Source: Candidatus Saccharimonadota bacterium (GTDB taxonomy: Bacteria; Patescibacteriota; Saccharimonadia; Saccharimonadales; Saccharimonadaceae). Taken from it: a DNA stretch of 47,757 nucleotides. Made by a program: the position numbers and the translations under genes. Within the stretch, counting starts at the first letter, position 1, and every line of letters starts with the position of its first letter. Positions 1 to 47,757 of the stretch are shown in pieces. The notes under the pieces were generated by a model. It was not told the origin of the DNA. It saw only the letters and a program-made list of their open reading frames with translations, and made no database searches. The DNA is taken from the NCBI GenBank assembly GCA_009787015.1, contig WRGU01000050.1, positions 1 through 47,757 on the forward strand, written 5' to 3'.

Positions 1-10
1 CCCCCCCCAA

Positions 11-1630
11 ATGCCCGCATTCTCGCGCGAACAGCGTCGCCGGTACAACCAAGAAGTTCATCGCCAGGCGGGAAAAATGCGCGAAAGAGCTGCTTCTGAT
101 AGTATCTTTGAACTTTCTTCGACGTCGGGCATGGGAGAAGAAGAATTTAGACGACAGATCAGTCTGCCGCGCGATCGGATTAGTGCTTATCTTGGATTTT
201 ATCGTGATTATGGCGGCGATCTTGCTGTCACTGCCGATAAAAATATCTGGGCGACAGAAAGCCCGTCAATCGACAACGAAGCCAGAATCCAGGCGTATTT
301 CGACAAAGAATCCGCGTTATCGCCAGAAGCGTTGCGCGAGGTTATTCTGTCGCCAGTTTATCTGTTCGATACGTCGGTGGAATGCGCGGTGCATGATATT
401 AAATCTGAACCGGGTGATGATAATATCCCCACATTAACCGGTGCGTTATTATCGGCGGAATTGCAATATGCATTGGACGGCGAGGAATATACAGCGGAGG
501 ATCGCGAGCGGTTGCGCATACGTGCTTTCACGGTGCTGTCCTATACCAACAGCTATAAAACTCTGCTTATCGCTCAACCCGCTACGCATAGTATGGACGA
601 TCAGGCTTGGACGGACGGCACGGTGCGTCGGATTTTTTACGGCAGCCAAAGCAGGCGAGAAAACGAAAATCTGAAAATTTGGGACGTTCGCCACGCCGGT
701 GTGGTTGGTGTAGCGAAAAAATCTTGCGTAAATGTCGATGAATCCCGAATCGATGAACTGCACCAGATGGTTGCGGATTTACGGGAGTGGCACGACAAAT
801 ACGACGATAAACCTGAAAATGTACCCGATCAAAAGATGGTTTGGATCAACGGCGCACAGGCGGAAAACCAGGAGGCCTTTGATCACAATTTGCACATAGG
901 TCGGTTGCTGCTTACCTACGGCTTTCTGATCGACAAACGTACGCGTCAGTGGAAAGCAAGTTTGCCAGAGGTAGAGGGCTTGGTTGAGGCGCTGGAATTT
1001 ATTCATACCGCCGCACAACCCGAAATGCAGAAGAATATCGCTGCTGCCGAAAAGATGTACGGCGAGCGTATCACGAAAATCGAGAACGATGCCGAAGCGG
1101 CACATCAAGCCAGGATGGAGATTGCCGAAAAGGCTAGACTGGAAAAACTCGAATGGCAAGAACTATTACGCCAAGAAGCTGAAGAAGAAAGACAGCGCGC
1201 TATTCAGGAACAAGAGGAAGAGGCTCGACGCATCGCCCAGGAAGCCGAAGAGGACGCCGAACTGGCACGCCTGATTGCAGAGGACGAAACCAGCGCCGCT
1301 GCCATAGTACGAAAGAGTGAAGTTGAACGTTCGCGCACCGCACGAAGACTTCAAAGAATCGAGGACGTCAGACAGGGGGCGTTAAGAAGAGATCAGAAAA
1401 AACAGGAGACAGAAGCCCGCCGGCTCGCCGAACAGGAACGCGAACGTCGCGAAGCCGCCGAGGCGGAAGCAGCCAGGAAGCGGCGCCAAGCATACGAAGA
1501 CGAAATGGCAAACATAGGTAAAGATTGGCAAAAAGAATTGGATTTCGCCGACTTGCACGAAATGGAACAGATGCTTGCCAGCGTGTCTATGCCCTGGCTG
1601 AACAAGAAAGATGATGAGAAGCAGGATTAA
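11..1630 (+). CDS. Hypothetical protein, coiled-coil C-terminus (paralog 1)
   Basis: I do not recognise this 539-residue protein. It has no signal peptide or membrane segment, so it is probably cytoplasmic. Roughly residues 40-345 look globular; about 350-500 is a very charged Glu/Arg/Ala-rich helix that should form a long coiled coil; a short tail with a WQKELDFADL-like motif follows. The next gene is a paralog: both share an N-terminal segment, a 'LSPxYxFDT' motif, a 'DGxxxEDRERxxxR' motif, a 'DGTxxRxxYG' motif and the W-x-x-x-L-x-D-L tail. The start is the first ATG after the window edge, so an upstream start outside the window cannot be excluded. No function is assigned. Confidence 0.75.
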   Translation: MPAFSREQRRRYNQEVHRQAGKMRERAASDSIFELSSTSGMGEEEFRRQISLPRDRISAYLGFYRDYGGDLAVTADKNIWATESPSIDNEARIQAYFDKESALSPEALREVILSPVYLFDTSVECAVHDIKSEPGDDNIPTLTGALLSAELQYALDGEEYTAEDRERLRIRAFTVLSYTNSYKTLLIAQPATHSMDDQAWTDGTVRRIFYGSQSRRENENLKIWDVRHAGVVGVAKKSCVNVDESRIDELHQMVADLREWHDKYDDKPENVPDQKMVWINGAQAENQEAFDHNLHIGRLLLTYGFLIDKRTRQWKASLPEVEGLVEALEFIHTAAQPEMQKNIAAAEKMYGERITKIENDAEAAHQARMEIAEKARLEKLEWQELLRQEAEEERQRAIQEQEEEARRIAQEAEEDAELARLIAEDETSAAAIVRKSEVERSRTARRLQRIEDVRQGALRRDQKKQETEARRLAEQERERREAAEAEAARKRRQAYEDEMANIGKDWQKELDFADLHEMEQMLASVSMPWLNKKDDEKQD

Positions 1631-1632
1631 AG

Positions 1633-3096
1633 ATGAAAGCATTAAAACACGAATCAGGCGAAATTATCCCCGCGGGAAAGTACAAGACCCCGCCCGCACC
1701 CGCCCTTGGCACGCCAGCGCTGAATTTATTGGTATTGAATCCTGGTGCCGCGAAGCCCGCAACCCCCTCCCTGGAGGACATATTGCGGGGATCCGATACG
1801 GATGTTGCAAAAAAGTTGGACCAGAAACCGCGTCCGTCGCGCGACGCTCGCCGCCGGTACAAGAACCACGCAATCCGCGAGCATAGCGCCCACTGTCAGC
1901 GCGCCAATAGCGATACCACCTATCGCTATGCCGCTATGTCGGGGATCACTGAAACTCAATTACAGGAGGAGATTTTTCGACCGCGCAGCGTTGTTATGGG
2001 CTATGTCGAACGCTGTCGCAGCCTCAACCTCGAGGAATCCGCGGATAAATGGGTGCCGAGAGAAACTATGGTTACGAGCGATGAAGGCGCTCTCGCGGAA
2101 ATCCGCACGAGCGCGTTGGACGGCGAAATGCGTGCGAGAATTTTATCGCCGGAATATGTTTTTGATACTGCACTCGCTACTGCTGTTGACACTATTAACG
2201 GAGTGAAAACTGAACCTGATGGCAGTTATACCCCGCCCACCGCGACCGGCAGCAGGTTATCGGAGGAGCTAGCCGCTGCCCTTGACGGTTTGAGCGACGA
2301 GGATCGCGAACGTGTTCAAATGCGCACGTTGCTAGTATTGGATCACGCGAATATTTTCGGGCTGGTGGCGACATCTATGGATATTATGAGCACCGAGGGT
2401 TCTGATGATCTGTTTCTGGACGGCACAATCAAACGTGAAGTTTATGGCGACCGCAGCAAAACGCCAAAGAAAGATGACAGCGAAAATTATAATTTTGACA
2501 CTGTCGGGATCGCCGGCATTGCCGAACGATCGTTCAAGAAGATTAATTGGGCTCCGAGCACCGAGTTACCTGTGATGCTTGCCGACATGCAAAAAGTCTT
2601 GGGCGAGTACCATGATGATATTACTAACATGCCGATGACTCTTCCAACTCATTTTGGCAACGACGCGAAGAGTAAAGCGCAAAACGTGCCGGCTTTTGCG
2701 CATAATCGACGTTTAGTCGAAATAAATTCCACTTTTTGCGCGTTGACGAGAGAAAAAGCAGGTGATGTTGATCATACTTGGCTGGCAACTCCCGCGGAAT
2801 TACAGGGGGTAATCGAAGCGATTGAGTTTATGCGCACTAAACAACCTGAATTAGAAGAAAGTATCAACGGTTTGAGTGCGAAATTTAACGAACGCGTTGC
2901 GGCGATCAAGGCGCGCATTGCCGAAGAAAACCGCATCATCGCCGAAACCGATCGCGAAACTCGCGAGGAAAAGGCGGCGCGGTTAGAGCTGCGCGAACGA
3001 GAGCGCGAAAATATGGCGAACGAGGGTTTTAATTGGCGCAATCAGGTAAGCCTAAATGATTTGGCTGACGTTTTTGGCGCGATGGGGTGGAAATAA
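1633..3096 (+). CDS. Hypothetical protein, coiled-coil C-terminus (paralog 2)
   Basis: Unrecognised 487-residue protein, homologous over most of its length to the preceding gene, 2 nt upstream; the two form a tandem duplication and almost certainly one operon. It differs by a Pro/Ala-rich N-terminal extension (about residues 15-60) and a shorter charged helix (about 400-460), and ends with a similar 'FNWRNQVSLNDL' tail. No signal peptide or transmembrane segment. There is no clear Shine-Dalgarno site before the ATG, so translation may depend on coupling to the upstream stop codon. Function unknown. Confidence 0.75.
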   Translation: MKALKHESGEIIPAGKYKTPPAPALGTPALNLLVLNPGAAKPATPSLEDILRGSDTDVAKKLDQKPRPSRDARRRYKNHAIREHSAHCQRANSDTTYRYAAMSGITETQLQEEIFRPRSVVMGYVERCRSLNLEESADKWVPRETMVTSDEGALAEIRTSALDGEMRARILSPEYVFDTALATAVDTINGVKTEPDGSYTPPTATGSRLSEELAAALDGLSDEDRERVQMRTLLVLDHANIFGLVATSMDIMSTEGSDDLFLDGTIKREVYGDRSKTPKKDDSENYNFDTVGIAGIAERSFKKINWAPSTELPVMLADMQKVLGEYHDDITNMPMTLPTHFGNDAKSKAQNVPAFAHNRRLVEINSTFCALTREKAGDVDHTWLATPAELQGVIEAIEFMRTKQPELEESINGLSAKFNERVAAIKARIAEENRIIAETDRETREEKAARLELRERERENMANEGFNWRNQVSLNDLADVFGAMGWK

Positions 3097-3100
3097 TAGC

Positions 3101-4045
3101 TTAAGTTATCGTTGGTTCTGTTTCGGGCTTTTGGGCGTTTTTTCTAAGCATGATGAAAAATATCGCTCCACTGACGATTGACATCGCCGCTAAAGCACCG
3201 AATACAATCCACAACCAATTAAAATCGTTGTTTTCCCTTGGCTTAGTGACGCCTCCTAGTTCTGTTATTTCGAGTTTTTCTTCGGGTTCGGCGACGATAT
3301 CAACGATATCGACGGGATCAGTAGAATCGACAGGATCGGTCGGATCTGGCATTTCTTTGATGGGAGTTTGTTTAATTTCAGGCGGCGTCTCTTTTGGGGG
3401 CGTTGCGGGAGCTGGCATGGTCGCGGTGGCATAGAGGTCAGCGCTTCCTGTGCCAGCGGACAAGGCAAAAATTCGATACTCATAGGTCTTGCCCGGCTCC
3501 ACCGCGGTGTCCACGTAGCTGTTCGAGGGCAACGCAACATCTGTTATGTGGCGCCATGCGCCAGCACCATCGGGTCGACGTTGTATTTGAGTTTTAGGGG
3601 CGTTGGCCGAATGGTTCGTCCACTTTAAGGTTATGCCGCTCGCGCCAGCCGTCGCCGTAAAGCCAGAGGGCGCAAACGGTATCGTGGTAATGGCAGGCTG
3701 ATTAGACCTTTCTGAATACCCGTCCACAGAAGAATAAGCCTGAACCATGTACGCATACGTCACACCTTCGGTGGTGGAGGTGTCGGTAAAGGTCGTGGTG
3801 TTCGCGGGAACTGTTCCTACCGGAGTCCACCCATCAGAGGTATTGTACAACTTTCGATAAATGGAAAAACGGGTTTCGTTGCTGGAGTTATCTGTCCAAG
3901 TTAGGACTACGTGCTGTCCGCTTCTTGCCAAGGACAGATTAGTCGGCGCAGCGGGCGTGGCGGCGAAAGCGGTTAGCGGCATTAGGAGCAACGCCGCTAG
4001 CATAGTGACAGGGGCTGCTGCCCACTTTTTTATTTGTTTATTCAT
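3101..4045 (-). CDS. Secreted, membrane-anchored fibronectin type III protein
   Basis: 314 residues. Residues 1-29 are a Sec signal peptide (basic start, hydrophobic core, AFAA cleavage site). Two fibronectin type III domains follow (about 33-120 and 126-212), recognisable from the LTWTDNS and LKWTNHS strands and the 'YxYxVxAYS' and 'YEYRIFALS' strands. A Pro/Asp-rich stalk (about 215-265) with repeated D-P-x-D units leads to a C-terminal transmembrane helix (about 276-302) and a short basic tail. It is thus a type I anchored surface adhesin-like protein. Its start overlaps the end of the upstream gene by 8 nt and is preceded by a GGAGG ribosome site, so the pair is an operon. Ligand unknown. 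Confidence 0.82.
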   Translation of the reverse strand: MNKQIKKWAAAPVTMLAALLLMPLTAFAATPAAPTNLSLARSGQHVVLTWTDNSSNETRFSIYRKLYNTSDGWTPVGTVPANTTTFTDTSTTEGVTYAYMVQAYSSVDGYSERSNQPAITTIPFAPSGFTATAGASGITLKWTNHSANAPKTQIQRRPDGAGAWRHITDVALPSNSYVDTAVEPGKTYEYRIFALSAGTGSADLYATATMPAPATPPKETPPEIKQTPIKEMPDPTDPVDSTDPVDIVDIVAEPEEKLEITELGGVTKPRENNDFNWLWIVFGALAAMSIVSGAIFFIMLRKNAQKPETEPTIT

Positions 4046-4628
4046 TGTAAGCCTCCATTAATGTCGCGCCGCCGAATTCATAAGTTAACCATTCATCATT
4101 GCCTAAATCGGCGATTTTGATATTAAGTCGTTTATCGTTAAAATTGCTGACATCAACAGAAACCGTCACCGCTCTTTCCGGTCTCTCATCGTTCATTTCG
4201 GTTGCCGGGCGAAAGGGGATCAGTATGGTAAATTCGACTTCATTCTTCCTGACTGCACGGGCGCCGATTATTTTGCCCTGCATACCATATTCAGTCTGGT
4301 ACAGACCATAATAGATCGCGGGTGCACCGCCAATGGATGTAAAACCTACGAAGTTGTTGCCCGAAATCCAGAAATCAGAAAGTTGGGAATGCAGATTATT
4401 CAGCGCCGTTTGATCAGGCAAAGCGGCAATCAGAGCGGGCAGATCGGTGTTATCCGAAGTATTGTCACCGGTTTGCGAAGTGTCGGGGTTGTCGTTATTA
4501 TTGTTATTGTTCGGCGCGCTCGTTTTGCCGCCAGTCAGCAAAATAACCAACACAACTATCGCCCCCAGCGCCGCAACCGCGCATATGCCAGCTACTAGCT
4601 TTTCTTTTATAGATAATTTCTTCGACAT
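4038..4628 (-). CDS. Single-pass membrane protein with extracytoplasmic domain
   Basis: 196-residue protein of unknown function. A short basic N-terminus, one hydrophobic helix (about 10-32), an Asn/Asp/Thr-rich low-complexity linker (about 38-65), then a globular domain of about 130 residues. It would sit in the membrane with most of the protein outside. A strong AAGGAGGGTG ribosome site precedes the ATG. It is the first gene of a two-gene operon with the fibronectin protein, so the two probably act together at the cell surface. Confidence 0.75.
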   Translation of the reverse strand: MSKKLSIKEKLVAGICAVAALGAIVVLVILLTGGKTSAPNNNNNNDNPDTSQTGDNTSDNTDLPALIAALPDQTALNNLHSQLSDFWISGNNFVGFTSIGGAPAIYYGLYQTEYGMQGKIIGARAVRKNEVEFTILIPFRPATEMNDERPERAVTVSVDVSNFNDKRLNIKIADLGNDEWLTYEFGGATLMEAYNE

Positions 4629-4661
4629 CTCACCCTCCTTTATGATTATGCTTCAATGACA

Positions 4662-4690
4662 ATTATAGCACTTTTTTGAAAACAACAAAA
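4662..4690 (-). promoter_or_regulatory. Promoter of the two-gene surface-protein operon
   Basis: On the minus strand a consensus TATAAT -10 box (4662-4667) lies about 15-17 nt from a weak TTG-rich -35 region near 4682-4690. It leaves a leader of about 25-30 nt with the AAGGAGGG ribosome site. Seen directly; start site inferred. Confidence 0.55.
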
Positions 4691-4730
4691 CTGCATTAAA
4701 AAAACGGAACATACTCGATCTAATTTGTCT

Positions 4731-4755
4731 GGCAACACACGTCACCTATACTGTC
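4731..4755 (+). repeat. Island boundary motif, copy A
   Basis: Contains ACGTCANNTATACTGTC (4739-4755), also found at 40850-40866 in the same orientation and at 7791-7807 inverted. Copies A and C also share GGCAACAC just upstream. Each copy lies next to a TGCACCC tandem array and at the edge of an accessory island. It could be a recombination or element-end site; because it contains TATACT it could also be a promoter reading into the array. Confidence 0.6.
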
Positions 4756-4776
4756 AACTATCATCCGCTCCGTTAC

Positions 4777-4917
4777 TGCACCCAATTGCTGAATTAACCG
4801 CGCCAATAAGAACAATCCTTGCACCTAAGTGTTGAACTAACCATCCGCAGGAAAATCGCTTTGCACCCAAGTGCTGAATTAACCGAAAGGCTGTGCACCC
4901 AACCCGAACGGGCCTCG
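4777..4917 (+). repeat. TGCACCC tandem repeat array A
   Basis: Four units start with TGCACC(C/T) at 4777, 4820, 4862 and 4894, giving periods of 43, 42 and 32 nt. The first three continue with a second conserved box close to AAGTGTTGAAYYAACC, followed by about 19 nt of unrelated sequence. Array C at 40888 has nearly the same spacing (43, 41, 32) but different intervening sequence. The gene-free stretch from 4629 to 5032 holds this array, the boundary motif, the promoter above and the hairpin below. Confidence 0.7.
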
Positions 4918-4989
4918 CTCATTGCAGCCGCCTATACATAGTTTTCGGCTTTTAGCGATTTCGCCCAGCGACCCGGGGAAAGCACATTA

Positions 4990-5018
4990 AAAGCCTTGCG
5001 CGAATCCGGCAAGGCTTT
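4990..5018 (+). terminator. Hairpin, possible terminator
   Basis: Perfect 10-bp stem AAAGCCTTGC (4990-4999) with GCAAGGCTTT (5009-5018) and a 9-nt loop. The arms begin and end in A and T runs, so it could terminate transcription in either direction. It lies just before the breakpoint of the truncated gene at 5033. Confidence 0.5.
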
Positions 5019-5032
5019 GCGGGAATCATCAG

Positions 5033-5410
5033 AACGCCTATGCGCAATTTTGTAGCAAACTCTGCGACATGGCGAAGAAACAGCAGCGCGTGCTGGCAGT
5101 CGAGCGGGATGTGGATTCAGAGAAGTATGCTTTCCGCTGCTTTCTTCTGCGTTTGGGCTTCATCGGGGAGGAGTATGCGGTGTCCCGCAAAATCCTGCTA
5201 AAGAATCTCAGCGGCAATGGGTCGCATAGGAGTGGCAATGGCAAACCGCGTCAGTCATCGAAAACCTCGGAACTGACGGACAATGCCGACGATACGAGCA
5301 ATGAAAGCGAAGGTGCACAAGATGAACCGGGAGCAGGGCCAAATGCGAAGCCGAAACATCGCTTCATGAAGAAGCTGTTTGGCGCGCTCAAGTTGTTTGT
5401 TCTGAATTGA
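5033..5410 (+). pseudogene. 5'-truncated copy of the Firmicutes-type 'virulence protein' gene
   Basis: The 125 codons from 5033 match the last 125 codons of the intact gene at 42714-43547 almost residue for residue (AYAQFCSKLCDMAKKQQRV onward) and differ mainly in the acidic, low-complexity linker. Homology starts abruptly at the codon for Asn in AACGCCTATGCG; nothing like the first 150 residues lies upstream. An ATG at 5069 could start a 113-residue product, but it has no ribosome site. This is most simply a duplicated gene that lost its 5' part. Terminator and downstream gene order are also shared with the second copy. Confidence 0.75.
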
Positions 5411-5435
5411 AACTCCACCCACCCCACATTGGCAC

Positions 5436-5467
5436 ACAACGCCCGCCCGCAAGGCGGGCGTTGTGGT
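5436..5467 (+). terminator. Rho-independent terminator after the truncated gene
   Basis: A 12-bp GC-rich stem (5436-5447 with 5453-5464), loop CGCAA, then GGTTTT. The equivalent hairpin with the same CGCAA loop follows the intact homolog at 43572. Confidence 0.85.
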
Positions 5468-5482
5468 TTTACGAAAATATGC

Positions 5483-5600
5483 TATACTGTATATGCTCAC
5501 ATCCATTTAGGATTGCAATTTAATTTTACTCACGCAAACGGGCAACCATTGCACGATAATGAGTAAAATCCTATTTGGGTGTGAGCAACCAGCAATGGTT
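5483..5600 (+). ncRNA. Structured leader RNA (attenuator-like), copy 1
   Basis: A TATACT -10 box (5483-5488) places the RNA 5' end near 5494-5496. Stem P1 pairs 5496-5513 and 5522-5531 with 5560-5585, with about 20 or more base pairs, small mismatches and a bulge. Its loop holds GGGCAACCATTGC, which can pair over 13 bp with GCAATGGTTGCCC downstream (P2, about 5592-5604); P2 is followed by a T run. P1 and P2 interleave, so they form a pseudoknot or exclude each other as in an attenuator. The second copy at 43682 keeps both stems with compensatory changes. It precedes a small membrane protein gene. Confidence 0.68.
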
Positions 5601-5645
5601 GCCCTTTTATTTACGGGCGACCGCTTAAACGCCAAAGGAGGGCAA

Positions 5646-5993
5646 ATGGTTACAAATAATGACAACCCAAATAACTCAAGGAAGGAAATACTGGCTAGAT
5701 TCTTGTCGGCACTTATAGCAACACTAATTTGTTTTGGGACGCCGATGTTTTTACAACTCTTGGAAGCGTGCTCTTTGGCTGGCACTAACTGTCCTAGACC
5801 CTCTCGTTACAAGATTATAGGCACTGGTGCGATATGGTTTGGCATTCTGTCGCCCTTCGTATTTCTGGGTTGCTATAGACTACTGTGCAAAATGCAACGC
5901 ATTACTTCTGGTCTTAAGCTGCGTAAGTTTTTATTAGTGTGCGGAGTAGTGGAGGCTTGTGTTATCTTTTGTATATACATTTTGTGGTTCTAG
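5646..5993 (+). CDS. Small two/three-helix membrane protein (leader-RNA-linked)
   Basis: 115 residues with hydrophobic segments near 19-38, 55-78 and 94-113 and a conserved 'PFVFLGCYRLL' motif. The ATG at 5646 has an excellent AAAGGAGGG site. The homolog at 43825-44127 shares the FVFxGCYRLL motif, a Cys-containing loop between the first helices, and the whole upstream leader. Function unknown. Its separate promoter and structured leader suggest regulated expression. It is unrelated by strand to the caspase-like ORF downstream. Confidence 0.7.
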   Translation: MVTNNDNPNNSRKEILARFLSALIATLICFGTPMFLQLLEACSLAGTNCPRPSRYKIIGTGAIWFGILSPFVFLGCYRLLCKMQRITSGLKLRKFLLVCGVVEACVIFCIYILWF

Positions 5994-6005
5994 ATGCTTA
6001 GCGAA

Positions 6006-7469
6006 CTACTTTAACACCACATTATCGATCAATGCTGCCGAATCATAAATTGCATCACCCCGGTCAAAAACCAAAAATCGCAATGTGACAAACTGATTGC
6101 GATATGGTGTCATGTCAATCGTAATGGTTTTCCATCCGGTTTGCCAAGCAGGACGTCCATTATCTTGACCTTGGGTAAGTTTGAACCCTAAAACAGGCAA
6201 CCAATCGGATGTGTTGACCGATTCATAGACAATCTCTTCAAGCACATTTCCACCAGCATCTAAAATTTGAGCAATAAATGTATCGTCATATTGACTGCCG
6301 ACAAATTCCGGAGGCTCCTCCGAAACCATGTTGTAGTTAAAAGTCAGGGTCTTTGCGCTGCTGGAGGGTTTGAAAGGTTGCTGCATAACACTCCCCTGGG
6401 TTGCTCCGCTAAAACTGGAAATATAGTCGTCTTTTGCGGCTCCGATGCCCGTGGACAGCATAGCCATCATTACGCCATGCGTCGGGGTTAATTCACCTAG
6501 CTTTGAAATGACACGAACATCAGCGAAGCTTTTCCATTCCAGAGGCTTTTTTGAGTCAAAGAAAGAGAAAGTCTCAAAACTGCAATTTTTTAGCTCTGTA
6601 TGATATAGCGTGGCAGATGAAGTGCCTCTAAACAATGGATATGCGGCAGGCTTACTGCCCCAGCCAAGAAAACCGCCAGGATTTCCCCCATCATTCGCTC
6701 CGTTTTGCTTCTTGACCGTGTCAAACGCATTTTGCGCTGTTTTTCCGTCAATCAGCTCACTAATATAACACCACATAAATTGACGAGCGTAGGCGGAATT
6801 CACAGAATTATGGAACCCTACAACCGCTTTTGCGGAACGGCTTAAAAATGCATCTGCAAAAGACTCCACAATATTGTCATCTTTCCCCATGAACTGACAG
6901 GATTCCGAAAAGATAAAACTGTTGCTAAAGGCAGTCGCGCTATATGAAGCCCTAATCAAAGATGGAAGCACAGCATACGTTTTACCTAATTCGTCACAAG
7001 AAAACCCTATAACCCTGTTCTGTTTTATGTCGATGGTATAATCTTTGTCCTTCGTGCTACTTCTGACTTCATTTAGCAGCCATATCGGATCAGCAATTGA
7101 ACTATAATACTCGCCATGACCGGCAAATACAATTACTTCATACTTATCAAGATTCTTTATATCTTTCACGGTTACATCTGTGTCAATTGTTGTCTTCAAG
7201 CCTTTGGCGTTTAAGTCTTCTTGATATACTGGGTAGGGAGTTCGTCTTTCAGGCGTATTTTCAAAGGCGTTCAAAATAATCGCTTCACCGATATTGGCAG
7301 ATGCGGACTGGACGTTGGTTGCTATGACCGCTGTAGGTTCTAAATTAACTCCGGCAGTAATGAATGGAACATAATATTTGAACGCGATCTTTTGAATATG
7401 AAAACGGCTAGCATGGTTATCAGTAGCAACAAGAATCCAATCTGAATTTGCTAGGACAACAGGGGAAAA
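6006..7469 (-). pseudogene. Start-less caspase/C25-like ORF with a ThiF-like N-terminal remnant
   Basis: The reading frame is open from the TGA at 7472-7470 to its stop at 6006 (487 codons) but has no ATG or GTG; the first possible start is TTG at 7274. The part encoded by about 7340-7469 resembles the middle of a ThiF/E1-type adenylyltransferase ('ILVATDNHASRF', then 'VPFITAGVNL'). From about 7337 the protein looks like a clan CD (caspase/gingipain-like) peptidase, with a putative catalytic His in 'VIVFAGHGEYY' and Cys in 'FSESCQF', then a C-terminal beta-rich domain (about 200 residues). The simplest reading is a 5'-truncated, possibly chimeric remnant; the ThiF match is a judgement from motif alone. 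Confidence 0.55.
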
Positions 7470-7477
7470 TCACAGAG

Positions 7478-7500
7478 GTCGCCTGATGAGGGCGGCTTTT
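7478..7500 (+). terminator. Hairpin with T run
   Basis: GTCGCC (7478-7483) pairs with GGCGGC (7491-7496) around a 7-nt loop and is followed by TTTT. It points along the plus strand, although no plus-strand gene ends just before it, consistent with rearranged sequence. Confidence 0.4.
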
Positions 7501-7529
7501 GCTTGCCCTGTTTTTACAGAAACCAGCCG

Positions 7530-7690
7530 GTCAGTTAGATTCATTCAGTAGTTGGGTGCAGGTTCAATCGGTTCGTTCAGTAGTTGCTTTCTTGTGGGTG
7601 CATGGGCGGTCGGTTCGTTCAACAGTTGCCCTCAAGGTGGGTGCAACCGGCTTCGGTTCGTTCAGCAGTAACCCCCTGCGCTGCGGGTCT
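7530..7690 (-). repeat. TGCACCC tandem repeat array B (inverted)
   Basis: On the minus strand TGCACCC starts at 7645, 7602 and 7560 (periods 43 and 42). The second box, close to CAACTGTTGAACGAACCG, is present in each, in two units after an 8-9-nt variable stretch. A further box-2 copy at about 7655-7677 lacks TGCACCC. Orientation is opposite to arrays A and C. Together with the boundary motif and two hairpins this fills the gene-free stretch 7470-7814. Confidence 0.68.
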
Positions 7691-7751
7691 GGCAGAGCAA
7701 CGGGCGCGCTGAAGCCCCTGAATCCGCCCCGCCGCCTGCCCCCGAAAACCA

Positions 7752-7778
7752 AAAAGACCCCCTATACGAGGGTCTTTT
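7752..7778 (-). terminator. Terminator of the tRNA transcript
   Basis: AAAAGACCC and GGGTCTTTT form a 9-bp stem; read on the minus strand it ends in a T run. It lies 37 nt past the 3' end of tRNA-Leu and could work in both directions. Confidence 0.75.
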
Positions 7779-7790
7779 CGGATACTGACT

Positions 7791-7807
7791 GACAGTATAT
7801 GTGACGT
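7791..7807 (-). repeat. Island boundary motif, copy B (inverted)
   Basis: Minus-strand ACGTCANNTATACTGTC, inverted relative to copy A at 4739. It sits 7 nt beyond the CCA end of tRNA-Leu, a common place for element integration, and with copy A encloses 3.07 kb of accessory DNA. Confidence 0.6.
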
Positions 7808-7814
7808 CTGTTTA

Positions 7815-7901
7815 TGGTGGGCACGGAGAGACTTGAACTCTCACGTCACGAGTGACACATGCACCTCAAGCATGCCTGTCTACCAATTCCAGCACGCGCC
7901 C
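7815..7901 (-). tRNA. tRNA-Leu (anticodon GAG)
   Basis: 87-nt gene with acceptor GGGCGCG paired to CGTGCCC (one G-U), discriminator A and encoded CCA, a long variable arm typical of class II tRNAs, a GTTCAAGTC T-arm, and an anticodon stem CATGC/GCATG enclosing TTGAGGT, giving anticodon GAG. Confidence 0.93.
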
Positions 7902-7917
7902 GTGTGGTGAAGTGATT

Positions 7918-7993
7918 TGGTCGGGGTGATCCGACTTGAACGGACGACCTCAGCGTCCCGAACGCTGCGCGCTACCAACTGCGCCACACCCCG
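7918..7993 (-). tRNA. tRNA-Pro (anticodon CGG)
   Basis: 76-nt gene with acceptor CGGGGTG/CACCCCG and encoded CCA, anticodon stem CAGCG/CGCTG around TTCGGGA (anticodon CGG), and a GTTCAAGTC T-arm. It lies 16 nt upstream of tRNA-Leu on the same strand, probably co-transcribed. Confidence 0.93.
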
Positions 7994-8053
7994 AAACCAT
8001 GGATGTTTCACTTCATGAAAAATTATAACATGAACAAGAAAAAAGACAAAACG

Positions 8054-8815
8054 TTAAACTTCCGCTGTAATGTTCGCGTTCGTACTGACATTTACGACGT
8101 CGTCGAGGTCGTCGATGGCGTCGAGGAGGTTCATGACTTTTTGCGCAATCGCTGCGTCGGCGATTTCGACTTCGGCGTTCGGAACGTGTTCTAAACCGGC
8201 GTCCTCAATTTTGTAACCTGCCGCTGACAAACTTTCGCGAACTTTATGCAGGTCTTTCATATCAGTGTAAACCACGATTTCGCCGTCGTCCTCATTCGCA
8301 TCCGCCGCACCCGCATCAAGCGCTGCTAGCAAAACCTCGTCGGCATCCCAAGTCTTGTCGGCGACTTTTTTACCGTCGCCCGCAATTTTCAGCGCCACGC
8401 GAATCACACCCTTGCGCGTGAACTGAAACGCCACTGAACCCGGTTCAGCGATACTGCCGCCGTGTTTCACGAGCGTCGAACGAACTTCCGGAAAAGTGCG
8501 GTTGCGGTTGTCGGTCGCGGTTTCGATAATCAAACCTACCCCGCCCGGACCATAGGCTTCGTAAACGATTTCCTCCAACGCCGCGGCATTTTTATCCGCC
8601 ACGCGGTCGATGGCGCGTTGAATGTTGGCGGCGGGCATGTTGGCGGTTTTCGCCTTGTCAATCGCCATCGCGAGATTCGGATTCATCGCCGGATCAACGC
8701 CGCCGCGCGCCGCAATCGCGATCATGTTGCCGATTTTTGTAAAAACCGCGCCGCGTTTCGCGTCAACGACGGCTTTTTGACGTTTGGTGGTTGCCCATTT
8801 GGAATGTCCCGACAT
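8054..8815 (-). CDS. yebC: YebC/PmpR family protein
   Basis: 253 residues. The N-terminus 'MSGHSKWATTKRQKAVVDAKRG' region (residues 1-22) and the following 'FTKI...IAARGG' and 'YGPGGVGLIIETATDNRNRT' (about 88-107) are diagnostic of the YebC family. Family members are cytoplasmic; they were first described as transcription regulators and at least some act on the ribosome to relieve stalling at proline-rich stretches. Length is typical. Translation starts at an ATG with AAGGAAGGA upstream, and the 5' leader contains a perfect palindrome (8839-8861). Confidence 0.95.
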   Translation of the reverse strand: MSGHSKWATTKRQKAVVDAKRGAVFTKIGNMIAIAARGGVDPAMNPNLAMAIDKAKTANMPAANIQRAIDRVADKNAAALEEIVYEAYGPGGVGLIIETATDNRNRTFPEVRSTLVKHGGSIAEPGSVAFQFTRKGVIRVALKIAGDGKKVADKTWDADEVLLAALDAGAADANEDDGEIVVYTDMKDLHKVRESLSAAGYKIEDAGLEHVPNAEVEIADAAIAQKVMNLLDAIDDLDDVVNVSTNANITAEV

Positions 8816-8838
8816 ATTTTTTCCTTCCTTGCTCCTTC

Positions 8839-8861
8839 TGCGTAAAGACAGTCTTTACGCA
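8839..8861. promoter_or_regulatory. Perfect 11-bp palindrome upstream of yebC
   Basis: TGCGTAAAGAC and GTCTTTACGCA flank a single A. It lies 24 nt before the yebC start and 78 nt before the divergent transporter start. It could be an operator or a hairpin in the yebC leader. Its core AAGACAGTCTT recurs in both arms of the inverted repeat at 27124-27203. Confidence 0.5.
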
Positions 8862-8938
8862 AAGTAGAATTATGATTTGTTTCAGGAATATTGTACCATA
8901 ATTTTATACTTTATTAAACTTATGTTAAAATATTGGGT

Positions 8939-9874
8939 ATGGGCAAACGTAAATTTCATCGTTGCATTCTAATATCAGTTTTTTCAGCGGTTTTGACCGC
9001 GCCGGCGTATATGCTGACAAAAATCGTCACCAACACCCAGCTGGACGATATGTCGTTTATGGCGATCCGTTATGGTTTGATCGTGGTGGTATGTTTGCCG
9101 CTCGTGATTAAATATTTTGGGAAAATCGCGAAAAATCTGCGGTTAGTGTTGGCGTGCAATGTGTTTTTGATGATCGCGGGAATTGTTCACACCCCGGCGA
9201 TCAGTTCGTCCACCTCCAGTTACGTCGCAATCATGCACCTATTTAGCCCGATAACTTTCGTTCTATTGTCCGCAACCTTGATCCGCGAGAAATTAAATAC
9301 TCGTAAAATCATTGGCATCACGGTAGCATTTATCGGCGCGTTCGTGATGTTCGCACTGCCCGCAATCACTGCCGACGGCACGTTTCAGTTCTATCCAGAA
9401 GCCACGATTCTGAGTTTCATTAACGGTGTTTGTTTCGGCATCGTCATGATCATGTGGCGCAAGATTAACCTGTCCGGCGTACCAATTTGGGCGACGATGG
9501 GATCGACGTTTATATTGCTCGCGGTTACGACAGGGGTTGTGTCGGTCATCTCAAACGGCGGGGTTGAGACGCCACTGTCAATAGTTTTGGCGAATCCCGC
9601 AATTCCGATTACGATTGCGTTTTTGTCGATCGTGGTTTCATTAATATCGCATATCATGAATACTGAAGTTTACGAAAAAGTTGGATCAACCGTCGTCGCT
9701 GCAACCTCTTACCTAGGTAAGATTTTGGGCATTATATTGCCAATCGTCATTTTACGCGAATCGTTGTCGGTCCACTTGATCGGCGGCGCGATCATCACTA
9801 TCATCGGCATCGTCATCATTGACACTAAGCCCAAACGCCGCGAACACATCGCGGAGGTCGTACCGTTTCACTAA
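8939..9874 (+). CDS. EamA/DMT-superfamily transporter
   Basis: About 311 residues with ten predicted hydrophobic helices in two repeats (roughly 10-150 and 160-300), the hallmark of EamA drug/metabolite exporters. The second repeat ends in 'LGKILGIILPIVILRESLSVHLIGGAIITIIGIV', the typical 'G...E.l...G..li..G' pattern. The substrate cannot be predicted. I chose ATG 8939 over TTG 8933: a TAAAAT -10 box (8926-8931) ends 7 nt before it, so the mRNA is probably leaderless. The downstream ATPase has its own promoter. Confidence 0.85.
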   Translation: MGKRKFHRCILISVFSAVLTAPAYMLTKIVTNTQLDDMSFMAIRYGLIVVVCLPLVIKYFGKIAKNLRLVLACNVFLMIAGIVHTPAISSSTSSYVAIMHLFSPITFVLLSATLIREKLNTRKIIGITVAFIGAFVMFALPAITADGTFQFYPEATILSFINGVCFGIVMIMWRKINLSGVPIWATMGSTFILLAVTTGVVSVISNGGVETPLSIVLANPAIPITIAFLSIVVSLISHIMNTEVYEKVGSTVVAATSYLGKILGIILPIVILRESLSVHLIGGAIITIIGIVIIDTKPKRREHIAEVVPFH

Positions 9875-9901
9875 TTTAAGCACATACGCTACAATAGAAG
9901 T

Positions 9902-12430
9902 ATGAAATATTACCAAAAAACTATTGAGGAAACCTTAAAGGAGTTGAGTGCCGGACACGAGGGACTCGCGACGCGCGAGGCGAATAAACGCCTAAAAAAA
10001 TACGGTCGAAACGCGTTGGATGTGCGCGGCGAACCAATGTGGAAAAAAATCATCGAACCATTCGCCAATGCCATGATCGGCGTCTTGTTCATCGCGGGGG
10101 CGATTTCCTTTTGGCAGAAAGAGTATATCGACGCCATCATCGTCGTGGCGATCATCATGATTTCCGCAATAATCGATTGGTTTCAACAGTGGTCGACTGA
10201 ACGAATTTTGCGCTCTCTGCGCCGACGTGAAAATGAATCGGTGGAAGTTTATCGCGATGGCAACGTCAGCAGTATCGCGGCGGAAAACCTCGTCGTCGGC
10301 GATGTCATGATTTTGCACGAAGGACAAAAAGTTCCCGCGGATGCGCGCATCATCGAATCCGATAATATTCACGTCGACGAATCCATGTTGACTGGCGAAT
10401 CCTTATCCGTCCGAAAAACTCCGCATGAACTGACCGGCCACAAGGAAATTTACGAACAATCCAACATGTTATTCAGCGGTTCATTCGTCGTCGTCGGCGC
10501 GGGCATCGCGGTCATCGTCGCCACCGGCAACAACACCGAATTCGGGCGACTCGCCAAACTCGCCGGTGCCGCGGAAGCCAAATCGCCCGTCCAGGAAAAA
10601 GTCGACAAACTCGTGCGCTTGGTGGTCGTCGCGGTGCTCGTTCTCGCGGTCTGTGCGTTCGCATTGCAATTATTGCGCGGTGTCGATCCGGTCGAAGCGC
10701 TGCGTTTCATCCTGGCGTTTGCAGTTTCGGCGGTTCCCGAATCACTCCCGATCGCGATCATGGTGGTTTTGGCGCTCGGTATGCGCCGTATGGCGGCGAA
10801 AAAGGCATTGGTGCGCAACATGCGCGCCATCGAAAATGTCGGACTCGTCACCACGATCGCCACCGACAAAACTGGCACTCTGACCCAAAACGAATTGATG
10901 GTTCAGGAAGTTTGGTCGCCAAAATATAACGACGCTGCGCTGGCGCTGCAATCTTCTTTTGCCCTGAATATCGCGAAAGGCAATGCCGGCGATCCACTCG
11001 ACACTGCCCTAATCGCGTTTCTGAAACACCATAAAGTCGACGCCCCGCACGACACCACGCGCACTAAATTGGAAAAGGGGCTGCCGTTCGATTATCAACT
11101 CGCCATGAGCGGCAATGTTTGGAAGTTCGCCAGCGGTTATGAGGTTTATCTCAAGGGCGCGCCCGAAAAAATCCTCGAACACTGCAAGATGACCAAATCC
11201 GAAATCGCCACCGCCGAAACGAAACTTCACGAATTCGCCAGCAACGGTTTTCGCGTAATTGCACTCGCCAAAAAATCGGTGGAAGAAATTCCGAAAGGAC
11301 TCGGCAAAATCGCGAAAGACAGTGCGGAATTTTTGGGATTCGTGGCGATCGCCGATGAACTGCGCCCGCGCGTCGTCGCCGCCATTCATGAAGCCAACGA
11401 TGCCGGCGTTCGCGTGCGTATGATCACCGGCGACCATGCTGAAACCGCCTTTCATATCGGTCAAAAAATCGACATTGTCGATAATCAGAATCAGGTCTAC
11501 GACAGCCATCACCTCATGAAACTGAAACCTGACGAATTATCCGAAGTCGTCGAAGCCACCCGTGTTTACGCCCGCGTTATCCCAGAAGCCAAACACAAAA
11601 TCTTGACCGAACTCAACAAAACCAACATCACCGCTATGACCGGCGACGGCGTCAACGACGTCCCCGCTCTGTCGCAAGCGCATGTCGGCATCGCCATGGG
11701 CGCAGGCGCCGCGATCGCCAAGGACGCGTCCGACATCATCTTGCTCGATAACAATTTCCGCTCCATCGTCACCGCGATCCGCGAGGGCCGCATCATTCTT
11801 GCCAACATTCGGCGCATGTTGGTTTATTTGATCGCCACCAACGCTGGTGAAGTTTTGGTCACGCTCGGATCGCTCCTGATCGGGTTGCCGTTGCCGGTTG
11901 TTGCAGTGCAGATTTTATGGATCAATCTCGCAACCGACACGTTCATGGTGATCCCCCTCGGACTCGAACCGGGCGACAAAAACATCATGAAACGCCCGCC
12001 CGCCAAACCCGACGCGCCGATTCTCTCGCGCTTTATGCTGACCCGCATCGCCCTGTCCGCCGTCACGATGGCGGTTTTGACGCTCGGTGTGTTCGCAATA
12101 TTTTTGCATTTACACTCCGAAGCTGAGGCACGCTCCGCCGCCTTCCTCGTCCTCATTATCATCCAATGGGTCAACGCCATTTGCATGCGCGGCGAAGTTT
12201 TCTTATTCAAACTATTCTTCGTCCGCAACTTCGCATTCATGTTCGCTTTCCTGACAACGGTCATTTTGCAAATCGTCATCATGTTCACCCCGATGCGTGC
12301 CGTCTTGCACCTCACTGAAATCCATACCGATTCGATTTGGGCATGTATTATCGCCGGCGTCCTCATGGCGGTGGTTTTAGAGGCGCACAAGGCGATCGGA
12401 CGCATTATCGACAAAAAAAACTTGCACTAA
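9902..12430 (+). CDS. Cation-transporting P-type ATPase (P2-like)
   Basis: 842 residues. Cation-transporter N-terminal domain (about 1-65), actuator domain with LTGES (Thr164-Ser167), phosphorylation site DKTGTLT (Asp322), nucleotide-binding domain, hinge 'TGDGVNDVPAL' (about 580), and about ten membrane helices with four at the C-terminus. Helix 4 carries 'SAVPESLPIAI', so the usual PEGLP motif is PESLP, which hampers ion prediction; calcium, magnesium or sodium are possible. It lies in the cell membrane. A TACAAT -10 box ends 6 nt before the ATG, indicating a leaderless start. Confidence 0.9.
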   Translation: MKYYQKTIEETLKELSAGHEGLATREANKRLKKYGRNALDVRGEPMWKKIIEPFANAMIGVLFIAGAISFWQKEYIDAIIVVAIIMISAIIDWFQQWSTERILRSLRRRENESVEVYRDGNVSSIAAENLVVGDVMILHEGQKVPADARIIESDNIHVDESMLTGESLSVRKTPHELTGHKEIYEQSNMLFSGSFVVVGAGIAVIVATGNNTEFGRLAKLAGAAEAKSPVQEKVDKLVRLVVVAVLVLAVCAFALQLLRGVDPVEALRFILAFAVSAVPESLPIAIMVVLALGMRRMAAKKALVRNMRAIENVGLVTTIATDKTGTLTQNELMVQEVWSPKYNDAALALQSSFALNIAKGNAGDPLDTALIAFLKHHKVDAPHDTTRTKLEKGLPFDYQLAMSGNVWKFASGYEVYLKGAPEKILEHCKMTKSEIATAETKLHEFASNGFRVIALAKKSVEEIPKGLGKIAKDSAEFLGFVAIADELRPRVVAAIHEANDAGVRVRMITGDHAETAFHIGQKIDIVDNQNQVYDSHHLMKLKPDELSEVVEATRVYARVIPEAKHKILTELNKTNITAMTGDGVNDVPALSQAHVGIAMGAGAAIAKDASDIILLDNNFRSIVTAIREGRIILANIRRMLVYLIATNAGEVLVTLGSLLIGLPLPVVAVQILWINLATDTFMVIPLGLEPGDKNIMKRPPAKPDAPILSRFMLTRIALSAVTMAVLTLGVFAIFLHLHSEAEARSAAFLVLIIIQWVNAICMRGEVFLFKLFFVRNFAFMFAFLTTVILQIVIMFTPMRAVLHLTEIHTDSIWACIIAGVLMAVVLEAHKAIGRIIDKKNLH

Positions 12431-12458
12431 TTTGAAATATGTGGTATATTCGATTAGT

Positions 12459-13013
12459 ATGAGCGAGATTATGATGTCAGGCGGCAATGTCACCGAAACC
12501 ACAGAGGATTGGAGTGATTTCGATTTTTCCTCGGTGAAGTTAGAAAAAGAACGCGTGGTGACCATCACCACCCGCAAAGAAATTATTCAGACCATCATCA
12601 TCGGTTTGGTCGGCGGCGCGTTGGTTTGGATGTTCAAACTCGTTTTTGAAAATTGGGTGATGCGCCCGCTATTCTGCCGCACGCCCGACACCGCGGCAAT
12701 TTGCGCCAACAACCATCTCTCGTCGTTCATAATCGCCATCGTCATCGTCGGCGCGATTTCCACCGCTATCGCGATCGCCATGCGTACTTACCGCGCCCTC
12801 GTGATCTCCCTCGCCACCTTTGTCAGTTTCGGCGCGTTATGGGGCATTTTGAATGCGCAAACGACCGTATGGACGCCGTTCATCATCTCAGCAATCTTCC
12901 TCGCGCTCCTCTACCTCTTCTTTACATCCCTCGGCAGCATCAAAAAAACCTCCACCGCCATCATTTTGATCTTGCTTTCGATGGTGTTATTTTGGGTGAT
13001 AAATATATTCTAA
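12459..13013 (+). CDS. Hypothetical four/five-helix membrane protein
   Basis: 184 residues from ATG 12459. A soluble acidic start (about 1-45) precedes hydrophobic helices near 47-67, 88-110, 115-135, 140-160 and 165-183. No motif I recognise. A TATATT box ends 8 nt before this ATG, favouring it over the upstream TTG at 12432. It follows the ATPase by 28 nt, but its own -10 box suggests separate transcription. Confidence 0.65.
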   Translation: MSEIMMSGGNVTETTEDWSDFDFSSVKLEKERVVTITTRKEIIQTIIIGLVGGALVWMFKLVFENWVMRPLFCRTPDTAAICANNHLSSFIIAIVIVGAISTAIAIAMRTYRALVISLATFVSFGALWGILNAQTTVWTPFIISAIFLALLYLFFTSLGSIKKTSTAIILILLSMVLFWVINIF

Positions 13014-13037
13014 AAGTGTGGTTTGGGGGGAAAGGTG

Positions 13038-13601
13038 TCACCCTTTTATGGGGAAAATCACATTTACGCATTTACGTTTCGGTAATGATGTCGCCAACCC
13101 GTACAACACAATTCCCGCTGCGACGCTGACGTTGAAACTTTCTTTTTGTCCGCGCATTGGGATTTCGATTAAATCGTTGCATCGGTCGCGCAGTTCGGGC
13201 GTCAAACCGTGAACTTCTTCGCCCAACAACACGGCGATTTTTTGCGACGGTTGGTAATCAGGCAAGGAAATCGCGCGATCGTCCTGTTCCAAACCAACCA
13301 CCCGAAAACCATCGTTTTTGAGCCAAGTTAAAAGTTCTGCCACATCATCACGATACTGAAAATCCACAATTCCTTCCGCCCCGAGCGCGGTTTTGTGCAG
13401 TTCCTGCGCGATTTTTTCCCGAACATGCGGCAATCCGTGATCCGGCGACGGCGTCCAACCGGTCGCGAACGCGCGCGTGATTCCCAAACATTCGCACGTG
13501 CGCAAAATCGCCCCAACATTCAAAATCGAACGAATATTATGAATCACCACCACAATTTCCCGACCCGCCGCAAATTGCGCCGAAAAATCGCGCGACTTCA
13601 C
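13038..13601 (-). CDS. TrmH/SpoU-family RNA 2'-O-methyltransferase
   Basis: 187 residues, a stand-alone SPOUT domain. Motif 1 'HNIRSILNVGAILRTCECLG' (about 21-40), motif 2 'IAVLLGEEVHGLT' (about 135-147) and motif 3 'IPMRGQKESFNVSVAAGIVLYG' region (about 157-178) are all present, including the conserved Asn, Glu and Ser. It should transfer methyl from SAM to a ribose 2'-OH in tRNA or rRNA; the target cannot be told from sequence. Its GTG start overlaps the stop codon of the upstream SLOG gene by one base, so the two are translationally coupled. Confidence 0.88.
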   Translation of the reverse strand: MKSRDFSAQFAAGREIVVVIHNIRSILNVGAILRTCECLGITRAFATGWTPSPDHGLPHVREKIAQELHKTALGAEGIVDFQYRDDVAELLTWLKNDGFRVVGLEQDDRAISLPDYQPSQKIAVLLGEEVHGLTPELRDRCNDLIEIPMRGQKESFNVSVAAGIVLYGLATSLPKRKCVNVIFPIKG

Positions 13602-14110
13602 TATGAATTCTCCTCAATATGATATTTTTTCAGGACGACATTTTTGCCGAGCACCCGCGCCGTATCAACCGTATTTTGCACACCGCGACTGTCGTTGATT
13701 TGAAAACCGAGCAACTCGTCGCAATTTTTCACAACCTCCGTATTACGCGCAAAATACGTTTCGTCACAGACCTTGTCAAAATCCATTTCGATCAAACAAC
13801 CCCCCCCCTGAACCCGCGTTAATTGTTCGATCAAAGTTTTCGCCTGCTCGTGCGTGATTACGCCCTCGTCGGCGCGTTTGAAATAGTGTCTTTTATAAAT
13901 TTCGAGCGGCGTCGGAATAATAATTTTGAGCCGCCCCCGCCAATTTGGCGCATTCAGCATTTTTTCGGTCGCAAAATAATCCACGCCCAACGCTCCGCCC
14001 GACACAACCCCGTCGCCACTCGCGACGATCTTATCAATCGCCCGCACCAGATCTTCGTAAAGTTCTGCCGATTTTAACCGCCACGATCCCGATATTGCGA
14101 TCCATTTCAT
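13601..14110 (-). CDS. SLOG/DprA-like Rossmann-fold protein
   Basis: 169 residues beginning 'MKWIAISGSWR'. The strand-glycine motif and 'GDGVVSGGALGVDYFATE' (about 33-50) match the SLOG superfamily (DprA, TIGR00725 and LOG proteins), which binds nucleotides or their derivatives. It is too short for a full DprA. I start it at ATG 14110 because a TATACT -10 box ends 7 nt upstream; a longer frame to 14164 runs into the cas12d gap. It lies just downstream of cas12d on the same strand, but with its own promoter, so a CRISPR role is not implied. Confidence 0.7.
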   Translation of the reverse strand: MKWIAISGSWRLKSAELYEDLVRAIDKIVASGDGVVSGGALGVDYFATEKMLNAPNWRGRLKIIIPTPLEIYKRHYFKRADEGVITHEQAKTLIEQLTRVQGGGCLIEMDFDKVCDETYFARNTEVVKNCDELLGFQINDSRGVQNTVDTARVLGKNVVLKKYHIEENS

Positions 14111-14154
14111 ATTTAATAGTATAACACAAAAGGATAGGTATTCTTTGGAACACT

Positions 14155-17100
14155 TTATAGGCAAATCGGGTCGAATTCCAACTTCGCTTCTTCGCTGACT
14201 AAAATTTCTTTTGTCAATCCACTTTCAACGAGTTCATTTTTTAATTTCACAACCGGTTTATCTTTTTCGTCCTTGTATCCTTCGACTAATCGTGAGCAAA
14301 ATTCTTTATCTGTTTTCGATTTATCTTTCAAATATCCGCGAATTGCAATATTAAACGCCGCTTGCGCGTCGGCATCGCAAACTTGATCACAATCGGGATT
14401 AGAGCAAACAAATAATGCGATTGAACTTTCGTTTTCTTTTCTAAATTCCGCAAATTCTTCCGCTGTGAGCTTATTCCTGATCGCTTCGGGTAAATCATCG
14501 TATTCCGTCGTTGCCAAATTCGGACGACATTTAGCGTAAAAATTTTCGTCCTCATTCAACCAATTATCCGCCACAGTCCTACATTTTGTACAAAAGCGCG
14601 ATGTCCACGCAGCGGTCGTTTCAAAACCGTAAACCTTGCCGTACTCTTCCTTTAATTTTGCCCAAAGTGGCGAGTTTTTATCCAGTTCCTGCGGTTTTTT
14701 GATTTCACCCCAAGCCTGTTTATTTTCTACCGTGTTTTCGTCGCGACGAATTGAGCCGCGCTTGACCGAATCGTAAACTTTTGCTTTTGCCACGCGCGAA
14801 CCGCCCGTTTCAAACACTGATACTTCGTATTCAAACGATAACCGCGCGTGCTTCGCGAGCGCTAAACTTTCCAGCTGATTTTTGAATGAACCAATCAAAC
14901 TTTCGCGCAACCGCGCCAATTTCGTGTCCATAGAGCCAAAAGTTTGCCTCACCTGATTTTCGCGCCACGATTTGACATATTTTTTGACCGTTTGTTGTTG
15001 CGGATCAACGATAAATCCGTTCTCAATTTGCGTAATTCTCGCGGGGTTTTGCATGTCGTCAACCTCAATCAAACTCCACGCCAAATTATATTCGCCGAGA
15101 TCCACGCCGATATAACGGTTTTTGATTTTCGCCGCATCGAACAATTTCGTTTTCGGCGGGACGAGCGTAAATGGTTGCGAAATGAACACACGCGGATCAG
15201 AAGTTGAAGCCACCTTCGGTTTTTCATCGCTCCAATCTATTTTGACCGATTGTTCGGTGATCGAAAATGCGCCGTTCAATTCCAATATCGTTTTTTTCTT
15301 TTTATTTTTTCCCAAAAACCAATCAAGAAACTGCACTTGATATTTAGAACTGGCGACTTTTAGTGCCGTAAATTCGTTGTTTTTGTTCGACGTTGTCATT
15401 TCTTTCGCGGAGAAATCGTAAACCTGATCGGCGGAAATTTTATCGTTCGTTTCAAATCTTTCCGTTTGTAGCGCGTAAAAATATTTGTCGTTTGCGGTCA
15501 AAAAATTCATCTGCGCGCCGTTAACCGCCTGCACCGCCGAGCGCGCGATGAATTCGCGTTTAGAAATTAACGCCGAATAACCATGCAAATTACTGTGCGA
15601 CAAAACCGTTTTGCGCTGCTTTTCTCTGTCGCAATTTACCAACTTCGCCGACAAAATGGTTTTGGAGAGTTGCACAACATCGCGTAATAAATTTTCTTGT
15701 TCGGGTTTTTCACTGACTTTTTGATAAAGTTCGCCCAAATTCGCAACTTCCAACAACTGCGAAATCTTAATGCGATTGAATTTAATATACTCATTTTTAC
15801 CCGATTTCATTTTGCCGTCGTTCGTCAAGAGATTTTTCAAATCGGTCGCGCGATTAAACCCGCTTAAATAATAAAAATTACGCACGCGTCCGTCCTTACC
15901 CGCACGTCGATCCACAAAATTCAACTCCAATTCGTCCTGAATTTTCGTCAGGACTTCTTTTACATTTTGATCGGATTCTTTATCTTCGTTTAGGCGGTTA
16001 TATAAGTTCGCTAATTGGTCGATTTGTTTGTCGGTAATTTCGCCGTCGTCAAAATCCTCGACCAGCACGTCCGTTAAATTCGCAATTTCCGCGCGGATTT
16101 TTGGTTTTAATTCCACCAAATCGCGCCACAATTGGCGTTTATTTTCACCGAAAAATAACGGTGAACTTTGAATGTGTTTGCTCAAATTCAGCTGCCAATT
16201 TGGTGGTAATTTTGGCGCGTCGGCGGAATATTTTTGTGTCTTTCCGTCCTTGAATCGTTGCATAAATTCGTTCAAATCAGTTTTTAGCGTCGCCAAATAA
16301 CTTTCTAGTTCATTGGTAAATTCGCGTGTGATATTCGCCGATTTTTCACCGTCAATATAGTCAATAGTTTCGCGCAAAATGCCTTCACGAATGTCGCAAT
16401 TCATCGGCAGATCTTCATAAATTTCACCGGCTAATTCACGTAAAGTTTTCAGTTGTTCAATCGTCGCCAATTGTTTCGCATCGCGGTTGGAATACCAACT
16501 TTCAATCGTACCGTTGAAATCACTGCGATAATCTTTCCAATTTCTGATTAAACTCGGTGCTTTTGGAATTTGTTCGGCGCACTTTTTTAATTCATTTAGT
16601 CGCTCGCAAATAGTCGCAATTTGATCGTCAGAAAAATCAAAAATTGCGCGCAAATTCTCAACTTTTTCATTCCAATTCTCGCTACACAGGGTCGTAAAGA
16701 ATTCACCGAACAATCCGTTGTTCATATGGTTACCGTTTTCACCGATCGCGATAAACTTTTTCGCCGTCGCATCGCCAACTTTTTCTTTCCAATATTTAAT
16801 AATCGCGTCCAACAAATCGGTTCGGTCAGCGATGTCAAACGGCGTAAATTCAGGGTGAATTGTCCAGTTTATCGGCGCGGTTTCAGGAATTTTGATATCA
16901 AGTTCCGCCGCGTTAATACCAAAAATTTCTAACTTATTATCCGTATTATTTTGCGTTCCCGCGCCACACAATTCCAACCATTTTCTCGCAATTTCGTTCG
17001 CTGCATCATCAACGTTGTCAAATAAATCGGTGATTTTGCGCGCTAAACTTGCTTGTGTTCCAGACGCAGGACGCACCGGCGTGTCCAGCCACTTGACCCA

Positions 17101-17541
17101 CTTTTTCTTATCTAATCTTTGCGCCAAATTATATTCGATTTCGCCAAAATATTTTTCTTGCCAACTCTCGATTTTTAAAAAATCCTTGTATTCCAGTTCG
17201 CATTTATTACTCAAAATAAAACCGAGATTTATCGCCTTAATCCAAAGATCCAGAAAGTTCGGCGTATCGGGATTTTCCAAATAATCATTAAAATTCAGTG
17301 CGCCATACAGGTGTTCGTAATCGCGTTCGATCGCGTCGAAAACTTGCGCTTGTAAACCCGTGCCACGACCCAAATTATCGCGCGTCGCGTCGGTATTCAA
17401 TAATTCGTATTTGATCGTGCGCATCGAACCTTCGCCACCCGAATATGCAATCCGCTCGTCGTGCAACCGATAACCGCGTTTGCCGTTTTTGCGCTTCTCG
17501 TTTTTTCGTAAATTTCTGTCAAACTTTGGTTTGCGCAACAT
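14155..17541 (-). CDS. cas12d: Type V-D CRISPR effector nuclease Cas12d (CasY)
   Basis: 1,128 residues, within the usual 1,100-1,300. The N-terminus 'GYRLHDERIAYSG' (23-35) and 'DYEHLYGALNFNDY' (74-87) closely resemble the first described CasY proteins. A split RuvC domain lies in the C-terminal third: RuvC-I 'YIGVDLGEYNLAW' (Asp814), RuvC-II 'LSFEYEVSVFETGG' (Glu904) and RuvC-III 'CDADAQAAFNIA' (Asp1058); a zinc-ribbon is formed by CTKC (about 980) and CSNPDC (about 1045). All catalytic residues are intact. Family members cut double-stranded DNA guided by a crRNA and a scoutRNA. A perfect AAGGAG site fixes the start. cas1 is divergent, 304 nt away. No array, cas2 or cas4 is present. Confidence 0.92.
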   Translation of the reverse strand: MLRKPKFDRNLRKNEKRKNGKRGYRLHDERIAYSGGEGSMRTIKYELLNTDATRDNLGRGTGLQAQVFDAIERDYEHLYGALNFNDYLENPDTPNFLDLWIKAINLGFILSNKCELEYKDFLKIESWQEKYFGEIEYNLAQRLDKKKWVKWLDTPVRPASGTQASLARKITDLFDNVDDAANEIARKWLELCGAGTQNNTDNKLEIFGINAAELDIKIPETAPINWTIHPEFTPFDIADRTDLLDAIIKYWKEKVGDATAKKFIAIGENGNHMNNGLFGEFFTTLCSENWNEKVENLRAIFDFSDDQIATICERLNELKKCAEQIPKAPSLIRNWKDYRSDFNGTIESWYSNRDAKQLATIEQLKTLRELAGEIYEDLPMNCDIREGILRETIDYIDGEKSANITREFTNELESYLATLKTDLNEFMQRFKDGKTQKYSADAPKLPPNWQLNLSKHIQSSPLFFGENKRQLWRDLVELKPKIRAEIANLTDVLVEDFDDGEITDKQIDQLANLYNRLNEDKESDQNVKEVLTKIQDELELNFVDRRAGKDGRVRNFYYLSGFNRATDLKNLLTNDGKMKSGKNEYIKFNRIKISQLLEVANLGELYQKVSEKPEQENLLRDVVQLSKTILSAKLVNCDREKQRKTVLSHSNLHGYSALISKREFIARSAVQAVNGAQMNFLTANDKYFYALQTERFETNDKISADQVYDFSAKEMTTSNKNNEFTALKVASSKYQVQFLDWFLGKNKKKKTILELNGAFSITEQSVKIDWSDEKPKVASTSDPRVFISQPFTLVPPKTKLFDAAKIKNRYIGVDLGEYNLAWSLIEVDDMQNPARITQIENGFIVDPQQQTVKKYVKSWRENQVRQTFGSMDTKLARLRESLIGSFKNQLESLALAKHARLSFEYEVSVFETGGSRVAKAKVYDSVKRGSIRRDENTVENKQAWGEIKKPQELDKNSPLWAKLKEEYGKVYGFETTAAWTSRFCTKCRTVADNWLNEDENFYAKCRPNLATTEYDDLPEAIRNKLTAEEFAEFRKENESSIALFVCSNPDCDQVCDADAQAAFNIAIRGYLKDKSKTDKEFCSRLVEGYKDEKDKPVVKLKNELVESGLTKEILVSEEAKLEFDPICL

Positions 17542-17583
17542 ATTACTCCTTTTCTTAAATTAAAAAGCACATTTATATTCCGT

Positions 17584-17790
17584 TATAATAGAGGACAAGT
17601 TTTTTGAAAACTTGACTTGATGAGAAAGACTAATCCTGTTTCTTTCGACAGGATAGAACTATCAAGATTTTTATAGAGAAGTGCGGATTTTGCGCTCGTC
17701 AAGGCGACACCTTGCCGAGCGACCGTTCAATGAATTGATCGGACGCGAGGCAAAGGTCTTTACTCCTCTATTTTATGAGGAGATCCCTCT
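17584..17790 (+). ncRNA. Candidate scoutRNA region between cas12d and cas1
   Basis: A consensus TATAAT (17584-17589) predicts a plus-strand RNA starting near 17595. It would fold into successive hairpins: 17596-17603 with 17607-17614; 17633-17639 with 17648-17654 (loop TTCTTTCG); 17693-17704 with 17710-17721 (11 bp, loop CGACA); a weaker one about 17723-17743; and CTCCTC/GAGGAG (about 17763-17782). The sequence is not repeated, so it is not a CRISPR array. Type V-C and V-D systems need a scoutRNA with only a few nucleotides of repeat complementarity, which makes this the natural candidate; the exact ends and orientation are inferred. It fills the gene-free gap 17542-17845. Confidence 0.6.
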
Positions 17791-17845
17791 AAGATAACAG
17801 ATTATAAATGTGCAATTAACTATAAAATAGTGTATCATATAATAT

Positions 17846-18898
17846 ATGAAATACAAGGGTTTACGACAATTTGGCACACAAAAGCATTCTTTACCACCGA
17901 AAACCACCGCGCGGCGCGTGCCACTGTGGTTGCCGTATTTACAGGAAATTCGCAAAGTTAAGGGTGATGTTTTCAATTTTTCCTATAACGGCGGTGAGGT
18001 CGAATCGTCGCTGTCTGAAATCCAATCTATTATGATTTACGGCGACAGCGACACGTCACTCAACGTTTCAACGATCGACCAAATTGTCCGCGCCGGCGTT
18101 CCCATTATAATTCATCGCCGTAATATTACGCAACCGATTTACATTTTTGGTGGGGAGCGTCCTGATCTTGATGATACAATTTCCGCACAAATTCGTATTC
18201 GTGATAAAAAACGTTCGTCGTCGCACGTCGCACGACAATTAATAGCTACAAAAATGAAAAGTATGAGTTGGTTGGTCGATCCGTTGCCATTGCCGATGTT
18301 TGCGTCAGTTGACGCGTTGCGCAACATTGAGGCGAAACATGCGAAAAAATATTGGCATGAGTTTTTTACAAGGTTGGGATACCCCGAATGGACGCGACGC
18401 GACAAAAATCCAGCGGCGGTCGCATTAGATGCGCATAGTAAATTCATCACAGGGATTATTTTGCGTTGGTGCACATATCATCACCTGTCCCCTTATCACG
18501 GTTTTCTACACGTTACGACCGATTATCCGTCGTTGGTCTATGATTTATTTGAACCATATCGTGGCATCTTTGAGCAGAAATTATTAGAAGAATGGGTGCG
18601 CGGTGGTGTAAATCCAAAGAATTATCTCGGCAGTGCGATTTCAATCGACAAAGAATTCCTTGACGATAAATGTTACGTGCCGTTGACGCGCCAAATTGTC
18701 ACGCATCAAGAACTCCTGCACGGGATAGTTTTGTCACTGAAATATTATTGTTTAGGACGACAGCACAGGTTTTTAATCCCGATGCCAGGCAAACCAAATG
18801 GCGGGCGTCCGCCGAAAGTTGAGTTTTTATTATATGGTCGCCACGCAGGAAAGACTGATTTTTGGAAAGTAGCAAATGAAGTATCAAAAAGGAAATAG
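17846..18898 (+). CDS. cas1: CRISPR adaptation integrase Cas1 (type V-D)
   Basis: 350 residues. Catalytic residues sit in the expected motifs: Glu162 in 'RNIEAKHAKKYW', His222 in 'YHGFLHV' and Glu236 (with Asp233) in 'YDLFEPYR'. An N-terminal beta domain (about 1-110) precedes the helical catalytic domain. Cas1 cuts and joins DNA ends to insert spacers at the leader end of an array. Type V-C/V-D loci typically carry cas1 without cas2 or cas4, as here. It is transcribed away from cas12d; a TATCAT or TATAAT-like box lies immediately upstream, so initiation is probably leaderless. uvrB follows 37 nt later with its own promoter. Confidence 0.88.
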   Translation: MKYKGLRQFGTQKHSLPPKTTARRVPLWLPYLQEIRKVKGDVFNFSYNGGEVESSLSEIQSIMIYGDSDTSLNVSTIDQIVRAGVPIIIHRRNITQPIYIFGGERPDLDDTISAQIRIRDKKRSSSHVARQLIATKMKSMSWLVDPLPLPMFASVDALRNIEAKHAKKYWHEFFTRLGYPEWTRRDKNPAAVALDAHSKFITGIILRWCTYHHLSPYHGFLHVTTDYPSLVYDLFEPYRGIFEQKLLEEWVRGGVNPKNYLGSAISIDKEFLDDKCYVPLTRQIVTHQELLHGIVLSLKYYCLGRQHRFLIPMPGKPNGGRPPKVEFLLYGRHAGKTDFWKVANEVSKRK

Positions 18899-18935
18899 TT
18901 TTGTTTAACGAGTTTGTCAATGTTATAATATTCGG

Positions 18936-20900
18936 GTGGATAAATTCAGTTTGCACACAAAATTCAAACCGACCGGCGACCAACCGGCGGCGATTGCGCA
19001 TTTGGCGGGTGGTTTGACACGCGGTGAGAAATTTCAGACCCTGCTCGGTGTGACGGGATCGGGTAAAACTTTCACGATGGCGAATTTGGTGGCGCAGCAT
19101 CAAAAACCAACGTTGGTTTTGGCGCACAATAAAACCCTCGCGGCACAACTTTTTTCTGAGTTCAAACAATTCTTTCCGAATAACGAAGTTCATTATTTCG
19201 TCAGTTATTTCGATTATTACCAACCGGAAGCCTACATCGCGTCGTCGGACACTTATATTGAAAAAGATTCGCGCATCAACGAAGAAATCGATCGCTTGCG
19301 CCACGCGGCGACTTCGGCACTTCTGACGCGGCGCGATGTGTTGATTGTGGCGAGCGTGTCCTGTATTTACGGCATCGGTTCGCCGTCCGATTACATGGAA
19401 ATGTCGCTCAAAATAACGACGGGCGAACGCTATAACCAAGAAAAATTCATTCGACATTTGAACGATATGCAATATCGCCGCAATGATTTTGAATTCACAC
19501 GCGGTAATTTCAGAGTGCGCGGCGACGTGATCGATATTTTTCCGGCAGGACTCGAAACCGCATATCGCGTCGAATTTTTTGATGATGAAATCGAACGGAT
19601 TCTGGAAATCGATCCACTGGCTGGCGAAATCTTGCGCCAACCAGTTAGTGTGCAGATTTTTCCAACCTCGCACTATGTCACGCCGAAAGAAAAACTATCT
19701 CACGCGATTTCGAAAATTAAAGAAGAATTCAGTGAGCGCATGAATTATTTTGAGAAAAATCAGAAGTTTTTGGAGGCGCAAAGATTGGCGCAGCGCACGA
19801 AATACGACATTGAGATGTTGGAACAGACCGGTTTTGTGAAGGGTATCGAAAACTATTCGCGCTACCTAACCGAACGCGAACCTGGCGAGCAACCGGCGAC
19901 GTTGCTAGACTATTTCCCCGACGATTTTCTGCTCCTGATCGACGAATCACACATGACGATTCCGCAGGTTCGCGGCATGTATAACGGCGACCGCGCACGC
20001 AAGGAAGTTTTGGTGGATTATGGTTTTCGTCTGCCTAGCGCGCTCGATAATCGTCCGCTGACTTTTGATGAATTTGAAAAACATATCAATCAAGTGATTT
20101 TCGTTTCAGCGACTCCCGCTGAATATGAACTGTCGCATTCGCCTAGACCCGCACAGCAAGTTATCCGCCCAACCGGACTGCTCGATCCGCGCGTCGAAAT
20201 TCGCCCGTCCGAACATCAAGTCGACGATCTGATCGCCGAAATTCGCATCCGCGTCGCCAAAAACCAGCGCGTTTTGGTTACAACCCTGACCAAACGCATG
20301 GCGGAGGACCTGACCGCATTTCTATCTGAACTCAATATTGGAGTCGCGTATATCCACAGCGACGTCGATACGTTGGAACGCAGCGACATTCTGCGCGATT
20401 TGCGCGCTGGTGTATATGATGTTTTGGTCGGAATCAATTTGTTGCGCGAGGGTCTGGATCTGCCGGAAGTTTCCCTCGTTGCTATCATCGACGCCGATAA
20501 AGAGGGTTTTTTGCGCTCCGAACAAGCCCTAGTCCAAACCATCGGCCGCGCCGCCCGCCACATCGACGGCACAGTGATTATGTACGCCGACAATGTGACC
20601 GGTTCAATGCGCCGCGCAATCGACGAAACCAATCGCCGCCGCGAAATCCAGGAAAAATACAACGTCGAACACGAAATCACCCCAACCTCAATCGCGAAAA
20701 ATATCGACGAAGGTCTGCGCGCCATTATTCCGATGAAGGACACGAAACCAAAACTCGACCTCAACAAAATCCCGCGCGACGAATACAAAAACTTAATCAA
20801 AGAATTAACCGCCCAAATGGAACTCGCCGCCGCAAATTTGGAGTTCGAAAAAGCGGCGGATTTGCGCGATACTATCGCCGAGATCCGCGCGAAACTGTAG
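18936..20900 (+). CDS. uvrB: UvrABC excinuclease subunit B
   Basis: 654 residues, full length. Walker A GVTGSGKT (38-45), the beta-hairpin '[15 protein letters not shown]' region (about 88-105), DEAD-like 'LLIDESH', helicase motif VI 'QTIGRAAR', and the C-terminal UVR motif (about 617-652) that binds UvrC. It verifies damage and loads UvrC in nucleotide excision repair. The start is GTG 18936, preceded by TATAAT (18924-18929) with 6 nt between, so the message is predicted to be leaderless. Confidence 0.97.
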
Positions 20901-20964
20901 TTTTATGCATTGCGCGGGTTCTGCGCGCGTGATACAATAGTTTTATGATTCAAGGAGGGTTAAA

Positions 20965-21291
20965 ATAGCATTAGATGAAAATGACAAGAAATGGATAGTT
21001 GAAACAGTCGCTGCGATAGTCAAAGGGTCGGAAGATAGGTTGCGTGGTGAATTTCACGGCGATTTAAAGCAATTGGAAGTTAACATTCGTGAGGATGTTC
21101 GAGAGATTCGCAGGGATATTCGCGAAATAAAAGACGAGTTGGCGCAATTGCGTGCTGGTTTAGAATTGGAAGGTCAAAATCGCGTGGACGACGATAGCGT
21201 GGCATTTTCCGAATTGCAAAAGTACGCGAGGAAGATAAAGAGCCTCGAGGCGAGAGTTAAGAAATTAGAATCGCAACAACGAGCCGCGTAA
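20965..21291 (+). CDS. Small coiled-coil protein with apparent ATA start
   Basis: A charged, helical protein ending in a Lys/Arg/Glu heptad-rich coiled coil; no family recognised. Translation from a TTG at 21040 gives 83 residues but has no ribosome site. In frame, coding continues upstream to ATA 20965, which lies 5 nt after a strong AAGGAGGG (20952-20959); this gives 108 residues beginning (M)ALDENDKKWIVETVA. A TACAAT box and a short leader frame (ATG 20945, 7 codons ending TAG) precede it. So either ATA is used, ATG has mutated or been misread, or the leader frame shifts. rnhB-yraN follows. Confidence 0.6.
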   Translation: MALDENDKKWIVETVAAIVKGSEDRLRGEFHGDLKQLEVNIREDVREIRRDIREIKDELAQLRAGLELEGQNRVDDDSVAFSELQKYARKIKSLEARVKKLESQQRAA

Positions 21292-21310
21292 AGTGTAACC
21301 TATTATTCGT

Positions 21311-22432
21311 ATGATAAAACTAGTTCTCGGCATTGACGAAGTTGGGCGTGGGGCGTGGGCGGGACCGTTAGCAGTGGGGGCAGTGGTGTTGGACTCCGAT
21401 TCTCTCCTATGTCATCCTGGTGGAGGCGAAGTGATCCGTGAAAGTTCACTTTCAACGGATCATGAGCCGGAAGAGCCGAAGGCGATACTTGCTTCAGGAT
21501 CTGTAAAATTGAACGATAGCAAGAGATTGACCGCAAAACAGCGCGAGGAATTAGCACCTATAATCAAACAAGCCGCTCGGGCGATCGGGGTCGGTTGGGT
21601 CAACGCGCAAACGATCGACAAAATCGGGTTGTCCGCGGCGCTAAAAATCGCGACGAAAACCGCCTATTCCCAAATCAAGGCGCAAGTAGACAGTTTATTG
21701 ATTTCCGACATCGTGATCGTCATCGACGGGACGATCAACTTTCTCGACGACCCACGCGTGATCACAATGGTCAAAGCTGACGGCAAAATCCCTGCTGTGT
21801 CGGCGGCGTCCATCATCGCCAAAGTTTTTCGCGATAATTACATGTCGCAACTTGATAAAGTTTTTCCGGATTACGAGTTCGCCAAACACGTTGGTTACGG
21901 CACAGCGCTGCATCGGGAAAAGTTGACAGAGTTTGGCGCAATTCCCGGCGTTCATCGTTATAGTTTCGCGCCGATTGCAAAAATCGTTGATGGGATTGCG
22001 GCAATCACCCGGGCAAACGGATCGCCCGCCGTCGAACCTGGCAACGACAAACGCGCAAACAACATGACCGCCGTGGAAAAAATTTCCAAAACCATCGGGC
22101 GCATCGCCGAAAACACCGCGGCGGAATTTTTGGAGCATCAAGGTCATAAAATTATCGCGCAAAACTGGAAAAACAAATTTTGCGAAATCGACATTATTTC
22201 AACTTGCGACAAAACATTTTATTTCACAGAGGTAAAATATCGCGAAAGCGCCAACCATGGCGACGGATTGGATGCTATTACTCCGCGGAAACTAAAGAAA
22301 ATGAAATTCGCCGCCGAATTATTTTTGGTTCAATATAACGAACTCGCGAAAAATTACGATGTCCGATTATCCGCAATTTCCCTATCGCAAAAACCGCCGC
22401 GTGTTGATGAATTTATTGAAAATATTACTTAA
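21311..22432 (+). CDS. rnhB: Ribonuclease HII fused to YraN-type endonuclease-fold domain
   Basis: 373 residues. Residues 1-225 are RNase HII: 'GIDEVGRGAWAGPLAVGAVVL' region near residue 6 with catalytic Asp-Glu, and 'VKADGKIPAVSAASIIAKVFRD' region near 155. It removes RNA from RNA/DNA hybrids and misincorporated ribonucleotides. Residues 250-373 are a UPF0102/YraN domain with the PD-(D/E)XK pattern 'CEIDII...FTEVKYR'. These are usually separate neighbouring genes. About 37 residues (31-67) are an insertion encoded by a palindromic element at 21414-21500. The frame is intact. A TATTAT box lies 4 nt before the ATG. The gene ends directly against pepN. Confidence 0.88.
   Translation: MIKLVLGIDEVGRGAWAGPLAVGAVVLDSDSLLCHPGGGEVIRESSLSTDHEPEEPKAILASGSVKLNDSKRLTAKQREELAPIIKQAARAIGVGWVNAQTIDKIGLSAALKIATKTAYSQIKAQVDSLLISDIVIVIDGTINFLDDPRVITMVKADGKIPAVSAASIIAKVFRDNYMSQLDKVFPDYEFAKHVGYGTALHREKLTEFGAIPGVHRYSFAPIAKIVDGIAAITRANGSPAVEPGNDKRANNMTAVEKISKTIGRIAENTAAEFLEHQGHKIIAQNWKNKFCEIDIISTCDKTFYFTEVKYRESANHGDGLDAITPRKLKKMKFAAELFLVQYNELAKNYDVRLSAISLSQKPPRVDEFIENIT
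21414..21500. repeat. Palindromic element inserted in frame within rnhB
   Basis: A 14-bp hairpin with one bulge (21432-21445 with 21448-21462) is flanked by outer arms ATCCTG (21414-21419) and CAGGAT (21495-21500). Its TGTCATCCTG edge resembles the intergenic palindrome at 31699-31773. It adds about 37 residues to RNase HII without breaking the frame, like Rickettsia palindromic elements. Confidence 0.6.
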
Positions 22433-25048
22433 TTATCCTCTCTCGATATTTTTTAATTTTTCCAATACTGCATCGCGGTCGCGTTCCAGCCATTCTACGC
22501 GGGTGGCGATGTCGTTGTGACCGACCTCAATGGCACGTTTCAATGACAAATCGTCGATTTTGTCCGCGAAAAATTCGTCGAATTCGGATAGTTCGTTCCG
22601 CGTCGCGAGTCGCGCGCCGGCATAACGTGGGAATATGTCATAGGATTTATCGCCGCTGAACGTTTTCGCGATCCACGTCCAGTTTTCACGGCACCAATCC
22701 CACGTTTTCGCACGCGCCCGCCGATTACCCAACATATACGAAAACCAATATGGCAGATCTTGCGGTTTGACAATATTAGTTTTATTTAGAAAACCCAAAA
22801 TTTCGTCGATTCGTTCCGCGTCATGCGTCGCGGTTAGCGCCGCGCAAATATCGGATTTCAGGTCAGCATTTTGCGAAGTTTTATAAATGTCGAACATATA
22901 CGCAAACTCTTCGCGATCGCCATACCGCACCGCCGCGCCCAAAACCGTCGGACGCAGATCGCCGTTGATTTCCGATAAATCACGTTTCTGTGCCACATAA
23001 ATTTCCAGCGCTTTGTCGATCGCCGCGCGCTCCTCCGCATAGATCACCTGTGACAATATAGTCGGACGCAGTTTCTGATCATTGATCGATTCGTTCGATT
23101 TCGCGACCCAACCCAAACATTCATATTGTTTTCGCGCCAAATCGCCCGCCAACTTTTTCAAACGTTTTTCATCATCCGAATCAGGTTCAACAAACCGCCC
23201 GATCGTCGCCAGCGCCAGTGACAAAACATCCCAAACCGCCGTTTCCGTTTCGTCCGCATACGTCGGCAATAAATCGAGCAAGTCGTTCGTCGGCGCAAGA
23301 CCCGGCACAACCACCAACAACAACTCATTCAAAACCTTCGCGCGGTCAACCACCGACATTTTATGCAAGTTTTTACGTAAAATTTTACTTAAAACTTCGT
23401 CGTAAATCGTGATAAAATGCGAATTGTTGCCGATATTTAATTGAAAATCCTCCACACCAGACGCAAAAGAAATCTCCTTTTCCGTCATCAATTTCGGCGC
23501 ATTTTCATTAGAACAAAACAGCGGGATTTGCCACAACGTATCGTCGCTTTCGCCATTCGCAAAAAATCGCTCCTGGCGCAATGTGATTTTATCACCCTCA
23601 CACGACGCAAAAATCACCGGGTAACCTGGTCGCGTCAACCATGGCGTCATTAGGTCAGATACGTCCTGACCTGACGCGTTGGACAACGCGCGCCACAAAT
23701 CGTCGGCGGTCGTATTGGAATAGGCGTGCTTCTTAAAATATTCGCACAGACCTTTTCGGAACGCATTTTCGCCGATAAACGCACGCAACATTTTCAGCAA
23801 GCGCTCGCCTTTCGCATAAACAATCGCCGGATCGAATAAAGTTGAAATTTCGTCGGGATGATGAACGTCCTGGCGCACCGATTGAACGCCGGGCAAGGCG
23901 TCGCGTTTTAATGCCGAAATTACATCGCCGGTTTCAAAATTCGCCCACATGTCCCAATTCGGAAACAACGCGTCCGTGCAAATATGTTCCATCAAACTCG
24001 CAAAACTTTCATTCAACCATAAATCGTTCCACCACTTCATCGTCACCAAATCACCGAACCACATGTGCGACAATTCGTGCGCGATCACGGTGGCTACGTA
24101 TTGCTTGGTCGAAATCGCCGCATTATTATCCACCAACAACGCGGTTTCACGATAAGTCACCAAACCCCAATTCTCCATCGCTCCCGCCGAAAAATCCGGC
24201 AACGCCACATGATCAGATTTCGGCAAAGGATATTTCGTGCCAAAATATTCATCGTAAAATTCAATCGCCCGCACCGCCGTATCGAGCGCAAAATCCATCG
24301 AATTCACCGATTGCGCGGGCGTCGCATACACGCTAACCTCAACATTATCTTTCGTCCGCGCGGTTTTTTTCCATAAATCGCCAATCACGAGCGCCAACAA
24401 GTACGTCGACATGCGCGGTGTCGGTTCGAAATGATAAATCGCGGTCGGCAACTCCTGCCGCTCCCCGCCATATTCGTAAATAAACGACGGCGACGATTGA
24501 CGCACCGCGACCGGCATATTCGATAACACGACCAAATCCGGATCAGTATCGACCGAAATTTCAAACGTCGCTTTCGCCACCGGTTCGTCGACGCACGGAA
24601 ACATTTCGCGGGCATGATGTGATTCGAATTGCGTTGCGAGCAGTTCCCTTCGCTCGCCACCGATTTCGTAATAACAGGGATACAACCCGTGCATCGAATT
24701 TTCCTTGATCTCGCCCTCAAAATGAATACTCACGTAAGTATCAGCCTTGTTTTCCCGAAACCATTTTTGTTTTTTCAAAAATTCTTCAGGGTTTTTGTGG
24801 GGTTTTCCTTTGGGCCGCAGTTCAATCTCATCGTTTTCTAGTTCCACAACTTCGCAAAAATCCTCGTTCACCCGCACCCAATCCGTGAATTTCAAACCCT
24901 TAGCATGCAGCCGCACAAACTCGCCCTTCTTATTCCCGTAAATTCCGACCGCCCCCGAAAAAGTTTTCCTCCCCGGTCGCGCATCGATTTGCACCCAATA
25001 ATGTACCGGTTCAAAGTATTCAACAAGTTGATTCACAGATTTTTTCAT
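22433..25048 (-). CDS. pepN: M1-family aminopeptidase
   Basis: 871 residues, the usual size of aminopeptidase N. The substrate-binding 'GAMENWG' (about 288-294) and the zinc site HELSH (His324, Glu325, His328) with Glu347 in 'LWLNESFAS' are all present, followed by the ERAP1-like helical C-terminal domain (about 540-871). It releases N-terminal amino acids from peptides and is cytoplasmic, as no signal peptide is seen. This suits a scavenging CPR lifestyle. The gene converges with rnhB-yraN, stop codon to stop codon with no spacer. Confidence 0.95.
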   Translation of the reverse strand: MKKSVNQLVEYFEPVHYWVQIDARPGRKTFSGAVGIYGNKKGEFVRLHAKGLKFTDWVRVNEDFCEVVELENDEIELRPKGKPHKNPEEFLKKQKWFRENKADTYVSIHFEGEIKENSMHGLYPCYYEIGGERRELLATQFESHHAREMFPCVDEPVAKATFEISVDTDPDLVVLSNMPVAVRQSSPSFIYEYGGERQELPTAIYHFEPTPRMSTYLLALVIGDLWKKTARTKDNVEVSVYATPAQSVNSMDFALDTAVRAIEFYDEYFGTKYPLPKSDHVALPDFSAGAMENWGLVTYRETALLVDNNAAISTKQYVATVIAHELSHMWFGDLVTMKWWNDLWLNESFASLMEHICTDALFPNWDMWANFETGDVISALKRDALPGVQSVRQDVHHPDEISTLFDPAIVYAKGERLLKMLRAFIGENAFRKGLCEYFKKHAYSNTTADDLWRALSNASGQDVSDLMTPWLTRPGYPVIFASCEGDKITLRQERFFANGESDDTLWQIPLFCSNENAPKLMTEKEISFASGVEDFQLNIGNNSHFITIYDEVLSKILRKNLHKMSVVDRAKVLNELLLVVVPGLAPTNDLLDLLPTYADETETAVWDVLSLALATIGRFVEPDSDDEKRLKKLAGDLARKQYECLGWVAKSNESINDQKLRPTILSQVIYAEERAAIDKALEIYVAQKRDLSEINGDLRPTVLGAAVRYGDREEFAYMFDIYKTSQNADLKSDICAALTATHDAERIDEILGFLNKTNIVKPQDLPYWFSYMLGNRRARAKTWDWCRENWTWIAKTFSGDKSYDIFPRYAGARLATRNELSEFDEFFADKIDDLSLKRAIEVGHNDIATRVEWLERDRDAVLEKLKNIERG

Positions 25049-25052
25049 GCAT

Positions 25053-25118
25053 CTATTTTACTACGAAACGAGCGAAAAAACGAACTCGTTCGTTTTTCCG
25101 AGCGAGGACGTAAAATAG
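25053..25118. repeat. Long palindrome upstream of pepN
   Basis: Outer arms CTATTTTAC (25053-25061) and GTAAAATAG (25110-25118) enclose CGAGCG repeats and a central AAAAACGAAC/GTTCGTTTTT hairpin. It starts 5 nt before the pepN start codon, so it would lie in the leader or act as a terminator for the gene at 25151. Confidence 0.6.
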
Positions 25119-25150
25119 TTCGACTATTCCGCATAAGCCGAGACATTTCG

Positions 25151-25435
25151 TTAAGAATGCAAGGCATAGTTTACTACCCATGCAACAACCATCGTAATGG
25201 TTATAATAGACATCACTCTAATCGCAGTCTTGCGCGGATTCGTTTTACAGTTAGTTAATGCGTATATAGACATCATAAGCCATGCACCGCTTGTAAGTCC
25301 CAAAAGCAGCGCACCCACTGAAAGGTCGAGACTCCTCACTCCGCTATAAAGAATGACTACAGGTACAACGAGCGCCGCGCAAGATCCGACGAGTCCAATC
25401 AAAGATATTATATATAAAAAATTCTTGTTTTTCAC
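25151..25435 (-). CDS. Small three-helix membrane protein
   Basis: 94 residues with three hydrophobic helices (about 7-29, 38-60 and 72-92) and the pattern N-in short loops with basic 'NCKTNPRKTAIR' between helices 2 and 3. No family recognised. It stands alone between the CofE-like gene and pepN on the same strand. Confidence 0.6.
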   Translation of the reverse strand: MKNKNFLYIISLIGLVGSCAALVVPVVILYSGVRSLDLSVGALLLGLTSGAWLMMSIYALTNCKTNPRKTAIRVMSIITITMVVAWVVNYALHS

Positions 25436-25466
25436 ACTAGCATTTTAACATATAGTTAAAGATCTT

Positions 25467-26228
25467 CTAGCACTGCGATTTATACCCGCCCCCACCTTTC
25501 CGCCACGGCAAGGCATTCAGAAACGGCATGAAGAGGTCGTCTTCTTTCGACACGAACGCGACGTTGATTTCGGCACGGGTCGGGTCGCGGTCAACGAACC
25601 GCACGAAGTCGATGTCCGAAATCACCGCGAGCGGCGTTCGTTCCGCGCCCTCGCCCATTGCAATATTTGCCGCGATGGCGAGACTAACACTGACGCCCGC
25701 CATTTCGCATTTGAAATCGCGTCCGAATAGGTCGGAGCTGCCGACATAATCGTGCGTCGCCTCGAAACCGCTCCAGGCAATCATTTCACCTTTCGTGCCG
25801 CGCCGGAGTGGTGAACTGACGCTGTCGGTGATGATGACGCCGATATTTTTGCGCCCAAATTTTTCGCACAAAAACATCCGCGCCGAACTCGCGGTTGCGA
25901 ACGGATCACGCGGCCACAATACGTAATTGCCGTCGCCGTTGCTTTCGTCAACGCCCGCTGCCGCGACCAATGTCCCATATTTAATCGTAAAATGATAACT
26001 GTAGGGCGAGAGCGAATTATCGAGGTAGAAATCCGCCTCCGCCTTGATCAAATCTTCCTTGTCCACCGCACCGATCGGCACGACGGCATTTTCGCATAGT
26101 GATACGATTTTCGACGAAATCGCGACAACCGAATTTTCGGATAAAGTTTTAATGCTTTCCGCCAATAAATCATGCAATGAGATTTCATTCGCCCGCACTA
26201 AACACGTTTTGATTGCTTTGACTAACAT
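25467..26228 (-). CDS. CofE-like gamma-glutamyl ligase family protein
   Basis: 253 residues with the F420-0:gamma-glutamyl ligase fold: 'SVVAISSKIVSLCEN' (about 33-47), 'NYVLWPRDP' and 'NIGVIITDSVSSPLRRGTKG' region (about 129-148), which carry metal and GTP-binding residues in CofE. No other F420 genes are nearby, and CPR bacteria are not known to make F420, so the real substrate is probably another small molecule (some homologs are annotated as folate gamma-glutamate ligases). The ATG 26228 has an AGAAAGGAGA site inside the end of the transporter gene, which it overlaps by 44 nt, indicating one operon. Confidence 0.78.
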   Translation of the reverse strand: MLVKAIKTCLVRANEISLHDLLAESIKTLSENSVVAISSKIVSLCENAVVPIGAVDKEDLIKAEADFYLDNSLSPYSYHFTIKYGTLVAAAGVDESNGDGNYVLWPRDPFATASSARMFLCEKFGRKNIGVIITDSVSSPLRRGTKGEMIAWSGFEATHDYVGSSDLFGRDFKCEMAGVSVSLAIAANIAMGEGAERTPLAVISDIDFVRFVDRDPTRAEINVAFVSKEDDLFMPFLNALPWRKGGGGYKSQC

Positions 26229-26895
26229 CAGTTTTCTCCTTTCTTAAATACCTAATTCCCGCATAAACTAGCGGCGTACTGATCGCCGACATGACGCATT
26301 TGGCGGTCCAGTATGGCAAAATCAATCCCGCGAGCCACAACGCGTTCGCCGAAAATCCTTCAACAAAAAATCCGTAATATGCCACCGTCATGAACACCAC
26401 CGTGTCAATGAGGGCGCTCGCCACGTTCGACACGTTGCTACGCAACCACACAAATTTCCCTTTGCTAGCTTTCTTTAGTCGCGAAAAAATCAGCACGTCA
26501 AAAATCCCCGACACCGCGAATGCCATTACCGACGCCACCGCGAATCTTACCGAGATTCCGAACACCGCGTTGTACGAATCGTTGAGCGGTTCGAACCGCG
26601 CCGCATGCGGCAAGCTGGTCGCGAGCCAAATAAACAGCACCAGCAAAATTTGCACACCAACGCCCAACCACACCAATTGTTCCGCCCGCTTCCGACCATA
26701 AATTTCATTCACCGCATCGGTCAATGTAAACATCAGCGGCAGCAAAAATAACGCCACTGAAATATTGAAATTTAACCCAAACAGCGAACCGAGCGGCATA
26801 ACTTTCGCGCCCATCAGCGCCGCCGCAACCACGCCGAAAATATATAGCGCCACAAAAACATCGATTTTCTTAAACTTTCCGAATTTATGAAACAT
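26185..26895 (-). CDS. Queuosine precursor transporter, VUT/YhhQ family
   Basis: About 236 residues with six or more membrane helices. 'MFTLTDAVNEIYGRKRAEQLVWLGV' region (about 52-76) is the signature of the vitamin-uptake-type (YhhQ) family, which imports preQ0/preQ1 or queuine for tRNA modification. ATG 26895 has AGAAGGGAG upstream and is preferred over the longer frame to 26934. The leader shows no convincing preQ1 riboswitch. It overlaps the CofE-like gene, suggesting linked roles. Confidence 0.85.
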   Translation of the reverse strand: MFHKFGKFKKIDVFVALYIFGVVAAALMGAKVMPLGSLFGLNFNISVALFLLPLMFTLTDAVNEIYGRKRAEQLVWLGVGVQILLVLFIWLATSLPHAARFEPLNDSYNAVFGISVRFAVASVMAFAVSGIFDVLIFSRLKKASKGKFVWLRSNVSNVASALIDTVVFMTVAYYGFFVEGFSANALWLAGLILPYWTAKCVMSAISTPLVYAGIRYLRKEKTDVSQSNQNVFSAGE

Positions 26896-27027
26896 AAAAA
26901 CTCCCTTCTTTATTAAATTTGATGTATTTAACAAAGGGGTTTAGATAAAACTTGACCAAGTAGTGAGTTGTTTAGAAATAATCATGCAGACATCCTTTTC
27001 AAAATTCTCGTCAATTATAGCACGGAT

Positions 27028-27116
27028 GGGTAATTTTGAAAAGTGGACACTACCTGTAGCGTAGATGTGGGTAATTTCAAATTTTTGACACTACGGATAG
27101 TGTGTCGGTGGGTAAT
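27028..27116. repeat. 41-bp tandem repeat, about 2.2 units
   Basis: GGGTAAT occurs at 27028, 27069 and 27110, exactly 41 nt apart; units one and two also share a GACACTAC segment. The gene-free gap 26896-27218 holds this repeat and the inverted repeat at 27124; nothing else stands out. Confidence 0.55.
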
Positions 27117-27123
27117 CTAAATT

Positions 27124-27203
27124 GCACACAAGACAGTCTTCCTAGCAAAATAAAAATGGGCAGACTCGTGTTTTTTTCTGCGCGAGAAGACTGTCTTGTG
27201 CGC
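27124..27203. repeat. 18-bp inverted repeat
   Basis: Arms 27124-27141 and 27186-27203 match at 17 of 18 positions around a 44-nt loop. Each arm itself contains the palindrome AAGAC(A/T)GTCTT, the same core as the palindrome before yebC. It could be a MITE-like element, a paired operator or a terminator for the minus-strand gene at 27219. Confidence 0.6.
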
Positions 27204-27218
27204 AACCAATGTGTAAAG

Positions 27219-27569
27219 TTACTTTTTTGGTTTTTCGGCGAGTTCGTGATAAATTTTCTTATCCATCTTTAGGATTGTGTCGACTTCGGTTTCCAATTTT
27301 TCTTCGACTTCGTCTTCCTTGTATTGTTCGTGTTCTAATCGCATGATTTCCGCCGACATTTTTTCGAGCCGTTTTTCGTTGCGGCGCGCTTCGATTTGCG
27401 ACATAACGCCAATAATTATGCCCAGGATTCCGATGGAAAAGGCGATGATTTCGTAGGACGTGTCGAGTACGCTCAATCGCTCGTTGGCGATAATCACCAC
27501 CACGCCAGCGATCATAATGATAAACAGCACCGCCGTGATTACCCTAATAAACATGTGAAGATTTTTCAT
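27219..27569 (-). CDS. Small membrane protein with coiled-coil tail
   Basis: 116 residues: two transmembrane helices (about 7-28 and 39-58) and a cytoplasmic charged coiled coil (about 60-110). No recognised family. It starts divergently from the acyltransferase gene, 36 nt away. Confidence 0.65.
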   Translation of the reverse strand: MKNLHMFIRVITAVLFIIMIAGVVVIIANERLSVLDTSYEIIAFSIGILGIIIGVMSQIEARRNEKRLEKMSAEIMRLEHEQYKEDEVEEKLETEVDTILKMDKKIYHELAEKPKK

Positions 27570-27605
27570 AAAAACATTGTATCACATTTATGTTACAATT
27601 GTTGC

Positions 27606-28346
27606 ATGAAAAATTCACGGGCGGATGCGGGAGCGGGCAAAATTAAACACAAAACTTGGCGATATCGATCGCCGTTTATGCGGTGCGCGCGGTTCTTGGC
27701 GCGCTGGATCGTCCTGAAACCCGTATTGAATATTGGGTTTCGGATCAGGGTTCACGAAAAGCAGAATCTCGCCAAACTTAGAGGTTATAAGACTTGCATT
27801 GTCGTGGCGAATCATACTTCACACCTCGATGCGCCGCTACTCATGAATAAATTGCCCTGGCGGGTGGTGCGCAATATTGCCACGGCGTCGGCGATGGATT
27901 TTTGGTTTAAGAGTCGGTTGCGATCGCTGCCAATGCGGCTGCTGATGAACACTTTTCCTGTTGAACGCGGCGAAACTAATCGATACAAAGGGTTGTCGAA
28001 GCAATTACTTTCTGAAAATCTATCCCTCCTCGTCATGCCAGAGGGAAAACGTTCGCGCAGCGGCAAAATGGGCGAATTTAACACCGGTACGGCGGCTCTC
28101 GCGATCCGATACCAGATTCCGATCCTCCCCATCGCCATCGTCGGCGCGTTCGAGGCTTGGCATCCCGACAGCAAAATGTGGCGCTCCGGTCGTCCCGTCG
28201 TCCACGTCGTTTTTACCCCTCCCCTGACCCCGAAAAAATCTGAAACTGTCGATGAATTTAATGATCGGATTTGGCGCGCGATCCGTCAAACATACGACAA
28301 AACCGCGCGGAAATGCGATTTGCCAACGCAAGACGAGATTGGCTAA
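27606..28346 (+). CDS. PlsC-type 1-acylglycerol-3-phosphate acyltransferase family
   Basis: 246 residues. Acyltransferase block I 'NHTSHLD' (about 69-75, HX4D), block III '[10 protein letters not shown]' (about 139-148) and block IV '[13 protein letters not shown]' (about 166-178) are present. It should transfer acyl chains to lysophosphatidic acid or a related acceptor at the membrane. CPR bacteria usually lack full lipid synthesis, so it may remodel lipids taken from a host. The ATG at 27606 is fixed by a TACAAT box ending 6 nt upstream (leaderless); the frame is open further upstream but that part is antisense to the neighbouring gene. Confidence 0.85.
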
Positions 28347-28375
28347 TTTGCTCTTTTCATGTTACAATATTTAAG

Positions 28376-29329
28376 ATGAAAAATATCCGAAATTTTTGTA
28401 TTATCGCCCACATCGACCACGGCAAATCGACGCTCGCCGATCGCATGATGGAATTGACCGGCACGGTCGAAAAACGCGAAATGAAAGCGCAATTGCTCGA
28501 TTCGATGGATCTGGAACGCGAACGCGGGATCACGATCAAACTCGCGCCGGTGCGAATGAAGTGGAAGTTAGATAAGTCGAATCTTATTTCCGCGCGACTA
28601 TCGAAGGACGGCGAGAAAGTCAGTGAGGAAACCCGTGACGACGGGCTTGACGAACGGCGTGGGAATAATGATTCGACGACTTTCGAACTAAACCTCATCG
28701 ACACCCCTGGTCATGTTGATTTTTCGTACGAAGTTTCGCGTTCGCTCGCCGCGTGCGAGGGCGCAATTCTGGTCGTTGATGCGTCGCAGGGGATTCAGGC
28801 GCAAACTCTCGCCAACGTTTACCTTGCCATCGAGGCTGACCTAAAAATCATTCCGGTGCTAAACAAAATCGACCTGCCCGCCGCCGACGTGCCACGCGTC
28901 AGTCGCGAAGTGATCAATCTGCTCGGTTGCCGCGAGGACGAAATCATTAAAATTAGCGCTAAAACTGGATTAAATGTCGAACGAGTTTTAGACGCAGTAG
29001 TCGAACAGATTCCCGCCCCGACCGGCGATACGGACGGCAAAACCCGTGCCCTGATTTTTGACAGTTATTACGATGATTATCGCGGCGTGATTTTGTACGT
29101 GCGCATCGTCGACGGGCAAATCGTCAAAAACGACGAGATCAAAATGCTCGCCACCGGTGCCACCGGCATCGCCCTCGAAGTTGGTCATTTGTCGCCCAAA
29201 ATGACCCCCGACCCAAAACTCGAAACTGGCGAGATCGGCTACATCGTCACCAACCTCAAAACCACCCGCGATGCAAAGGTTGGCGATACAGTCACGCTCG
29301 CAAAATATTTTAGAAAGGATACGAAATAA
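28376..29329 (+). CDS. lepA: Elongation factor 4 (LepA), N-terminal half of a split gene
   Basis: 317 residues covering the GTPase domain and domain II. G1 is 'AHIDHGKST' (about 10-18), G3 'DTPGH', G4 'NKID', and domain II ends at '[11 protein letters not shown]'. Compared with LepA from model bacteria there is an extra stretch of about 25-30 residues (about 64-95) between the switch I segment and G3. The ORF ends at the domain II-III linker; the rest is encoded at 30642-31604. EF-4 binds ribosomes and promotes back-translocation or assembly. A TACAAT box ends 7 nt before the ATG. Whether the halves form a working protein is not known. Confidence 0.9.
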
Positions 29330-29351
29330 CAAAAATTTTCAAATATTTGCA

Positions 29352-29399
29352 TTTTACTTAAAATTTTGCTTAAATAGTTACGTAAAATTTTAAGTAAAA
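29352..29399. promoter_or_regulatory. Probable toxin-antitoxin operator
   Basis: A perfect 16-bp inverted repeat, TTTTACTTAAAATTTT (29352-29367) and its complement (29384-29399), ends 9 nt before the antitoxin start and overlaps its AAAAGGAG ribosome site. Antitoxins of this class normally bind such palindromes to repress their own operon. As RNA it would also hide the ribosome site. Confidence 0.68.
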
Positions 29400-29408
29400 G
29401 GAGCGAAT

Positions 29409-29666
29409 ATGGCAATTACCGTCCCAATATCGGAACTGAGAGATTATAATAAGGTAACGAGCTTAATCACGCCGGAAAACCCGGAGGTTGAATTGACTTT
29501 GCATGGACGCACAAAATATGTTTTGACAGAATCGAAGGCGTATGCCCGCGAAAAAGCGCGCCAGGAATTGCACGATATGTTGCAGGAATCGATCGACGCA
29601 GTCGAAAACGGGTGTAAATTGTATACCCTGGAAGAGTCTATGGCAGAATTAGGAATTAATGTATGA
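29409..29666 (+). CDS. Phd/YefM-type antitoxin
   Basis: 85 residues beginning 'MAITVPISELRDYNKV', the typical N-terminal DNA-binding fold of Phd/YefM antitoxins; the acidic C-terminal part (about 50-85) would wrap the toxin. It overlaps the toxin start by 4 nt (ATGA). An AAAAGGAG site lies inside the operator palindrome, allowing autoregulation. The pair sits between the two halves of lepA. Confidence 0.82.
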   Translation: MAITVPISELRDYNKVTSLITPENPEVELTLHGRTKYVLTESKAYAREKARQELHDMLQESIDAVENGCKLYTLEESMAELGINV

Positions 29667-29980
29667 AAAAGTATGTCGTTGAAATTACAATTTCAGCACA
29701 TAAAGACATCGGAAATATCTATACTTACCTGGCTGAAGCCACCGATGACAAATTCTATGCGAATGGAATTATTGCCAAAATATACCGTTCAATCGAAAAA
29801 GTCATCGTCTTTCCGCGTTCAAATCGTCGTATCGACGACGAACTGGACTTATCGACGGAAATGCGCCGGATTCTAATCCAGAAAAGATATGTTGCATTTT
29901 ATCAGATCAAAAATAATGTTATAATTATTCAACGAATCGTCGATGGACGACGTGATTATAAGGAGTTGCTGGGATTATGA
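29663..29980 (+). CDS. RelE/ParE-family toxin
   Basis: 105 residues with the RelE/ParE pattern: 'ISAHKDIGNIYTYLAE' helix (about 9-24), 'FPRSNRRIDDE' and 'RRILIQKRYVAFYQIKNNVIIIQRIVDGRRDY' strands near the end. Members either cut mRNA on the ribosome or inhibit gyrase; sequence alone does not decide. ATGA overlaps join it to the antitoxin before it and the AlkD-like gene after it. Confidence 0.85.
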   Translation: MKKYVVEITISAHKDIGNIYTYLAEATDDKFYANGIIAKIYRSIEKVIVFPRSNRRIDDELDLSTEMRRILIQKRYVAFYQIKNNVIIIQRIVDGRRDYKELLGL

Positions 29981-30645
29981 ATTATTCCGAAATCGAAAAA
30001 TTATTCGAGCAAAATCGCGACACACAAAATGCGATTAAAATGTCCGCGTACATGCGCGATCAATTTAAGTTTTACGGAATTTCGTCGGCAGCGCGGAAAA
30101 ATTTATATAAAGATTTTCTGAAAAAAGTTAAATTAAGTAAGACAATCGATTGGGAATTTTTGGAAAAATGCTGGTCGAGTGACTATCGTGAATTTCAGTA
30201 TTTGGCGCTCGATTATTTGATGGCAATGCAAAAATTTTTGACGTATGACGACATCGAAAAATTGGCGGGGTTTGCTAAATCAAAGCAGTGGTGGGATACC
30301 ATCGACAGTCTGGACTCGATTTTTGGTCAAATCGGTTTAACCGACCAACGAGTCGACGATTTGATGTTGAAATGGTCGACAGATCCAGATTTTTGGTTTC
30401 GCCGCATTGCGATTGATCATCAACTTTCGCGGAGAGAAAAAACCGATAAGGAACTTTTAGCGCAAATTATCAAAAACAATTTGGGCGACAAAGAATTTTT
30501 CATCAACAAGGCGATTGGTTGGAGTTTGCGCGAATTTTCTAAGACCGACGCAAATTGGGTACGCAAATTTGTGGCGGAAAACAGATCAAAAATGGCGAAT
30601 TTGAGCGTGCGCGAAGCGTTAAAAAATATCGGCGGTGAAAAATGA
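29977..30645 (+). CDS. AlkD-like DNA alkylation repair protein
   Basis: 222 residues of HEAT-like helical repeats. 'MSAYMRDQFKFYGISSAARK' region (about 21-40), 'KQWWDTIDSLDSIFGQIG' (about 108-125) and 'WFRRIAIDHQL' (about 148-158) match the DNA alkylation repair family, whose members remove bulky or cationic alkylated bases. The conserved Trp and Asp of the active site region appear present. It overlaps the toxin by 4 nt and the second lepA half by 4 nt. Confidence 0.85.
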   Translation: MNYSEIEKLFEQNRDTQNAIKMSAYMRDQFKFYGISSAARKNLYKDFLKKVKLSKTIDWEFLEKCWSSDYREFQYLALDYLMAMQKFLTYDDIEKLAGFAKSKQWWDTIDSLDSIFGQIGLTDQRVDDLMLKWSTDPDFWFRRIAIDHQLSRREKTDKELLAQIIKNNLGDKEFFINKAIGWSLREFSKTDANWVRKFVAENRSKMANLSVREALKNIGGEK

Positions 30646-31604
30646 CCGATACGCAAATCGTGATCCCTCTGCCCGGTTATAAAGACGTCCGACCATTCGT
30701 CTATGCGGGATTTTTTCCGACGAGCAATGAGGATTATCAAGAGTTAAAGGAGGCGATCGAAAAGTTGTCGTTGTCGGATTCGGCGCTACAATTCGCGCCG
30801 GAAAATTCGCCGGTTCTGGGATTTGGGGTGCGAATTGGGTTTTTGGGACTACTGCACATGGATATTATTCGCGAACGATTGGAACGCGAATATGATTTGG
30901 ATCTGGTCATCACAAACCCGTCGACGGATTACCATGTCAAACTGGTGAATGGCGAAAATCTCGATATTAAATCCGCGTCAGAACTGCCCGATATGAGCAC
31001 AGTCAAGGAAATCGCCGAACCTTGGATCAACGGCGAAATTATCGTACCAAATAGTTTCGTCGGCGCGGTATTACAACTCATCAATCAAAAACGCGGTCAG
31101 CAAAAAAATATTTCGTATATCGACGAACGCGCATTGATCGCGTTTGAAGCGCCACTCGCCAACCTACTGACGGATTTTTACGATCAATTAAAATCCGTGA
31201 CGTCGGGTTACGGTTCATTTAATTATGATCTGAGCGATTATCGTATCGAGGATCTAGTCCGCGTCGATTTTTACGTCGCCGGCGAAATGGTTGATGCGTT
31301 GTCGGTGATGGCGCACCGCAGTGAAGCCGTGAGTTTAGGACGCGAAACTGTGAAAAAGTTGAAAGAAGTTATTCCGCGCCAAAACATGGAGGTATCGTTA
31401 CAGGCGGCAATCGGCGGTAAATTTATCGCCCGCGAAGACATTTCAGCGTATCGCAAAGACGTTACCGTTAAAATCCACACCGGCGACCGCGACCGTAAAG
31501 CGAAGTTGCTTGACAAGCAAAAACGTGGCAAAAAACGCATGAAACGTTTTGGCAAAGTCGACATTCCGAGCGAAGCGTTTACAGTGATGTTGAAACGGGA
31601 TTAA
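30642..31604 (+). CDS. lepA: Elongation factor 4 (LepA), C-terminal half of a split gene
   Basis: 320 residues starting 'MTDTQIVIPLPGYKDVRPFVYAGFFP', which matches the start of LepA domain III; domain V and the family-specific C-terminal domain follow, including 'DRDRKAKLLDKQKRGKKRMK' (about 285-304). Nothing appears to be missing between the halves. It has no ribosome site of its own: its ATG overlaps the AlkD-like stop (ATGA), so it is translated only if the toxin-antitoxin-alkD message is translated. Confidence 0.9.
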   Translation: MTDTQIVIPLPGYKDVRPFVYAGFFPTSNEDYQELKEAIEKLSLSDSALQFAPENSPVLGFGVRIGFLGLLHMDIIRERLEREYDLDLVITNPSTDYHVKLVNGENLDIKSASELPDMSTVKEIAEPWINGEIIVPNSFVGAVLQLINQKRGQQKNISYIDERALIAFEAPLANLLTDFYDQLKSVTSGYGSFNYDLSDYRIEDLVRVDFYVAGEMVDALSVMAHRSEAVSLGRETVKKLKEVIPRQNMEVSLQAAIGGKFIAREDISAYRKDVTVKIHTGDRDRKAKLLDKQKRGKKRMKRFGKVDIPSEAFTVMLKRD

Positions 31605-31698
31605 AATGGCTATAATTATGGCTATAACCGGTCCCTGTTAAAGCGGGCTCGGAATGTCGGTGAGAATGTCGCGCTTCCTGCTTGTCAATGTCATCTTG

Positions 31699-31773
31699 AA
31701 CAACCCCCTTGTCATCCTGAACTTGTTTCAAGATCTATACTAAAGATGCTGAAACAAGTTCAGCATGACAATA
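31699..31773. repeat. REP-like palindromic element
   Basis: A near-perfect palindrome: TTGTCATCCTGAACTTG... pairs with ...CAAGTTCAGCATGACAA around ATACTA, with a few mismatches. This is a widespread bacterial intergenic palindrome type. It may also act as terminator after lepA and galU, which converge here. Confidence 0.75.
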
Positions 31774-31790
31774 TACGCATGGGTAAAGTT

Positions 31791-31860
31791 GTTACATACT
31801 GAACAATGGACACGTAGAACAACAGGGGTGGATTGTGGGGAAAAACAGTTACATACTGAA
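31791..31860. repeat. Direct repeat GTTACATACTGAA, two copies
   Basis: GTTACATACTGAA at 31791-31803 and 31848-31860, period 57 nt, in the intergenic region between convergent lepA-C and galU. Purpose unknown. Confidence 0.5.
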
Positions 31861-31877
31861 TGACGGATTGTTATTAT

Positions 31878-32768
31878 TTAATATCTCGCGACGAATTCTT
31901 TAACCTCGTCGGCATATTTATTCTCGTCCATAACCATTTTGAGTTGGGTCATGAACCAGCCTTTCGGGTCGCCGGTGGTGCACCAAGTGCCGTCCGCTAC
32001 CGTGACTGCGTACACGCCGCCGTCTGATCCCGCCAGCTTACTGACCGCGTCGGTCATCCATAGTTCGGCGTCTTTGCCGGTTTCGTCCTTGTTCAAGTAT
32101 TTGAAAACTTTTGGCGTCAAAATATAACGTCCGTAAACCGCCAGGTGCGATGGGGCTTCTTCCATCTTTGGTTTTTCGACCATGAACTCGACTTCGTCTG
32201 TGCCTTCCTTAAATTTAATAACGCCGTATTTTTCGACTTCCCGCCCGGGTGTCTCCTGCGCGCCCATGAGCGCGCTGATTTCGCCGCCGCGTCGATCGAA
32301 TTCGTCCATCAGGGCTTTAACCGCGCCCTCGCCACCGACAACGATGTCGTCGCTATAGATCGCTATAAAGGCTTCGTCCTCGTCGATCATGTCGCGAACG
32401 CTCACGAATGGCGATCCGTTGCCGTACGGTAATTCGGGGTCCTGTAAAACGACTGTGATTTTCGGGAAATTCAAAATTTCTTCGACCGATTTGTATCTGT
32501 CCATTTTGCCCTGCGATTCCAATAACGCCCGCATTCTCGGGACAGGATTAGTGAAATAGTCCTCGTACATTGGTTTGCCCTCTGGCGTAGCGACTATAAT
32601 AATTTCCTCGATTCCGGCGTGCACGCATTCCTCGACGATATATTGCATCGCCGGTTTGTTCCCCAGTGGTATCAGTGATTTCGGAATTGTTTTTACAATC
32701 GGCAAGAACCGGCTGCCGAATCCCGCATCGCTCAAAACCGCTTTGGTTGGTTTTTTGAATTTTGTCAT
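31878..32768 (-). CDS. galU: UTP-glucose-1-phosphate uridylyltransferase
   Basis: 296 residues, the usual length. The nucleotide-binding N-terminus 'SDAGFGSRFLPIVKTIPKSL' (about 12-31) and 'YGNGSPFVSVRDMI', 'FIAIYSDDIV' (about 134-143) and 'MVEKPKMEEAPS' mark the GalU family. It makes UDP-glucose from UTP and glucose 1-phosphate for surface polysaccharides. Last gene of the gat operon, 20 nt after the DUF1653 gene, with its own ribosome site (AAGGAGG). Confidence 0.95.
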   Translation of the reverse strand: MTKFKKPTKAVLSDAGFGSRFLPIVKTIPKSLIPLGNKPAMQYIVEECVHAGIEEIIIVATPEGKPMYEDYFTNPVPRMRALLESQGKMDRYKSVEEILNFPKITVVLQDPELPYGNGSPFVSVRDMIDEDEAFIAIYSDDIVVGGEGAVKALMDEFDRRGGEISALMGAQETPGREVEKYGVIKFKEGTDEVEFMVEKPKMEEAPSHLAVYGRYILTPKVFKYLNKDETGKDAELWMTDAVSKLAGSDGGVYAVTVADGTWCTTGDPKGWFMTQLKMVMDENKYADEVKEFVARY

Positions 32769-32788
32769 CTATCCTCCTTAAATGATTT

Positions 32789-33067
32789 TCACTGCTTAAT
32801 TTTGGAAAATCTACTTATCATTTTACCATTCTGTTCGATTTTCGCCAAAAAATTATCGATCGGACGAATCCAAGTGAAATTTTCGCCATATTCCGACTGA
32901 TAAATGACGGCTGGGGTTTCAGTTTCCTCGATCAACGCAATGCCCGCAATGTGGTAATGCTGGTCGGGATTTTCGTAGTGATAGTATTTCGCATTCACAT
33001 CGATTTGCGATTTCGCGGCGTCGAGGCGCTTTTTTAGTTCTGTGTCAGAAGTGTGATCAGTTTTCAT
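32789..33067 (-). CDS. DUF1653-like small protein
   Basis: 92 residues. 'YYHYENPDQHYHIAGIALIEETETPAVIYQSEYGENFTWIRP' region (about 28-69) fits the DUF1653 pattern (YxHYK...Y...GiA...E...VIYq..YG....W.RP). Function of the family is unknown. It lies 20 nt after gatB and 20 nt before galU in the same operon. Confidence 0.7.
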   Translation of the reverse strand: MKTDHTSDTELKKRLDAAKSQIDVNAKYYHYENPDQHYHIAGIALIEETETPAVIYQSEYGENFTWIRPIDNFLAKIEQNGKMISRFSKIKQ

Positions 33068-33087
33068 TTTGTTCCCCTTTCCTTGAA

Positions 33088-34581
33088 TTATTGTAATTTT
33101 TCACGAATAAGTTTTTGCGCGAGGGCTGGGTTGGCTTGGCCTTTCGACGCTTTCATGACTTGGCCGACGAGGAAGCCGATGACTTTTTCTTCACCGCTCC
33201 TGAAATCTGCGACCGCTTTGGCGCATTCCGGAGAGTTCAAAACTTCGTCCACAATGGCGGAAATCGCCGATTCGTCGCTGACCTGCAACAGATTTTTGGT
33301 TTCAGCGATTTTGCGCGGATCATCGTCGTGTCCGAGCATCGCAATAAAGATTTCCTTTCCTGCAGTCGAGGAAATTTCATTTTGGTCCAACATGCTCGCT
33401 AACTTAATCAAGTTTTGTGCCACGGGCAAATTTGTCGCATCATCATCCGCACCAGCCTCCTCGTCCTCGGCGGGCAGAGTGCTGACAAACAGGTTGGCGA
33501 TTTTTTTCGCTGCGTCGGCACCGGCGGTATCCAAAATTTCCGCGAGCAATTTCGCGATGTTTTGGTCGCGTAAAATCGTGCGAATCACAGAATCGTCGAC
33601 TTTTAGCGCCGCGAACTTGGCGCGATATTCGTTCGGCAGAATCGGCATGTCTTTCTGTAACTCGGAAATTTCCGCGTCGGTCAAAATGATCGGCGGAATG
33701 TCGGCGTCGGGCATATAGCGATAATCCTGCGCGTTTTCTTTGCTGCGCTGGGACACAGTTTTTTGCGCGTCGTCCAACCAACCGCGCGTTTCCTGCTTAA
33801 TCGCACCACCGTCCTCTAAAATTGCGATTTGGCGATTAATTTCGTATTCGACGGCTTTTTCAACCGAACGAAAACTGTTCAGGTTTTTAGTTTCAGTCCG
33901 AATGCCCAATTTTTCGCCCGGTTTCGCCACTGAAATATTCACGTCAAATCGCATATTGCCATAATATAAATCACCCAGGGTCACGCCGGCGTAGGTCATC
34001 AGCAGGTGCAATTCTTCCGCATAAGCTCGCGCACCAGCAGCCGAATGAATATCCGGCTCGGCGACAATTTCGAGGAGCGGCGTGCCGGCGCGGTTTAGAT
34101 CAACCAACGAATAATCGCTGTAATGCGTCAATTTGGCAGCGTCTTCCTCCATGTGCGCGTGATGAATGCGGATTTTTTCGCCGCTCGGCAGTTCCACAAA
34201 ACCGCCGATAATAATCGGCTGATACATTTGGGAAATCTGATAACCTTTCGGCAAATCGGGATAAAAATAATGCTTGCGGTCAAAACGCGATTCGTGCGCG
34301 ATTTCGGAATTCAACGCCTTGCCTGCGCGCGCCGCCAATCGCACCGCCTCTTTATTTAACATCGGCAGCATTCCGGGTAATGCGTAATCGATTGCACTAA
34401 CTACGGCATTGGGCTCTTGCCCGCGCGCGTCGTTGTCCACCGACGAAAATAATTTCGTTGCCGTCGCCAACTGTACATGGCATTCAATGCCGATGGTCGG
34501 CAAATAGCCCTTAATTAAATATTTTTCGACATCGCCCGTGATTTCCGAACCACGCTCGCCGGCACTTCCTAAACTATGCAT
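33088..34581 (-). CDS. gatB: Aspartyl/glutamyl-tRNA amidotransferase subunit B
   Basis: 497 residues. 'IGIECHVQL' (about 30-38), 'FDRKHYFYPDLPKGYQISQ' (about 99-117) and 'GIRTETKNLNSF' (about 218-229) are GatB signatures; the C-terminal YqeY-like tRNA-binding domain is at about 345-497. GatB activates Glu or Asp on misacylated tRNA-Gln or tRNA-Asn for amidation with ammonia from GatA. ATG 34581 has GAGGAGGAAA upstream and overlaps the preceding gene by 8 nt. Confidence 0.96.
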   Translation of the reverse strand: MHSLGSAGERGSEITGDVEKYLIKGYLPTIGIECHVQLATATKLFSSVDNDARGQEPNAVVSAIDYALPGMLPMLNKEAVRLAARAGKALNSEIAHESRFDRKHYFYPDLPKGYQISQMYQPIIIGGFVELPSGEKIRIHHAHMEEDAAKLTHYSDYSLVDLNRAGTPLLEIVAEPDIHSAAGARAYAEELHLLMTYAGVTLGDLYYGNMRFDVNISVAKPGEKLGIRTETKNLNSFRSVEKAVEYEINRQIAILEDGGAIKQETRGWLDDAQKTVSQRSKENAQDYRYMPDADIPPIILTDAEISELQKDMPILPNEYRAKFAALKVDDSVIRTILRDQNIAKLLAEILDTAGADAAKKIANLFVSTLPAEDEEAGADDDATNLPVAQNLIKLASMLDQNEISSTAGKEIFIAMLGHDDDPRKIAETKNLLQVSDESAISAIVDEVLNSPECAKAVADFRSGEEKVIGFLVGQVMKASKGQANPALAQKLIREKLQ

Positions 34582-35020
34582 TTTCCTCCTCTATTTTGAA
34601 ACTTTCTGACTTGAAATTGCTGTAATACCGTCCACGTTCGGCGGTGAATTTTAGCACGCAATAATCTGGATCGGTCACGCCTTTTTTGTAATACAGAGTG
34701 TCGCCGAATTGCCATAACATCTCTTTACTGGCTGCGTCGGTCAAAACTTCCATTTTGCCGATCAACATCACACCCTGATAATTAAATCGACCTTTTTCGT
34801 AAAAGTAAATACTGGCACGCGGATTTTTTTGGTATTGCCCAACCCGCATCGAAGACGTATTAGTGCTGAACCAAAAAATCTTTGGTCCTTGCGTAAAATC
34901 GTTTTTGCGCGGCACCAACATCGCTTTCATATTCGGAAAACCGTTTTCATCAATAGACGCGACAAACACAGTTTTTGATTTCGCGACCAAATTCTCAACC
35001 TTTTTTAATACGTCCTTCAT
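34574..35020 (-). CDS. Pyridoxamine 5'-phosphate oxidase-like flavoprotein (2)
   Basis: 148 residues, a split-barrel FMN-binding fold: 'TVFVASIDENGFPNMKAMLVPR' region (about 18-39), 'KIFWFSTNTSSMRVGQYQKNPRASIYFY' (about 46-73). Similar proteins are general-stress FMN-binding proteins. The ATG at 35020 has GAGGAGAA before it and forms an ATGA overlap with the preceding PPOX gene. The adjacent gene is a related but distinct split-barrel protein. Confidence 0.8.
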   Translation of the reverse strand: MKDVLKKVENLVAKSKTVFVASIDENGFPNMKAMLVPRKNDFTQGPKIFWFSTNTSSMRVGQYQKNPRASIYFYEKGRFNYQGVMLIGKMEVLTDAASKEMLWQFGDTLYYKKGVTDPDYCVLKFTAERGRYYSNFKSESFKIEEENA

Positions 35021-35469
35021 TTCTTCTCCTCGTATGTAAAATAACAATGAAATCTCACTAAACCATCTTCCATCTCGCGCACCTCGGTTCTTCCTTCGTC
35101 TAAATCACAGATTGGAGCGGCGAAAATATCGTCGGTCACGTCTAAACCGCGATCGAGAATCAATTTCTTCGCGCAATCATATTCCTGACCAATTAATTTG
35201 TGCGCCACAGTTTTAATATGCACTGACCGCGAATGTTCTAAATCATAATTCACAATCGAAATAAAGCAACGCGGATCGCGCGCCAGATTTTCCGCATGCA
35301 TCGTGCCACGGCGATTATCAAACACAATTTGATTATTCTCCTCATCAAACGCCCACCACCCCAGCGGTGTCGCCCACGGCGAACCGTCGGCGCAAGTTGT
35401 CGCGATAGTCATAAATTGACTGTCACTTAAAATATCTGATAGATTTTCATCAAACACTTTACCGTTCAT
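35017..35469 (-). CDS. Pyridoxamine 5'-phosphate oxidase-like flavoprotein (1)
   Basis: 150 residues with the split-barrel pattern 'FMTIATTCADGSPWATPLGWW' region (about 19-39) and 'NLARDPRCFISIVNYD' (about 63-78), as in PPOX-family FMN or heme-binding oxidoreductases. It overlaps the BRO gene by 11 nt upstream and the second PPOX gene by 4 nt. Confidence 0.8.
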   Translation of the reverse strand: MNGKVFDENLSDILSDSQFMTIATTCADGSPWATPLGWWAFDEENNQIVFDNRRGTMHAENLARDPRCFISIVNYDLEHSRSVHIKTVAHKLIGQEYDCAKKLILDRGLDVTDDIFAAPICDLDEGRTEVREMEDGLVRFHCYFTYEEKK

Positions 35470-36007
35470 CTTTCTCTCCTTTGATCAATTTCCTTTTTCG
35501 ATTGCCTAGTTCTTCGGCATTCTTAGAACTAATTAGACCGCGCCCCAATTTCTTTTCTAAATCAACACGAGCGTTTTTGGCGACGCTCGCGCCGGTTTTG
35601 GCGATTTTGGCGCTTTCTGTCAATGTCGCTGGTTGTTCATCAATCGAAATTTCGGTCGCGGAAACTTCCGCCAACCAAAGTTTGAACGGTTCGGCTTTTT
35701 TACTGGGAATTGACTGAACTAGGCGTAAGATTTGTTCGGTATCCATAACATCAGTCAAGCGTTTTTTGCCGTCCTCAGCCCTCATTTTCAACTGGTAACA
35801 ATTTGTTACCAGTTGATTCGCACCTTCTTTGACTAAGCGTCCTTTTAATACCTTCCAATACTTTCGCGCGGATTGATAATCGCTGTCCGTCAGAACTCGC
35901 ACGATATCCACCACTGAAAACCACCATTTTTCGTTCTCTTCGTCCCAAATCGAACGAACCTGCTGTTTCTGAAATAACCGCACTTTATTTGTCATTTCCG
36001 CATTCAT
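35459..36007 (-). CDS. BRO-N domain (phage antirepressor-like) protein
   Basis: 182 residues. 'RSIWDEENEKWWFSVVDIVRVLTDSDYQSARKYWKVLK' region (about 18-55) and 'DVMDTEQILRLVQSIPSKKAEPFKLWLAEV' (about 85-114) are the BRO N-terminal domain found in phage and viral antirepressors and common in bacterial chromosomes. The C-terminal part is a basic helix. DNA-binding regulator is the likely role. It is embedded between gatA and gatB with overlaps of 4 and 11 nt, so it is co-translated with a housekeeping operon. Confidence 0.83.
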   Translation of the reverse strand: MNAEMTNKVRLFQKQQVRSIWDEENEKWWFSVVDIVRVLTDSDYQSARKYWKVLKGRLVKEGANQLVTNCYQLKMRAEDGKKRLTDVMDTEQILRLVQSIPSKKAEPFKLWLAEVSATEISIDEQPATLTESAKIAKTGASVAKNARVDLEKKLGRGLISSKNAEELGNRKRKLIKGEKDER

Positions 36008-36423
36008 ATCGCCCCCAAATCCCTCAATGATTTTTTATATGCGGAGATCGCGCGTTTGACGACCGCGATATCGATTTTTTCATCCGGTTTATCGGCGATT
36101 TGTTCGCGCCATTTTGTCGCCGCCAAAATGGTTTTAACACTGCTAATGTCTTTGGCTTTTTTCAACTTTTCCGCGACATCTTCGCCGTCGATTTTCAATT
36201 CGTCCAACACGTCGTTCAACATTTTATCGATCGTCAGCAGCGCGAATTTATACGTCGCCGCATTATTTTTATCCAAACCATTTTCGATTTTCAACCACTC
36301 CGCGCGGTATTTCTGCTGATCCAACGAACTCGGACGACCGCGCGTTATGATAATAATCGCCAAAATCGTCAACGTCAAAATAACAATTATCGAAAACGCG
36401 ATAATCTGGATCAGGTCATTCAT
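36004..36423 (-). CDS. Single-pass membrane protein of unknown function
   Basis: 139 residues: an N-terminal transmembrane helix (about 5-28) and a helical cytoplasmic domain with 'YKFALLTIDKMLNDVLDELKIDGEDVAEKLK' region (about 58-88). This resembles small conserved proteins seen in CPR genomes but I cannot name a family. ATGA overlaps with gatA upstream and BRO downstream. Confidence 0.65.
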   Translation of the reverse strand: MNDLIQIIAFSIIVILTLTILAIIIITRGRPSSLDQQKYRAEWLKIENGLDKNNAATYKFALLTIDKMLNDVLDELKIDGEDVAEKLKKAKDISSVKTILAATKWREQIADKPDEKIDIAVVKRAISAYKKSLRDLGAI

Positions 36424-37820
36424 TTCTCAACCTCCTTCGCGAACGCTAACAACCGCGCATCAGATTTTTGCGGACCAATAATTTGAATGCCGATCGGCAA
36501 ACCGTTTTTTGACTCGCCGTTCGGAATCGAGATTGCCGGCAGACCCGCGAGCGACGGTGGCGTGGTCATTAGATCCGCTAGGTAATCTTTGATTGGATCA
36601 CCGGCGTGTGCACCGATCTTCCACGCCGTTTCCGGCGCGGTCGGTCCGATTAAGAAATCATACTCAGCGAACAATTTGTCGAATTCCTGAATCAGAAGCG
36701 TACGCGCTTTCTGCGCCTGTAAATAATACGCGTCGAAATAACCACTCGACAGCACATACGAACCGATCATGACGCGGCGTTTGTTTTCCGGCACGAAACC
36801 AATGTCGCGCGACAAACTGTAAACTCCCTCGAGATCTTTTGCGTCTTTCGCACGAACGCCGTATCGCACCCCGTCATACCGCGCCAAATTCGACGACAAT
36901 TCCGCTGGTACGACGATGTAATAAATCGCGATTGCGTATTTTGCCATCGGCAACGTTACGTTACTAACTGAATGTCCCATCTCTGTTAATTTAGTTACAT
37001 ACTCGCGCGTTCGCGCCACAATTTCCGGATCGACACCCTCACCAACATATTCCTCGATCAAACCGATTTTCAGATTTTTCGGCACGACAGTTTCGGTTTT
37101 ATAATAATCCGGGTGGACCGTAGCATCCCGACCGTCCTGTCCCGCCAAAATTTCCATCAGGATCTCCGCATCGGCAACCGTACGCGTCAGCGGTCCGAGT
37201 ACGTCCGTGGACGACGCCATCGCCACCACACCGTAGCGCGAAATCGCGCCATACGTCGGTTTGTAACCCACTACGCCGTTAAACGACGCTGGTTCGCGAA
37301 TCGACCCGCCCGTGTCCGATCCCATCGCGAAAGGCACAACGCCCGCCGCAACCGCGACCGCCGATCCGCCCGACGAACCGCCCGCCACACGATCGAAATC
37401 GGCGACATTATGCGTTGGGCCGTAACCACTGTTTTCGGTCGATCCACCATGCGCGAACGCGTCCAAATTAGTCTTGCCAATTAAAATCGCACCCTCGTTG
37501 TTCAAGCGTTCAATCGCCGTCGCGTTGATTGGACTTTCAAAATTCTCCAAAATCTGCGCCGCCGCTGTAGTGTGACCGACTGTAGTCAAATAATTATCCT
37601 TTACTGCGTACGGCACACCCGCCAAGCGCCCGACATCCTCACCCCGCGCAATTCGAGCGTCAATTTCGTCCGCCCGCACCAACGCTTCGTCCTCTAAAAC
37701 TTCCAAAAACGCGTGTAGCTTTTCATTCGCCCGCGCTGCCGCGATGGCTTTTTCGACTTCCGCCCGCGCCGAACTTTTACCCGACCGCACCGCCTCAACA
37801 ATTTTCAAAATTTCGCCCAT
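36420..37820 (-). CDS. gatA: Aspartyl/glutamyl-tRNA amidotransferase subunit A
   Basis: 466 residues of the amidase-signature family. Catalytic Lys in 'PYAVKDNY' (about 75), and the two Ser in 'GGSSGGSAVAVAAG' (about 146-159) and 'GSDTGGSIREPA' (about 168-179). It hydrolyses glutamine to supply ammonia to GatB. The start overlaps the NUDIX gene by 16 nt. gatC, gatA and gatB are in one operon but separated by other genes. Confidence 0.97.
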   Translation of the reverse strand: MGEILKIVEAVRSGKSSARAEVEKAIAAARANEKLHAFLEVLEDEALVRADEIDARIARGEDVGRLAGVPYAVKDNYLTTVGHTTAAAQILENFESPINATAIERLNNEGAILIGKTNLDAFAHGGSTENSGYGPTHNVADFDRVAGGSSGGSAVAVAAGVVPFAMGSDTGGSIREPASFNGVVGYKPTYGAISRYGVVAMASSTDVLGPLTRTVADAEILMEILAGQDGRDATVHPDYYKTETVVPKNLKIGLIEEYVGEGVDPEIVARTREYVTKLTEMGHSVSNVTLPMAKYAIAIYYIVVPAELSSNLARYDGVRYGVRAKDAKDLEGVYSLSRDIGFVPENKRRVMIGSYVLSSGYFDAYYLQAQKARTLLIQEFDKLFAEYDFLIGPTAPETAWKIGAHAGDPIKDYLADLMTTPPSLAGLPAISIPNGESKNGLPIGIQIIGPQKSDARLLAFAKEVEK

Positions 37821-38266
37821 TTTTCCTCACTTTCCGAATATCTCGCAATAACTTTTTTGATACCCTCGTATATTCTAAATTCTGGTTTTATAATTTCCTC
37901 TACCGGAACCCAGCGTTGTCCGATGACGAATCTTGATTCACTGGGATCAAAAACGAATTCTGTATCATCGGGCATTTCGCAAACGAAAATCAGGTTGATT
38001 TTATCCTCGATTCCAAATCGTTCAACGTGATATATGATAAAATCCGCATGAATCAGTTCGCCCGTATATTCCACACCGATTTCCTCGTGCAGTTCGCGAC
38101 GCAACGCCGAATCGAGCGATTCGCCGTACTCAAAATGTCCGCCGGGGATATTAAAGGAGTGATCATCATATTCGCGCAAAAAAACTTTCGTATGATCTGG
38201 ATTAAAAATCACCGCGCGACATGACACCTCAAACAAATCTTCGCCGCGCTCGGTTTTATGCCTCAC
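37805..38266 (-). CDS. NUDIX hydrolase
   Basis: 153 residues. The Nudix box GX5EX7REUXEEXGU is complete at 'GGHFEYGESLDSALRRELHEEIGV' (about 41-64). It should hydrolyse a nucleoside diphosphate linked to another moiety, with Mg2+; substrate unknown. Overlaps: 4 nt with the HIT gene and 16 nt with gatA. Confidence 0.9.
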   Translation of the reverse strand: MRHKTERGEDLFEVSCRAVIFNPDHTKVFLREYDDHSFNIPGGHFEYGESLDSALRRELHEEIGVEYTGELIHADFIIYHVERFGIEDKINLIFVCEMPDDTEFVFDPSESRFVIGQRWVPVEEIIKPEFRIYEGIKKVIARYSESEEKWAKF

Positions 38267-38718
38267 TGCTGCACCCCCAAAATCCGATCCTGAATCGCAC
38301 GCAATTTGTCGTCGTCCATTTTCGGACCCTCAATCGTTGTCAAAAATCCGCGATATTTTTCTACGAATTCCGTATCGTGCGACAGAGTATGCACATCCGA
38401 CATTAAATCACCGTGTAGCGGGTATAATTTAACATGCACATACGCTACACCCGTGCCTTCGATGACCAATGCCACACGCGTCACATCGAATGCTTTTTTC
38501 AGAATCTTTGCAACTTTTTGCGCCGCAATTTGCAGCGCCGCGAATTCCGATTCCGACAGTTCCGCAAAATCATCACCGATATTCTTCTTCGGGATCAGCA
38601 CCGTCAAACCGGGCGTGTTTGGAAACGGCGTCAGAAAAGCCATGTGATTATCGTCCTGCCACACCACGTACGCGTCCATTGTACCCGCCGCAATCTTATC
38701 AAAAATAGTTTCGCTCAT
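38263..38718 (-). CDS. HIT-family protein with degenerate triad
   Basis: 151 residues of the HIT fold ('MSETIFDKIAAGTMDAYVVWQDD' start, 'LTPFPNTPGLTVLIPKK'). The HxHxHxx triad reads 'YVHVKLY' (about 104-110): only the central, nucleophilic His is kept, while the first and third are Tyr and Lys. Hydrolysis of a nucleotide conjugate is possible but needs caution. ATGA overlap with the NUDIX gene; 8 nt after gatC. Confidence 0.83.
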   Translation of the reverse strand: MSETIFDKIAAGTMDAYVVWQDDNHMAFLTPFPNTPGLTVLIPKKNIGDDFAELSESEFAALQIAAQKVAKILKKAFDVTRVALVIEGTGVAYVHVKLYPLHGDLMSDVHTLSHDTEFVEKYRGFLTTIEGPKMDDDKLRAIQDRILGVQQ

Positions 38719-38726
38719 CTTTCTCC

Positions 38727-39008
38727 TTATAATACTTTTGGTACTTTCACCTGATTATTTTTCGCTTCCGGCGCGAGTTTTAACAACTTCTCGCGCGGAA
38801 TTTGTTGCTCTATCGCGTCCTCGCGACAAACATTTTTCAGCCCCGTTACCTGATACGTCGGCTGAACACCCGCCGTGTCCAGCTCCTTTAACTGTTCGAT
38901 ATAACCCAAAATGTTTTCCAAATCGACCGTCAAACTTTTCAACTCATCATCACCCAGTGCGATCTTCGACAACGCCGCCAAATACGCCACATCAGATTTT
39001 GTAACCAT
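38727..39008 (-). CDS. gatC: Aspartyl/glutamyl-tRNA amidotransferase subunit C
   Basis: 93 residues, full length. 'VAYLAALSKIALGDDELKSLTVDLENILGYIEQLKELDT' (about 7-45) is the family pattern; GatC wraps around GatA and GatB and stabilises the complex. First gene of the long operon. A TACAAT -10 box lies about 40 nt upstream with a GGGGAAGAAAG site, so this operon has a leader. Confidence 0.93.
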   Translation of the reverse strand: MVTKSDVAYLAALSKIALGDDELKSLTVDLENILGYIEQLKELDTAGVQPTYQVTGLKNVCREDAIEQQIPREKLLKLAPEAKNNQVKVPKVL

Positions 39009-39068
39009 GATCTTTCTTCCCCGCTTTCTGTGAAACTTTGTTCATGTAAATATTGTAGCATATTTATC

Positions 39069-39222
39069 TGGTCATTGCGAACGCGCACTAATGTCATTGC
39101 GAGCAAAGCGAAGCAATCTAATCGTAAACAATATATCATAACTGATATAAAAAACTGCGACATCAAGTGCGACATCTTTTGGGCATTCTACCTCTGTCGA
39201 AGTGCGACATTCACTGCGACAT
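39069..39222. repeat. Intergenic REP-like sequence and GCGACAT repeats
   Basis: The gene-free stretch 39009-39308 holds a TCATTGCGAGC...GCGAAGCAATC palindrome-type repeat (about 39091-39120) and four copies of GCGACAT (39157, 39169, 39204, 39216), two of them within GTGCGACAT. No coding potential seen. The gat operon promoter and the epimerase promoter lie at its two edges. Confidence 0.55.
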
Positions 39223-39308
39223 TTCGCCCCATCTTTCTTCCTGAAAAAATTACACGTGCAATAATTATATATAGATCAAAATTTCCCGATTTGTGATATA
39301 ATCAAGTT

Positions 39309-39950
39309 ATGGCTAGTATCGTTCCCACCATCACCGCGATGAATACGACCGAGTATGCGCGTCAATTGGCGCGGCTCGAGTTTGCACCGCGAATTCATAT
39401 TGATATTGCCGACGGGGATTTTGCGCCGTCGCGGACGGTGAATTTGAACCAGCTTTATTGGGATGATGATAAGGTTGTCGATTTGCATTTGATGGTGCGG
39501 CGGCCAGCGGAATGGTTGCATCAAGTAGTGGCGCTCGCACCGAATTTGGTGGTGTTGCATGTCGAGTCCGATGATGCGAATGAAAATCTGCCGAAAATCG
39601 CGGCGCATCTAGGCAAATTCGGGATTAAATTCGGCATCGCAATTCTGCCCGAGACGACTGTCGAGTCGGTACAAAATTTGATCGAGATCGCTGATTATGT
39701 TCTAGTTTTCGGCGGACATTTGGGATATCAGGGCGGAACAGCGGATTTAATGCAATTATCGAAAGCCATGCAAATTCGCACTATCAATCCCGACATCGAA
39801 ATCGCATGGGACGGCGGCGCAAATGCTGATAATATCACCGAGATCGCCCGTGCCGGAATTGACGTTATCAACGTTGGTTCGGCGATCATGGAAAGTGACG
39901 AACCGGAAAAGGCTTATAAAGAATTGCTTGACTTCTGCGGTACTTTATAG
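39309..39950 (+). CDS. Ribulose-phosphate 3-epimerase family protein
   Basis: 213 residues of the TIM-barrel epimerase family. 'HIDIADGDFAPSRTV' (about 32-46, metal ligands His and Asp), 'VDLHLMV' (about 59-65), 'VVLHVES' and 'AWDGGANADNI' (about 167-177, catalytic Asp) are present. It would interconvert ribulose and xylulose 5-phosphate; as the sequence is divergent, another ketose phosphate is possible. A TATAAT box (39297-39302) ends 6 nt before the ATG (leaderless). Confidence 0.82.
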   Translation: MASIVPTITAMNTTEYARQLARLEFAPRIHIDIADGDFAPSRTVNLNQLYWDDDKVVDLHLMVRRPAEWLHQVVALAPNLVVLHVESDDANENLPKIAAHLGKFGIKFGIAILPETTVESVQNLIEIADYVLVFGGHLGYQGGTADLMQLSKAMQIRTINPDIEIAWDGGANADNITEIARAGIDVINVGSAIMESDEPEKAYKELLDFCGTL

Positions 39951-39964
39951 TATACTAGACAGAT

Positions 39965-40789
39965 ATGGCAGACATGGAGCAACAACGCACCGCAATAATG
40001 TTGCGTTCACGCAGGAGCGACTATGACGGGTTGAGCGAGTCGGAGTTAGCGTACATCAATCGTTATAACCGCCAGAGCAGTTCAACGTATGGTTTGACAC
40101 CGTTCGGGAACGAGCCGCCGCAGTTTGAATATTACGCCGATGAGAGCGACGAGGAACTACTAAACCGCAGAGTGTGCGTCAATTTCGCGTTGTGCATTGA
40201 GGACTATCAGATACGGGTTGACTTACATAATAGATGCCGCGGGCTGGACGGATTTCTAGAATCGCCCGATGGGTACAGATTACCGCCAGGTATGAGTAAA
40301 TTGCAGGCTCGCAATTTACTGATTAACGATATAATATGTGACTCGAAATATAATCCGGACGGGCGCATTCGTCCGGTGGACAGAGAGGACGAACCTATTC
40401 CGGAGGGGCATCACCTCGCCACCGTGATTTTAGCGGGTCTGGCGGGCGGAAAACCAAACGAGTCTTTTCGTTATCACGACTTTCATTGTTTCAGAAAAAT
40501 GAGCGACGGTCATTATTATTATAAATCCGCCAAAGGCGAAGTCTGTAGCCGGTTTGCCAACGACGGTGGCAGAATTGTTTCAATCAAGCCCACGAAGGAC
40601 GACCGCGTCGAGTTCACGACCGAAGACCACGTCCGCCCTAAAGTGTATTTACCAGCAGACGCGCGCCTCGCTGTCGATGCCCTAATCGCTCAACTAAAAG
40701 TCGGCGATCGCGTAGGACAGTATGATTGCGACGGACGCGAGTTCCTCGGTCCGACGCGCTTCGTCGGGTATTATGTGGTTAGGGATTGA
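39965..40789 (+). CDS. Hypothetical protein
   Basis: 274 residues, soluble, no recognised domain. It contains a Cys/His-rich central part ('HDFHCFRKMSDGHYYYKSAKGEVC', about 171-194, not quoted as a known motif) and an N-terminal Arg/Ser-rich region. The TATACT box (39951-39956) ends 8 nt before the ATG, so it has its own promoter despite the 14-nt gap to the epimerase. It is the last gene before the second island. Confidence 0.6.
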   Translation: MADMEQQRTAIMLRSRRSDYDGLSESELAYINRYNRQSSSTYGLTPFGNEPPQFEYYADESDEELLNRRVCVNFALCIEDYQIRVDLHNRCRGLDGFLESPDGYRLPPGMSKLQARNLLINDIICDSKYNPDGRIRPVDREDEPIPEGHHLATVILAGLAGGKPNESFRYHDFHCFRKMSDGHYYYKSAKGEVCSRFANDGGRIVSIKPTKDDRVEFTTEDHVRPKVYLPADARLAVDALIAQLKVGDRVGQYDCDGREFLGPTRFVGYYVVRD

Positions 40790-40840
40790 GTGTTAGCTTC
40801 TCTTAAAATGCTCGTGAATTCTTGATCTATCAAAGCGCAA

Positions 40841-40866
40841 TGGCAACACACGTCAGATATACTGTC
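40841..40866 (+). repeat. Island boundary motif, copy C
   Basis: ACGTCANNTATACTGTC at 40850-40866, preceded by GGCAACAC as in copy A. It marks the change from core-type genes to the Firmicutes-like island and is followed 21 nt later by array C. Confidence 0.6.
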
Positions 40867-40887
40867 CGCTGCAATTCTAGTATATCA

Positions 40888-41012
40888 TGCACCCAAGTGT
40901 TGAATCAACCGCTCTAGCGGGAGCAAGCTTTGCACCCAACTGTTGAACGAATCGCCTGCGGGAAATATTTCTGCACCCAGGTGCTGAATTATTCTCTATT
41001 CCATGCACCCGT
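40888..41012 (+). repeat. TGCACCC tandem repeat array C
   Basis: TGCACCC starts at 40888, 40931, 40972 and 41004 (periods 43, 41 and 32), with the second box close to AAGTGTTGAATCAACCG in the first three. Spacing matches array A, but intervening sequence does not. The first interval has a CCGC/GCGG mini-hairpin. It ends against the stop of the Abi gene. Confidence 0.7.
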
Positions 41013-41018
41013 AGCGAG

Positions 41019-41930
41019 TTAGCCGGCGCTGTCCTTGGATACTTCCTTTTGATTTCGTTCGGCAACGGCCAATATAAAGTCTGACATTGCAATAGCTGAG
41101 TTAAGCAGTAATCTTGCGTGATGTTCCTCAATGTTGAGCCGCTTGCTTCCAACCCCGTGCGCATCGCTATCCTTGTTTCGCATTTCGGCAATAGCCGTCA
41201 ATATCTTTTCCAGCCCTGACAGAAGCACGTTAATGCGTTTGTCTGCTTCTTTTGATTGATGCATGTTATACAAACCCTTTACTTGCTTATATAAGGACGT
41301 AATGTCTCCGCTTTCGGACGGGGTTTGACCTTTTAATTCAATGACATAGCAGAACACCTCTTCAACCAGAGTTCGGCACTTGGTTACTGCGCTGTCATAG
41401 TTGGAGTTATCTATGTCGTCCTTTGCCCTTTCGGCGAGAGTCTTTATGTAATCGCGGTCAATGATTTTTATCTTAGGGGCTTCTATGGTTACCTTTGCAT
41501 CTATCGGTTTTACAATAAACGTTTTATTTACTATGACAAGCTCGTGTCCGCCGAAATACAATTGCCCGTTTATCTGTTCAACGACCGTTTTGATGATATG
41601 CTGATATGTGTTATCAATTTTGCTTGGAGTCAATCCTCGCATTTTTTCGGCGAATTTATCTTTGGCGAATAGGTAGGCGAGTAATTGCTGGACTTTATCC
41701 CGTTCGATACAATACGCCAACAGGTTATCAAGATATACCCAGCGGCTCAGCGATCCTCCACTCCAGCCATATTCGACGGGTAATCCAAATGCGGTTGATA
41801 AATCGCATAGCATCGGACCACTGAGATACGGCAATGAAACTTTTACGCCGTTATATTCTCCGAAGTCCTTATCCCCATCAAGGATTGAGAGAACCTCTTT
41901 GCTTTTCAAAAGACTATATTTTGGCACCAT
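41019..41930 (-). CDS. Abortive-infection C-terminal (Abi_C/HEPN-like) protein
   Basis: 303 residues from ATG 41930. The C-terminal 120 residues match the Abi_C domain; 'MRNKDSDAHGVG' (about 258-269) gives the R-N-x5-H motif of HEPN-type RNases. A central region (about 150-245) is helical; the N-terminal part (about 1-145) is unassigned. Likely a phage-defence protein that acts by RNA cleavage, by family analogy. A TATAAT (41941-41946) lies 10 nt upstream; an alternative ATG at 41942 lies inside that box. The gene stands alone at the island edge. Confidence 0.78.
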   Translation of the reverse strand: MVPKYSLLKSKEVLSILDGDKDFGEYNGVKVSLPYLSGPMLCDLSTAFGLPVEYGWSGGSLSRWVYLDNLLAYCIERDKVQQLLAYLFAKDKFAEKMRGLTPSKIDNTYQHIIKTVVEQINGQLYFGGHELVIVNKTFIVKPIDAKVTIEAPKIKIIDRDYIKTLAERAKDDIDNSNYDSAVTKCRTLVEEVFCYVIELKGQTPSESGDITSLYKQVKGLYNMHQSKEADKRINVLLSGLEKILTAIAEMRNKDSDAHGVGSKRLNIEEHHARLLLNSAIAMSDFILAVAERNQKEVSKDSAG

Positions 41931-42139
41931 TCTATCCCCCATTATACACCCTAAACCCTTAATGCCCTCGCTAGCGTTGCCGCTAAACGTCCCACTTAAA
42001 TATTATATCACCAGTATAAGCATAAGTCAATTATTTGCTTCAAATTCACAACAGCCCCAACCGCACCCCAAATCATCAGATGCTAGACCGCGTCTTCTTG
42101 AGAAGTATCGGAAGGCTTCGTTTGCTCCTCCTGCAGCTT

Positions 42140-42424
42140 CTAGTCCTCCATCTGCCTATGGTATTCCGCCATTATTTCGTCGGCATCACCATAGTAAGGA
42201 GATGCGACAAATTCCACCTTATGTTTTTTGCAATACTCCCGGATTTTTTGCGGGTCTGTCCGTTCGGGGATGGTGTCCACAAAAACAGCCTTGACTTCCA
42301 CGCCGGCCTGGTCTAGCCAGCCCGCAATCCGCTTTTGTTGGCTTTCCGCGCTTTCTTTGGTTGCCTCGCGGCAATAAATGATGGCGGTTGCCTTGTATCT
42401 CTTTTCTGGTTTATGGTTTGTCAT
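42140..42424 (-). CDS. Serine-recombinase-like N-terminal domain protein
   Basis: 94 residues. 'ATAIIYCREATKESAESQQKRIAGWLDQAG' region (about 12-41) and 'VEVKAVFVDTIPER' (about 42-55) look like the resolvase fold, and 'CREAT' replaces the usual YxRvS, so the catalytic Ser appears missing. There is no DNA-binding or zinc-ribbon part. It may be a truncated or repurposed recombinase domain. The start has AAGGAAGG upstream. Confidence 0.6.
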   Translation of the reverse strand: MTNHKPEKRYKATAIIYCREATKESAESQQKRIAGWLDQAGVEVKAVFVDTIPERTDPQKIREYCKKHKVEFVASPYYGDADEIMAEYHRQMED

Positions 42425-42507
42425 AGCCTTCCTTCCTTGTTATTATGCTATTTCCCCTCCTATTTGGAACGGGGCACACACACGTATAACTCGGATGGAT
42501 TTAAAAA

Positions 42508-42542
42508 GCAAGCACTTTTTCCAATAATTCATTGGTGCTTGC
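42508..42542 (-). terminator. Hairpin, terminator-like on the minus strand
   Basis: GCAAGCAC (42508-42515) pairs with GTGCTTGC (42535-42542); on the minus strand it is followed by TTTTT. No minus-strand gene ends just before it, so it may be a relic. The rest of 42425-42692 is C-rich and shows only the TATACT promoter near 42672 for the next gene. Confidence 0.45.
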
Positions 42543-42713
42543 GCATTTGTCAAGAAATGTTACAACACCACCCAGCCGCCCTCAAAACGGCGCTATTTTC
42601 CTTCTTGCTCCCTTGTCGCACCGCCCCCAACCCCACGTCGCCCAACCCTTGCCAACCCTTGATTTTTCTCCTATACTGGCGCCACCCAATTTATGAAAGG
42701 TGGTACATTAACA

Positions 42714-43547
42714 ATGGAGATCAAACTGACCCTTCACGGACACAGAAGGAAAGAGGCGGCGGATTGTATCGGTAGCGCGATTGGCGTTGCGTCGGTTTAT
42801 CGGGCTGCGCCTTCTTTCTGCTACAACATCGGCGGCATCATTCTGGATCGTCAAAACATTGTGACCATTGGCGATGCGGACGAAGGTTTGTCGAACGTCC
42901 TGCGCAACCTGGAGACGGCTGGCTTCTACACGCCGGAACTTGCGGAAACCGCGCCAGATTCTCCCCCAACCGAAGCCCCCGAACGCCTGTGTATCCAGAT
43001 GCCCCTTGACGGCTTTCCTGATGACAAGATCGACATCTTGCGCAAACTGATCGCCAGCAAGGCGTCGCTGATTCAAAAAGCCATCAGCGCGGAGGAGCTG
43101 CCAATCGTGCCAAACGGCGAGACGCTTGATTTCCCGTGGTTTAATGTGAATGCCACGCCGGAAGAAGTGAACGCCTATGCGCAATTTTGTAGCAAACTCT
43201 GCGACATGGCGAAGAAGCAGCAACGCGTGCTGGCAGTCGAGCGGGATGTGGATTCAGAGAAGTACGCTTTCCGCTGCTTTCTTCTGCGTTTGGGCTTCAT
43301 TGGGGAGGAGTATGCGGTATCACGCAAAATCCTGCTGCGGAATTTAAGCGGCAACGGGTCGCACAGGAGCGGCAATGGCAAACCGCGTCAGTTACCGACA
43401 ACCTCGGAACTGGCGGACAATGCCGACGATACGAACGATGGAAGCGGCGGTGCTGAAGTTGAACCGGAAGCAGAGCCGAAAGCGAAGCCGAAGCATCACT
43501 TCATGAAGAAGTTGTTTGGTGCGCTCAAGTTGTTTGTTCTGAACTGA
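42714..43547 (+). CDS. Firmicutes-type 'virulence protein' family, intact copy
   Basis: 277 residues from ATG 42714, which has AAAGGTGG upstream; an upstream ATG at 42693 overlaps that site. The start 'MEIKLTLHGHRRKE', the 'YNIGGIILD' strand, 'LRKLIASKASLIQKAI' (about 105-120), 'FPWF', and 'DSEKYAFRCFLLRLGFIGEEY' region (about 185-205) match a family annotated as virulence-related in Lachnospiraceae and other Clostridia mobile elements. An acidic linker and a basic 'FMKKLFGALKLF' end follow. Biochemical role unknown. A 5'-truncated copy lies at 5033. Confidence 0.75.
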   Translation: MEIKLTLHGHRRKEAADCIGSAIGVASVYRAAPSFCYNIGGIILDRQNIVTIGDADEGLSNVLRNLETAGFYTPELAETAPDSPPTEAPERLCIQMPLDGFPDDKIDILRKLIASKASLIQKAISAEELPIVPNGETLDFPWFNVNATPEEVNAYAQFCSKLCDMAKKQQRVLAVERDVDSEKYAFRCFLLRLGFIGEEYAVSRKILLRNLSGNGSHRSGNGKPRQLPTTSELADNADDTNDGSGGAEVEPEAEPKAKPKHHFMKKLFGALKLFVLN

Positions 43548-43571
43548 ACCCCACCCTACATTGGCACAGAG

Positions 43572-43596
43572 CGCCCGCCCGCAAGGCGGGTGTTTT
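43572..43596 (+). terminator. Rho-independent terminator after the intact gene
   Basis: CGCCCGCC (43572-43579) pairs with GGCGGGTG (43585-43592) around CGCAA and is followed by TTTT; homologous to the terminator at 5436. Confidence 0.83.
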
Positions 43597-43666
43597 GGTT
43601 TGGAGTGTTGGGTGCTACTACATAAACGTAAGCTGTAAACACGCTTTTCCTATATTTTTTCGTTTA

Positions 43667-43792
43667 TGATATAATTGAAACGTCACACATATTGGTAACA
43701 TTTCATCCGTGCAGTCGGACAACCATTGCAAATAGCGGATGAAATCCAATAGGTGTGACAACCAACAATGGTTGTCCTTTTTATTACGGGCG
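43667..43792 (+). ncRNA. Structured leader RNA (attenuator-like), copy 2
   Basis: An extended -10 (TGATATAAT, 43667-43675) places the 5' end near 43682. P1 pairs GTCACACATATTGG (43682-43695) and ATTTCATCCG (43700-43709) with 43736-43759, leaving a 4-nt bulge and one mismatch. P2 pairs GGACAACCATTG (43717-43728) in the P1 loop with CAATGGTTGTCC (about 43766-43777), followed by TTTTT. The differences from copy 1 preserve pairing, e.g. C-G to G-C at the P1 end and G-C to A-U in P2. A conserved 30-nt stretch then runs to the ribosome site. Confidence 0.7.
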
Positions 43793-43824
43793 ACCGCTTA
43801 AACGCCAAAGGAGGGGCAAAATTT

Positions 43825-44127
43825 ATGGATAACACCAACTTAACCAAAGAGCTATCGACTCAGGAAGGAAAGCGCATTAGAAAGTCCACAATCTTGTTGG
43901 CTTTTTTGTCAATACTTCTAACACTGCTAATATGTCTAGTAATGATGATCGTTGTTAACGGTATTGCAGTGTATATGAGTCCTTGCAAGACTATTAATGA
44001 ATGCTCCTACATTTTCAAGACGGCAATAATGTCTTTTTTGATATGTTTTGTTGTTGCGCCACCTTTTGTGTTTATTGGTTGCTACAGATTGTTGCGTAAA
44101 ATACGGGATCATCACTTCCGACCTTAA
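43825..44127 (+). CDS. Small two-helix membrane protein (leader-RNA-linked), copy 2
   Basis: 100 residues with helices near 23-48 and 66-88 and the shared 'PFVFIGCYRLL' motif close to the C-terminus; a Cys-x-x-x-x-x-Cys loop lies between the helices. ATG 43825 follows AAAGGAGGGG. It is a diverged homolog of 5646-5993 but shorter at the C-terminus, lacking the third helix. Function unknown. Confidence 0.7.
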   Translation: MDNTNLTKELSTQEGKRIRKSTILLAFLSILLTLLICLVMMIVVNGIAVYMSPCKTINECSYIFKTAIMSFLICFVVAPPFVFIGCYRLLRKIRDHHFRP

Positions 44128-44179
44128 GGATTGACGAGCTTTTGTTACGATACACAACGATCACAAGGTGGCGTGGTTG

Positions 44180-46969
44180 CTATTTCAGCTTTCTTTTTGC
44201 CCGCTTATAACATAGCAGCCAGCACATACTTACACAGAAGACAAGAAGGCTTGAACAAAAGAGAACGGGGTTGCTCATGCCATCCCGACCGGTTTTAGGT
44301 AATGCCGCGTTTGGTTGCGCTATAAGGAATGGGCTTATTGTGGTTTGAACTTGTGGAGACATAGAAGCAGGCGTATTGCCGGGCATGTTAGATGCATTGT
44401 TATCGGGCGGGGTGCTGGGGTTGTTGCCGGGTGGATTACCTGAATTACTGGGTAGATTATCAGGGCTTTCGTTGGCAGGCGGGGTGTTGTCCCCCGCAGT
44501 TCGCCTTGTAAGCGGTATCACCCTGTCCACATTTCCATCGCCGTTCTCATCGACAGAAAGCACCATTGTCTGTAGCGTATTCGTACCAGTTACTATAACA
44601 GTGGTCGGGGCAATTGGCACACCCATAGCACTATACGTATACAGCAGGTTATCATTGCCATCAAAAAACCGTAGTTCATAATCCATCGTCCCGGTTCCCG
44701 TGCCGGTCAGTATGATTTTGTAATCGTCGTTATCATCCATACAGGCCATCTTGATGTCGTTGTCCGCGCCGATGATATCCATCCGGCCAAAGGCGCTACG
44801 CGAGAAGTACGTTCCGTTCGCTAGGGAATATTCCAGCGCCTCATCGCCACGCTGAATCTTCACGTCTACCGGGCAGGCAACGCGGATGACTTGGTAGTTG
44901 CCTGGGGTAGGTATGGAAGAGGGGAGATTGGTGGTTTCATCTTTGAGGATACTGACAATCCAGTCCAGGCTGTCCCCCTCCACAGTGCCTCCATGTTTTG
45001 TTTCAAAAAAGTGCCAACGCTTTCCTTTATCTAACAGGGGGACTAATCCGCATATTGATGCTGAAAGGTATGGAACAGTACCGTCGCCTTTCCCGGTGTA
45101 TTCTAAATCCTCTTCATAAATTAGTTGACGAATTGGCGAAAAAATTCCATGGCGATTAAAAGTAACCGCAGCGATTGTTTTCTGTCCCGTGCCAATGGAA
45201 AAATATGCATTCGGATAATCCAACAGCGTGTTGTAGTCATTTAGATCACAATAATCCAACAGTTTGCCACCGCTTTTTCCATGAATGCCTTCGTGAAACA
45301 ACTTGGCGGTATCTACGTTCGCGGCGGGATACAGCTCTTTTAGCTTATTAATGTAGTCTGAATACTGCATTTCATGATCCCCAATGTTGGCAAAATTCAT
45401 TTCCTGCATAGGCTGCTCTTCAAAGTAATTTTCGGTTGGCGCCAGTTCCGCCACTGAACAAAAGCCCGTTTTTACATCGCGATCCAAGAGGGAGGCGACA
45501 ATATCAAAAATAAAATCAAAGATGTCGGAGCCACTTTTAAACGCGGCCTGAAGAACGTCGTGCAATGTAAGTGAAAGCAGCTTTGGTGCGCCTTCGTAGG
45601 GAGTGCCCGCAGTGATTATCTTATTTACCTTGCCACCGCCATATTGGGCGTAGTATTTAGAGGCCACCAGACCTCCCATGCTATGACCTATCAAATCCAC
45701 ACGACCCACAGACAGGCTGTTAATAAATTCAGCTAACTTATCTGCGGATTCCGCGATATCCTTACGCCAGTCGTAGGAAAAGACATACACTTTTCTTATG
45801 ACCGTTCCTTTGGCCTTGTCTGTAAATTCCTCACATAGTCTATCCACAATCTCTTTATAGGAATCTGCTGTGCCATATTCTCTCTCCGTCTCACCCATTC
45901 TTCCGAAGCTACTTAACAGATTTTGCGGTTCTGGCGGACGCACAGACAAGGAACCAGACAACGCTTTATTAAGCCCTGGTATAACAGATGTGAGGACTTC
46001 TGTGATCTTTTTCGCAAACTCTCCTACCACCCAAGTACCTTCTTTAAATATTGTTGCAAGACTAGTATCTTTTATATAATGTTCTGGAAGATCATTTTCC
46101 AGAAAATCAAAAATTTCCAACACAAATGAACCGGGTAGCCATTCGCTTGTAGTGTTATCAAACTTGGTGCTTCCCTCTTTAAATAGCCTGCTCCCCATAA
46201 TGCCGGGGATTAGGATGATAGGATAGTTCTCGTTCCCTTTGGTAATATCGTCTACTACTTCACCGAAAGTGAATTCCAGCTTGTCACCGTCTGTCACATC
46301 ATAGTAGCCTTTGTTTTGTAGATCGTCCATAAAGCGTCGGGCAAAGTCTAAATATTCTCCATCAAGATCATGAAAAAAGCCCAGGGTGTAAATGTTGTAG
46401 TTTGCCCAAAGGCTTTCGGCCAGAGTATAGACAGCGTTAGCATAATCATAGTAATCATAATCATCTACATCATATCGACCGATTTCAAGCCGCTCTCCTT
46501 CACTAGGCAAGCCATCGGAGAGGAGGACGATGTTTTTAATAACGTCCTGTGGCAGATTGCCTAGCTTGAACTGTTGTTCAGATAGTTGCAAACCAGCATG
46601 CGTGTTTGTCATGCGATGAGCCGATATCTTGTCAATTGCCTCGTTAATGGCGACCTTATCTTCGCTGAATGCAATGTTTACAACGGCACCATCGCTGTAG
46701 GAACACAACGCGATATAGTTCTTTCCTCGGGAAGCAAACATCTGTGTGATAAAGTTCTTTGCTGCGGCTTTCATCTGCTCCATCGGAGTTCCACTCATAC
46801 TGCCTGATACGTCCAGACACAGGACAGTGTAGCGCACGGTAGTGGCGGTTGTCGGCGCTGCCAGCGTTGGCCCGGTTACCAGGGCACAGCACAGCGACAG
46901 CGTCATGACCAAAGCCATGACAGCCGCCAAGATGGGTTTTCCGAATACTTGCCTGAAGAATTTTTTCAT
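44180..46969 (-). CDS. LPXTG surface protein with VWA and lipase domains
   Basis: 929 residues. Signal peptide (about 1-38); von Willebrand A domain with the metal site DVSGSMS (53-59), 'TNTHAG' and 'LLSDGLPSEG'; an alpha/beta-hydrolase related to LCAT/PGAP1 lipases from about 250 ('PIILIPGIMGSRLF') with nucleophile elbow GHSMGG (about 430); a beta-rich region; a Pro/Asn-rich spacer (about 820-885); and a sorting signal LPKTG (890-894) followed by a hydrophobic helix and basic tail. A sortase would attach it to the wall. Ribosome site GGGGAGG. It follows the DUF975 gene by 38 nt. No sortase is visible here. Confidence 0.88.
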   Translation of the reverse strand: MKKFFRQVFGKPILAAVMALVMTLSLCCALVTGPTLAAPTTATTVRYTVLCLDVSGSMSGTPMEQMKAAAKNFITQMFASRGKNYIALCSYSDGAVVNIAFSEDKVAINEAIDKISAHRMTNTHAGLQLSEQQFKLGNLPQDVIKNIVLLSDGLPSEGERLEIGRYDVDDYDYYDYANAVYTLAESLWANYNIYTLGFFHDLDGEYLDFARRFMDDLQNKGYYDVTDGDKLEFTFGEVVDDITKGNENYPIILIPGIMGSRLFKEGSTKFDNTTSEWLPGSFVLEIFDFLENDLPEHYIKDTSLATIFKEGTWVVGEFAKKITEVLTSVIPGLNKALSGSLSVRPPEPQNLLSSFGRMGETEREYGTADSYKEIVDRLCEEFTDKAKGTVIRKVYVFSYDWRKDIAESADKLAEFINSLSVGRVDLIGHSMGGLVASKYYAQYGGGKVNKIITAGTPYEGAPKLLSLTLHDVLQAAFKSGSDIFDFIFDIVASLLDRDVKTGFCSVAELAPTENYFEEQPMQEMNFANIGDHEMQYSDYINKLKELYPAANVDTAKLFHEGIHGKSGGKLLDYCDLNDYNTLLDYPNAYFSIGTGQKTIAAVTFNRHGIFSPIRQLIYEEDLEYTGKGDGTVPYLSASICGLVPLLDKGKRWHFFETKHGGTVEGDSLDWIVSILKDETTNLPSSIPTPGNYQVIRVACPVDVKIQRGDEALEYSLANGTYFSRSAFGRMDIIGADNDIKMACMDDNDDYKIILTGTGTGTMDYELRFFDGNDNLLYTYSAMGVPIAPTTVIVTGTNTLQTMVLSVDENGDGNVDRVIPLTRRTAGDNTPPANESPDNLPSNSGNPPGNNPSTPPDNNASNMPGNTPASMSPQVQTTISPFLIAQPNAALPKTGRDGMSNPVLFCSSLLVFCVSMCWLLCYKRAKRKLK

Positions 46970-47007
46970 TTTGTTTTCCTCCCCGATCTTGTGTTTCGTT
47001 TTGTTGT

Positions 47008-47757
47008 TTATGCCATCGTTTTTTCATCCTTGAGCGCCCTATAATAATTAGCCATCGTAGCGGAACGGTAAGGCATCAGCCAAATAGCAAGCAAGCCTAA
47101 TGTAAAAGGCATCAACCACATCCAGCCAAAGAACGAAAGCTGGAGTACAAACATCTCCCCGATATGACCATTTGTCAGGCGTTTGCTTTCCGCAATGGCT
47201 TCACGGGCGGTCATGGTGGGGTTTTCCGCCAATATGTACAGCGACAGGGAGTAGGAAATCCCTTTGATAATCCCAGGCACAAACAGCAACAGCGCCCAGC
47301 ACATCGTGAAAAATCCCTGGACAATAAAAAGCCAAAGTGCTTTGCCGAACAATTTGAGCCCTTTGAAAACGTCGCTAGGCTCGGGCGTGACGCCGTCGAT
47401 GAGGTTCAGGTAAATCATTGCGAAAGAAATCATAAACGATGGCATCAGGAGCACACCAGCGCCGAGAAGCAGAGAGGCCGGGCCAAGGATTACACCCATA
47501 AGCAGCGTACACACGAACAACGCGCCAATTTTCCCTTGGATTTGTTGCTTCGCCAGCACCTTGATACCCACGCGATCGGAAGGAGCCAGCACGGGAGCGT
47601 AAGGGAAAACCAGCGCGGGGGTGCGGGTTAGTGTTGGCGGCGCGCTATTGGTTGGAGGCTCTGGGGTTGGTTTGTTCTGTGGCGGCTGCCATGAGTTATC
47701 CTGTTGTGGCGGAACATACTGCGCCGGTTGGGGCGAGGCGGGCGCGCCCGGCTCCGC
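47008..47757 (-). CDS. DUF975 membrane protein (partial, N-terminus beyond window)
   Basis: At least 249 residues; the frame is open to the window edge. The N-terminal part inside the window is Pro/Gln-rich and soluble (about 55 residues before 'VLAPSDRVGIKVLAK'), then about five or six hydrophobic helices follow, with 'AENPTMTAREAIAESKRLTNGH' region typical of the DUF975 family seen in Firmicutes. Function unknown. It is the upstream partner of the VWA-lipase gene. A GTG at 47592 could be an internal start but has no ribosome site, and the proline-rich extension fits the protein. Confidence 0.75.
   Translation of the reverse strand, partial: AEPGAPASPQPAQYVPPQQDNSWQPPQNKPTPEPPTNSAPPTLTRTPALVFPYAPVLAPSDRVGIKVLAKQQIQGKIGALFVCTLLMGVILGPASLLLGAGVLLMPSFMISFAMIYLNLIDGVTPEPSDVFKGLKLFGKALWLFIVQGFFTMCWALLLFVPGIIKGISYSLSLYILAENPTMTAREAIAESKRLTNGHIGEMFVLQLSFFGWMWLMPFTLGLLAIWLMPYRSATMANYYRALKDEKTMA

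Follow-up and report, generated by a model that had tools for sequence, protein, structure and literature searches.

Which RNA is encoded between the divergent cas12d and cas1 genes of this Candidatus Saccharimonadota genome, on which strand, and how could it be made beside a CRISPR array that holds no spacer? The window, that is, the whole stretch of 47,757 nucleotides analysed here, is one whole contig (C50) of an 858-kb genome assembled in 51 contigs (95% complete). Published lists of scoutRNA systems include type V-D (PMC7889808, PMC11127173), the scoutRNA being named for a short dock (3-5 nt) that pairs with the crRNA anchor (PMC9522604), and reviews list the production of Cas12d crRNA and scoutRNA as unknown or unconfirmed (PMC11127173, PMC7889808). 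The earlier note had taken the entire interval for a scoutRNA on the plus strand, driven by a TATAAT box. A scoutRNA is very probably present there, though its strand, promoter and boundaries were wrongly assigned. The interval is flanked by two genes:

14155-17541, minus strand: cas12d, 1128 aa, 940 bits against NF033951 (cut-off 250)
17846-18898, plus strand: cas1, PF01867, catalytic residues E162, H218 and D233 kept

Comparison of invariant columns demonstrated that Cas12d keeps the RuvC residues D814, E904, and D1058. Its zinc-ribbon region is shortened: residues ~985-1050, between two CxxC pairs, are a shorter unrelated replacement, and profile positions 1051-1105 are unmatched. Cas1 aligns at 72% identity with Cas1 of the related locus L006 and scores 68.6 bits against TIGR00287, slightly below the 71.7 cut-off. 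Judged by their open frames and kept catalytic residues, both proteins look intact. A PDB sequence search yielded no Cas12d structure, and no Cas12d relatives were found in the viral contigs searched. The genome has an RNase III gene, and cas2 is not beside cas1. A Cas12d above the curated cut-off and an adjoining cas1 agree with type V-D; the array of repeats and short spacers expected of this type is represented by one repeat and zero spacers, so that we file it under V-D cas loci with an empty array rather than under complete V-D systems.

Several elements described in the earlier note were recovered. The interval has no gene-sized ORF; TATAAT is present at 17584-17589, CTTTAC at 17758-17763, a long stem at 17693-17704/17710-17721 (11 of 12 pairs), and, in the plus-strand reading, the hairpin ATCCTGT-TTCTTTCG-ACAGGAT at 17633-17654. 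The structure is stable far above chance, with a z of -5.5 for 17590-17800 and of -10.5 (plus) or -11.2 (minus) for 17560-17820, where none of 200 shuffles was equally stable. No Rfam family matched the stretch between cas12d and cas1 at threshold.

To interpret these elements we compared the window with seven other V-D loci. Three related Cas12d loci come from records titled Candidatus Nomurabacteria, and loci L013, L009, L010, and L011 belong to other families of the phylum. In L006, L007, and L008 the layout is that of the window, with cas1 and cas12d divergent and the array between them. Their repeats read CCTCGAAAAATAGAGGGGAAAAGGC or CCTCGTAAAATAGAGGAGAAAAGGC; together with L013 they have arrays of 25-nt repeats with a period of 43-44, and in L006, a related MAG, the array is assembled with ~18 units. 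Cas12d of the window is only 35% identical to that of its genus mate L008, and the array-scoutRNA region is 79% and the leader 88% identical; by these alignments the effector and the RNA seem to have separate histories, apparently through reshuffling.

This comparison revealed one CRISPR repeat in the window:

17756-17780, minus strand: single 25-nt repeat CCTCATAAAATAGAGGAGTAAAGAC, 22 of 25 positions identical to the L007/L008 repeats, no spacer
17756-17761, minus strand: crRNA anchor AAAGAC at the repeat end (AAAGGC in relatives)

The repeat forms the last hairpin of the interval (-9.0 kcal/mol). A repeat search within the window found no array, and in the whole genome no second copy of the repeat was detected at up to 2 mismatches of its 18-base core. 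The statement that the interval has no repeats thus holds inside the window alone; 17756-17780 is recognisable as a repeat via the relatives. CTTTAC, proposed as a pairing partner of the repeat end, is GTAAAG of the repeat itself read on the opposite strand; belonging to the repeat, it is no anti-repeat. On the minus strand CCTCATAAAATAGAGGAGTAAAGAC at 17780-17756 is followed by CTTTGCCTCGCG, and the last L008 repeat by CTTTGTCTCGCG. Comparison of these minus-strand readings shows that the window has a leader, one repeat, and next the post-array sequence of L008.

Downstream of the repeat, toward cas12d, lie the candidate scoutRNA and its dock:

17615-17667, minus strand: scoutRNA core, 53 nt, with outer stem CTTGAT/ATCAAG, AGTTC, inner hairpin ATCCTGT/ACAGGAT, and dock
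17625-17630, minus strand: scoutRNA dock GTCTTT, complementary to the anchor AAAGAC (GCCTTT in relatives)

A covariance model was built from L006 and L008 only, because aligning all eight cores with MAFFT gave structural misalignments. Its best match in the window is 17667-17615 on the minus strand (35 bits, E 1.3e-6; the next has E 0.28). The model did not reach the distant loci, for which a sequence-structure descriptor was used. Eight V-D loci have a common plan on the cas12d strand, in the stretch from array to cas12d: TTYC, a hairpin, and (T)TGCCTT or TAGCCTT, mostly within an outer stem. The strict descriptor places this motif at the homologous position in the window and in six of the seven other loci, with any match at all in 31 of 2000 shuffled intergenics; L009, which it missed, is built alike but with a 4-bp stem. 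GCCTT, the dock, is complementary to AAGGC at the repeat end, and dock and repeat match each other in all six loci whose repeat is known, over five bases in some of them and 6 bp in the window. In particular, GTCTTT/AAAGAC of the window differs from GCCTTT/AAAGGC of the relatives by matched changes, C to T in the dock and G to A in the anchor. This is one event, with a chance of ~1 in 18 given one substitution in each. The duplex energy of the six-base dock alone does not differ from that of shuffles. Another candidate for proof of an anti-repeat, the duplex energy of repeat versus tail, was rejected, being not significant in most loci and giving its best opposite-strand matches in the window on a ribosome binding site.

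Given its place between repeat and cas12d, its short complementarity to the repeat, and a fold common to other V-D loci, segment 17667-17615 is, with high probability, a V-D scoutRNA on the minus strand. It occupies a part of the interval previously assigned to it. The earlier note had also asked whether the interval might be conserved only as a leader of cas1; conservation was found to track the array-scoutRNA unit upstream of cas12d.

The array end next to the scoutRNA varies among the loci. The last repeat before the scoutRNA in L006 (6826-6852) and L013 (~7650) is decayed exactly at the 3' anchor end. L009 (4500-4723, minus strand) has the array end and scoutRNA overlapping, as AAAGGG of the last repeat doubles as the 5' strand of the outer scoutRNA stem. 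The scoutRNA of L011 (400-556) is located immediately upstream of cas12d, has no adjacent array on the contig, is preceded by an extended -10 box TGGTATAAT facing cas12d, and is closed by an unrelated GC-rich stem, GCCCGGGG/CCCCGGGC.

The covariance model alone separates the strands poorly, because its reverse complement fits nearly as well. The strand assignment is based on four other comparisons. The dock GCCTT (GTCTT in the window) is on the cas12d strand in 8/8 loci; the inner stem has G-U pairs in L006 and L008 that favour the minus strand; the closing duplex described below is stronger on the minus than on the plus strand in 5/5 loci; and its broken pairs number 8 on the minus versus 14 on the plus strand. 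A scoutRNA transcribed on the plus strand from the TATAAT at 17584 would have in its favour the TTAAAA-18-TATAAT promoter match (10/12), one of three promoter-like sites found against 1.4 +/- 1.3 in shuffles, and a fold nearly equal to that of the minus strand (z -10.5 vs -11.2; core -14.2 vs -13.7 kcal/mol). However, the conserved motif on the plus strand is AAAGRC, which has the sense of the repeat itself and so is unable to pair with the crRNA; the repeat-complementary dock lies at 17630-17625 on the minus strand, which also carries cas12d and the repeat. The TATAAT, moreover, falls within an inverted leader copy, L006, L007, L008, and L013 do not conserve it (TATTCT, TATTTT, and TGTTTT at its place in the first three), and the promoter-like box of L011 faces cas12d. 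By dock sense and conservation we rejected the plus-strand scoutRNA, which is very unlikely.

The minus-strand scoutRNA and the repeat are enclosed by inverted arms, absent from the earlier note, that close the whole structure in the most stable fold:

17834-17839, minus strand: TATGAT, resembling a -10 box, upstream of the leader arm and shared by L006, L007, and L008; weak, no conserved -35
17785-17813, minus strand: leader, forming the 5' arm of the closing helix, with 88% identity to that of genus mate G006; pairs with 17567-17595
17567-17595, minus strand: 3' arm of the closing helix, between scoutRNA and cas12d, -33.4 kcal/mol with 17785-17813; TATAAT on the other strand

The helix comprises 29 bp in the window (leader 17813-17785 with 3' arm 17595-17567) and was found in 5/5 testable loci, the window, L006, L007, L008, and L013, at -28 to -34 kcal/mol (z of -4.9, -3.9, -3.2, -4.6, and -2.6 for the five loci against shuffled flanks). 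The MFE folds of all five whole units contain 26-31 pairs of the helix, over distances of 214-971 nt from the first repeat to the end of the 3' arm. The L013 arms have little sequence in common with the others, yet their cognate pairing amounts to -28.4 kcal/mol versus -7.5 to -14.6 for non-cognate ones. Among the Nomurabacteria loci two helix pairs have changes on both sides.

These observations are consistent with two mechanisms. The arms may pair in the transcript and be cut by RNase III, an RNA-helix processing step to which we give about even chances. They might instead be paired DNA signals, either a pair of promoters facing inward or two sites for a single regulator that couples the expression of array and cas12d. 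Such signals would agree with the -10-like boxes in the arms, and binding sites, too, would change together within a locus as both arm copies do. The boxes are not conserved, however, and the complementarity spans 24-29 bp; wobble-type differences, 7 on the minus versus 2 on the plus strand, speak in the same direction and are only suggestive, and in L011 a GC-rich stem of unrelated sequence closes the scoutRNA. We regard paired DNA signals as somewhat unlikely. With the RNA helix, a single long transcript that it closes seems to carry both array and scoutRNA. This co-transcription is not universal, because in L011 a separate promoter-like box precedes the scoutRNA and no array adjoins it.

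Between the repeat and the scoutRNA lies a further structured segment:

17671-17755, minus strand: two-hairpin module of 85 nt with alternative pairings, from repeat to scoutRNA
17673-17682, minus strand: possible second anti-repeat ACTTCTCTAT, 10 bp to ATAGAGGAGT of the repeat

The module is common to the window and L008 (346-433), loosely to L007, and is absent from L006 and L013; its fold z is -2.9 in the window, -3.5 in L008, and -1.1 in L007. The segment CGCTCGGCA..AAGG can pair with upstream CCTTTGYCTCGCG or downstream GCCTTTGACGAGCG, forming mutually exclusive, attenuator-like hairpins in the window and L008. Identification of ACTTCTCTAT as a second anti-repeat is suggestive only (p 0.096 in the window, 0.012 in L007).

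Some Cas-regulating RNAs have a single-repeat layout, which the single repeat beside cas12d resembles, and the repeat with its following sequence could accordingly be read as a built-in guide repressing the cas genes. A pseudo-spacer partly matching a cas promoter, the hallmark of such RNAs, was not found: the would-be guide CTTTGCCTCGCGTCCGAT has no other match in the window at up to 3 mismatches, and a 14-nt part of it matches no more than expected by chance. The sequence after the repeat is, instead, a hairpin that L008 also keeps, following a normal array. A self-targeting guide was rejected for want of a match in the window, and we consider the built-in repressor highly improbable.

The array without a spacer could be naive or stripped of its memory, or it could reflect an assembly collapse; since it has no spacer, the system itself would be naive or deprived of its memory. 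A dying relic, whose array has decayed to one degenerate repeat in a dead system, is conceivable in view of the absent spacers, the 3/25 repeat positions that differ from relatives, the shortened zinc-ribbon region of Cas12d, and the terminal repeats of L006 and L013 that decay at the same end. Against it, the Cas12d and Cas1 frames are open with their catalytic residues, and the stems of repeat and scoutRNA, the dock match, and the closing helix all persist; we judge it unlikely. Cas1 and the single repeat would still permit new spacers, and new repeat copies would carry the AAAGAC that matches the scoutRNA.

We thus describe a V-D non-coding unit composed of leader, one repeat, small hairpin module, scoutRNA, and 3' arm, all on the minus strand toward cas12d. 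At ~250 nt it is small enough for one transcript. Transcription would start upstream of the leader arm and run through the repeat, or repeats, and the scoutRNA toward cas12d; the unit would be closed by a helix of ~25-29 bp between leader and 3' arm, an RNase III substrate, whose cleavage would release the RNA of array and scoutRNA from the cas12d mRNA. By pairing with the six terminal bases of the crRNA repeat, the scoutRNA dock would then provide the guide scaffold of Cas12d. The repeat, scoutRNA core, matched anchor and dock, and closing complementarity of this scheme come from comparison of loci, and from these sequences we infer the start, the RNase III cut, and the function of the empty array.

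The unit resembles the V-D and V-C scoutRNAs (PMC7889808, PMC9522604) in having, beside the array and cas12d, a non-coding RNA with a stem-loop fold and short complementarity to the crRNA repeat 3' end. It differs from them in its dock, GTCTTT rather than GCCTTT with a matching repeat, in its place after a single repeat, in a possible second, longer anti-repeat, and in being enclosed with the array by a leader-trailer helix. In the Cas12c2 tracrRNA/scoutRNA structure (PMC9522604) guide-adjacent crRNA bases likewise pair with a short dock and there is further repeat:anti-repeat pairing; that effector belongs to another family, and has three repeat:anti-repeat helices and an X-junction, whereas at most two helices are predicted here. 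The Roizmanbacteria CasY systems (PMC6509639) are also Cas12d systems of candidate phyla bacteria, with arrays that hold many spacers, unlike the window array, which holds none.

As an outcome of these comparisons we tentatively propose that V-D array and scoutRNA form one RNA domain, whose conserved leader-trailer helix would act like the processing stem of rRNA precursors, and that this genome may carry its minimal spacer-free form, ready for a first spacer. The leader-trailer helices of rRNA precursors are cut by RNase III; there, as here, long complementary flanks enclose a structured RNA for release, the enclosed RNA here being a CRISPR array and scoutRNA and the cut a presumed one. No description of a spacer-free, helix-closed unit was found in the literature searched; the founding scoutRNA paper, reportedly that of Harrington et al. 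(2020, Mol Cell) on V-D (Cas12d/CasY) and V-C, was outside that search. Concrete parts to mutate are available in the closing helix and in the scoutRNA core, which can be aligned and has a compensated dock, and an empty, apparently intact V-D locus with cas1 and no cas2 beside it would be a natural substrate for first-spacer acquisition.
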